NCBI RefSeq assembly: GCF_000226095.1
Contig: NC_016478.1
Span: 2,408,001 to 2,472,000, forward strand
From: Thermothelomyces thermophilus ATCC 42464
Taxonomy: Eukaryota > Ascomycota > Sordariomycetes > Sordariales > Chaetomiaceae
Direction: 5' to 3'
DNA length: 64,000 bases
Shown: positions 1-64,000 of the stretch, one piece after another
Position numbering within the stretch: position 1 is the stretch's first letter
How the letters are laid out: the number at the start of each line of letters is the position of its first letter
Made by a program: the position numbers and the translations under genes
Notes under the pieces: generated by a model
Told to the model about the DNA's origin: nothing
The model's database searches: none
What the model saw: the letters and a program-made list of their open reading frames with translations, nothing else

Positions 1-556
1 CTCCGCGCAGCTGGACCGCGTAAGCTGCATGCACAGAAGCTTTCCAGAACACTCTCCCGAAACGCTACAGGGCGAACGCAGGGGTGCGGCTGAGGGGCTG
101 AGGGAGGAGATCTGGCTGGTCCGGTGATCCCGTGCTGCCCATCTTGATAACTCAATCGGTTCGCGACTTTCGACCGTTGCGGGCCCAGCTGGCTGCAAGG
201 CATGGTGTTCCGGTGACGAGCAGAGAGGGCCCCCGTGGGGTCCGCGTGTCCTGCCGCCGACGGGCTACCCAATGCTCGACTGTATGTACACTCCGTCGGC
301 GTGATCGAAGTCTGCCTCAGGGCCCTCTCCCCCCTCCAGCCTAGGGTCTTGGACAGTTACTGTGTAGAAGCGAGGGCGAGAATGTAACGGCCGTTGATCC
401 CACTACGACGCTGCTCACGGGCAAGCCGATGAAGGCTTATCACATCATTTGACCGCGGGACCGTCCGTTTCCCCCGGGTCCTTCCTGTATCAGCAACGCT
501 CATGCTTACATAGCAAGTATGTTCTAGTCTTGTATTTTTTTGGGGGTTTTTTTCGG

Positions 557-588
557 TTTTTTTTTTTTTTTGGGGGGGGGGGGGGGGG
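557..588. repeat. T15-G17 homopolymer switch
   Basis: Fifteen T are followed directly by seventeen G. Read on the other strand this is C17A15, the same arrangement as the C13A11 tract at 1403-1426. The G run could form a quadruplex, and exact lengths are prone to sequencing error. Confidence 0.9.
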
Positions 589-874
589 AGCGAAAGAAAC
601 GACCGGGAGCGGGTGCTGGGGAGAGCAGATGACGAGCAGCGCACCAGCCATCTCGTCGCCCGGCTCACAGCCCGCATGCTTGGGAGGGGGCCGAGGCCCT
701 CCCATTCGTCCGTCCACCCAGTTCCGGGCGGCAATACATGGTTTTTGTTCACCGGCTGCGCTTGCGGGCGCTTGTTTAAGCCACACTGCCCCTGCAGATT
801 AGCCGCAGGCACCGATATGGTGTAAACTAGTGCGGGGCAGCTGGAGAGGGGCGGCCGCTTCGCAAGTGTGTATG

Positions 875-902
875 TACATACATACATACATACATACATA
901 CA
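875..902. repeat. (TACA)7 microsatellite
   Basis: Seven perfect TACA units. Related TACA/TGTA runs recur in the intergenic blocks, for example at 25351-25378. Confidence 0.9.
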
Positions 903-1402
903 GGTAGGTACTCCGTAATCTACTGTGTATCTATGTGCGCAGTACTAGTACACGATGTACGGAATGCCTTACATACAATATTGTATTAGAAATCCGGATT
1001 CATACTCTGCAATGCGATTCGTATGTTCCGTACAGGACTTTGCGTCAGGTCACGAAGGAAGAATTTGGGCAAAATGCGGAATACTCTCAAGACCATTGGG
1101 CCATCAACCCGACGTTTTGGGCAGGCTATCCTTCCAAGCTCGCCCTAGCCCGCCCACTCTGCCACGCGAGGATTAGAGTCATGGAATAGACTTTGGCCAG
1201 TCGTGTTCGGCATTCCGTCTCCACTGTTGTCCCATCTTTTGTTTCTATTGTTTCTATTGTTGTTGTTATTGTTCTGGCCCGGGGTACAGTCGAGTGGTAT
1301 GGAGGGGCGCGGTGGGGGTTGCGCCTACCCGAGATCAGGCTTCGTACAGTACCTCAGGAAGCCAAGTCCAGCGCAATATTTTTGGCGTCGGTGCATGGCC
1401 GT

Positions 1403-1426
1403 CCCCCCCCCCCCCAAAAAAAAAAA
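1403..1426. repeat. C13-A11 homopolymer switch
   Basis: Thirteen C are followed directly by eleven A. It mirrors the T15G17 tract at 557-588 in opposite orientation. Confidence 0.9.
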
Positions 1427-4400
1427 CGCCCTTCTACATACGGAGTACACTAGCTTGTATGTACCCGGGCTGTATATACATGCACCAGCAAAGCATATGG
1501 TGATAGCGGGATCCAGGCAGCCAGGTTTCAACTCCAGGCTGTGCTCTGTACGTCGATATCTGAAACACCCGCGAATGCGGGGCAGCTCGCGAGAAGCCCC
1601 GCCGCCGTGGTGCATGCTGTTGGTAGGAATTGTACGGACCACTCTCCGCCTTCAGCCTTACGTGCGATGCCTGAAGTCTACTGTTGGTGGAACTTCAGCG
1701 CTGCCGGAGACCGGAAATCTCTTTAGTGATGCTCGGTGTTATGTGTCCATAGAGACAAAAATAGACATGTCATCGTAACGTGCCCCGTTGATCGGCTCTG
1801 CACATCGCTCCCCTCCCCAGCACCGGCACGCTGGGCTGTTGGTCTTGTCTTTGTCTTACCTCTTTCAGCTATGAGTGCAGGTCCTCGACAGCTATCGACA
1901 AAGTTTGACACGAAAATTCCAACCGAGAAGGTGCTGGAGTTGGGAAGGACGATGGTTGGTCGGGAAGACCTGAGTGACTGCCGACTGTGGCAGGCACTAC
2001 CAACCACAGCGAGCCGATATGGATTTGAGGCGTCGGTTGGGTGTTTCCAAGATAGGAATAGCTTTCCCCGATGTGGCTTTTTCTCTGCACTGGAGAGCAA
2101 TCGTGCCTCTGCAAGGCTGCCCGTGGACATGACAAAAAATAACAAATAGTGCCTGTACAGAGAGGAGTACTGTGTAGTGCCTGTCTGTACTACATATATG
2201 TATCTATCTACACAAATACCTTCAGGCATGTCCGCGAATACGTGTATACACCTCCTGGGCTTCTGCAAACAACTAGACTACACAACTGCTCGCACATTTG
2301 TCACGTTATCATGTTCATTTGTATGTAAATCAGCACTGTTTATGCCTGCTTTTCCAAAGAGACAAGGCAAGGCCACCCGCAAGAACCAACAAGAGGTGGG
2401 CCGTGCTGGCGGGCCGCTTCGACATTGTGCCTTCACTTAAGCGAGGGTGCTTGATCATGTGCACCCACACACTACGACACAGTACTGTGTACGCCCCAAG
2501 AGAGATCAGGTGTTCTGTACGGATTACTGCGATGCGAGCCCGGTCGAAAACTGCCGCTTTCGGCACTTCATCGTGAACACGGTGGCGACAGAGCGAACTG
2601 AGGACCCATGCGCCTTTGAGACGAACAAAAATGTCGACCATCACACGCAAGTGTTTACAAAACCATCGGCCCAGGATCAAGACTCGGGCTGTTCTTGGTA
2701 GAGGCAAACGAATGTACTGCCGAAGCACGAACATGGAGGAGCTAAATCCTCAGGTGCAACCGTTTCCTCGTGATTGCGAGTAGCAATGTTTCAGGAAAAA
2801 ATCCTCATCATACCATCGGTCATCAGCCATATCTTCCGGCTGGCTCTTGCAGAAAACAGGAAAGAGAAATGAAGAGAGCAGGAAGAGACTTGTGTTGGTG
2901 ACCATTTGGGATGGTTAGCCGCCCTCCAATCAACGTCGCAAGTCTAAATTTGGGCAAAATTCCCTCATTGTGTGGGTCGGTGGACGACGGGTTAACAAGG
3001 GTGCTGTTGTTGCTGTGCTTTTTGCCCTTCACCCCCTCCCCCGTTCAACGCTACACTAGCTTGAAGCAGTAGTTACTAGAGTATGTATATACATACATGG
3101 ACACTAACTACGCTAGCGTAGTGTAGTGTAGCTTGTTTAGCGCGAGATAAACGCGATGGAATCCTTTCCAATCGGGAAGCTGGATGGCGCACACTTGATC
3201 GGCTGTTTCATGTCCACGCTACGGGCCTAGCTCCCGCCTGGCCCCGTGTGCGCTTTTCGGTGGATATCTCGCCCAACTTGCTCCAGATGCGTGCCTAGGC
3301 TGCGGCGTGTGTATGGCGCACTAGTGTAGGTACGCTCCCGTTTCTAGCGTTCGGCCATCGGCGGATGCTCTTCTTGTGTGGCTATGTTTGGCTCGAAGAG
3401 GGGTAAATACTTGGGAACACCGAGACCGTTCGATGCGGGGGGATGTGTTGCATTTGCGTACACAGTAGGCGCAGATCACTTGGTACGTGCGCACAGTACG
3501 GACTACACAGTACTACGTTGTATATTTGCAGCAAACGCGCTAGCTTGACGGGTGGAGCATAGACCAGTACCTTTATCATCGCTGATCAAACCAATCCAGT
3601 CTGCTGGTCTTTTTCAGAGTCGTCTGCTAGCCGGGCACGTCGTATCGTCATGCCTTCCACGTTGCGGCAACATGTCTCGTTTCGCGTGGGGCCGAGCTAG
3701 CGCAAGGAACTTGCTGAAGAGCTGCAGGATAGGCAACCAGCGCCTGGAGCCGGGCGACCCGGATCTCCGGTGCTGTTCGAGATGCGACTCGTCGTAGTTT
3801 CGTATTGTTTATTGTTTGAGCGAAGCGCCAAGTGCCAAGTGCTGACCTCATACACGACATGGTAAGGGGCCTTAGTTGGCTGCTCATAATGCTCACCCAA
3901 TTGGGACTGTGAGCGCACCCAAAATTGGAGTCGAAGAAGGGTGGTCAGAGTAGGTTCTCTGGGCGGGTGCCTGAGTCAGGGACTGATTTCTCTTTCGGTC
4001 CCAATTCGGCCGACGCATGTTGGTGTACACTGCATTACTGCGGATGCTAAGCGAGCAATCCAATCCCCGCGACTTGACGAGAGCTATGGCACTCTGCCGC
4101 CGTCATCTCGGACCAGATGCGCGCCTGCAGCCTTTGCACGTGCGAGCATACTCGCGGTCGGGCGGGTAGACAAGGGAACTGGTGGGGCCCAGGATTCCAA
4201 TGTGGATATCAATCGTTGCAGCACTGCGACGGTGTCGGCTCCACCTCCCTTCCGTGGGTAGGTTATCGACCGGCCAATCTTGAGGAAAGAGCACTTGCTG
4301 GCCCTAGGGTGGCATCAAGTGACCGGTCTTCCTCGTTCCTGGGAAACGCTGCATGCCGACAGGATGCCGCTCGTGCTGTAGTGTAGGATTTAGACTCCTG

Positions 4401-6766
4401 ACACAAGCCGGGCATTGGTCGAAACTGCGATAGAGAAATGACGACAAGGTCTCTGCAGTCAGGGGACTAGCTGCCCAGAGCCATCTCTACCTTTGACTCC
4501 GTGAAGTCCCTTCGTTACAAGGACGTTGTGAGGCTACACGTTTTGTGAGTGCATAAAAATGTACTAGATATTGTATGTTCCGTATGGAGTACATTATACG
4601 TCGTGTCCTGCCTCCGCAGTACAGTACGTCGATCATAGCGAGTTACCCGCGCCGCAAAACAAAGCATCCCAGACAGTATACAAGGAACAAGCAAATTTGA
4701 TTCTGACGGAAAGATGAGCGCTTTGGCCTGTGCACACAACCGGGGAAGCAGGGCGGGACGCGGAGTGCCAAGTGGGATCCACAAACTGTTGATCTTCGAT
4801 GGATCTTCACGTGGCCCCTTGCAAAGATGCCAGGGATGGTCAAAACGAGCCCGACTGACCCGGTGGACAACGCCTGTCCTCATGACTCTTTGGTGCAAAC
4901 CCTGGCAAACTGTCAGATACGGTAGAGAAATGTGTGCATGTAGGTAGGTAGGCTTGTATGTATGTACGGTACATGCATATGTTGCCCTCGCAGTATGAGA
5001 CCACCTGTCTATTACTAATGGGTTCCTGACGCTCGCGAACCGAGACATCCACTGGAGTTGTCCGTTTCCTGTTTCGTACAACGGCGGCAATATCAGCGAG
5101 CGACGCTAATGGATCAACAACTACCGATTCCAATGGTGATACATACATGGGCTCTCATTCCCATGAGTGAGCCTTGAGGGATTCCTAACGTTTCAAGAGG
5201 GTGCCCATTTTTGGAATTCACCTCTTCAGCGTCTTTGCATCACCAAAGACCGGCTCCTTCGACACAAATAAATCCCGACGAGGCCTTGGCGCTGGATAGG
5301 GCGACCACTCATCACGGTTGCCAGCCCTGTCTGCTTGGCCCAACATCTGGCCCATTCCGCTCCAGCTCGGCAGCTCAGGGGCCGGCGCAGCAGACCGTAC
5401 TCCCTAGTTGGGATTTTAGGTGTGCAGCGCCGCAAGAAGCCCTGAAGAGCCTTGTTGATTGCCGTGTTTCAGATTTACAGCTACAGATCTAGCCTCTGTT
5501 GGTACCTCCAGCTCTATCCGTGTGCGCATACACTACATGCTCGCTTTGCGGTGCTGGCTGAGTCTTAAGCCAGGTTGTGTTGTAATTCTGGGTGTGGGGG
5601 CCGGCGCTAGGTCGAGGAATGCGTTGCACACGGCCGAGTGTGCTTGGCTGACAGTGGGCTTTCGCAACTTCCGTTGATCAGCGGGCTCGCAAAGAAACTA
5701 CAGTAATGGAAGCAAGACCATCACATCATCCAGACTTGTCTGGTTGCACCTTTGCAATTGTTTCCAGAGCAGGATGCCCGCGTTATTTGCGGTTTTGTGG
5801 AGAATGAGTCCCAAATGTCGCTGCCTGATGAGCACTGTAGTATCTCGAGGCTGTGATGGTGGGGCTTACTCATTACCGTTCAGGCCAATTCCGCGTTGTC
5901 ATTGGTTAGGTCAACAGTCCCCCAGTTCCCCCATGCAGAATAAACTTACCAAGTAATCCGTACATAGTGTACATTCCATAGTACTGTATATAGTAAATAC
6001 TCCGTACCTAGTGTACTACGTACGCAGTACACTAACATACATGGCGGTTTCTACGAATAACTCACACATGCACCATGTACTGTACATACCTTACACAAGA
6101 GAGACGACACACAGTCCCTGCACACACCAAGTCACAATGAGAGCAAAGCCTACAAACCCCACTAGCGCGCATTTCAGTTACCTATTCGCAGCAGGTAGTT
6201 TGGTGCAGGGATCATGCTTTGAAGTGGACAAGTTTGCCGCGGCGGAGAGCCAGTTCCAAGAACCGGGTCCAGGGACGGAACCGGCGGGGCAAACGGTACC
6301 GAGAGACCTAGACCCCACCCCTCGAAGGACACTACACTAGCCGTCCAGGTTAGGTTATCAGGTTGGAACATGCTACAAGGAGTCGAATGTTACAGGGCAC
6401 AAAAAATATCTCAAAAAGTTGGAGTCATCGGCGGCCAAGCTGAATTAATGGGATTGATTCTCGACTATGAACATCACAGTGTTGAAACGGCACGGCGATG
6501 CTGAAAGAATTAACCTGCAGGCGGAGAATGAGCCAATCAGATAGCATAGCTTGACGACGCATACTAGGAAGAGCGATGGTGAACAGCCAGCGAAGCATTT
6601 TTGTAGATTGCGACCTTTCCTATCGCATCAAAACATCGCTGCCGTGAGACACCATTTCTACTGGGAGTATTTCGTAATACAAAAATATAAGAAATACTCA
6701 GGATGGTCGGTTTGCTTCCAGCGTTTTGGCCCCGAATGGAACGATCCGCCCGAGCATCGGGCCCGA

Positions 6767-6814
6767 GGAGCTGGGGGCCGCAGGGGCAGGGGAGCTGGGG
6801 GCCGCAAGGGCAGG
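6767..6814. repeat. 24-bp tandem duplication
   Basis: A GC-rich 24-bp unit occurs twice in tandem (6767-6790 and 6791-6814) with one mismatch. A third, degenerate partial copy follows. No gene overlaps it. Confidence 0.8.
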
Positions 6815-7680
6815 GGAGCGGGGCGGGGAAAGGTCGCTTCGACCCGCCTGCGAGCAGCTGCTCAAGTTGACTGAGTAGTCAACAACCTCACTACTCTGTA
6901 TTCGCGACGTCGCACTCATCTGCATCCATCAATCACAGAGCGAGCCGGTCGGACTCGAAGACTGCTTTCGCATCGCATGCAATCCCGCTGGAGACTGAGC
7001 CGGCAGGGTTCTCAATCGACCTTTCTTTGTCCTTGATGCGCCGTTTCAACGATTCTCGGGGTGGGCATCGCTCAACTGTGGACCGCTAGCCCGATCCGCA
7101 CTGCATCGGCAGGAGCCTGGCACACAGTTCGATCGATTCTGGCGGGCCAAGCCACCCACAAGCGCGGCCAACAGGCGCAAGCGCTCGCCTCCCCCATACC
7201 AACGTTCTGGATGATCCTTCCCAGTTACAGCAGTGGTACCTCGGGTCACATCAAAAGCTGCGCGGCGAGAATCGTACCGGCTGTGTAGCGGCGTTTCCAA
7301 GTAGTACGGCCACCCCAACCGATGCAGCCAACCGCAGAGGCCAAGGTCTTCCGATTCCCGACCTACCTGTTTTCTTGTTCCTACAAGAAAAAAAGGTCAT
7401 GTATGTACATACATAGACGAGTGTACAGCCAGAATAGAGGACCGTGAGAAAAAAGGTTCTCGTTTTGGAGACAAATCCAAGACTTTGAACCCGCATATAG
7501 TCATCACCATGTTCTGGTGTTGCAGACGGGCTCGAGTGCGAGCTTCGGAGCCGCGACTCTCCATCTCCACTGCTGTCAGGTCAGGGTAAGATTGTATGTA
7601 CAGTATACATACATACTGTACAGAACCGTACGGTCCCGTAACCTTCAAGCGCACTAACTGGTGTCCTGTGACTGGTCAAC

Positions 7681-8942
7681 AGCCTCGCCAACTTGGCGGA
7701 CCCCGCAACGTACACTACTACTGCGAAGTGGAATTCGTACTCAGCGCGCAGTGAGGTAGGTGACCAACAAAGGAAGTCTTGCTCTCAGGAAACTCTCTCG
7801 CACCGGAAGGGACAAAGGGTTGCCCCACCCGAGCTGGAAACGGGACACAACGGCTCGAACCGGGGTGCTGTACACTACGCAGGGGTCTTGTTCCCCTGTC
7901 AAGAAAACCCTGGCTACTTTTAGACAACCCCTGCCCTTCTTGAGACAAGCTGTTCCCAAGGCGGAGTAGCGTTTCTATTTTTCATTTCACCTGGCTTTCC
8001 GTCTTGCACGCCCCTCTTTTTAAAATTCACACCCTCTGAGGCCCCAACACCTCCCGCACTAACCACATCGCGGGGTGCGACTGATTCCCACTTGACCAGA
8101 TCCTTCCTCATCGGGCTGGTACTTTTCTAGCCTTGCTCTTCAGGGCAAGGTACGCTCCCACACACTAGCGCAGTTGCGTGGTGGTCGGTTGGTGCTGACC
8201 CTTGGCAATCACCGACCCCGGTCCCGGCCGCAGTCTCTTCGCTACATCCACACACACCACTGCCAAGGTGTGGTACAACTGCGTAGCGTAATGTCTTCCG
8301 CGCCCTAGCTTCGCACCCCCTTGTCCCCTGTCGAGCACGAGTGTGTCCCAAGATGCATCTCTCGACACTAGCCCCCAGGCGTTCAAGAGCGGGACTCGTT
8401 TGAGAGATAACTACCATTATTAGCCAGGCAGAAGTCTCCTTCTTTTACAAATCCAAATCTTATAAGAAACCCGGGGATGTCTGCCTTGCCAAACGCACCG
8501 ATCCTTTCGCTCCCACAGCGCGCCTCACATCCGTCTCAAGTTGACGAGAGGGTTCTTCCTTCGAATCGCCTTGTATATGTTGCAGTGCTTCGCACACACC
8601 TGAAGAAAGGCCTCGACGACCACTTTGCCGGCCTTCTATAATATCTGGGCTGCCCGCCTCGTGGCTCTTCCAGCTTAGGACCTCGATACGCTTGACCACC
8701 ACCAATCGGACCTCAGGCACACTCTCTTGGTTGACATCCATCCCCTGGTCACCGCAGTTGGGCGGACAACTTGACGGCCTTCTTTGCGGCACCGATCTTT
8801 TCTTACCCTCCCTCCCTCCTCCTCCTTTTTGAACTCGCGCGGGACCACCCCTCCTCCCTCTTCTCTTCCGGGCCGCCGGCCATTGTTGGAATAAATATCT
8901 CGAGCGTCCCCCAGCACTTCGCTCGCAACATTCACTTTCATC
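7681..8942. other. pyrimidine-rich upstream region of the C2H2 gene
   Basis: No coding potential is seen. From about 8000 the plus strand becomes rich in C and T. A TATA-like stretch (ctataatat) lies at about 8636-8644, roughly 300 bp before the start codon at 8943. Inference: this is promoter plus a long 5' leader. Transcript data would be needed to place the start site or any leader intron. Confidence 0.4.
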
Positions 8943-10001
8943 ATGGAGCAGACACCGCCGCCATCACTGACAAGGTCGCCATCATCCCCTGCCAACACGT
9001 ACTGCTCCTCGGAGAGGTCCTCGCTTGGCTACCCGTCGCCGGGCCTCGTGGAACAGCAATACAAGATCTCGTCCATGTATGGGGACCAGTCTTGCGTGAC
9101 GCCACCCATGGACCCAGAGCTGTCTCTTCCGCCGCTCGACTCGATGGGCCACCCGGACTGGAACAACCCGACTGTGATCCATCCCATGTCGTCTGCGTCC
9201 GGCATGCCCAGCATCCTGTCGGCCGACTACGAGACGTTTAGCCACTACCCGTACAACCAGGAGGTCTACCAGGCGCACCCGACGAGCCAGCCGCCCTCGG
9301 TCCACGCCTCGACCCCTCCGCCTACCGGGTCGGCCCCGCGGTCTCCTGCGGGGCCGATGAGGACGCCGTACACACCGGCCACCTCCGTCCCCGTCCCCGC
9401 CCCCGCCCCCATGACCCCGAGAGTGAACATGGAGAGCGGTTCGGGCACTTCGGACTACAACAGCCAGAGCACCGAGGCGTCGCACTACCCTTCGCCGAGA
9501 TCCATCCACACCCCGTACGCGTCCGACAGCGGGACATACACCAGTAGCACCTCAACCGCCGGTTACCTGTCCGACAGCGGGTCGACATGGCACAAGCCCG
9601 AGTACCACCAGCAGCCCATGGAGCCCGAGCACTTCTACCCGGGCCCGCCACCGCCGCCGCCGTCCGCCTTCTTGCACGACCCCAGGAGGCAGTTCCGGGT
9701 GGCGCGGCCTAAGCGGGCCCCGCGCCGCCTGACCACCAAGGAGGAGGCCAACTTCCAGTGCCAGGTCAAGGGGTGCGGCAAGCTGTTCAGCCGCAGCTAC
9801 AACTTCAAGGCCCACATGGAGACCCACGACGAGAAGCGCGAGTACCCCTTCCCGTGCCAGGTCCCCGAGTGCACGAAGAAGTTTGTGCGCAAGACGGACC
9901 TCCAGCGCCACCACCAGAGCGTGCACCTCCGGGAGCGCACCCACAAGTGCGACTACTGCTCTCGCATGTTTGCGCGCAAGGATACTCTGAGGAGGTAAGG
10001 C

Positions 10002-10090
<89 letters not shown>

Positions 10091-10440
10091 CTTTTTTACG
10101 AATCAGGTCGAGAGAAAAAAAAACAGGGAGAACAGCTTTGCTAACCGGTGCTCTTTTTTTTCCCTCCTTCAACAGGCACATGGAAGATGGCTGCTCCAAG
10201 AGGTTCGACATCGGCACCATGGACGTCCGCGCCGACACCGCCTACGACAGCATGCACCACGGCGTCCGCCCCCCCATGGGCCCCTTGAGCCACATGATGC
10301 CTCCTCAGGGAGGCCTGCCGCCCATTGGCATCCCTCCCCTCTGCGGCCCCAGCCTTCTGAGCTCCATGCCCCCCTCGATGCGGCCCCGGGAACCCATCGC
10401 CGGGGGTGACCACTCTCAGGGGCACAACTGGGGGAGATGA
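8943..10440 (+). CDS. C2H2 zinc-finger transcription factor, three fingers
   Basis: Two exons, 8943-9994 and 10176-10440, give 438 aa. The N-terminal 260 residues are low-complexity Pro/Ser/Thr-rich, typical of a fungal activation region. A basic stretch (about 252-266) precedes three zinc fingers. Finger 1 has C273, C278, H291 and H295. Finger 2 has C305, C310, H323 and H328. Finger 3 has C336, C339, H352 and C357, so it is C2HC rather than C2H2. The intron falls inside codon 351, so the last two zinc ligands come from exon 2. Without splicing, translation stops two bases after the donor and finger 3 is lost. The tail is rich in Pro, Met and Gly. A nuclear DNA-binding regulator is a safe inference; I do not recognise the orthologue or target genes. 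The start is the first ATG of the open frame. Confidence 0.85.
10005..10090 (+). repeat. (TC)n followed by T56 inside an intron
   Basis: Within intron 9995-10175 of the zinc-finger gene, about 15 TC units run directly into 56 consecutive T. The acceptor with its own short pyrimidine tract lies some 85 bp further on. The tract makes this intron 181 nt, long for this window, and its true length may vary between isolates or be misread. Confidence 0.9.
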
Positions 10441-13400
10441 TTGGGATATATCTATATACGTATCTATTCTTTTCTTTCCCTTTTTTTTGTTTTTTTTTTT
10501 TAAAGGTCTTCCACATTCTCTGGGTAGATACCAAGGAGGCGTCGAGGACATCAAGACGGGTCATGAGGGTTTGGCTCTTTTTTTTTCTTCTTTTCTTTTT
10601 TTCAATTTCCTCGCACGCTCTGTATGAATAATGTACGCGATATGTGGGTAACAACGGATGGGCACGGAATTCGGTGTTTGGAGAGATACATCGGGAGGTA
10701 CCGGATCAAGGCCACGCGACTTGGGAGGCAATGGGCGGCTTCGACATCTTCTGCAACGATTCTTCCTTTTTTATTTTTCTTATTTGTTCTCTTGTTCACC
10801 CTCATTGGTGGTTTGGAGAAGAATGGGGACACGATATCCCGTGTACGAAGTGTATTAAACAGTGTAAAACGGCGCCTGCTTCAATTCGACTGCCTCTTCA
10901 GAAAGAGAAAGCAGCCATCTTTCCTCGCATTATACCGTCCGGTTTCTCGAATGGTGACTTCTTAGCGCGCAACCCCTCATGACTGGTGATGGCCGGGCTG
11001 TCCCTGTCCTGTGCCGCAGCCTTCCCTTGCTTCTCCGCCGTCATCAACGGCCCAGCACCCGACGCTAATTTCGACTCCGCGCTTGGCAACGACTTGCAAG
11101 GTCCGGGCCCTGAACGCCCTCCCGCGATCATCAGCTACATTTACACTAGTGTCAGATAAAGCGACAGACAGTTTGTACGGATTACATACCTTGACATACA
11201 CCGTCGCACTAATACAATGGTTCCTGGCACGAAACATTGCAGCAAACATGCTGGCGCGCCAACGCGCCAACGCTTTCGTTCGCTTTCATTCCGCTCCCCT
11301 CCCCGCTCTTCGCACCAGAATTCCGCTATTTTTTTTTTTCTTCAGAGACGACCGACTTTGCTGGAAGTCAGGGCGGCAACTGCAAGTGCCAAGAGAGCCA
11401 AGGGCAAGGCATCCCGTCAATGCCAAGCAAACCTCGTCAGGGAAGTTGCGCCCCTCTCATTGTGCCCCCCCACCTCCTTCTTCCCTACTGTGTAATCCAT
11501 GACTGCCAGACTGCCAGCTGCAAAGAACTTGCCGCTTCCACCCATTATTACTGCGCGTCGCCCTGTCGCTCCTTCCAAATGCTGCTGTCAGCCTGAGCGC
11601 TGTGCACTGTACGGATGATTACTACCTACTTGCTCATCGTGTCTCGGTCAACTGAATAAGTTCTCTCTGACTGCAGGACGATTGGCATCGCTGACGGAAA
11701 TGAATGCACTGTAGTCGACATCTGGGGGCGAAGCCTGCTCACTCGGAAAGCGGCTGACCCGGCCACGCAGCCAATCTTAGCGACAAACCTACACGATTGG
11801 ATCACAGGACACGACGCTCAAATCATTGCGTCCACCACGCAGAATCCGTACTTGGTAGTGGAAAAAAGGGATGCTGCCCCGATAAGGTAGGTTCCATTGC
11901 GCACCACGCTCGTAGGGCTGGCGGATGCACTAACACACCACCGCGTTCATCATCCACTCAGCTGCCGTCTTCCAGTACTTCCTACATAGTACTACGAGCC
12001 CAAGAGAGTAAGCCTTACGGCGTCCGACGTAGCACGGCAGCAAGCCGGTCCTACCCTCTCGCTCTTCGAATTTTGGGGAAAGGGAGGGGGAGTGCGGACG
12101 ATTGTCTTTGTGCGATTTCTACTTCTATCCTCGGCTTTCGACACACCCCCTCTCTGATCGGGATGCCTGCGTGACGAATCTTTTTCCTTTTTTTCCCTCT
12201 CTCACGGGCGTACGTAGTACAACAGAGGATGGTAGCGGTGGGGCACCATCCTCATCGGTCGGCCACCTCCAAGACCTCGACTCCCCACTACTCCGTAGCT
12301 GCAGGCTGTAATCTCGGCAGGGCTGTGTGGGGTGCGCAGAAAGCTTTTGTTCGCGATTCTCTTCTGCGTGGTGGGGAAGCGCTTCTCCAACCGGCCGACG
12401 AAACGAAGGCTCATGGTTCGATATGGCCTCACTAACAAGTGACAGATGAAGACTCGCGAATTCTTCCGTATTGCGGCGTGAAGCACTGGTGCACGCTTCG
12501 CTAATACGAATTATGGTTAGTTAGTGGAGAGCACCAAGCGATTCCTTCTTTCGTGCACCTGCTAATAAGTACATACCACGCTAGGGATAACGGACAGATC
12601 TCTCCGTCGTGCCTGCTCGAGGAGGAAGCCAATCACCAACCAGCGCCCAGGATCTGGCAAACATCGCTGCCATTTGCTTTGCCCAATCGGGCATTATCGG
12701 GCCACCGGATTGCGAAAATGGGCTTGGGGCATGGCTCAGGGGGGACTACACTACACTAATGTCCTGGCTCTGTCGAGGCCTCTCCCTAGTGTAGTTGGAT
12801 ATTGATCCGTACACTACGGAGTACACTCTACGGATTACTAGGTCAAGACTCAACGGGTCGTTAAGGCAGGGGATGAGGCAGATCGTCAGTGTGCCGCCCC
12901 CAAACTTTTTGATAGGGCGCCCGTCATCGACGCACATGCGTTGACGAGGCGGAACGGGCTGCCGCGCCTCCGGCATCCTTGGAGTCCCAGGCGTCAGCAG
13001 CCTCGTGGGTTGACGAGAGAAGGATCCCGTTCCGGATTAGTGTAGTCCGGGAACGCGCGTCCTGCATGGACACGAAATGTCGGCGACTGGTCCAACAGCC
13101 GCCGGGAACTTCTCGAGGTTGCAGGGCACCGCACGGCTATTCGGCTAACTTAACTGCGAAGCTATCCCCAACAAGCAACGTGACGGGTTGACGTTGCGTA
13201 CTTGCAACATACACGGCTTATCTCAATCTGGGTTAGAGCATCCTCCGTGGCGAAACCCAGATCAACAGACCGACTCGGCGAAACTGGTATGTACTTTACA
13301 TATGTGCATACTATTATACTCCTCCGAAAAGTTACAAACGTACACCGTCACTAGTGCTTAGTGGTATGGAGTACGCAATGCAAGGTCAAGGATCGCAGCA

Positions 13401-13660
13401 GTTCCGTCGACTCTCCAAAGACCCCCGGCTCGCTGGCGGCTGTTGGTCCAGGCGCGGCAAGGCAGCGAGACGGATTTAACCTGGCTTTGGCTGTTGTGTG
13501 TGGGGCAGGACGAGGGAGCATTGAAGGATCTGGCAGGCCCAACAAGTGCAACCCTGTCACAGAACATCAGGGAGCATTGCGGCTGCTGTGTGATCACCCA
13601 AACGCTCACCATTGAGCATGGTCATGCGATGTTGTCTCCAGGGTCCGGTAACACCTCCCT

Positions 13661-13729
13661 ACACACTACGTACACCACACACTAGTGTATACGCTAGTGT
13701 AGTGTAGTGTGCGTTCTCTATACACTACT
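13661..13729. repeat. cluster of TAGTGTA/TACACTA words
   Basis: About 70 bp are made almost entirely of overlapping ACACTAC, CACTAGTG and TAGTGTAG words, including self-complementary CACTAGTG. Similar words recur at 3119-3131, 12740-12795 and 14765-14840. Confidence 0.7.
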
Positions 13730-14764
13730 GGATCCCTTGTTTCTGCCTCCCCGGAAAAGCTTGATCTTCCACGTGCGCGCCCTCGACGCTGGTATCAAGG
13801 AGCCCAGTCATGCGGCGCAGTACGTTCGTACATGCACTAGATAGATTATCGTTGCGGCGGCGGCTAGAGGCGCGCCCTCGCGGCGCTGCGTAACTGCCGG
13901 CCCGCCGCCGTCTTTTGCATCGACTGTTATGCAGTTGGCTGTCGCTACCGCTTCTGCCGCTGCCGCTGCCGCTATAGCCGCATGCCCTGGGAACGGCCAA
14001 CGATTGTGTCTCAACGCCCAGTCCGGTCGTTCCGCGAACCCAGATAGAGGACGAGAGAGAGAGAGAGAAGAAGATGCCAAGCGCCATCCAACATGGGTTG
14101 AATTTCCAACTGCACAAGTCCCCTGCTTAGGTGAGACCAAGGCTATGAGCGGCTCGTGGCCGTCTCTCCGGCAAAGTCGCGTCGCGATTTGTTTCCATTT
14201 TGTAATATTTTTTCTGTTTTCTTTCTGCTTTTTTTTCCGTTGAAGCCGGCAGCTATTCTACCGGCTCGGTTGATGCTCATCCGTCACTTTGGCAGCATTC
14301 ATATACAATGGACACTACGTAGTCCACCACTTGTATTCCGCACACACCCTTGAGATATCCAAACCAAGGAGTGTGGATCCGCAGATCTATATTTGCCAGG
14401 GGCGTTCCTCAAGAAAGGTCCTTGGCGGCCAGGATTGCATTTGCAAAGCATTCCCATCCTATCCGCCCATGTGGCGTGCGGATCACCAACGCAGAACCGT
14501 TGTTCTGCCCCGCTTAATAATAATCCGTGATCCTGGCAAACGTTGATGAGCCGATCCGCCTCACGTAATCCGCACACCACACTAGGTACTATACTAGTAA
14601 GGACGGAGGAGTATGAAGCTGACCGGTCCTGCGTCTCGCTTGGAAGCAACACGGCGGGATTCTCATTAAGCTTTTAGCACAGACCCAACAAGGGGGGTGG
14701 GCGACAGCCGGAAGCCAGTGGAAAGCGGAGGTGTGTTAAGTGTATGTATTCCGTCCTTGCAAAT

Positions 14765-14840
14765 ACACTACGCTACTACAGTACGGAGTAGTGTAGTGTA
14801 TCCGTAATGTAACATAGTAGTGTAGTGTAGTGTAGTGTAG
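14765..14840. repeat. TAGTG tandem run with TACGGAGTA word
   Basis: The stretch starts with CACTACG words, contains TACGGAGTA at 14782-14790, and ends in four and a half TAGTG pentamers at 14818-14840. It links the two recurring word families of this window in one spot. Confidence 0.75.
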
Positions 14841-16139
14841 TCAACCCCTGGCGCCGGTTCTCTCTGCCCTTCCCCCCGGCCTTTCTTGCCTTGCCTTGGC
14901 GAGATAGTGTACGGATTACACTATTATTACCCCTGGACCTTGGGCCCATGTCCCCGGCTTCTCGCGGTAAGCCACATCCCCCCTCCCTTTCTCCGTCGCC
15001 TACCTCCTCGGGAATCGGGCATCCTTTCACCGGGTCCGTCGGGGTAAAGTGGAACGTTGAGGACCCGAGAGGTCAGGGGTAGCAAATAACGACCTCAATG
15101 TTCTGGGGACCCCGCGTGATACTGTACATACATACAAGTCCCAGAGCGCACAATTAGCCTATGCTACAGTGAACTATATACACAGCAAAGTGAATATGCA
15201 TGTATGTACATACCTATATATGTACGTACATAATAGGGTATATCATCTTATCTATCGAGCTTATCGATGAGCAAGACAAGGTAAGGTATGTACCTAAGAG
15301 TAGGTAACTAACTCCTCGGTGGATGGAAGGGAGGGATGGAGGGAAGGGGGGGTAACTGACTGTCCTGGGCCTACAGTAAGGTACACTAAGGTAGTGCAGT
15401 ACTTCGTACATACAGGTCCGGCGACAACCCGAAACGGGGTGTTGTAGGGTAAGGGAAGGGAGCATCAGGAACAGGGAAATCAGCCAAGACGGGCCCCCCC
15501 TTTCTGTCTGTCCTCTCTGCCAGTCTGTCTTTGACACATCAGGAGAACTATGCAAGGGAGGCGCGCTCAAAGACTGCAGGTTTGCCGCCGCTCCTGTTTA
15601 CTCGCAGGGCGTGGGGTGTCACCGATAGCTCTTTTGCGTGGGGGCAGGAGGGCGAATTATTCCCCCAACCCCTACAGATTATCTCCTCTTTTGGGCGTGC
15701 TTATCCTTTCTGGGTATCAGATAGATGGTGGCGCGAAAGCCAAGAGTGCTCTTCACATGCTCCCAAAGGCAAAATATCTCGCTCGTTAAGTGACAAGAAA
15801 AATGCTTACTCGCGGGGCCTGCAGGGTATCGGAGTCGGAACCCTAGGAAGAACAACTGCTTCCTCGGCAACAAACATGCCATTGGTATGCACGAAGCTGG
15901 GGGTGGCTAGAGTCGGAGTGATAGGGATGCCAAAACAACGCAGAGGAGTCGGGTGGAAAGAGAGCGAGAGAATCAGGGGTCGTATACAACACTGCTGATA
16001 GGGTCTGTTTCTATTTCGCATGCCGCTTGTCCCGTGCTGGCAACAACCCCCTCCCTGACAAAGAAGAAGGAAAAGAAAAGTAGAAGAAAGAGAAGAAGGA
16101 CGCCGAATGACTGATTTGACGGTACCGAGGTTCGTCTCG

Positions 16140-16162
16140 CATGGGCATGGGCATGGGCATGG
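16140..16162. repeat. (CATGGG)3 hexamer repeat
   Basis: Three perfect CATGGG units are followed by a partial one. It lies in non-coding sequence. Confidence 0.85.
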
Positions 16163-17622
16163 CATGGCGTGCACGACGGATTGGATGGGAATTAGGAATT
16201 GAGGCTTTACCTGCGGTCGCTCCCGTTGCTGTGCCGTCGTTTCCCGCGCCCCTTGCTCGTCACCCCGCAGATCCGGAAGCATGAGATGCGCATCGAAGGA
16301 TTCAAGGTGTGGTAAGGACGCTAATGTGTATGTATGTAGCTGACGGGTGCCTTCCCTCGATGCCACAGCGTCATTTCGAGTGTGAACGGCGGCCTCGAAT
16401 CGCGTCAGTGCCAGGACGGCCGAGCATATGCTGTTGCATCGAGGCGAGATGCCGAGTTCCCCGATTCACCGCGAGTTGAGTCCTTGTTGCTTGCCGCGAG
16501 GTATCATCCTCCTCATCATCATCACCCCTATCATTCACCGAGAATTAAGCATACATCACCCAAGAAAAACCTCTCAACGACACCTGTTGATGTAGGGTTC
16601 CTATTCAGGTTCATCCATCAGAAAAGGGTCCGGGTGCTGATAAGCATAAAATAAGGAAAAAAAAAGCAAGCTCCTTAGCAATGTCACTAGCCATCAAGGT
16701 GCCCTTCGTTTCGGGGCCGCTATGGTAACATTCCTGCAAGGCGCATAGGAAGGGATTCCCGGATGCTCTAGTCCCTTCAAATCCCTTCAAACACCAGGAG
16801 CACCATGACTGATGTAGGTTATTCCGGAGCAGGGGTTTGGACCGACTCAAGAACCAGTCCGAAGACCACCAAGACGGCTATCAGTCGCACCCCGCTGAAC
16901 ACTCAGTAGGTAGTCGATAATACCCTAGCGGAGCTTTCGGCGTTATTGCGTAACAGTGCTTGCTGGTTGGGCCATTCCCATAGAGCGTCCCCATCCAAAT
17001 GAGCGAGTCTTCGGGAATCAGGGACGGCGTTTTCGGGGCCTTTGGACTTGACGGGAAGGATGGGGGGCTGCACAAAACGTTCCTTGGCGAGACCGACGCC
17101 TTAAGCATGTGCTTGATCCTTCCGCGCAAAAGAACAACGCATGGAGCATCTCACTCGACCGCCTGTTTCCCCCACCCCCCACCCTCGCCCCTCGGGGCAA
17201 GCCAGAGAAGCGCGAAACCCTGATTGCGCATCAGCCCCTGGACATCCACCCAGAGCAAATCATTGGATATCCGTAACGCGTACCGGACGGGTTCTGCCGA
17301 CCAGAGCCGCTTTCGACCACTTGCACGCGTCGGAACCGTCAGTGTTCGGACAAGGGAGGGCTGGAAGGCCGCATCTCGCCATTTTTTTTTCCCTTTCCTT
17401 TTCTTTAAAGCCGGGAGTCGGAGAGCACGACGGCGTACTGCCCTATCTCAGAAGGGATGGATAAACGCCGACGGGGTTCGTAACACGAGCTGAAGCCGTT
17501 GGATGGTACTCCGGGCCCGAAATGCCTGTTTGATTACAGAGAACCATACATGTACAGTGATAGGTTGCAGACTGCTCTGCTTCTTCCCTCCGCCAAAACG
17601 GCCTCCGCCGAAGTTGTGTGGC

Positions 17623-19089
17623 TCACATCGGGATGCTTTTCGCCTGCGTCCAAAAGTTCTCCATCTTCCGCTGGGAGAGGAACTCCCGCGCCTCGGCGTC
17701 CGTCTCGCACACCTTGCTCCCCCACTTCTTGAAGGCGGGCGCCTTGGTCTCGCCCTCGAACACCAGCACGCACTTGTTGGCCGACAGGTCCTTGAGCTGG
17801 CCGTTCTCGTCCTCGCTCTTGAGCCAGTCGCGCCCCGCGGCGGGGCCGCCGGCGGAGGCGGCGTCCCTGTCGCGCGGCGGCAGCGACTCGGTCCAGTCGA
17901 TGCGGCGCAGCATGAGCTTCTTGTAGTTGTTGACGCTGTGCTCGCCGCCCTCGACGATGACGAGGCTGAACTTGGGGTGCATGATGCAGACCCCGCCGAG
18001 GCCGTTCTGCGTCGCGTTGATGTTGATCTTGTAGCGGTGCTGCCCGTTGACGAGGCTGCCGATCTTGAACACGGCGACGTGGATCCCCTTGGCCGCGTCC
18101 TTGGCCTGGTTCGCCGCGATCTTCTCGTGCCGCTGCTCCTTGGTCAGCTTGCGCTCCTCGTTGGCCTGCATGTGCTTGTTGTAGCGCTCCGCGATCTCGC
18201 GGTTGACCCGCGCCTCGACCGCCGTCGGGTCCTTGACCGCCTCCTCGCCCAGGACGCGCATCAGGTTCGACTTCTTGACTTTGGGCGGCGGGGCCGGCTC
18301 GAGCCCCAGCCGGATCTTGGCCTGCTTCTCCTTGAGCTCCATCATGCGCCGCTGCCGGCGGAGCTTCTGCTGCTCCTTGGGCGTCAGGTACATGGGCTTG
18401 GGTTCGGGCGCCAGCTTGTCCTGCGGCGGCTCGATCGCGACGGGGTGCTGGATGTACACCGTGATGATGCTGTCCGAGGTCGAGAGCTTGATCGACTCCG
18501 GAATGTTGCTGTAGTCTTTCCCGTCCACGAGCCCCTCGTCCCACCATTCCAGATCCGGAGGCGCCTCGACCACGAACGCCTTCTCGGCCGCCCGGTCCTC
18601 CTCCAGCCCCGCCTTGCGAGCCTGCTCGGCGATCCTCTTCTTCATCTCCTCCAGCGCCGCCTGCCTGCGCAGCGCGTTCGCCTGCTGGATGTATTTCCCC
18701 TTTTGGTTGAAGATGAGCTGTCTCGGCTCTCTCGCCTTGCCCGCAGGGGCGCTGCCCGTGTCGAGATACGGGTTCGTTCGTTGGCCATCTTGCGTCGTCG
18801 CCGAGAGACCTGCTGGCCTCCCCTTGGCCGTTTTTGCAGTATCTGCTGTTGTTGGTCGCTGGCCCAGCGCGCTCCTGAGAGAATCGCCCGGCTTGAGGGG
18901 GGCGTTGAGGTCGGCGAGGGCGGGGTGGAGAGGCGTGTTGAGGCCACCCTTGGCCTTCGCGCTGCCAACCGCGGCAGCCACACGAGCCTTGAGCGCCGCC
19001 AGGCGGTCGGCTGCCGACTCGGGCTTCTGTATTCTCGACGAGGCATCATGGCGGGGGCCAAGTCCGCCGGACTGTGCGTTTCGATCCAT
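17623..19089 (-). CDS. PRP3: U4/U6 small nuclear ribonucleoprotein PRP3
   Basis: A single uninterrupted exon encodes 488 aa, close to the length of yeast Prp3. The protein is a core part of the U4/U6-U5 tri-snRNP in the spliceosome and holds the U4/U6 duplex together. Residues 1-110 are Ala/Lys-rich and probably disordered. The conserved PRP3 domain spans about 115-335 and has the charged helix starting IFNQKGKYIQQ, the segment around EWWDEGL (about 181-187), and a long basic coiled helix (238-260). The C-terminal domain (about 338-485) contains the hallmark KLMLRRIDW (391-399) and the closing FKKWGSKVCET motif. The upstream neighbour is the divergently transcribed RNA polymerase I subunit gene, with 626 bp between start codons. 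The start chosen is the first Met, MDRNAQ. Family assignment is firm. Confidence 0.93.
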   Translation of the reverse strand: MDRNAQSGGLGPRHDASSRIQKPESAADRLAALKARVAAAVGSAKAKGGLNTPLHPALADLNAPLKPGDSLRSALGQRPTTADTAKTAKGRPAGLSATTQDGQRTNPYLDTGSAPAGKAREPRQLIFNQKGKYIQQANALRRQAALEEMKKRIAEQARKAGLEEDRAAEKAFVVEAPPDLEWWDEGLVDGKDYSNIPESIKLSTSDSIITVYIQHPVAIEPPQDKLAPEPKPMYLTPKEQQKLRRQRRMMELKEKQAKIRLGLEPAPPPKVKKSNLMRVLGEEAVKDPTAVEARVNREIAERYNKHMQANEERKLTKEQRHEKIAANQAKDAAKGIHVAVFKIGSLVNGQHRYKININATQNGLGGVCIMHPKFSLVIVEGGEHSVNNYKKLMLRRIDWTESLPPRDRDAASAGGPAAGRDWLKSEDENGQLKDLSANKCVLVFEGETKAPAFKKWGSKVCETDAEAREFLSQRKMENFWTQAKSIPM

Positions 19090-19715
19090 CGCTGGGGTTG
19101 GCGTCGGCCCTAACTCTCGGTCTCGCCAGTCTTGAGCTGCGCCGCGGCGGACGGCGATTTAAAACGAAGCGCGAGGATGCAAACCCCCGCGGTGCTTTTG
19201 ATAATTAATAGTCTCTCCGGGTTTGGGAAATGACGGTCGCAAGCCTCAATTTGGTACTGTTGTGGTGTTGGTGTGTACTTAGGAGGGGATGGACGTGACA
19301 ATAACCTTGGGAAGTTTGGTCTGCAAGATCACTACGCAGAACGGATACCCACTGTGCAAGGTCCCGTTCCGCACCAAGCCTGGAGCTCAAAGGCACCAAG
19401 GCGACTGGTTGCCCCACGCCAGTGCAGCTGTGGGGTTTTGCCTGGTTTGACCGCCAAAAAATATTCTCGCGGAAGCATCCATCTCCAATCTCCAATTCCC
19501 CGCCAATCACGGACTCTGGAGGCTGCGATCTCGAGGAAGATCTCGAGGAAGAAGCCTTGGTACTTTTTAAACCCCCCCCCCCCCCGGCCTTTCTTCCTGT
19601 TGCGGCCGACCTCGACATCCCAGCCGGCCGGAGAACCGTTTCGACCGGCCGCTGACACGGCGCGTCTGCAGTGCGGCATAGATGGGTTTGACCCTCAAAT
19701 AACCTCTTGGCCAGC
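19090..19715. promoter_or_regulatory. shared divergent promoter region, PRP3 / RPA190
   Basis: The 626 bp between two divergent start codons must hold both promoters. It contains a near-perfect 12-bp duplication (ctcgaggaagat type) at about 19530-19553 and a C14 run at 19572-19585 followed by GGCC. No TATA box is obvious, as is common for housekeeping genes. The extent of the promoters is inferred from gene positions only. Confidence 0.5.
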
Positions 19716-22700
19716 ATGAATATCGCACAACCCGTGGGGTCGGCGCTCGAAAGCGTCGAATTCACCTTTCTTTCTCCCGACGAGATCCGGTCCATTTCCG
19801 TCAAGCGGATCGAGAATGACAGCACCTTCGACAATCTTCTCAACCCGATACCCGGCGGTCTCTACGACCCCGCCCTGGGGTCATGGGGCGATTCCTTGTG
19901 AGACGACCGACGCTCGCGCCGTCCCCCCCGGGTCCGAACGGACGGGCGAGGGGGTAGGCGGTGAATAAACAAGACAACCTCTAGGCTAACATGGTACGCA
20001 GATGCCGGACATGCAATCTGAACCAGGCCCAATGCCCGGGCCATCCGGGTCACATCGAGCTCCCCGTACCGGTCTATCACCCCGTCTTCATGGACCAGGC
20101 GTACCGCTTGCTCCGCGCCCAGTGCGTCTACTGCCACAAATTCCGACTGCCGCGTCACGAAATCCACAAGTACACTTGCATGCTCCGGCTATTGCAGGTT
20201 GGCCTTGTCCACGAGGCGAACATGATTGAGTCGTTTTCCGCCAGCGACCTGGGAGAGCAGCTCAGGAAGCTGAGGTTATCCGATGTTCCTACGGTCGAGG
20301 CGGACGAGGCGGAAGAGGAGGGGAACAACCTGCATGACAGCACCATGCGCGCCAGGGAGACGTATGTGCGGCAGGTCCTGCGGGAGCATAGGCTCAAGGT
20401 CAACGTTGGCGACATCAGGAAGGGCAAGCATGAGGGCGCGGCCGAGATGAGGCGGGCGCTGGTGAAGGAGTTCCTCGCCCAGATTGTCAAGGAGAAGCGG
20501 TGCAGGAGTTGCGACGGCATTTCGCCCGTCTATCGCAAGGACCGTTGGGTCAAGATCTTTGAGCGCGACCTGAGCGAGAAGGAAAGGGCAGCTATGGCAC
20601 AAGCTGGGAGGACGCGGGTCGACGCGCTTGCCCTGAGCCGAAAGGCCAAGAAACACCACGATCTTAATCCTGACGAGGGTATCGCCGACGTCGACTCATC
20701 TTCTGAGGGGTCGTCCGGAGAGCGCGACAGCGAGGGCGAGGGCGAGGGCGAGGAGCTCGACGAAAACGGGGATGTTGTCATGACCGACGCCGCCGTAAAG
20801 ACGCGACGGAGCAAGTCGAAAGCGGCGAAACCGGCTCAGCGGTACCTCAGCACTATGGAAGTTCACAAGCGCCTCGAGCTGCTCTTCGAGAAAGAGCAGG
20901 AAATCCTATCCCTCCTCTACAACTCGAAGCCCCGACCGAGAAACTCCAAACCGCTCACAGCCGACATGTTCTTCATTACCGCCCTCTTGGTTCCCCCCAA
21001 CCGTTATCGCCCAGAAGCTCGCATGGGGGATTCGCAGATCTCCGAAGCTCAGCAGAACAACCTCTACAAGATGATCCTAAGGAGCGCTTCCAACGTGGCG
21101 CAGATCTCGCGGGAGATCAGCAGCCAAACCAAAGAGACAGCCGCGGACGAGGGCAGGAGGACCAGGGACATGAGCTCGCTGTACCAGGCGTGGACGGAAC
21201 TGCAAGACGCCGTCAACTCCCTGATAGACCGTGACAAGAACCCGATTCAGGGTGCCGCCGCCAAGCGAAACGAAGAGGGGATCAAGCAGAAGCTCGAGAA
21301 GAAAGAGGGCCTGTTCCGGAAAAACATGATGGGCAAGCGTGTCAACTTCGCTGCCAGGAGTGTCATCTCTCCCGATCCCAATATTGAAACCAACGAGATC
21401 GGAGTGCCTCCCGTTTTTGCCAAGAAACTCACGTATCCCGAGCCGGTGACGAGTCATAACTTCAAGGATCTTCAGCAGGCAGTCATCAACGGTGTCGACA
21501 AGTGGCCTGGTGCCTCGGCCATCGAGAACGAGAACGGCCAGATCATCAACCTGCGCACCAAGTCACTAGAAGACCGTATTGCGCTGGCGAATCAACTTCT
21601 CGCCCCGACCGGGAACAACTTCAGCGGCCAGCGCAATAAGAAGGTACATCGGCATTTGACCAACGGTGACGTGGTCTTGATGAACCGGCAACCGACGCTT
21701 CACAAGCCCTCCATCATGGGCCACCGTGTCCGCGTCCTGCCGGGAGAGAAGACGATCCGCATGCACTACGCCAACTGCAACACGTACAACGCCGACTTTG
21801 ACGGCGACGAGATGAACATGCACTTTCCGCAGAACGAGCTCGCGCGCGTGGAGGCCCTGCAGTTGGCCGATACCGATCACCAATACGTCTCGGGAACAGC
21901 CGGGAACCCCCTTCGTGGTTTGATCCAGGACCACTTGTCAGTGTCGGTGGAGTTGTGCAGCAAGGACGTCTTCCTCGACCAGGGGGCCTACCATCAGCTC
22001 ATCTACAGCGCACTCCGACCAGAGAGCGGACACATCACGGGCGAGAGGATCGAGCTCGTACCTCCAGCCGTCATCAAGCCCGTTTCCCGCTGGACGGGGA
22101 AGCAGGTCATCACCACCATCCTGAAGAACATCAGGCCGGCCGATTGTGGGAATCTGTGGATGAACGGTTCTGCTAAGATCAAGAGCCGTAGCTGGGGCGA
22201 GGACTCCGAGGAGGGCCAGGTGATGTTTCGGGATGGCGAGTTCATCAGCGGCATCCTTGACAAGTCACAGCTGGGCCCAAGCAGCGGCGGCTTCGTCCAC
22301 GCCGTCCACGAAATCTACGGCCCGTCAGTCGCGGGGAAACTGCTCAGCAGCATGGGTCGGCTACTGACCCGATACCTGGCCATGATCGCCTTCACATGCG
22401 GTATGGACGACCTTCGCATGACGCCGCAGGGCGAGAAGGACCGCAGGGAGACGATCAGGGCCGCTGCAGATATCGGTCTCCGAGTGGCGGCCAAGTACGT
22501 GTCGCTCGAGGAGCAGAAGCCGACCAAGGACGATCCTCTCCTCCTGGAGCGTCTCGAGGAGGTCCTCCGAGACGACAAGAAGCAGGAAGGCCTGGAGTTG
22601 CTGACCAGCCACGCGCTAGCCGATCTCTCGTCCGAGATCACCAGGCTCTGCCTGCCCGCCGGTCTCGAGAAGCAGTTCCCCAAGAATCACATGCAGTCGA

Positions 22701-25230
22701 TGACGACTTCCGGTGCCAAGGGCAGTCCCGTCAACGCCAACCTCATCTCGTGCAACCTGGGTCAGCAGGTACTCGAAGGCCGCCGCGTCCCCGTCATGGT
22801 CAGCGGCAAGACCTTGCCCAGCTTCAAGCCATTCGACACCGATGTGAGGGCAGGCGGTTATATTGTCAATCGTTTCTTGACGGGCATTCGCCCGCAGGAG
22901 TACTACTTCCATCACATGGCCGGTCGCGAGGGTCTGATCGATACGGCCGTCAAGACGTCCCGTTCCGGTTACCTCCAGAGGTGTCTGATCAAGGGCATGG
23001 AAGGTCTAAGGGTCTCGTACGATTCGTCGGTCCGAGACTCGGATGGCTCGGTCGTGCAGTTCCTGTTCGGCGAGGACGGCATCGACATCTCGAAGCAGAA
23101 ATACCTTAACGACTTCGAGTTCGTCCTGCGCAATCTCGACTCGCAGCTGCCACAGATCAGGTACCACGAGCCCGGAACCCAGGCCTTGTTCGAGCACAAG
23201 GACGAGGTCATGAAGCGGATGAAGAGCGCCATCCGGTCCAGCAACACCCGCAACCCCCTTGACCCGGTGACGGCAGAGCTCGACCCTAGCGCCTTCGCTT
23301 TCGCCACGTCGGAGAAGTTCTACACCAAGATGATGGACTATGTCAAGACCAACAAGGACGGCCTGATCAAGGATAAGAAGGGCCCGGAGAAGCAACAGGG
23401 CCTGATCGCCCGCAAGACCGCCGAGAAGATCTTGGCAGCCAAGTACATCCGGTCCCTGGTCGAACCTGGCGAGGCCGTCGGCATCGTGGCTGGGCAGTCT
23501 GTCGGAGAGCCGTCAACCCAGATGACGCTGAACACATTCCATCTGGCAGGTCACTCGGCTAGGAACGTGACCCTGGGTATCCCGCGTCTCCGCGAAATCC
23601 TGATGACGGCCAGCACCAAGCCGTCGACGCCGTCGATGACTCTTGTCCTGAACGAGGAACTCTCGGAGCAGGACGGAGAGCGGTTCGCAAAGTCCATCAG
23701 CGTGCTCCCGCTGGCCCACGTCACCAAGGAGGCGGTGGTCCGCGAGCACGTCGGGCGCGGTATCGGATACGCCCTGGCCAAGTCGTTCGAGATCCGGCTG
23801 CGTTTCTTCAAGGCGGACGAGTACATCAAGATGTATGCTATCACCATCGCAGACGTGCTCAACACGGTGGAGCGCAAGTTCATCCCGCTCCTTTCCGCCC
23901 TCACGAGGAAGGAGATCAAGAAGAAGCAAAAGCAGAACAGCGCCGCCACGCCCGAGATCGGCGTCAAGTCCGGCGTGGTGGAGATGGCGGCACCCAACCC
24001 GGAACGGGAGAGGGGGCCGGGCGGCGACGACGATGACGACGACGAGGAGGGTGAAGAGGATGCCACGAGCGCCAAGCAGCGAGCCAACCGGTCCGAGGCG
24101 GTCTCGTACGGGCCGAATGACGAGGAGGACGACGCGATCCAGCAGCAGCTCCAGCGCGAGACGGACGACGCCGAAGAGGGCGAGGAGCAGCTCGAGTTCG
24201 TGGACGAGGCGTACGGCGGCAGTCCGGAACCGGAGGACGGGCTGGGCGACGGCAAGACGGACGAGGGGCGGTCGCGGTCACGCGAGGCGCGCATCAAGAA
24301 CAAGAACGAGCACGTGGCGCGGTTCCGGTGTGACGAGGTGGGCGGCGAGTGGGTCGACTTCACGCTCGAGTTCGACGCGTCCATTCCCAAGATCCTGATG
24401 CTTAGCCTGGTGCAGGAGGCGGTCAAGAAGTCGCTGATCCAGCAGATCGACCGGATCGGCACCGCCACGTTCGAGCCCAAGAAGGTGAAGGACGCCGTCA
24501 CGGGCGAGGAGCGCACCGAGCTGCTGGTGCACACCGAGGGCGCCAACCTGCGGGCCATGCAGCAGTACGGCGACTACATCAACCCCAACAGGATATCGAC
24601 CAACGACATCGCCCAGGTGCTGGAGGTGTACGGTGTCGAGGCTTGCCGGAGCAATATCGTCCAGGAGCTCAGCGCCGTGTTCAGCGGCCACGGTATCGCG
24701 GTCGACCCGCGGCATCTGAACCTCATTGCCGACTACATGACTAGGTGGGTGCTTTGCTTTGCTTCTCATCATCTTCCCGGCGGCTTCTTTTCGGCTTCTC
24801 TGGCCGCCCCCCCCCCCGGCCCGGTCGGCGGTGTGAAGAAGAGGAGAATGAGAAACAAACGACGTTACGTTGCTAACAGACACGCCACAGGGCCGGCGGC
24901 TTTACGGCGTTCAACCGGATCGGCTTGACGAGCAACGTCAGCCCATTCACCAAGATGAGCTACGGTACGTGCTTTTTCTGGGGGCCTCGACTGCCCCCTC
25001 GCCCAACGAGTTTCCTTTTCCGAGGGGCTAACGTATTTTTTTTTTTTTTTTTGCCGCGTACAGAAACCACGGTCGGGTTCCTCAAGGATGCGGTCCTGGA
25101 GGGTGACTGGGACTGCCTGGCGACGCCGTCTAGCAGGCTGGTTGCTGGCAAGTTGGGCACGCTGGGCACCGGCTCGTTTGATGTTCTCACCAAGGTGCCG
25201 ACGGAGCACAAAGCTGCCGTGGCATTCTAA
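19716..25230 (+). CDS. RPA190: DNA-directed RNA polymerase I largest subunit
   Basis: Four exons (19716-19897, 20002-24744, 24891-24964, 25064-25230) join in frame to 1721 aa, the usual size for fungal A190. It is the catalytic subunit that transcribes rDNA in the nucleolus. Visible landmarks: the N-terminal zinc-binding motif C62-x2-C65-x6-C72-x5-H78, followed by CVYCHKF; the magnesium-binding NADFDGDEMN motif with Asp 659, 661 and 663; and the bridge-helix/trigger-loop region with GVPRLREIL-like sequence (here LGIPRLREILMTAS). Acidic low-complexity inserts near residues 290-330 and 1400-1480 are typical of Pol I and replace any Rpb1-type heptad tail, which is absent. Intron 1 has branch CTAAC at 19986-19990; intron 2 carries a C11 run and branch CTAAC; intron 3 carries a T17 run. 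The start is the ATG matching the family N-terminus (SVEFTFLSPDEIRSISV). Confidence 0.95.
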
Positions 25231-26238
25231 GCGGCCGCGCGGCATGCTTGATAACTTGAGATTTTACAGATGTGGAGAGACAGACTTCAAGGACACCTGT
25301 TGTTGTTGTTGTTGTTTTTGTTGTATGTGCCATGTATGGGTGCGGTTTGGTGTATGTATGTATGTATGTATGTATGTAATCCGTACAGTTACAGATATAG
25401 CTGTTGTTGGTAAATGGCCGGTACGGAAGTTGCTGATTTCAAAATTTTGGGTCGAACAGTTTTTTTTTCCTCTTAGCTCTCCCTCCCTTCTCTCTCTTAC
25501 TTGACCTTATTATGTTCTCCGCAGGTGAGTATTGCTCTGTGAGGATGGTTGTCTTGCTCCCCGCTCCGAAAGATAGAACATTCGAACGTCGGCTCTTCGG
25601 TCTTGTGGAGACCCCACAGCGCCCCGTTGAAATGCGGGGTTGCCGGTGGTGGTCAGCCCGGTCCGCTTCCTCGGTACTTTTGCGTTCCAAAGGTTACGCA
25701 CTGCCGTATGTACATACAGGATAAGCTGCGTACGGATGTACATACTTTGGATATAAGGGTCCCTTAAATACGCAGAGCTAAGGCACCAAGGTAATTTCAT
25801 GGGGAGAGTTGATACCTTAGACGTATGTTTGGCGGGCGGTGGCTCTGTCTCCTCTTCTTTGAGTTGTTGCACGGGGTAGAAGCGGTTATACTTTTGGTAC
25901 TACTAGCATGTAATACCCGGCACTTTCCCTGTTCTTCCCCTGTTCACCCAAAGGGCGTGCCACTTGGTCATCTGAACTGGGAACCGAGGTTGATTAGTTA
26001 TCAAGTCCGCAGTGGTCTCTCAACGTCTCTTCTGTTTCTCTCTGTCGTTTTGTTGGGAGTCCCCAACATCTGAAGTTCTGAAAGTTTTAGGTGGCCGCTT
26101 CTTCTTACATATATGATACAACATCGCTGGTGCTTACAAACAAATCGGTTAATAATCAGTGCAGAGTTTCGCGCAATTCGGTTATCGTTATCGTCATCGC
26201 CCGTCAGAACCTTGGCTGCAACCGTATTGTCCACCAGG
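25231..26238. other. intergenic region RPA190 - GST kappa
   Basis: About 1 kb without a gene. It probably contains the Pol I subunit 3' UTR and the promoter of the next gene. It holds (GTT)n at about 25300, (TGTA)7 at 25351-25378 and, overlapping its end, TACGGATTA in reverse (25377-25385). Confidence 0.6.
25351..25378. repeat. (TGTA)7 microsatellite
   Basis: Seven TGTA units. It is the complement-type counterpart of the TACA run at 875-902 and directly abuts a TAATCCGTA word. Confidence 0.9.
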
Positions 26239-27573
26239 ATGGCCCGCCCGAAGATCACGCTATATGTCGACACGGTCAGCCCGTTCGCCTATCTGGCCTA
26301 TCACGTTCTCAGGGTGCGTTAAGTGAAGAAGAGCAAAGGGACCGAGAGATGGTCCCTAATACACTTATCCGAGTACAGTACAACTACGGAACGAACGCCC
26401 TTTGCTGACACAGAGGGACCACGCAGCATGACGCGGTTTTCAAGGGGTGCGACATCACCTACGTGCCCGTCTTCCTCGGTGGCATCATGCACAAAGTATG
26501 TTGCGGCCGATTCTGCAAATGGCATACTGAGAGTACCTTGGTTCGAGAGACTGACCACAGCACATCAAAAAAATGGAAAACAGTGTGGCAATGTCCCGCC
26601 CATAAAAGTCAAGAGTAAGCTTCATTTTGCTGTTACTCTTTTTACTTACTTCCTCTTTTTCTTCTATTTACATCCTTTTTTTTTTCCTCCCCCCTCGTTT
26701 TCCAGCTCATAATAATGCCCCTCCCCTCGTCCCGGTCTCTTTCGCAATATAAATCATCAATCAAGGTTCATGTCAACGTTACGAGACTTGGGCTGACAAA
26801 CCCTCCCTCCCCCACCCACCTAATTGGCGGGGTTGCCTTTCTCACATAACAGACAAGGACACCTACATCAACACGGAGCGCCTCCGCTGGGCGCGGCACT
26901 TCTCGGTGCCCATGACGAGCGGCCTGCCGCCCGACTTCCCGGCCGTCACGCTGCCCGTCATGCGCGCGCTGTGCTACCTCGAGGCCCAGGACGCCCAGGA
27001 TGCCGCCGCCGCGGGCCAGCAGCAGCAGCAGCAGCAGGAGGAGCCGCAGAAGCAGCCGCGCCTGATTAAGGCGCTGGACGAGTTCTACCTGCAGTACTGG
27101 GGCAACGCGGTGGCGACGCACAAGCCCGAGGTGCTGAAGCAGACGCTGGCGGGACTGTTTGGCGAGGCCGGGGCCGACAAGAGTGAGTGGGGGGGGGTGC
27201 CCTGCTGCCATCTCTTTTGCTTCCACTCTTTTTTTTCTTCTTCCCTTCTTTACGATTTGTTTCCCAGCCCCCTTCCAGACGGACAACCCCCCAACCAACA
27301 AGCTAACAATTTCCCGTTTTTGCAGTCCTCGCCGAATCCACAACCCCCGCAATCAAGCGAGCCCTCATTGCCAACACGGACCGCGCCTTCGAATCGGGCG
27401 CCTTCGGCCTGCCCTGGATGGAGTGCACCAACGCCGAGGGCAAGACGGAGGGCTTCTTTGGCGTCGACCACCTCGGGCAGGTCGCCCAGTTTCTGGGGCT
27501 GCCTAGGCCGGGAGAAGCCAAGGGCCACAACGGGGACGAGGCCGGGTCGTCGGGATGGAGGGCATTGTTGTAG
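26239..27573 (+). CDS. kappa-class glutathione S-transferase / DsbA-like thioredoxin-fold protein
   Basis: Five short exons (26239-26313, 26427-26495, 26584-26614, 26853-27182, 27326-27573) splice in frame to 250 aa. The N-terminus MARPKITLYVDTVSPFAYLAY is the beta strand plus active-site loop of the DsbA/2-hydroxychromene-2-carboxylate isomerase/GST kappa family; Ser14 fits the catalytic serine. Family landmarks follow: GNVPPIKVKNKDTYINTERLRWA, and near the C-terminus GAFGLPWMECTNAEG and FFGVDHLGQVAQFLGLPRP. A glutamine run (seven Q) sits in the helical insertion. Members conjugate glutathione or isomerise aromatic ring-cleavage products, often in mitochondria or peroxisomes; the substrate here is unknown. 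Exon 3 is only 31 nt. I am sure of the family and less sure of each splice site, although every junction keeps frame and has GT-AG ends. Confidence 0.85.
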
Positions 27574-28149
27574 CCTCAGATAGGTGGACTTTACTGAACA
27601 GGTCATAGGCGTTTCGCCCTGTTACTGATGTGCTGTGTATCTATGTACATACATACCTAAGTACCAAAATTTGCTCAGCCGGCCCCCGTGTGAGAGACCA
27701 TCATTCGGTGATCATGACCAAGCGAGTTGATCAGCCTTGGGACATGGGGCATGAGGGGGAGGGGCTAAGCTATAGTCGCGTCCCTGCGTCGACTCCACCA
27801 AGCAGAGGACCGCCCAGGGTTCGCGATTATTTATTCTTTGTTTTGGTCTCGAACCGAGCGCGTCGCGTGGCCGCGCGGCACCGATTTCGTTCAGGACAAG
27901 TGTCACACACAACTAGGTCGGGGAACATAATGGCACACAAAATCATGATCATAAAATCAACGTCAATATTAGCGGCATTTCCCTTCGCCACTGTGTATTT
28001 GTACAACCCCAGAGAGAAAAACCCATCGCAATCATAAACGCCGGTATCCCGTAGTGCCGTGAATGAGCCCCTTCATCCAGAGCGCGTCCCAAATGAGAAA
28101 AGTCATAACCTCCCAAACCCCAAGCTAGCAAAGACCGAAACGACCATGC
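27574..28149. other. convergent intergenic region, GST kappa / H3
   Basis: These 576 bp lie between two genes that end toward each other, so they should hold both 3' UTRs. No gene, structured RNA or strong repeat is visible. Confidence 0.6.
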
Positions 28150-31031
<2,882 letters not shown>

Positions 31032-34000
31032 GCGGGGGTAAATCAATCACCCCGGCGCGGCGGCGGAGCGACGACTTCTTGATGACATTTCAGCGGCGCT
31101 TTTTCTCACACTTTTTAAAACTCCATCGGTTATGGTTGGGCTGCGATGAGTACTTTTTTTACGGGCAAATGGGTTCTTTGTGTGTGTTCAATCTTGATCT
31201 TCCGGTCTGTCGGGGTTCTGTGTACCATAGGGGAGGGCGGTCAAACAACTGGGTGTTTTACACGGATGACATACCAAGGCATAATCGATGCGGCCCTCTC
31301 TGCATGGGCGGGGGGGTTGCGCGTTCCTGATCAATCTTGATGTCTCCTTTTGCCGTGCTGGAAACGTGACTGCTTCGTGGCGATGTTTATGCCGGGCTGT
31401 GGGTCCAACGCGTCGAGACCGTGGCTGGGCCATGCCGCGTTTCCGCCGGTCCGGTTCGGCGAACAGTCAGTTCTCCTCTGCCATCCCTAATAATTTGTCT
31501 GGCTCTGTATCGTATGACTCATCGCTTCCCCCCCCCGATGTTGTTGATCGTCAGCTTGCTTAGGTTCGTATGGGGTTAGCTCAGCTGCGCCCCAAGGCTT
31601 GAGTGGAGTCGGGCGGCCAGCTGAGGGCATGGAAGGCAGGCGCTCGACAATCACCAAGAATATTGGACACCTGCTCGGTGGGATACTCTTTTTGAATAGA
31701 CATCCGATTTACACCAGTGGTTTGTGTTGGTGGTGTGCGAGCATGGACATGTTGCGCTGCAGTTTAAACTTCCCGGGTTGCCTCTTCTCCCCACGATTCT
31801 CGTTCAATCAGGATGGCACGTGCCATGGACGCCGATGTTTGTGCGATGGGAGAACATCAACAGTTCCCGCGTCTTTTTCGCGGGCCGCTGTCGTCTTAGC
31901 TGGCCTGCTGCATATTTTATCGGTGGCACAGGTTTTGGGGACCGAATCTGGTCGGGTTTCACCAGCCGTTCATCTTGGGTCACAATAGCCCAGCTCCGGC
32001 TAGCTGTCAACCGCCGAGTGTCAAAGCCCATGACCTCTCTCGAACCTGGGCAGATTTAGCCCCTCTAGTGACAAACAAGCCGTTTAGTGGCCTTAAGCTG
32101 GAGGTCAGCCGTTGGTTCCCCGCTTACAGCCCTAGCCTTGTTCACAGAAGCAGGCTGTATGTACCTTCCCCCCTTGGCCCAGAACACAAAGGCTCCTACC
32201 TCCCTAAGCTTTGAGTCTACCGCTCGAGGGAAGGAGTTCTAAGCCGCTCGTAGTTCGAGACCTGAAGAAAAACGGGGTATGGATGTGCGCGAATTTGCCC
32301 CACGCATGATTAGACCTCCGGTATACGCAGAATAAGTACTGGGCCGTTGTTCGGGGTGACCGGGAGCTCTTGTCGCAGCTTTCTCGAGTTGCTCTGGTCT
32401 CGAATCTAGTTGATGATTGTACTGAGGCTGGTTGAAATCCTGGCCGCGCGTTTTCAAAGGTCGTCTCCATCGGAACGTATTCCATCAACTGTCATTGGCA
32501 GTTCGGGGCATATAGTTGGAATGAGCCCGAAAACCCTTGAACAACCATTATTACTACCACATGCGAGGGTAGTTTGTGATAAATCTCTTCAACTCTCAGC
32601 CCGTGATGATACGGAGCCACAGTACTCCGCAACACGCTGTGTGGTATGGCCTTGCGCAGCTTTGGATAACGGTTCCCTTCTTGGTCATGATGCCCGTCGG
32701 GGCGTTCCGGGCAGCTTCCGCAAGATTGCCACCCCGGCCTTTGCCTGGTCGCAATACGGCTCGGTTTCAGTGGATATTTGGGTGCCTCTCGGGGTCTGGA
32801 GTGGTTGTTGGAGACGTCTAGACGTCGTTGCTTTCACAAGGCACGAATGTAATCGTAGATAATTAGAGCTCAACAGGCACGCCAAATGGTCAGAGTTTCG
32901 GAGTGCTACATCCCCATGACATAGATGCTGAATAATGGAAACTAACGACATGGGATGAGTAACCTCATGCCGATCAGCTTCTCTGTTTTTCCCTGGGTTT
33001 ACGTTGATTGTAGTGGCGGCTGTAGACCAGGTGCAACACCCACAGACACTTTCGTTGGTTTGATTAGGTACACGACGCACCCCGCGGGAAAGATGAACTC
33101 GGTCAGAAGGGGGTAACCAATGTCATCCTTCCGTTCTTCTACCATCGACGTCCTGGTGCCGTGTTGGTGTTCATAATTAGGATCCAGAACTCGCCACTGC
33201 CACCCTGCCCTGCATACTGAGGTAAGTTGCTTCGACACAGAACCTCGGATGCCGTGGTTACCTATTACTACGTACTGATTCCTTCAGGTTTCCTTTATCA
33301 GGCGCATGCTAACAATCGGCCATAGATAGCCAACCGCCTCTTGCCAGGCAAGTTGCCCCAAGTTCATAGTGGGCCTAATTTGAACATGGTCCTCTTTGAT
33401 GGCCAGAAAACCAGTTGTTGATTGCTTCGCCTCCCAGAGCCTCACTCGCCACGGACAGCCACAAATACCTTTTTTTTTAAAAAAAAAAAAAACATTTGAA
33501 ATGAGCGCATCCTGACAGGTGTATCCGGCGAAATGCAGAAGATCATTACATGAAAACCCTACTGCTCCTCAGTGCCATCAGAACCGGCATACCTTACTCG
33601 AACAACCCGACAACACACCACATCACCCGGACTACAATGCCGGCAAATGCGCCTGCAGGATTCCAGGCTCGCGCACCAAAGAAATGATGCGGAGAAACGC
33701 TCTCGTGTATCCACAGAATTGCGTTAAATGTCAAACCTCAAATTATGTCTGTTCGACACCAACCAACTACAGCAAGAAGAGAAGCATATAACCCAAACGT
33801 CTGAAAACGGGTTATGATGTATGTACAGACCTAAAAAGGCCGAAAAAGGCCTAGGACAGAAACAAGCTTCTGTGCAGTAATCGAAAAGCACGGTATATCG
33901 GGAATCAACAATTGAACGGAGCCCAGCCCAATTCAACAACAGCCTGGCTAGGGGATGCATCACGGAACTCGTAGGGTCTGCCAACATTTATGGCTTTCTT

Positions 34001-35333
34001 GAGCGCCCCATATACCAACGCAAATCTGGAGCTTCCATGGCGGCTACCCTCAGCCATTGAGACTCCGGATCATGACTACATCATTCCCTCGAGGGGACAT
34101 GCCAACCTTTTCTGTCATCTAGATATTTGGCTCGTAAGAGACTTAGGAGCACTGCCAAATTTGCCGATTCGCGCTTCAGGAAGCCTCGTGACAGACTTTC
34201 AAGCCACAAGTAGAATACGAGGTCAGAACTTTGGCGGCGGAAGGATCTGGCCGATAAGATGCTTAGCCGAGACAGAGCTTGAAGTGTCTTGATTGGACTA
34301 GGAACACCACACCCCAATGGTTAGAAACCACGATAACTCTGGCTAGGCCGGACGGTCCATTCTCCGCAGTGAAATTGACCGGCTCCTTCACATACCGCAG
34401 TAGCAATGGCTAGGACATACCCGGTAACTTTTGGCGATAATCCGGAAGGTTAAAGTCCATGCACTCCTCCCTCATCAACCTCAGAATATCCCTCAATGCT
34501 TCGCTCTAGGATCGACCGTTTCGCCAACAAAGGGGACCAAGTCAGCACACCAAGACACGATGATCGCGGCGAACTCACGGTTCACTTTGGCGATTGCCGC
34601 CTCCCTCATGTTAGCAGACAGGCTCCTCCCAACAGCTACGCAGAGTTGGCCTGACAGCGTGACAACAGCCAGCTTGGCATGAGCTCCCCGGCCTGCCATC
34701 CTCCACGATCCAGCACGATCACGGCCCCGACCTCGCCACCCACACTGCCGGCGTCATGCACGTACCGGCCGACGGCAACGTCGTATCTAACCACCGGATG
34801 CGAGTTCGCATGCCCGACCACCACCTCGGTGTGGTGCATTTCGGATGGTCAGTAAACATTCCACAAAGAGGCCCCCTATTCCCCCCCCCAACTCCTCCCT
34901 TCCTTCGCGGACACGGCAGCCGAGCCAGCAAGTGCGCTGAAACAAAATCACCGCAGCGTATGTCGTGCTGGCGTGCGGATGCGACCGCGCCGCCGTCAGC
35001 CCGACGACCGTCACCCGGTGCCCGACGGCGAGCGTACACTGCCTGCAGTGTTCTACTGGATGGGGAATCGCCACCATAACCGACCCGAACTGCCCGTCGT
35101 CCACGACTGAAACGGCGAGTGCGACGACGACGGCTTAGGAAGTTGCCAGTTGCTGGTATTCCTCCTAAGACACCGTGGAGGGGCCCCGAGGGAATTAGGA
35201 TGCAACTCCCGTCACTGACGGCATCTGAGGTTGTGGCATCGATGGTCCTGGGTCAAGCGATGGCGACCGTCAGCCTAGCGTCGGGACCTGGCCATGGTCC
35301 AAAGCCATCCAGGCGACAACTCAGCTGATGCAT

Positions 35334-35390
35334 GTTAAATTGTACCCGTGGTGTTAAATTGTACCCGTGGTGTTAAATTGTACCCGTGGT
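35334..35390. repeat. 19-bp perfect tandem repeat, three copies
   Basis: The unit gttaaattgtacccgtggt occurs three times without mismatch (35334-35352, 35353-35371, 35372-35390). The 19-bp period is not codon-based and no gene overlaps. Confidence 0.95.
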
Positions 35391-35996
35391 GGCTTCATTC
35401 GCACTCCACCTTCGACAGTGGAAGCGCAGAATGGGTTTGGTCCAGGGGAAAAAAGGAAAAAAAAAGGGGGGAAAGCATAGTCATCACAAACTTCTCTTCC
35501 TTCCTGCATTCCCGCGTGTCAGCTGATAAATAACGGCCCTGGGCCTGTCCTTGATGAAGCATACTAGAGCGTTTCCGTGCCCGACGCCCACCCGGCAGGC
35601 TATAAGCGTGAACCTGGCGCTGGGCCACCATCGGATCGCTTGACTTGAATCCCGTGAAATGGACTGCTGCCCGGGTCTGCCAGTAGGTGGCGGCGCACTT
35701 GTCAGGAGGCACAATCGGCATTTGGGTTACCGCTTGCGTTCTCAGGTCGGAACCGCTGAGCACGCTTCCCAACAAGTGCAACCCTTCGCCGCAACAGCCT
35801 TCCGGGTCACATTATGGAAGGAGGGAGTCAGTCCTAGCGGTACAGCGAGGATTACCGGAGCGAGTCGTTCGCAATCACAGGGAAAGAGGAACAAGAGTTT
35901 AAGGACTGTCGAGTAACAACGAGGCGTGTCCCTGCCACTTGGCAGGAAGCCCTTTAGTAAGAGTGGAGGGGGCGAGAGGTGCCAGTCCGAATGGAC

Positions 35997-36102
35997 AGAA
36001 AGAAAGAAAGAAAGAAAGAGAAAGGAGAATAAAAAAGATAAGAGAAAAAGGGGGAAAAAGAGAACCAAAAACAAGAGCAAAGAGAAAGAAAGAAAGAAAG
36101 AG
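35997..36102 (+). repeat. purine-rich (AAAG)n stretch
   Basis: About 106 bp consist almost wholly of A and G, starting and ending with AAAG tetramers and interrupted by only a few T and C. Such polypurine tracts can form triplex DNA. It lies in non-coding sequence. Confidence 0.85.
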
Positions 36103-37823
36103 CCCCAGGTGTCCGCGGCACCCTTAAATCCTCTGGAGGCTTGGCTCGCTGATTTAAATCATCATTCACGCATCTAGTGGGGAGGCGTGCCGGAACGCGC
36201 GCCAAACGCGTCAACAGGGGCGTTTTTTTTTTTTCGCGAAACTACTCTTTTGTAAACTGAACGCATTACGGATTTGCTAGTAAACTCACTAACCGAATAT
36301 GTGTTTCGCACATCCGTTACACTACATGGCCGAGGATGATTGGCTGATGGCGTCCGTTCTTTCCTGTTCTGGAAAGGCATCAGGGGCGGATCTTCCCTTC
36401 GGCTGACGCATGCCGAACCAGCAAGATTTTCAAGTTCAACTCGCCGACGACATTCCATCTCCTGCACCTTCCGGCTCCAGTTTGTCTCTCGAATTTCTCA
36501 GTGCACGGCGACAGCCCTTAGTACTACTAACACGCAACGACTTGGAGGACACTGGGCGGCAGCAGTTCTACAAATGAGATCACTCCCCGCACCCTTGATT
36601 GAGAAGGCCACCCGTGGAAGGTCCGGGAGGCGCAGCTGCATCGGGTGTACGGACCGTACTTAGGACTGTTTCACAAGTTCGCGTTTCGGTCAAAAGAGAT
36701 CGTCACAACGGGGACATCGAACAATCCGCCGTCCATTGTCGATCGCCTCGGCCCGTCAGAAGATCCGAACAATGTGTCTTATGGAGCCTCATCAGTCATT
36801 GTTGATTTCAAATATGGCAAGGCGCATACCCGATGAGCGAGTCCGAACGAGAGGTCCTGAAGTGGTCAGGATACCCGGTCTCCTGTCGACGCTCTGTTGG
36901 TTATGTAACGCGGCTGCCTTGGTTTTTTGACACGAGCTTCTTATCCCCGAGACCGGTAGATTAAAAGACCGTCTGCCGTTAGCGGCCGTTGCCGCAGGGT
37001 TCCGATTCGGAGAAATACAAGGTCTATTGAGAAGCGAGCCGCGCGACTGGCCGCGGCGGGCTCATTGCGGTGGTACCTCCTGGCGAAGTGGAACTTGAAG
37101 AGCGGAAACCTTCCATCATCGGCGTGGGATGGTCTGATGTGCCCAACAGGCGGGCTTGGGGGAAGCACTACGGACCTCGTGTGTGGGATGCGTGATTTGG
37201 GGGGAGAAAACAACTGGGGCCCCGGATACCGAACAGCTCACTTGCTGGGGCATTTGACCTGGAGTATCCAGAGTTCGCAGCGCTGGCGAAGCCATGTCGT
37301 GGGCAGTTTGGCGGGCGACGTCGCCGCGGGATATCCAGATCTGCAGGGTTGTGTTGTGCCTGGAAGCTCCACCCTGGTCCACCGCGACGGAGCCGCAGGA
37401 GATCTCCGCCAATTCCGATGGGCAACGGCCCGATAACGTCACCCCACCGCCCGTTGACGATGACGTTAAGCCATGCTGTTAACAAGCCATGTTTGGCGGG
37501 TCTTTCTGGTGGCGAAGCTGCAACTACCGTGATATGCAATGTTACAGATACCGCTGTACACTACGTGAAAGTTTCTCCGAGTTCGACGCAGGTTGGCTCT
37601 CACAGGGATGCTTCCAAGCGTCTCAGCTTGGCTCGGGAAGGCGCAACCACGAGGGTCGGAGCCTCCACTTTCGGCAGGCCCGCTCCTGCACGAGGCAGAT
37701 GCTCTCCGCTCCTGCGACTCGACTCCATGGGGCCCCTCGTCTCCTCGCGCCTTCCTCTCCTTCTCCAAGTTTTGGAGCCCGCATGTTCAGCTGACCGGAA
37801 CTCCCATGTTTTCCTTTTTTAAC

Positions 37824-37829
37824 CCGGGG
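37824..37829 (+). promoter_or_regulatory. candidate CreA/CRE-1 site
   Basis: CCGGGG fits the SYGGGG consensus of the fungal carbon-catabolite repressor and lies 195 bp upstream of the sugar-transporter start. A six-base match is weak evidence alone; the gene's likely role makes it plausible. Confidence 0.25.
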
Positions 37830-37875
37830 TCTGGGCCGTCATGGGCGCTCTCTGCTCTCACTCCACCACTTCGGA

Positions 37876-37880
37876 TATAA
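37876..37880 (+). promoter_or_regulatory. candidate TATA element of the sugar transporter
   Basis: TATAA (in atataat) sits 148 bp before the ATG at 38024 and is followed by a C/T-rich stretch, as often seen between TATA and start site in highly expressed fungal genes. Confidence 0.35.
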
Positions 37881-38023
37881 TAGCATCGCAAACCGCCCCG
37901 GCTTCTCAACGTTTTACCTTCTGGGTTTTGTTCTCGTACACCTGTGTCTTTATGAGGGAGACCTTGTGGTCCCTTGACTAGCCACCAGACTCCTTTTACC
38001 ACAGAAACAGAATTGACAAGACG

Positions 38024-39760
38024 ATGGCATTTAAACGCTTCCAAAACCCAACGGCCGAGCATGGCACACCAGCGAAGCCAGAGCCGCCGTCGGCGGCCAC
38101 CATAGCTGCCGAGCAGAAAATCACGGCCATTGCCCTGTTCCTCGGCGCTGTGGCCAGTATTGGTGGCTTCATGTTTGGTTATGTCAGGTAAGCAAGCCAG
38201 GCTGCCACCATTCACATTCGGACTCTTGGCTGATTGCAACTCCAGCGGTCAGATCTCGGGCTTTTTCGACATGGAGGACTACGGCCGCCGCTTCGGAGAG
38301 TACAACCCTGACACGGGAGCCTATGACTTCAGCGCCCCTCGCCAGGGTGCCATTGTCGGCCTCCTCCCCGCTGGCTGCCTCTTCGGCTCTTTGATCGCCG
38401 GCAACATTGCCGATAGTCTTGGTCGCCGCATGGCCATTTCGGTGTCCGCTCTGTTTTGCTGTGTCGGCAACATCATTGAAATCTCGTCCAAGTCTGTCTG
38501 GGCCCAGTTTGCTGTCGGCCGCCTCGTCACTGGCCTCGGCATCGGCTCGCTCTCGGTTGCGGTCCCCATGTACCAGTCCGAGTCCAGCCCTGCCATTCTC
38601 AGAGGCGTCCTTATCTCTACCTATCAGCTCTTTATCACGCTCGGCATCTGGACCGCCGAGATGGTCAACTATGGAACTCACAATATGACGAATTCGGCAT
38701 CCTGGCGCATTCCCAACGGCCTGTCGTTCCTCTGGTCGCTAATTCTGGGCGGCGGTATCCTTTTGCTGCCCGAGTCTCCTCGCTTCGCGTACCGCAAGGG
38801 CCGCGAAGACGAGGCCCGCCGCACCATCGCCCGCTTGGCCGGTCTGGATACCGACGCTCCCTCCGTCAACCAGCAGATTGACGACATTCGCACCAAGCTC
38901 GAGGAGGAGAGGGCTGGCGCGGCCACCAGCTGGTATGAGATCTTCACGGGCCCTCGCATGTTTTACCGGACTCTGCTGGGTATCACCTTGCAGGTTAGTG
39001 TTCTCGACGCCCGTCTCTTAGCCAAGGGAAAAGTCACTAACAAGCTTGGCAGGCCGGACAACAACTCACCGGTGCCAACTTCTTCTTCTACTACGGGACC
39101 ACCATCTTCAGGGCCACGGGCCTTAGCGACAGCTACGTGACTCAGATCATCCTTGGGTCTGTAAATGTCTTCTGCACCTTTGGCGGCCTCTACGTGGTGA
39201 AGAAGTGCGGCCGGAGAAACGCTCTCATAGCCGGTGCTCTCTGGATGATGGTGTGCTTCTTGGTCTATTCCTTTGTCGGCCACTTCAAGCTCGACCCGGT
39301 GAACCCTGCCAACACCCCCCAGGCCGGCAATGTTCTCATCGTCTTCTCGTGCCTGTTCATTGTCGCTTTCGCCACGACCTGGGGTCCCCTCGTCTGGACT
39401 GTCGTCGCCGAGCTCTACCCCGCCAAGTACCGCGCCCCGGCCATGGCGCTCGCCACGGCGAGCAACTGGCTCTGGAACTTCCTGATGAGCTTCTTCACGC
39501 GCTTCATCACGGACGCTATCGACTATCTCTACGGCCTGGTGTTTGCGGGCTGCTGCGCAGCGCTTGTCCTCGTCGTGTTCTTCTTCCTCATCGAAAGCAA
39601 GGACCGGAGCCTCGAGGAGATTGACACAATGTACCTGATGCATGTCAACCCGATTACCAGCAGCAAGTGGAACGACAAGCTACCGGAGGCCACCGATTCG
39701 AGCGGTCGGCCATCGCGGCAACATTCGTCCCATGAAGAGGAGCATATGGAAGTTCCCTGA
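38024..39760 (+). CDS. MFS sugar transporter, high-affinity hexose type
   Basis: Three exons (38024-38187, 38246-38993, 39053-39760) give 539 aa with a cytosolic N-terminus and about 12 hydrophobic segments. Sugar-porter signatures are present: FGYVSGQISGF in TM1, the GRR loop (IADSLGRRMA) after TM2, GRLVTGLGIGSLSVAVPMYQSE, LPESPRFAYRKGR near residue 230, AGQQLTGANFFFYYGTTIF at the start of exon 3 (residue 305), and a second loop KKCGRRNAL. The GQISGF and AGQQLTG motifs match the hexose branch of fungal porters that includes high-affinity glucose carriers and sensors. It lacks the long C-terminal tail of Snf3/Rgt2-type sensors, so transport of a hexose across the plasma membrane is more likely. 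The exact sugar is not readable. A candidate repressor site and TATA box lie upstream. Confidence 0.9.
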
Positions 39761-42424
39761 AGAGAAGCACATTCTGGGAAATTGTGCATTGAAAAAAAAA
39801 GGCCTGGCGTCACGGAGCTCGTCTTGCTACGGTCCATGCATACACAACAAGTACTGGGGTCTTGAGCCTACAGCATATGTGGTTTTTGACACGTGTTTGT
39901 CCTATCATCAGTGAGGGGTTGCGGTATTATTATTCGGTTTGCTTTTGGGCTTGCGGCATCCACTCTCTGGTGCTGGTCACCTTGTCTCTGTATGATACCA
40001 TCAAAAACTAGTTTACAGCAGGGTGGTTAAGTTTGCTCTGCAGCAGCTTAGGCGGCAATCGATGTTATTTGCGTCATCTCCACACCAACCCAATTCAGCA
40101 CAGGGGACGTCTGTCATGATTGGTTCGCGTCGAACAGGAAAGGCGCGAGAGAATGTGTCAGCAAGCACGAGATGTAGAGTAAAACATAAACTGTTGTTGA
40201 CACGAGGTTGCCACATTTGAGAAAGGGATCCATGTCTTTGCCAGCTCGGGTTAGGCTTGGCGGTTCCTCGGCAAGACTCCGGCGTCACCGTTCGAGCATC
40301 TGCGTGGATCGGCACAAGTACGGGATCTCCTTGGCAAGGAGCTACGCAAGAGACATACCGGTGCTACTGCCGCGATCCGCAGTGGGGCCCGGCTGTTGCG
40401 TTTTTTTTTACTAGTACGCAGTACGGAGTACGGATTACTCCGTACACTAGTGCACGAAATAGATTTTCCTGCTGAACATGAAGAACCACGTTTACCTCCT
40501 TTGCCTTGCTCAAGGTACTGTATATATGTACATATATAACCGCATGCCAAAAAAAGACTACCAAAACATCGAATAGGGCAGGTCGGCTGCGACCGTGTCG
40601 GGGGCTTCAGCGCCCTCGAAGATGTTCGAGAAAGGTCTTTTTTTTTTTTTCCTTGGGCTGAATGGGGTGATGATGTTATGTATGTACGGGATGCGGAGCA
40701 CCCCAACATACGATTTCGCTCTTCCTTCGGCGAGGCGAGACTCTTCGGCATGCATGCATGGAATACTACTACTTACAGTATGCACCTGATCTGCCGCCGG
40801 CCGGCCGTACTTGAGTGGTAGTTATGTATGTGGCGTCCTCGGAGATGGCTGGCTGGCTTCGGGAGCCTCCGGTCCCCTCCCCTCCTCCCCCTCCGCTCCT
40901 CTCCGGCTGCGCTGCGGATGGTGGTGTGTTGTTGCTGTTGCCTTTTTTCAATTCAAAGCGAGGTTTTCCCGTGGTGTGGTCGGTGGCCTGGTGTGGGGAA
41001 CGGGTTGCGTTTTTGGGATCTCTGTCAGCAGGCCTCATCGGTGTGCGTGAGCGCGTGGGATGTACGGATTACTCCGTAGCTTACGCAGTAGTTTACTTCT
41101 CGAAGAAACTTTCGATAGGTGGGTATGTTAAGGTATGTACATACATACTCGTACAGTACGATACGCATTGGTATGCAAGGTATGTAGTGTACGGCAGTGG
41201 TGGGTTGTTACGCTAGTGGGTTCGGTCGATTAAGGAGATAAGGGCCTTGGCTTGGTTCCGTGCATTTCTTTTTTTCTCTCTCTTGGGTGTTCCGGTCCGT
41301 GGGGGCCAGCGGGCAGGGTCTGGGCTTAGCCCGAACTGGGTACCGTCGGCATTTCGGTGGTTTGTGTGGTTCCAAGGCTCGGATGCGGCAACTTGCTCGG
41401 TATGCGATGGCAAAAATCGGGGCCAAAACGAGAAAGGAACAGAAGAGAAAAAAAAAATTCTGCTCGATGTGCCTTTTTTTTGCTTTGGCGATGCTGGTGG
41501 GATAAGTTCAGATGAATGCAGGCAGTTGGTAAAGGGTCTGTTCGTTCGTTCGTCGTTTGTTCGTCTGTTCATAACAACATTTGCAGAGCAGTTGAGTTGA
41601 ATTGTTGATACCCCTGAATTTCCTGTCCCGTGTCGTTTGTGCCATCCAACAACGAGGTTATCCAACACGGATTCGGTAACCATCACCCACTCAAGGTCCA
41701 CAGCGCTGGAGAAGCGATTCTCAACAGACAGGGTTGTGCTTACCTGAGCCTCTTTTCTGGTTTCATCTAGACAGTCCTATTCTGTCCGAAGTTTCTGTCG
41801 CAGTCGTTGGAAAGCAGCAGTTGGGTTGTTGTTGCACTTTGGGCTCATCCCAGTTGGATTCAGGGTCTTTGCGGGTCACGGCTCATTCGCTCACTTCGTC
41901 ATCGGACGCCACTTTGCCGTACTAGTACGCTGTTGCTGCCGTTGAATTTTTTTTTGTATGTACCACCGGGGGAGCTCTTCGGTAGTCGGGATCTGAGGGT
42001 ATTTGACATGGCGGATACGGAGTACGGAGTAGGGTAGGTAGGTATCCACAAGAACAACAATTTTTTTTTCCTGTTGAGTTTCTGACTTCCCTCGCGGAAA
42101 GGAGGGGAGGGGGGGGTTCCAACAGACAACTTTTCATCTCGGCGTTACTTTCAGCTGCTGTTCCACCGTTCCCCCGTCCTGTCAGGCTCGTCTAATCTGG
42201 GTGGTCGGTCGCTTGCTGGACGCCGTTGCGCGCATAGTATCACGCGCCACGGTTGGGACGCGTCGATAACTCGAACCTCCTCCCCCTCTTTTTCTTTCCG
42301 CCAAGTCCTCCTTATCTGCCATAGCTCGCCAGCCTCGTCAACCTCTCACGCCGGACCGCCCCCACCGAGGCCAAGCCGACAACGAGTACGCAGAGCTCCC
42401 AGGGCGCCGCCAGACAAGGCCCCT
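39761..42424. other. intergenic region between the two transporter genes
   Basis: No gene is seen in 2.7 kb. It is the densest area for the TACGGA(G/T)TA word: 40422-40430, 40429-40437, 40436-40444, 41063-41071, 41070-41078, 42016-42024 and 42023-42031. The last 250 bp before 42425 are C-rich and probably form the leader of the amino-acid permease. Confidence 0.6.
40421..40445. repeat. 10-bp inverted pair of TACGGAGTA words
   Basis: GTACGGAGTA (40421-40430) and its reverse complement TACTCCGTAC (40436-40445) are separated by 5 bp, and a TACGGATTA word overlaps both through the spacer. CTAG tetramers flank the structure on both sides. The arrangement could be a dimer-binding site or a hairpin. 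Confidence 0.85.
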
Positions 42425-44168
42425 ATGAAGGCCAGCGCGGTTCCGGGGGACTGGACGTCCTCCGGGGAGGACGTTGGCGTCATCGGGTCGACGGCATACG
42501 CCGTCGGCGGCGAGAAGAGCAAGAAGACGGGCGAGAAGGGCGCCAGCGACGCCGACTCGGCGCAGCAGGGCGAGCTGCAGCGTCAGCTCTCCGGGAGGCA
42601 CCTCAACTTCATCGCCATTGGCGGCACCATCGGCACCGGCTTCTTCCTGGGCACCGGCACGGCCCTGGTCAAGGCCGGCCCGGCCGGGTGTCTGATCTCG
42701 TACATGTTCGTCGGGACCATCTTGTGGTCGGTGATGGTCTGCCTGGGAGAAATGGCGACCTATATCCCCACGGCAGGGGCATTCTCGGCCTATGCGACGA
42801 GATTTGTTGATCCGAGCCTGGGCTTCGCGGTCGGGTGGCTGTACTGGTTTGGCTGTAAGTTGGTTGTTCTACCTCTTCCCCCCCCCCCCCCCGGCCCCCT
42901 TTCGCATTTTCTGCGTTATGACGCGGATGATGGTCGGTGGTACTGACACGCATGTTTGTTTGCCAACAGGGGCCACCACCTATGCCCTCTCACTCGTTGC
43001 CGCCGGCCTCATCATCCAGTACTGGAATCACGACCTGAACATCGGCATCATCATCGCCATCTTTTGGGTCGTCTTCACCGTCGTCAACCACCTCCCGGTC
43101 GGCATCTACGGCGAGCTTGAGATGTGGCTGTCGAGCCTCAAAGTCATCACCATCGTCGGCTTCATCATCTTTGCCATCTGCGTCGCCGCCGGTGTCGGTC
43201 AGGAGGGTGTCCTGGGTTTCCGGTTCTGGAAGGACCCGGGCGCCTTCAACGAGTACCTGGTCCCCGGCGGGATCGGGAAGTTCGTCGGCTTCTGGGCGGT
43301 CATGATCCAGGCCTCGGTGTCGTATCAGGGTGCCGAGCTGGTCGGCGTGGGCGCCGGCGAGGCCCGCGATCCGCGCAAGACGGTGCCCCAGGCGATCCGC
43401 GTCACGTACTGGGGCATCATGCTCCTGTTCGTCGTGACCATGCTCCTCATCACCATGGTGGTGCCCTCGTCCGACCGGGAGCTGCTCAGCGACTCGTCCA
43501 ACGCGTCAGCCTCGCCGCTCGTCATCGCCGCCCGGCGCGCCGGCGTCAAGGTGCTGCCCGACATCATCAACGCCGTCCTCCTGACGGCCGTGCTCTCGGC
43601 CGCCAACTCCAACGTCTACTCGGGCAGCCGCGTGCTGCTGGCGCTCGCCGAGGAGGGCCAGGCGCCCGCCATCTTCAAGAGGACGAACCGGTGGGGCATC
43701 CCCGTGTGGGCGGTCGGCGGCACCGCCGCGTTCGGCCTGCTCGGCTTCCTCAACCTGTCCGAGGACGGCGGCAAGGTGTTCAACTGGCTGCTCAACATTA
43801 GCGGCGTGGCCGGGTTGACCACCTGGGCGAGCACCTGCCTGTCCCACCTGGCCTTCATGCGCGCGCTCAAGGCCCAGGGCATCCCGCGCTCCGAGCTGCC
43901 GTACGTGTCGCGCTTCCAGCCGTACACGGCCATCTACGGCCTCTTCTTCAACGTCCTCATCACCCTGACGCAGGGCTTCACCGCCTTCGTCCACTGGAAC
44001 GTGAGCGACTTCTTCGCGGCATACATCAGCCTGATTCTGTTTGTGCTCCTGTGGGCCGGGCACAAGCTGTGGTACCGGCAGCCGAGCGTCAGCCCGGCAA
44101 AGGCCGACTTGGTTCGCGGTCGCTTCGATCTCAACGGGGAGAGATCGGCGGCCGATGGTGGGGTATGA
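42425..44168 (+). CDS. amino-acid permease (fungal APC/YAT family)
   Basis: Two exons (42425-42854 and 42970-44168) give 542 aa. The hydrophilic N-terminus (about 55 residues) is followed by the family signature LSGRHLNFIAIGGTIGTGF and about 12 membrane segments. Other hallmarks are the TM3 region GEMATYIPTAGAFSAYATRFVDP, YWFGWATTY across the splice junction, the loop GAELVGVGAGEARDPRKTVP and SAANSNVYSGSRVLLALAEEG. It imports amino acids by proton symport at the plasma membrane; general versus dicarboxylic or aromatic preference cannot be read. The intron (42855-42969) has a C15 run followed by GGCC. The gene is convergent with rvt, whose stop codon lies 337 bp away. A start at the first ATG of the frame keeps a typical N-terminal length. 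Confidence 0.92.
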
Positions 44169-44221
44169 GCATGAGTATGATTATGAGCCTGGGCCGGCGG
44201 ACCTGTGACTCGTGATTCCAG

Positions 44222-44266
<45 letters not shown>

Positions 44267-44504
44267 AGGAGACGGGAAGGGAACTCCCGGGGGAGGAAGG
44301 GGGACGTGTGTATGCCGCGCTCAAACTCTCGTGGGATGGAGGCTCGGTTGGGCAGATAAGCAATCCCGGGGCGAGCGGACAAAAAAAAAAGACCCAACAG
44401 CGTGTACTGTGTATGATAGAAGGTCGTGCATGATTTAGCGACGGCATATGTCTACATTCTTGGTTGCTTCCCAGACTACGGCGCGCTCTTTCGCGCGCAC
44501 GGGC
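44169..44504. other. convergent 3' region, amino-acid permease / rvt
   Basis: These 336 bp must contain both 3' ends. The main feature is the A40 run at 44224-44263. A second A10 run follows near 44381-44390. Confidence 0.6.
44224..44263 (+). repeat. A40 homopolymer tract
   Basis: Forty consecutive A begin 55 bp after the permease stop codon. No target-site duplication or retroelement reading frame is seen beside it, so I treat it as a simple repeat. Confidence 0.9.
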
Positions 44505-47464
44505 TCATAGAACCATGTTCCAGCTGACCTTCTTGCCCCTCATCATGGTCAGCACGCCGACAGGCAGGAACTTCTTGTCGACCAGGTTGAGCCCGCCAAA
44601 ATTCTCGAGCAGCTCTTTCGCGTAGAGCTGGAGGAGCCACTTCTTCTCGGCGTCGAGCCGGACACTGTTGGCGAGGAACTCCCTCAGCCCGCTCTCTACC
44701 TCCTTGCTCAGCGCGATGCCCTCCATCTCCGGAACGCAGATCAGCTTCTCGAAGGTCTTTAGGAAGTCGGAGCTCCATCGTTCGCGGTAGCGGGAATATT
44801 CTTCGAGCGAGAAGAAGCTCGTCATATCCGAATCCGAAATGACTCTTTCCCTGGCATCCTCGTCGTTCAGGAAACATCGGCGCAGCCGCTGATGCCGCTC
44901 CAGGTCGTCCAGGCTCTCAAAGTTCTTCTTTTCTTCCAGGTACTTTTCCCGCTCTCTCCTCAGAAAGTCCACGATTACCTCTTCAGGGCTCTCGGTGATT
45001 TTGTTGCGAACCAGGAACAAGCCGACGAAGGGGTTCCGGAGCCCCAGGCCTCCCAGCTGTTCCGGCAAGTAGATGAATGAATCCGGTAAGTTCGAGACTC
45101 CGAAGCGATCCTGGATCATGCCCTTGACTAGAAGGGGGGGGGATTGGGGTGGTTAGTGTACTGCACAGAGAGCAAACCCATATACACAGTAGGCGCAAAT
45201 ATATATATGTATATATGGGGGTCAAATTTCGCTTACTGTGTTCGACGACGCTTCCTTCCTTGCCATCTGAGCCAGGGAACAACCTCTTCATCATAAGGCG
45301 ATACGTGTCCAGGACCGCGTCGATATGCTCGCGCCCGAAGCAGTAGGCAGGTTCGCCAAAGGTGTGGCTAAAGAAACGGCCGATGCAGCTGTTCCATGTC
45401 TGGACCCACGACAGCACGCTGTTACACTCGGAGAGCTGCTTCTTGAGCTGGTCGACGTGCGCCGCTACCAGCTTGTCGTCGATGCCCCATTTGCCCGTCT
45501 TGGGGTCCAGACATAGGAAGCCTATCCGGACAGGGCCAACAGGCAGTGTTCGGGCAATGGTCGGATCCCTCTTGGCCGAGCCAGGGAGGTAGACGGACCC
45601 GGTCTTGGACTTGTTGAACTCGAGGCCAAAGACCCTGGCGAACGACTGCATGCACTCCCAAGCCTGGGCGCTCCTTTCCGGCTCGCCGACGAGCCAGATA
45701 TCGTCGTGCAGGCGGTACAACAGCATGCCGGTTTTGCGGTTGACGGCGAGATCCATGAAGAACAGCACCAGCTCCCCCGTGAACTTCTCCGACGAGTGCG
45801 CCATGGGGACGCCCCTCTTGCGGATACGGGGGCCGAGCTGCGGCCGGTTGTCCGAGGCGGCGTCCAGGTTCAGGGGAGACTCGAGGTACTTCTTGAAGAA
45901 GTCGATCCAGTCCTGCCCGAAGCCGACGTAGCGCATAACGGCAAAGATTGTGCTGTGCGGGAGACCGGTGGCATACCACTGCAGATCGGTCTGGACCAGG
46001 GCGACGCCGTGCCCGGGGCCTTCGCGGGTGTCGTACGTGACATTTCGCAGCCGATGGACCATCAGCTCTGCGGTGAGGTAGCGCAATAGTTGCTGCTTGA
46101 TCCCAGACCGTTTCGGCGGGTTGTAGCTCACGTCCACCTCCTTCACGTTCTTCGCACCACCATCGTCATCATCATCGTCGTCGTCCTTATCGTCGTCGTA
46201 TCCGACACCGCCATCGTATAGTGATGTCTCGGTGGCGGGCAGCTGCGAGAGCAGGAACGTATTGATGTAGTCCGACTTGCGCCGTACCTCCATAGACCCG
46301 CCATAAGTCCCCTTGGTACCCAGGTAGAACCACCTCCTATTGGAGTCGGCTGCCGAGGGCGCCATGTGGCCCTCAAGATCCCGCAAGCACACGGCGTTCA
46401 TGAAGTTCTTCAGAGCCGGCTTGAGCATGTTACAGAGTCTGATGCCGATATATTGGACGAAGATCATTTGCAGGATATCGTCGTCGGCCCATATCCGGTA
46501 CTTGCCGTTGAGGCCGCGGCGGGGCATGACACGAATACCGTCCTCTCCGGCGTCCCAGTGCCACTGCTTCAGGTCGGAAAACCGCATGTTCAAGACATCG
46601 GCGATCTCCGACTTGGCCACATCGCTCTCGAGAAAGTCGCGCAGGATGGCCTGCTTCTCGTCGCTGAGGATATCCTCGGTCAGGAGCCCCTTGATGCAGC
46701 TGGTGAGGGACTCCTGGGTGAAGGGAGCAGTCTCGGAAGCGAACTTTGTGCTCTCCCTGGCGATCCTGTCGCGCAGCTCTTTCAGCTCTCTTTGGCTCGC
46801 CTCGTCCGAAAACAGGTCGTCGAGGAAGCTGCGGATCTCGACCTCATCCGTCTCGAGCGGCTCGAACACGACGGTTTCAAACTTGTCGACGAGCTCGCTC
46901 AGCCGCTGCCGTTGACGTTCGATAAGCTCAAACGAGTCTTCGTCCGGATCGTCGGCCGAGGCTGGCAACGGGTCGGTGACGGGCTGATCCATCCATTCTA
47001 CAGGCGCAAGTCAGAACAAGAAAAACAAGATATTCCTAGAACGGGTGACAAAACCAAAAACATGGCAGGGAGGCTTAGTGTATGGATGTGTGTTACATAC
47101 CAGTTAGGAGGCGCGAGTACAGATGGGCCAAGTCCAACTTGCGGCTCTGGATGTCAAGCTTGCCGCGGAGCTGGCGGCTGAAGCTATCCAGCTTAGACAC
47201 GGGGATCGAGGCGTCATAGCGCGACTGGTCCAACCAACGCTGGACATTCTTGAACTCGGCATCTTTCGATGCGGCTGGGCATAGTTCCTTCACGGCCTCG
47301 AGAAGGCAGGCGAGGCGGTCCCGTTCGTCGACGGCGGCGTCGGCTTTGGCCAGATACACACGCTTGCGGTCCTCGTACGACTTGCGGCGCGATTCCAGCT
47401 CGCGAATCTTGCTGAGCGTGATGCTCTGCAGCGTCTTGGAGAGGACTGATTTGGGAGTCGCCAT
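44505..47464 (-). CDS. rvt: reverse-transcriptase-related cellular protein (rvt)
   Basis: Three exons (47101-47464, 45237-46997, 44505-45127) join in frame to 915 aa. The N-terminal part (1 to about 240) is charged and helical, likely coiled coil. An RT fold follows: motif A VQTDLQWY with Asp459; motif B-like RKRGVPMAHS and FTGELVLFFMDLAVN; and motif C LHDDIWLVG with Asp553-Asp554 after His552 instead of the usual Tyr/Ala-x-Asp-Asp. All three catalytic carboxylates are present. An acidic Asp run (about 388-401) lies in the insertion before motif A. No endonuclease, RNase H, gag or terminal repeat is present, and two ordinary introns interrupt the frame. This matches the single-copy rvt genes described by Gladyshev and Arkhipova in fungi and other taxa, not a retrotransposon. 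The physiological role of rvt is unknown. Start MATPKSV was chosen over an in-frame ATG nine codons upstream because it begins the conserved-looking helix. Confidence 0.88.
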
Positions 47465-47567
47465 GGTGGAAAGCCTGGTCACGGCAAGCAAGAGACAATG
47501 TAGGGGACGATGCGGGCAGGATTAATGAGCTCGAGGACGATTGGAAACGATTGGAAAAGGAGCTTGA

Positions 47568-47574
47568 CGACTCA
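47568..47574 (+). promoter_or_regulatory. near-match to CPC-1/Gcn4 site
   Basis: CGACTCA differs by one base from TGACTCA, the element bound by the general amino-acid control factor. It lies 104 bp upstream of the rvt start. A single near-match of this length is expected by chance in a kilobase or two, so this is only a pointer. Confidence 0.2.
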
Positions 47575-47743
47575 ATCCATCCGAGTCCATGGAGAGAGCG
47601 GATCTCGGCGGCTTTATCTTCAGATTCATAAGTTGTGTGCTTCAGTCGAAGCAGAAGCCGAAACCCCGTCATCAGCTCCAGGCAACAGACCACGGGGGGC
47701 CCTGCATTCAAGTTATGCTTTCTATCGTCGACTGGGCATGTTT

Positions 47744-47768
47744 TGGTTCACATGGTTCACATGGTTCA
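47744..47768 (+). repeat. catggttca 9-bp tandem repeat
   Basis: Two complete units and one partial unit of catggttca are arranged head to tail in the rvt/AROM divergent region. Confidence 0.85.
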
Positions 47769-48696
47769 CTAGTCAGGGTCGAGATTCTTCAAGGACGTCT
47801 TGCTGCCTGCTTGTTGCCTGTTGTGGCTGCGGGATAATGCTCTGGGGAAGCCACGCGAAGTGGAACTGGAAGTAGCGGGTGGGTCACGACACGATATCGG
47901 CTATGTGCAAAGCGTAATGCGGGACAATTCGTTGTACTATGTAGACAGCATGAGCATTCGCGCAGTTTGCCAAGATTCGCGGTGACCGAGGCGAACCAAC
48001 GTGGGCCAGAGCAGTCAATGATTTGATGCAGTTTCGCTTCCGGCTGGCGACTGTGTTTCTCGGGGTGTTCATAGGTGGCCTGACCAACCTGGTTTCTCGG
48101 GTGGCTTGTCATCTATGCTGGCTTTATTCCTCGCTTTCTATTAATCTTAAATTCTCCTCTCTCGCGCGCGCACTCTTTATCATATTACTCCTTCGTAGAG
48201 GAGAGTCTAGAATAACCCAAGGTCGACAGCGCTTCGGCGCTCTGTGTGCATGCATACAGTATACGCAGGAACCATCAAATGTACGGCGAAGCGGTGGGAA
48301 GCTGCGGTAAAAACCTTAGTAAAACTACCAAAATGGTGTTGTGCCAAGCTCGAAACACGGCTCAGGAGGGTGGGGAAGAGAAAGGCGGTTGGGTCGACGT
48401 GGTCAATTGACATTGACATGCCCCACAGGCAGCTCAACAGATGCCCCGCCATGCCGCTTTTGCAGAACCCCACCATTGGCAGCTCCGACAGCGGCTCTTC
48501 AGTCACCCGGAAGGTCATCTAAAGCATTACGCCGGGCCACGCTGAGCGGACTAGTTGGACACGACGGCGGTAGACCTTTAGTTTCTGTGTTTCCTTGGTC
48601 CGCGCATGATTTCTCTCTCAAGTTGAGACAGAACGGCCTGAGAGTGCATACACACACGCGCGCACACACGCACAGAGGCTCCTGCTCAGAATCTAA

Positions 48697-53959
<5,263 letters not shown>

Positions 53960-56900
53960 GCAGGGATGGTGGGGATCTGGAGAACGGAAGTGACGGGAGG
54001 AAAAGGAACGAAAAGAACATGTCGAAGTAGTGTTTCTCATTATTGCTATGGGCTACCGCAACGTAACCCTCAGCATCGTTACGAGGCACACTTTCGTCAA
54101 TGAACACTCTTATGTTCACCGACGACGGCGTAGGGATGTTCTTCTTCTCTAAGGGATGCTGATCAGGCTCCTACGCTACTTGCATCTACTTGATACCAAC
54201 CCCCCGGATGGCTGTGGTCATGCCGGTCCTCAAAGGCTCGTCTGGGATATCCGCGTCTTCCGTTCTGCTTAGCCGGGCGTGTGTGTGGTTACGTGTGAGC
54301 TGGACAGTAACTGCCTCAGCACAGGCGAGTTATCATTTCCCAGCGAGCGAGTGCGTATTACGGAGTACCTATGAGATGTACAGTACATACATACAAATCA
54401 CCCGGGCGCATTTTGGACAAAATGCATACATGAATGCAATGTCCATCCAGTTACTCAGTACATCGGTACAGACAGAACCGAGGGAGGATGTTAAGGTTCT
54501 GACGTGGACTGAACTCCCCTCGGTCACAAGCGTATACTCGGGTATAACACGCCACTCTGGTCGTACCCCCCAGCGGTAACATCTCGCAAGTTTTTTTTAT
54601 GGTTTTCTTGTCTTCTTTGAACATTTTGGTCCGTTTAGTCAATTTAGTTAGCATTTTTCAATTTCCCCTTTCCAATTATTACTTTTCCCTCCCGTCTGTA
54701 CACCTGGACCCCACCGGCTGTGTCATTGCGAGACGGGAGATTGCGTTAACTTCGTCATCGGTGAAGTCGTTTGTTTCCTGCTGCAGGGAGTTTTGATGTT
54801 TTTTTCGGGTCCCTGGAAGGAAAAAAATAAAAATAAAAAATAGATCGGGCAGATTTTAGATGAATAAGCGTAGCAAGGGCCGGAGCGACCGCGTCTGGCT
54901 TATGACGCCACTGACGGTGACATAACAGCCCACGCGCGCGGGCCAGAGCCTGGAGAAGGGGGTTGATTGTTCTGACCACGGCCTGTTTTCTCCTGCCTCG
55001 TGACTCGGCGTAGTGAGAGTTCCTTCCGACGTAGCCAGTGGTCCCATTTTGTCTTCGTGGTGGCGGTTGCACGGTCAAACGACGTCCAGGGAAGGAAGAT
55101 GTCTCCCTTGAAATGTATGTGTTTGCGAAGTACTGACTGTATATACTTAACCAACCTTGACTTACCATGTATTCTTTGTAGGTACCGAACATTATTGTAT
55201 ACCTATCCACATAAAATGCACGGAGGTCGGGAAGGCGGCAGACAGGTACAGTACCTGCCTGAAAAAGCAACCATTTGACTGACGAGGAAAGATTCCCACC
55301 TTGGCTACGTGCAGCAGGGAGGGGCGGCCCAGAACGATGCTGTCGATTTCTTGCGCAGAGGTACCTACCAACTTGCTCCAACCTGACACGGATCCATCTA
55401 GAAGAAGACGCGACAAACGAATCCATCCATCTCAACTGACCTGTTCCCGTGATATGCCAGCCCGAGACCCGATATCGTACCTCACGCGATGCATCGGTCA
55501 TTAATGGGGTATGTACGGATTACAGTACATTCCCAGGTACATACCTTACATAGCATGTCGAGATCAGGTGACAATTTCCCGTCCTCGTCATTGCCATCAA
55601 ACCAACCCCTCCCAGCGACCCAACATTACCCAGTCGCTGTCGCGAGGTCATCAAGCACACGGTCGGTCATTGATTCTCCGTCCCAGTAATCCAAGAACGA
55701 GTGACGAAACCGGACAAAAGAGGAAGAAAAGTGCACAAAAGACCCACACCCGCTAGAGCGATGCAGCTATGTTCGTGCCGGGTACATCTCACTCGATTCC
55801 CCGGTAGTAAATCACGTACGCCAAGCTTATAGATAAGGCATGTCCGACTTCTGATAGTCCACCGCCCAGGGAAGACGGTAGACTGCATGTAATGACTCTG
55901 AAAGAGATCAGGGGAGAAAAAAAAAAGAAGAGGACAACCGACTGCGAGAGCGTTCCGACTCTTTCCCTCTGGATATGGTAGTGGGAGTGTTGATACGTCA
56001 TCACACCAGACTCCCCTGGCGTTCCATGAAGACCCAGCGGGCTTAGATCCGGGGAAAGGTGATGGGTGGGGGTCACGGTTCTAGGCGCGCGAGGACTCGT
56101 TGCGGCACATCGATCATGCTGGTTGGGGTTTGGACAGCAGGGAACCAGCCTTCCACGGACTCCCTATTAGTACAGCTGAAGACATCAATAGGCGGTGTCT
56201 TTGGTCTCGCTGGGCATACGTTTTACACACCTAACCTCACCTACACACCGGGATGGCTGGCTCTCACCGTGTGTTTGTGTTGCTATCTACCTACCTCACT
56301 AGGCCTACCCTCGGCTTGTGGGTACCGCAGGAGATGCCATACCTCGGCTACTCTGGATATCGGACAAGAGCGTGATTCTTCTTGTTTTGGGGAGGGAGGG
56401 GGGGAAGGAGGTCACTACTAGTAAACTCTCTGGGGGGAGATTCCATGTGAAGTAGTTGTAAGTTAATGCAAAGTCATGCCTACTTGGTACTTACTGGTCG
56501 GGCCCTTTGTGCATGAAGCAAGGTCGGGAAGCTCTCCCACCAATGCAAGGAAGGCTCCACGGGGATCGGGGAGCTAACAACAACACAAGTTTGACACGGA
56601 ATATCAACTTGGCTCTTGGATGTTTGGCTGGTGAGATAAGATGAGATGTATTGTAACAATTAGAACGCTCAGTGGATGCACCTGCCGGCATCAATGCTAC
56701 ATACCCACCCAACCCAACAGAGTTTCTTTTCGTTTTCCCTCTCTGTCCCGAAGTCCTCTTTTGGTCTATGACCCATAGTCTTCGTGAACCCTGACAATAA
56801 TAAAACAGACACCAGGCCTTTCCTCGAAAAAAAAAAAGGAAACGATTAAAAAAAACCCACAATGCTATGCCTTGTCGCAGATCTTGTATGTGTACAGTCT

Positions 56901-58068
56901 ATCATGCCCGGATCCCATCATTTCGCTCGTCATATCAGAAACAGAGAATCATGAAAACCCAAAACGCAAACAGTGAACAACGCCATGTTGAATACCGAAT
57001 CGGACATCAAGCCGCCGAGAGGAGACATGCAATATTCCCAGACAAGGTGTAAGAACCAGGGAACAAGAAGCGAGAGTTGCGTAATAAAATGCCATAAGCG
57101 GTTAATACGTGACGTTGAAGAGAATCGAAGAGCGTCGGGAGTGGGCCGGATCCGGGAAACCTCTCCTCCTCCGGGATATGGAAGCGCGGTAGCCCATGGA
57201 AGCTTCGGGGTCTTGGTGATGAGCCCTGTTTTTCTGTGTCTGGGGCTGTGTCCGGGGCTGTGTCCGGATACCGTGCCGGTACGAATGTAAGTACGTATTA
57301 AGCGAGGCATTTGTGTTTGCCCAAAAAAAAAAAAAAAAACCTGACGTGGTTATCGCGATGATGAGGCTGGTCATTCTCCGGATGGTGCGAGTGACGTCAT
57401 GGTACGTCGTTTGATCGCAGCGGAGTGGAGTCGGCTCAGCCAAGATCGGCAGGGTCCAGTTGTTTTTTTTTTGGAGGGGAGGAGGGGGGAGTGGTTGGCT
57501 GGTGGCCGGACCAACTGGAGAGGCGCCCTCCCTGGGGATTTGGAATGCGACGGCCTCCCCCCAGAATATGCTCGAAATAGCCAAGGGGGGGCCATTGCCG
57601 GTTGGTCCCTGCATGGCATGGTGGGGCTGCGCCGGGCTCGCCCAACCAAACATGTCGTCAGCCCTCTCACCTCGAGAGAGATGTAGTGCGTCGAACGACG
57701 TCATCGCGATGCAATAGACAGCGCCAATGCAGCGAACCGGCCCGGACTGCGACAAGCGCAACCTGGGGGAAAATTCCGGCATGGAACTTCATCGAAGCGA
57801 ACGGCGGACCGCGGACCACACACCACACACCACTTCCCTTCGCTGCCTGCCGGCGGCCGCCCCCCCCCCCCAATCCTTGTTGCTGACCCGTTGCTAAGCG
57901 TACTGCGAGATGGTTGGTAGTAATGGTGGTGGTTGTTAAGAGTTTGGTAATAAGTGGTGTTGGTTGTGTCCGCCCCGGGGGGGGGGGGTGCTCTTTGTCA
58001 AAAAAAAAAAAAAAAAAGGAAAGAAAAAAAAAAAAAACCGGAATCAATTTGAGCCCCTCCCCCGCCCT
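53960..58068. other. gene-poor convergent block, AROM / Rpn4-like
   Basis: No gene is supported in 4.1 kb between two genes that end toward each other. It includes TACGGAGTA at 54359-54367, TACGGATTA at 55514-55522, a 12-bp tandem repeat at 57234-57267, and C12, G12 and A18 runs at 57860-57871, 57977-57988 and 58000-58017. Both 3' UTRs probably take up part of the edges. Confidence 0.55.
57234..57267. repeat. 12-bp tandem repeat, 2.8 copies
   Basis: Unit ctgtgtccgggg (first copy with one mismatch) occurs at 57234-57245, 57246-57257 and, incomplete, 57258-57267. Confidence 0.85.
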
Positions 58069-60339
58069 TCAGCTGCTGTGGCCTCCGCGCCTGCGATGCT
58101 TGCCCGGGAACTCGACATCCGGGTGACACACTCGGTAGTGCCGGGTGAGCGCATCAGCCCTGCTGAACGTCTTGTCGTCCGTGCAGAGGTCGCAGCGGAC
58201 CTTTTGCTTGCGCGCGTTGTGAATGGTATGCTCGTGCCTGGTAAGATCGTAGGGCCGCGAGAAGACCGTGTTGCAAGGCTTCCCAGTGCTGGGGTTGATC
58301 CGGTCGCACCGGTGCGGTCCGGCTTGCGTGTTGAGGAGACTCGAGGTCATCCCGCCTGCCTCGGGTCGCCGTGCTCCGTTCAGACCGTGGGCCTGTCGAT
58401 GGCCTTCCCTCTTGTGCTTTTGCAGCAGCGCGGGCGTCTCGAACCGCAGCGTGCAGCCGTGGTATGTACACGTGTAGGTGCCGCCGTCGGCGCCAGTGTC
58501 TGCCGGCCGTTGGGGCGTCACCCCGTGGGCGGACTCGGTCGCTCCCGTGTCGGCTGATCCGAAACGCGTCGTTGCCGCCGACGTGTTGCTCACCGACGGG
58601 ACAGCGCTCTGCGGCCGCTGCTGAGGTAGGTAAGGGAACTGCTGCGGCGCCTGCATGGTCGCCGGCATCGACGTCCCTAGGAAGCTGTTGAAGGCGTTGG
58701 GGTCCATCGGTAGCCCGCCAAAGACTTGCTGGCTGTGCGCCGCGGCCGCCTTGTTGATGGCCTCGGCGTTGAACCCCGTGTTGCTTTGCTGGGGGAACAG
58801 CGGGAAGTTCCCGTCGCCCTCGGGCTCCTGGAAGTCGAGCATCGCATCCTTGGGCGAGATCGTCTGCGGGGTGGACGTGTCCGCCGACCGTGCAATATGC
58901 TGCTGCACCGCCTGGGCGTCCCGCATGGCCTTGGTCTGCTCTCGCATCTGCTGCGCCGTGTTGAACCGTATCTGCGAAGGACCCATGGCAGAGCGAAAGT
59001 CGCTGGTAGGCAGCGGAGCCAGAGGCGACCCGTGGCGGAAGGGCGACTGGTCGCGAGACGTCGACGAAACCGGCGAGTTGGTCACAGCAGACAAGTGCTG
59101 CTTGTTGGCCGCTTGTAGCCGCTGGTTGAACAGATCGCTGGTCGGCGATAATGACGCCTGGCCCGCATTTGTCGTAGCAGTCGTCGTCGTCGTCGTCATC
59201 GTCGTCGCCGTCGCCGCCGCCGTCGCCGCCGTTGACGAGTTGAGGAGTTGGGGTTGGTAGAGTTCATCCGCGTACGCGTCGGTCATGGTGCGGTCGAGCT
59301 TGGGCATGGGTGGCATAGCTGCTGCGGAGTCGGGCGATGGTGAGCGGGGGGTGCACGCTAGGAACTCGAAGGGATCCGGTTCGGTCTCACCATTATTGCG
59401 TTTCCTATCCTCCTCCGACCCGACCGCTGGCGTGGCGGGTGAGTCAGATGCTACAGAGCTCGCCACCGAAACGGGCTGTGAGGTGGCCTGCCCAATCGGA
59501 TGCTCGGGGAGCAGGCCTCGGTCGTTTCTGCGCCTCGGCGCCGTAGACAGGTACGGGTAGCTCGGGGTCATGCCACCAGAGTTGTCGGCGGTAGCGTGCG
59601 CGAGCCCCGGGTAGAAATTGTCGGGCGGCACACCGGGAAACTGCTTGGCGGCGAGCTGGTAATGGTGGAGGTCCTCGGCACCCTGAAGACCGTGGAAGTT
59701 GTCCCCAAAATCGTTCATGGCGATGTGGGGATTTGCCGTATTCTGGGAGAAGGGCGAGGCCGGGCCGTTCGAACCCATCGACGATCGAGAAGAATCCCGC
59801 TGGTGTGAGAACCGGCCGACGGACCTCGGGGTGATCTGGCCGTTCGACATCCACATGTCTGTTTGCATCGCGTCGCCGCCGTTGGAGAACAAGGCAGGCG
59901 CGGATGACTCTGGGGCGGCCAGGCCGCTTTGTCGGACTGGAGGAGACAAAGAAGGTTCCGCCAAGGTCGGGGTCGGGATGCTGTCAAAGGCCGACAAAGG
60001 CGAGTACTGAGACAGCAGCGACTGGGTCGAGATGGGGGACGACGACAGGCTGTTGTAATTAAGATGGGCCGGATCGAAGTCGGCGTCCAGGTCGATATCG
60101 AAATCGAGGGCGTCCAGCTTGCTTGCTTCCAAAGGCGACGCCGTGCGCAGGGCGGGATCGTCCAAGGCAGAGGCAGCAGCAGCGGCAGCGGCAGCGGCGG
60201 CGGGTGGTTGATGATGATGTTGTTGCTGGTGATATTGGGCGGGGTGTTGTTGCTGGTAATAGAGATGCCGACTTTGGGTTTGGGTCATGTTGCGACGTCG
60301 GGGCGCTTGCGTTTTTGTGTAAGTGGATGAGTGTGGCAA
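58069..60339 (-). CDS. rpn-4: Rpn4-like C2H2 transcription factor
   Basis: One intronless frame of 756 aa. The long N-terminal part is low complexity: a Q/H-rich start, ten consecutive Ala, an acidic DIDLDADFD patch (possible activation segment), many Ser/Pro motifs and a Thr/Ala-rich run. Three zinc fingers occupy the C-terminal 140 residues: YTCTYHGCTLRF..H..H; an unusual finger with ten residues between cysteines, CDRINPSTGKPC followed by FSRPYDLTRHEHTIH; and RCDLCTDDKTFSRADALTRHYRVCH. The tail HPDVEFPGKHRRRGGHSS is basic. The long inter-cysteine spacing and SRPYDLTRHE match filamentous-fungal relatives of yeast Rpn4, which drives proteasome gene expression. That function is inferred from the family. 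Two starts are possible, the first Met or Met18 (60288); Met18 gives a more usual beginning. Confidence 0.8.
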   Translation of the reverse strand: MPHSSTYTKTQAPRRRNMTQTQSRHLYYQQQHPAQYHQQQHHHQPPAAAAAAAAAASALDDPALRTASPLEASKLDALDFDIDLDADFDPAHLNYNSLSSSPISTQSLLSQYSPLSAFDSIPTPTLAEPSLSPPVRQSGLAAPESSAPALFSNGGDAMQTDMWMSNGQITPRSVGRFSHQRDSSRSSMGSNGPASPFSQNTANPHIAMNDFGDNFHGLQGAEDLHHYQLAAKQFPGVPPDNFYPGLAHATADNSGGMTPSYPYLSTAPRRRNDRGLLPEHPIGQATSQPVSVASSVASDSPATPAVGSEEDRKRNNGETEPDPFEFLACTPRSPSPDSAAAMPPMPKLDRTMTDAYADELYQPQLLNSSTAATAAATATTMTTTTTTATTNAGQASLSPTSDLFNQRLQAANKQHLSAVTNSPVSSTSRDQSPFRHGSPLAPLPTSDFRSAMGPSQIRFNTAQQMREQTKAMRDAQAVQQHIARSADTSTPQTISPKDAMLDFQEPEGDGNFPLFPQQSNTGFNAEAINKAAAAHSQQVFGGLPMDPNAFNSFLGTSMPATMQAPQQFPYLPQQRPQSAVPSVSNTSAATTRFGSADTGATESAHGVTPQRPADTGADGGTYTCTYHGCTLRFETPALLQKHKREGHRQAHGLNGARRPEAGGMTSSLLNTQAGPHRCDRINPSTGKPCNTVFSRPYDLTRHEHTIHNARKQKVRCDLCTDDKTFSRADALTRHYRVCHPDVEFPGKHRRRGGHSS

Positions 60340-60460
60340 ATTCTCGAGATGGTCGGAGGTGTCGACCCGATTGCTTTTATAACATAAAACAGCGTCGAAC
60401 CCTGAAGGAGGTGGGGGATCGTGACTAATGTAAGAATCTGGAGTCGCCGAGAGGACGACA

Positions 60461-60479
60461 CCCCCGGGGGGGGGGGGGG
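60461..60479. repeat. C5-G14 run upstream of the Rpn4-like gene
   Basis: Five C are followed by fourteen G, 122 bp upstream of the first ATG of the minus-strand gene. It reads C14G5 on that gene's strand. Confidence 0.9.
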
Positions 60480-61605
60480 TGGTTTCCTATGACGTTTCTT
60501 CCTAAGTAACCCGTGGAGTCATGGTTCAAAATATTCAAGCCAAGAAAACTTAGGTATGCAGGGGTGTTTAGGTGCAGCTCGGCCCTCGACATGCGGCCTT
60601 GTATGATGGGTTTGCAGGGGCAGGTCGGTCGCGCCCGCAAAACCTCGGCCTGAAACTCCAAGATTAAATACACAGTGTACATTGCACGAACTAGCCCAAT
60701 CGGGATATATTACGCTACGTGGCCGTGGAAGGATCTAGTGGTCGACTTGCGCTACAATCGCAATGTTATGGTAAAGAAGTCCTCTTGCGAAGCCCTGTTT
60801 CTAATTCGCTAATGCGAGAACGAACTGGGCTTTACCAGCATCTTCTTTCGCTCGTAAAGGTGGAATGTCTTGACTGTCTACGTACCATACCTAAGGTACC
60901 TTGGTTACTTGATGCCCGCTAACGGCTGTAGTCCGTACTTGATACGTAGTACAAACTACAACAACGGTCCGGGGTAACTTGTTAATTATCTCGACTTTTG
61001 GTGCACCCAGCCTGCGTCCCGCTGTGACGTTCTGCCGGCCTTTCTGGCTAGACGAGATTGAAGCTGATTCACGCATGGCCTAGATTCCAAGGAAAAATAG
61101 AGATACCCCAAAGCTGCTGAAATTCTGCCATCGCCAAGCTGAAGTCAATTTACAGTCGACCTACCTTGGCGAATCCGGCCGGCGGGTTGCGATGGGGTCT
61201 CACGGATTTCAGAAGCCCGGGACATCTGGTTGGTCAATGTCTAGATCTCTGCAAGAAAGACAAGTCTGGTCTAGCCCGATCGTCGGGTTTGGCATGTAGA
61301 GCTTTTGAAATACGAGACACCCGTACGGCATCTGGGCGGGAAAAAAAAACGTGCCAAAGCTGAGCTCAAGCTGATCCAAGGTGTGTGGTCTGGATCATGG
61401 TTTACCCCACCACCACCACCACCCCAGCAAGGCTGCATGCTCAATGTAGCAGTGTACACTACAGTACGGTTGAGTTACACCAACTCCAACGCTCCCGCAG
61501 CCGGAAGCCGAACCGCTTGTATTGGGAGATGCGTGCGTCGCACTGCCTCTCGGCATGTCCCCAACACAAAAAATCGACCAAAGCCGATCGCGCTCCGACG
61601 TCGAA

Positions 61606-61664
61606 GCCGCGCAATCCCGAGGGAGCCCTGCGAACGAGCCAGGGCTCCCTCGGGATTGCGCGGC
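61606..61664. repeat. perfect 25-bp inverted repeat with 9-nt loop
   Basis: Arms at 61606-61630 and 61640-61664 are exact reverse complements over 25 bp and enclose a 9-nt spacer. The arms are GC-rich (begin GCCGCGCAATCC). No repeat continues outward beyond the arms, and no gene or terminal duplication surrounds it. Confidence 0.97.
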
Positions 61665-62817
61665 ACAGCCCATGCTCATTGAATTGAGAGCGTCTGCCAA
61701 GTTGTGTGTGCGAAGTACGATACGGTGCGTTGTGCGTATGATCGATTGGAAGATCATGTCCAGGCTGCTTCTGTCCCCGCCAAAGTGCGGCCGCCCAAGG
61801 CCCAATCCGCTTGTTCGCGGTTAAGTGTCGTTGGGTGGGTTCAATTGTGGGTCCACACTTCTGGGGAACTCTTTGCTCTTGCCTGGAGAACCGACCACGG
61901 TTTGTGGGCCACATCTCCACGGCGGATATACACTACATAGTAGAACTACAAGTACTTGGATCTTGCGCAGCGCAGCCAACTACGCACAAACATCAAAGAC
62001 ATCAAGTGTGGCTGTTCATCTATCCATGCTCCTTGGATGGCAGAAACCGGCTGGAGCATGCGTACGCTCGGTTTTCCGATCTCCGGTTCATCGGGTAGGC
62101 CCTGGTGATTTGGGTTTGGCACGGCGAATGACGGCGTTCGCGCTGATGTGGCGCATGTAACCCCACGCAAGTGGCTGCGGCGCCAAGCTTCGGGACGACG
62201 AGGTGTACGAAGAATCTCCCGGTCCAACCAAGTTCACCCGACATCAAAACCTGGATCAAACCTGCATCCAACTTCTCTCAGAAGCCTCTAGTAGTGACTC
62301 TCGGCCTGTAACATTCACTGGACAAGATTCCGAGGCTGAGAATTTCGGTATTATCACGGTATATCGATTACTGGAGCGCGCCATTGTCACGAGATGCGGC
62401 TGCCGCTCCCGTCCTCGTGATAGGCAGCATCACATGACCGTAGACCGCTGACACCAGGACATTCCGGGTTACTTCATCTTTTTCAAATTCTTCGTATGCT
62501 TGGATTCTCGAATCATCTGTTGGGGGATTAAGTCAGAGCCCCAATGACAAAATCGCCGGACGTTGTGCTCCGTCGACAGTGGTCTCCCGAATGTATAGAC
62601 TACCTTTCATGCTTACGCAGGTATTCCGTATCTTGAAGCTAGCGTAAGTAACTAAGGTACCTTACCTATGTACGGACGTACAGTACATACGCACATACAT
62701 AGTAGTGTACACCAGCAGCGACAACGACTCGCGTTCGTGTTCTTGGCGAGCGCGGGGCTGTCGCAACCATCGGAGTTTAGGTGGGTACTGGGCCCGACGT
62801 GCTGTTTGATTCGCTCC

Positions 62818-62843
62818 AGCGATCGGCTTCAGCGATCGGCTTC
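62818..62843. repeat. 13-bp tandem duplication
   Basis: The unit agcgatcggcttc occurs twice in direct succession with no mismatch. Confidence 0.9.
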
Positions 62844-64000
62844 AGCCCCGTGTCGATGCCCTCCCACACTCCTCCGCAGAAAAAGTTTGATCCTGCCAAA
62901 ACCTCACAACGAACTAACATCCGGCGATCCGAGGCTGGGTAGCTTCACAAGTTATGCGCGCAACGCAAAAAGTGAAGGATACTTTCTATCATCTCCGGGC
63001 CCGTGGCTATTCGTTGACTCAGCACTGACCGCGGGGAGGAGCCGGGTGTCCTGGTGAAACGCTTCAAGGTCTCGGTAAGTGCGGGGATAGTTGCCCCAAT
63101 CTACGGACTGCGGACGCCGACAAGGACCAGGACTCGGGAAGGAGCAAGTCACATTCCTTCTTCCCAAACGGCATCCTCCGCATCCTCAGCCATGATTACT
63201 CGCGCAGACTCAAGGATCACGATTGAGGATGGAATCAACATGACAACTGGCCGGGCGCACTGCGAGTGCTACGCGGCGGGGGCTCGACTAGATAACGCCG
63301 CTGCCTCCAGTCGAATGTGTCAAACGAGGTACGAGGCATAGTACACAACGGAGTGTTTTGTGTATTTGATAAGCTAGGCTGTGTATGCATATACTGTACT
63401 GTATATATGTACATACAAAGCGATACGTTACACACCCTCCAAGACTGCGGCCTACACCTACACTCCACTTCGGCGGTCCATAACACACTACCTGACACTA
63501 ATCTGTAGTGTACTGCGTAATGAATCTTACGGCTCGACGGGCATATCCTTGCTCGCTAAACAACCCGTAAGAGTGAATCATCTTCTAGCCGTCTATTACT
63601 CTACACAGACCATCGCTCAGCGCGGCTCCTAATACCTGCTCGCTGCTGCAACGTGGTGTACATACACACCCCGGCCCGTCTCTTGTGCACGGGACTTGAG
63701 TTGGCGAACAGGGTTGCCGTCAGAAGACTCATCGGGGCATGTCGCACCAAAGCTCCACGTGTCGCGATCCAGCCGGTTGCGCGATGCTTCTGGGCCGCTG
63801 CCACCAATCTCACCTCTCGTAAACATATCCAATACCAGCCGCGGATGACTAGGACTTTCCGGGACCGGGCTCGCAGTCTATCGCATCCGAGAGAGAGAAA
63901 ATTGTTACATGTCCGATTAGTCGGGAGTAGTTGTCCGCACTCCGCTGCAGTGTATGTAATGTACAACACTAGTGTAGCGTACAGTACATGGTTGATGGTA

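Follow-up and report, generated by a model that had tools for sequence, protein, structure and literature searches.

The window (the whole 64,000-nt stretch of DNA analysed here, from Thermothelomyces thermophilus ATCC 42464, contig NC_016478.1, positions 2,408,001 to 2,472,000) carries on its minus strand, at 44505-47464, an rvt-type reverse-transcriptase (RT) gene of three exons and two introns that specifies a protein of 915 amino acids, exactly as had been claimed in the original prediction made from the sequence letters. It is placed between two genes of the plus strand: an amino-acid permease, the reading frame of which ends at 44168, such that its 3' end converges with that of rvt, and an AROM enzyme of aromatic amino-acid synthesis (Met at 49132; identified with Pfam), which is divergent from rvt. 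The gene is composed as follows.

44505..47464, minus strand: rvt gene, three exons, 915 amino acids (RT_UG37 profile match, E 1.5e-52; hhalign of the fungal pair with bacterial relatives, E 2.7e-45)
47101..47464, minus strand: exon 1, ATG at 47464, co-linear with the paralogue
46998..47100, minus strand: intron 1, 103 nt, GT..AG (gene model)
45237..46997, minus strand: exon 2, RT core (gene model)
45128..45236, minus strand: intron 2, 109 nt, GT..AG (gene model)
44505..45127, minus strand: exon 3, C-terminal domain (gene model)

The coding sequence measures 2748 nt, stop codon included. The length of neither intron (103 and 109 nt) is a multiple of three and retention of either one would break the reading frame. 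The splice sites are supported by a paralogue elsewhere in the genome, since its single open frame aligns across both exon-exon junctions, and the reading frame is far beyond chance because of the RT_UG37 match at 1.5e-52.

The paralogue was found by searching the complete genome (38,744,216 bases in seven contigs; five out of five candidates scored). It is located on another contig, at C2:2136290-2138911, and is 37% identical to the window copy between residues 6 and 912. Its single continuous frame yields 879 amino acids from its ATG and contains neither a stop codon nor an intron. After these two rvt loci, the next match in the genome has an E value of 0.95. Between the two copies, dN is 0.71 and dS 1.30, i.e., near saturation, from which it follows that the duplication or transfer that separated them is old. 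The gene had been supposed to be single-copy, and multiple genomic copies had been named as evidence against the prediction: taken literally, one copy per genome does not hold, since one second, full-length copy exists, so that this objection applies in part; nonetheless, what we found are two old, divergent and non-proliferating loci without close copies, and not a transposon family.

Profile searches against RT families identify the gene as a member of the cellular rvt family and not as a retrotransposon. The best match is RT_UG37, a model labelled DRT in PADLOC (1.5e-52 on the window copy and 2.3e-62 on the paralogue), far above the next-best PADLOC models (5e-5 and 6e-4, respectively); other RTs attain 1.4e-6 to 5.3e-12 on the RT_UG37 model (5/12 genomes). 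This match supports the domesticated, rvt-type RT that had been postulated. RVT_1, the general RT model of Pfam, does not match the window copy at E<=1 and scores only 0.043 on the paralogue. PADLOC is a library of defence proteins and, for that reason, a LINE origin is judged here from Pfam and from the bacterial match over the whole length described below. At E<=1, the protein matches no (0) Pfam and no (0) NCBIfam family, in agreement with the predicted lack of retroelement partner domains. The features of LINE and LTR retrotransposons (RVT_1 along with an endonuclease or integrase/RNase H, in many copies) are not found here, and the gene lies outside any retroelement: no scored RVT_1 match occurs in the window (150 of 1117 candidates in the genome were scored). 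In PHROGs, there was one weak match, on the paralogue (0.043), and the single-sequence search of PDB with the window copy gave one match at 0.56, to the Asp-rich region. A profile of 14 sequences (the two fungal copies and 12 bacterial relatives) found 24 distinct PDB sequences at E<=1 and hit group II intron RTs (4.4e-9), R2 (7.8e-6) and retron (0.0014) with its palm region.

The bacterial relatives are found in Chloroflexota, the phylum of Flexilinea, where 15 out of 400 genomes contain an RT_UG37 match at E<=1e-20. At the same threshold, none was found in 1474 genomes from five other phyla, namely those of Phormidesmis (0/339), a Bacteroidetes MAG (0/345), Nocardiopsis (0/346), Paraglaciecola (0/299) and a Victivallales MAG (0/145), a silent search being no proof of absence. 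Twelve matches are full length and measure 786-836 amino acids from the first Met of the open frame, by which convention some N-termini are maybe too long; the Chloroflexota genomes with partial matches (G340, G277 and G240) were left out of the alignments. The bacterial proteins are 17.9-22.0% identical to the window copy, and a profile of the 12 aligns with that of the two fungal proteins over residues 7-902 (767 columns; probability 100, E 2.7e-45 by hhalign), which establishes homology with bacterial rvt over nearly the whole length. Five out of five bacterial members tested pass the RVT_1 cut-off (E 2.5e-11 to 6.1e-16) and it is through them that the fungal gene is tied to RTs. One of the 12 relatives, L043/L059, the only RT_UG37 match in its own genome at E<=1e-20, is very probably the RVT of Herpetosiphon aurantiacus, the protein (HaRVT) that Yushenova and Arkhipova reportedly studied in 2018. 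On these grounds, bacterial rvt and RT_UG37 are one and the same. We found no paper that equates the two in a survey without the main rvt and UG classification papers, and claim no novelty on that account.

In a tree of the RT core, the 14 fungal and UG37 rows are separated from six other RT rows (five bacterial, one retroelement of the own genome) with a support of 86/91, which is short of the level that the program stars; as the branches are long and the program warns that long ones meet, their grouping is weakly supported. The UG37 rows do not occupy one side of a branch there, and the fungal pair stands next to L051 (83/84). A tree of the 14 rows, in which the fungal pair serves as the outgroup, gives the split between fungi and bacteria a support of 100/100. 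Other searches for relatives were silent: the fungal pair found no related loci in genome contigs or viral contigs, the 14-sequence alignment found none in viral contigs, and tblastn found none in plasmids (window copy) or phages (paralogue). The pattern HDDxW...K had one match in viral contigs, in an open frame that, on inspection, does not encode an RT, while HDDxW...N..K had 18 loci in genome contigs, 12 of which were used solely to reach genomes and phyla; against these 19 pattern loci, the best tblastn E value of both fungal proteins was 0.40. The HDD patterns missed the bacterial relatives because those carry VDD, IDD or MDD. Over 15 pairs of six close bacterial rvt orthologues, dN/dS ranges between 0.064 and 0.153, as compared to 0.00-0.027 for the adjacent hisG (15 pairs): bacterial rvt is clearly under purifying selection, weaker than that on hisG.

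The sites within the protein to which the following refers are these.

47279..47452, minus strand: N-terminal 58 residues without proline (residues 5-62), candidate coiled coil (aligned with bacteria)
46162..46197, minus strand: Asp-rich run DDDKDDDDDDDD (residues 389-400), absent from the paralogue (gene model, paralogue alignment)
45955..45996, minus strand: RT motif A, VQTDLQWYATGLPH (residues 456-469), with catalytic D459 (gene model and 14-row alignment)
45985..45987, minus strand: catalytic Asp459 (invariant in 14/14)
45970..45972, minus strand: Ala464 at D+5, the steric-gate position (alignment; gate position as described in PMC7274783)
45700..45705, minus strand: catalytic Asp553-Asp554 of motif C, RLHDDIW (14-row alignment)
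44622..44624, minus strand: C-terminal Tyr877, candidate protein-priming residue, priming being inferred (invariant in 14/14)

The RT core has its catalytic D..DD intact at the residues that had been named, D459 (in TDLQ, from 458) and D553-D554 (in LHDDIW, from 551). In the alignment of all 14 sequences, 42 columns are invariant (41 with a second aligner), and with both aligners the three catalytic residues are among them. That this copy is active, as the original prediction had it, stays an inference. Further invariant columns are G517, R550, N583, K586, G588, N657, H679, W872, Y877 and P897 (14/14), as well as K19, L23 and L54 in the N-terminal segment. Trp872 and Tyr877 mark a conserved C-terminal domain with a Tyr; in the Herpetosiphon RVT of Yushenova and Arkhipova (2018), C-terminal tyrosines are said to be needed for protein priming.

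Motif A is preceded by a long variable region that includes the Asp-rich run, 12 residues with a single Lys, in which all Asp codons are GAC or GAT. The run adjoins a gap in the alignment with the paralogue, which has only a short acidic GDEEGD in that region. It had been put forward as a possibly lineage-specific insertion: it is present in the window copy and has no equivalent in the paralogue or in the 12 bacterial rows (12/12), so that it is specific within this set of sequences. The run has the look of codon-repeat slippage within a loop that tolerates such changes; rvt proteins have already been described as carrying a big loop, 2a, which lies between motifs 2 and 3 and before motif A (PMC5718144).

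At the fifth position after the catalytic Asp of motif A (D+5), Tyr occurs in 12/12 UG37 relatives (Tyr403 in L043/L059), an aromatic residue (Phe or Tyr) in 5/5 other bacterial RTs and Tyr in one retroelement row of the own genome, whereas the window copy has Ala464 and the paralogue Gly423. From D459 to the LPH position, the alignment is free of gaps in three alignments. HIV-1 RT has the same motif A spacing, with D110 and Y115. In Tribolium telomerase, the D251+5 residue, Y256, is the steric gate against ribonucleotides, and its replacement by Ala (Y256A) reduces sugar selectivity from 14,000-fold to less than 2-fold (PMC7274783). The aromatic gate residue, the lack of which the original prediction had not remarked on, appears to have been lost from both fungal copies of the one genome and, as Ala464 now stands in its place, the window copy is predicted to take NTPs no less readily than dNTPs. 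This difference at D+5 fits the opposite nucleotide preferences of two RVT proteins: that of Neurospora reportedly prefers NTPs over dNTPs, with Mn2+ (as told by Gladyshev and Arkhipova in 2011), and that of Herpetosiphon is said to prefer dNTPs, to multimerise by its N-terminus and to show protein priming (as told by Yushenova and Arkhipova in 2018). If true, one residue would explain these opposite preferences. Two residues beside the gate, Trp462 at D+3 and His552, which precedes the DD of motif C, are confined to the two fungal rows; Trp462, Tyr463 or His552 might have taken over the gate role. We found no paper in which a steric gate is joined with rvt, which is weak evidence of novelty, the primary rvt papers being outside our survey.

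With a probability of roughly 0.6, we consider the gene an rvt member, homologous over nearly the whole length to UG37, that encodes an oligomeric, NTP-using stress enzyme which works free of a primer-template and is possibly primed by Tyr. The protein would assemble through its N-terminal helix, while its palm (D459, D553 and D554) would add nucleotides without a classical primer-template; synthesis may start on a C-terminal tyrosine, for which Tyr877 is the candidate. With the gate opened by Ala464, NTPs would be incorporated at least as readily as dNTPs, and the product would serve a stress response, e.g., to amino-acid starvation.

As to the latter, the original prediction held that rvt genes have no known cellular role, which is out of date: according to a 2023 meeting report, bacteria, fungi and rotifers benefit from their rvt genes when starved of amino acids or exposed to antibiotics, stress relief requires intact catalytic residues, and polymerisation is reported to be non-templated (PMC10680173). 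The RVT of N. crassa has been described as a terminal transferase that is induced when protein synthesis is inhibited and is non-essential for growth (PMC3520738). We have inspected the neighbours of rvt in ten bacterial loci (L050 and L052, where the contigs are short, were left out). In 6/10, all of one close group, rvt follows hisG on the same strand after ~30 bp; in the other 4/10, the neighbours differ, and among them are a gene with a TIR domain (L065) and an LRR gene (L057). The hisG neighbours and the amino-acid genes that flank the fungal rvt fit a role in starvation, although neighbours alone prove nothing. Sites of the CPC1/Gcn4 type, TGASTCA, were rejected as evidence of starvation control: none occurs between rvt and AROM, where there is one half-site, GASTCA, at 47569, and the seven in the whole window compare with ~8 estimated by chance.

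A more specific history can be proposed tentatively, with rather less confidence than the reading of the gene as a stress enzyme: a bacterial, dNTP-using UG37 enzyme may have crossed to eukaryotes and lost its Tyr at D+5, to make now untemplated, possibly protein-linked RNA in amino-acid starvation. The direction of the crossing, from bacteria to eukaryotes, is itself an assumption of this RNA-polymerising reading.

Alternatively, the window copy could, like the bacterial protein, be a terminal transferase that is protein-primed and polymerises DNA, and in which Ala464 is without effect on the choice of sugar. The catalytic residues and the C-terminal Tyr are indeed common to the fungal and bacterial proteins aligned, and Trp462 and His552, which only the two fungal rows have, could rebuild the pocket, but the NTP preference attributed to the Neurospora RVT speaks against this alternative, as does the equivalent change in telomerase, which removes almost all sugar discrimination (PMC7274783); we deem it unlikely.

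Another alternative is a eukaryotic RT with an antiviral function, acting in the manner of a class 2 bacterial DRT, for which an RNA encoded elsewhere provides the short template that is copied. It is suggested by the 'DRT' label of RT_UG37 in PADLOC, by the next-best models for L041, L059 and L065, which include UG17, UG4, Drt3a and Drt9 (for L059, AbiP2 too), by the TIR-domain gene that adjoins L065 and by a conserved, foldable block of 200 nt located 3' of rvt in the six close bacterial loci. The conservation of this block (85.6%) is, however, little above that of the rvt coding sequence (82.5%) or of another short gap (82.7%), only one of its 50 pairs has changed on both sides, and the block was not found in distant loci; moreover, there was no Rfam match in the eight of the ten bacterial loci that were searched or in 42000-50000 of the window. 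A conserved RNA partner is, consequently, not supported. With hisG as the upstream neighbour in 6/10 bacterial loci and an activity that is reported as non-templated (PMC10680173), an antiviral RT of this kind is improbable. Lastly, a retrotransposon RT of the LINE, LTR or Penelope-like kind, decayed or captured and intact by chance, can practically be dismissed: the genome is rich in RVT_1 elements and the family profile reaches the RTs of R2, a LINE, albeit behind those of group II introns, but Pfam finds neither RVT_1 nor an integrase, endonuclease or RNase H in the protein, which matches a bacterial family over its whole length and has only two loci in the genome that match it over its length, at 37% identity; the gene has introns, and the window contains no scored RVT_1 element.

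The enzyme with an open gate and a role in stress, which we prefer, can be compared with several known systems. Like the RVT of Neurospora crassa and other fungal rvt, the gene is an RT-like eukaryotic gene outside retroelements that has introns and the catalytic Asp residues; where a big loop has been described before motif A (PMC5718144), there is here a long region with the Asp run. Unlike fungal rvt as described, two divergent copies exist in one genome, one of them without introns. With bacterial rvt (RT_UG37), it shares 767 co-linear columns, motifs A, B, C and D, the C-terminal Tyr and a GG.G motif. In the bacterial proteins, D+4/D+5 reads [FY]Y and motif C reads [VIM]DD; in the two fungal copies, W-[YF]-[AG] occupies D+3 to D+5 and motif C reads HDD. 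The likeness to DRT2, DRT9, DRT10 and AbiK lies in the DRT label that UG37 carries in PADLOC, and protein priming has been reported for several DRTs (PMC12483538, PMC12632851); unlike with DRTs, no defence partner or RNA has come to light here and rvt is reported to act in stress (PMC10680173), a defence activity being suggested only by that PADLOC label. Like TERT, the protein is a domesticated cellular RT with the same gate position at D+5, but it has no telomerase domain match in Pfam, and TERT keeps its Tyr at D+5 (PMC7274783).

According to a 2017 review, no RT group other than RVT was at that time known from bacteria as well as eukaryotes, and its origin was obscure (PMC5718144); a 2025 preprint now also connects telomerase and Penelope-like RTs with bacterial UG enzymes (PMC12632851). 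Tied by profile to RT_UG37, rvt comes to be placed beside the UG/DRT enzymes, and the difference at D+5 offers a one-residue, directly testable account of why fungal and bacterial RVTs would differ in nucleotide use. The original prediction named the family correctly and was partly right in its details. The gene thus belongs to a family already known, and its points of interest are the apparent natural loss of the steric gate and the tie to UG37.

Besides the rvt gene in the window, the Thermothelomyces thermophilus genome carries a second full-length copy, 37% identical to it, on another contig:

L010:1489-4125 (the locus being contig C2:2134790-2140411), rvt paralogue, single open frame, 879 aa

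A TGASTCA motif (CPC1/Gcn4-type site) occurs 419 bp 5′ of the ATG of this paralogue. Around the window rvt, 40 consecutive A residues of the plus strand (window 44224-44263) separate the 3′ ends of the permease gene and rvt, and a further gene comprises domains identified with Pfam as DHQ synthase, EPSP synthase, shikimate kinase, dehydroquinase and shikimate dehydrogenase N:

Window 49132-53817, AROM pentafunctional enzyme, one open frame

The bacterial (Chloroflexota) relatives of rvt also have recognisable neighbours. In all six close genomes (L059-L064), hisG, assigned by a Pfam run on the L059 copy, is located some 30 bp 5′ of rvt on the same strand, and the two genes probably form an operon that includes this histidine-synthesis gene. 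The upstream neighbour is a different one at the bacterial locus L065, about 80 bp from rvt:

L065:9505-10914, same strand as rvt, gene for a TIR-domain and beta-helix protein

On the 3′ side of rvt, the six close genomes share a conserved block:

L059:6701-6904, minus strand, block of about 200 nt, at the corresponding place in L060-L064

A 12-bp hairpin forms part of it, as do the palindrome TTGTAAACGTTTACA and a TTGAC resembling a promoter element. Its folding was matched by none of 200 shuffles (z -3.45), changes on both sides were found in just one of 50 pairs, and its identity (85.6%) is near that of the rvt coding sequence (82.5%). An nhmmer search with the block gave no match in eleven other loci, nor in the window. 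The block would be either a terminator followed by the promoter/operator of the next gene, or else a small RNA.

Among the 150 of 1117 candidate matches to RVT_1, the general Pfam reverse transcriptase model, that were scored in the fungal genome, many elements are interrupted by TAA/TAG stops inside the match; beside them are sets of copies that score alike and have open frames 1264 or 1287 aa long. The stop pattern resembles RIP damage.
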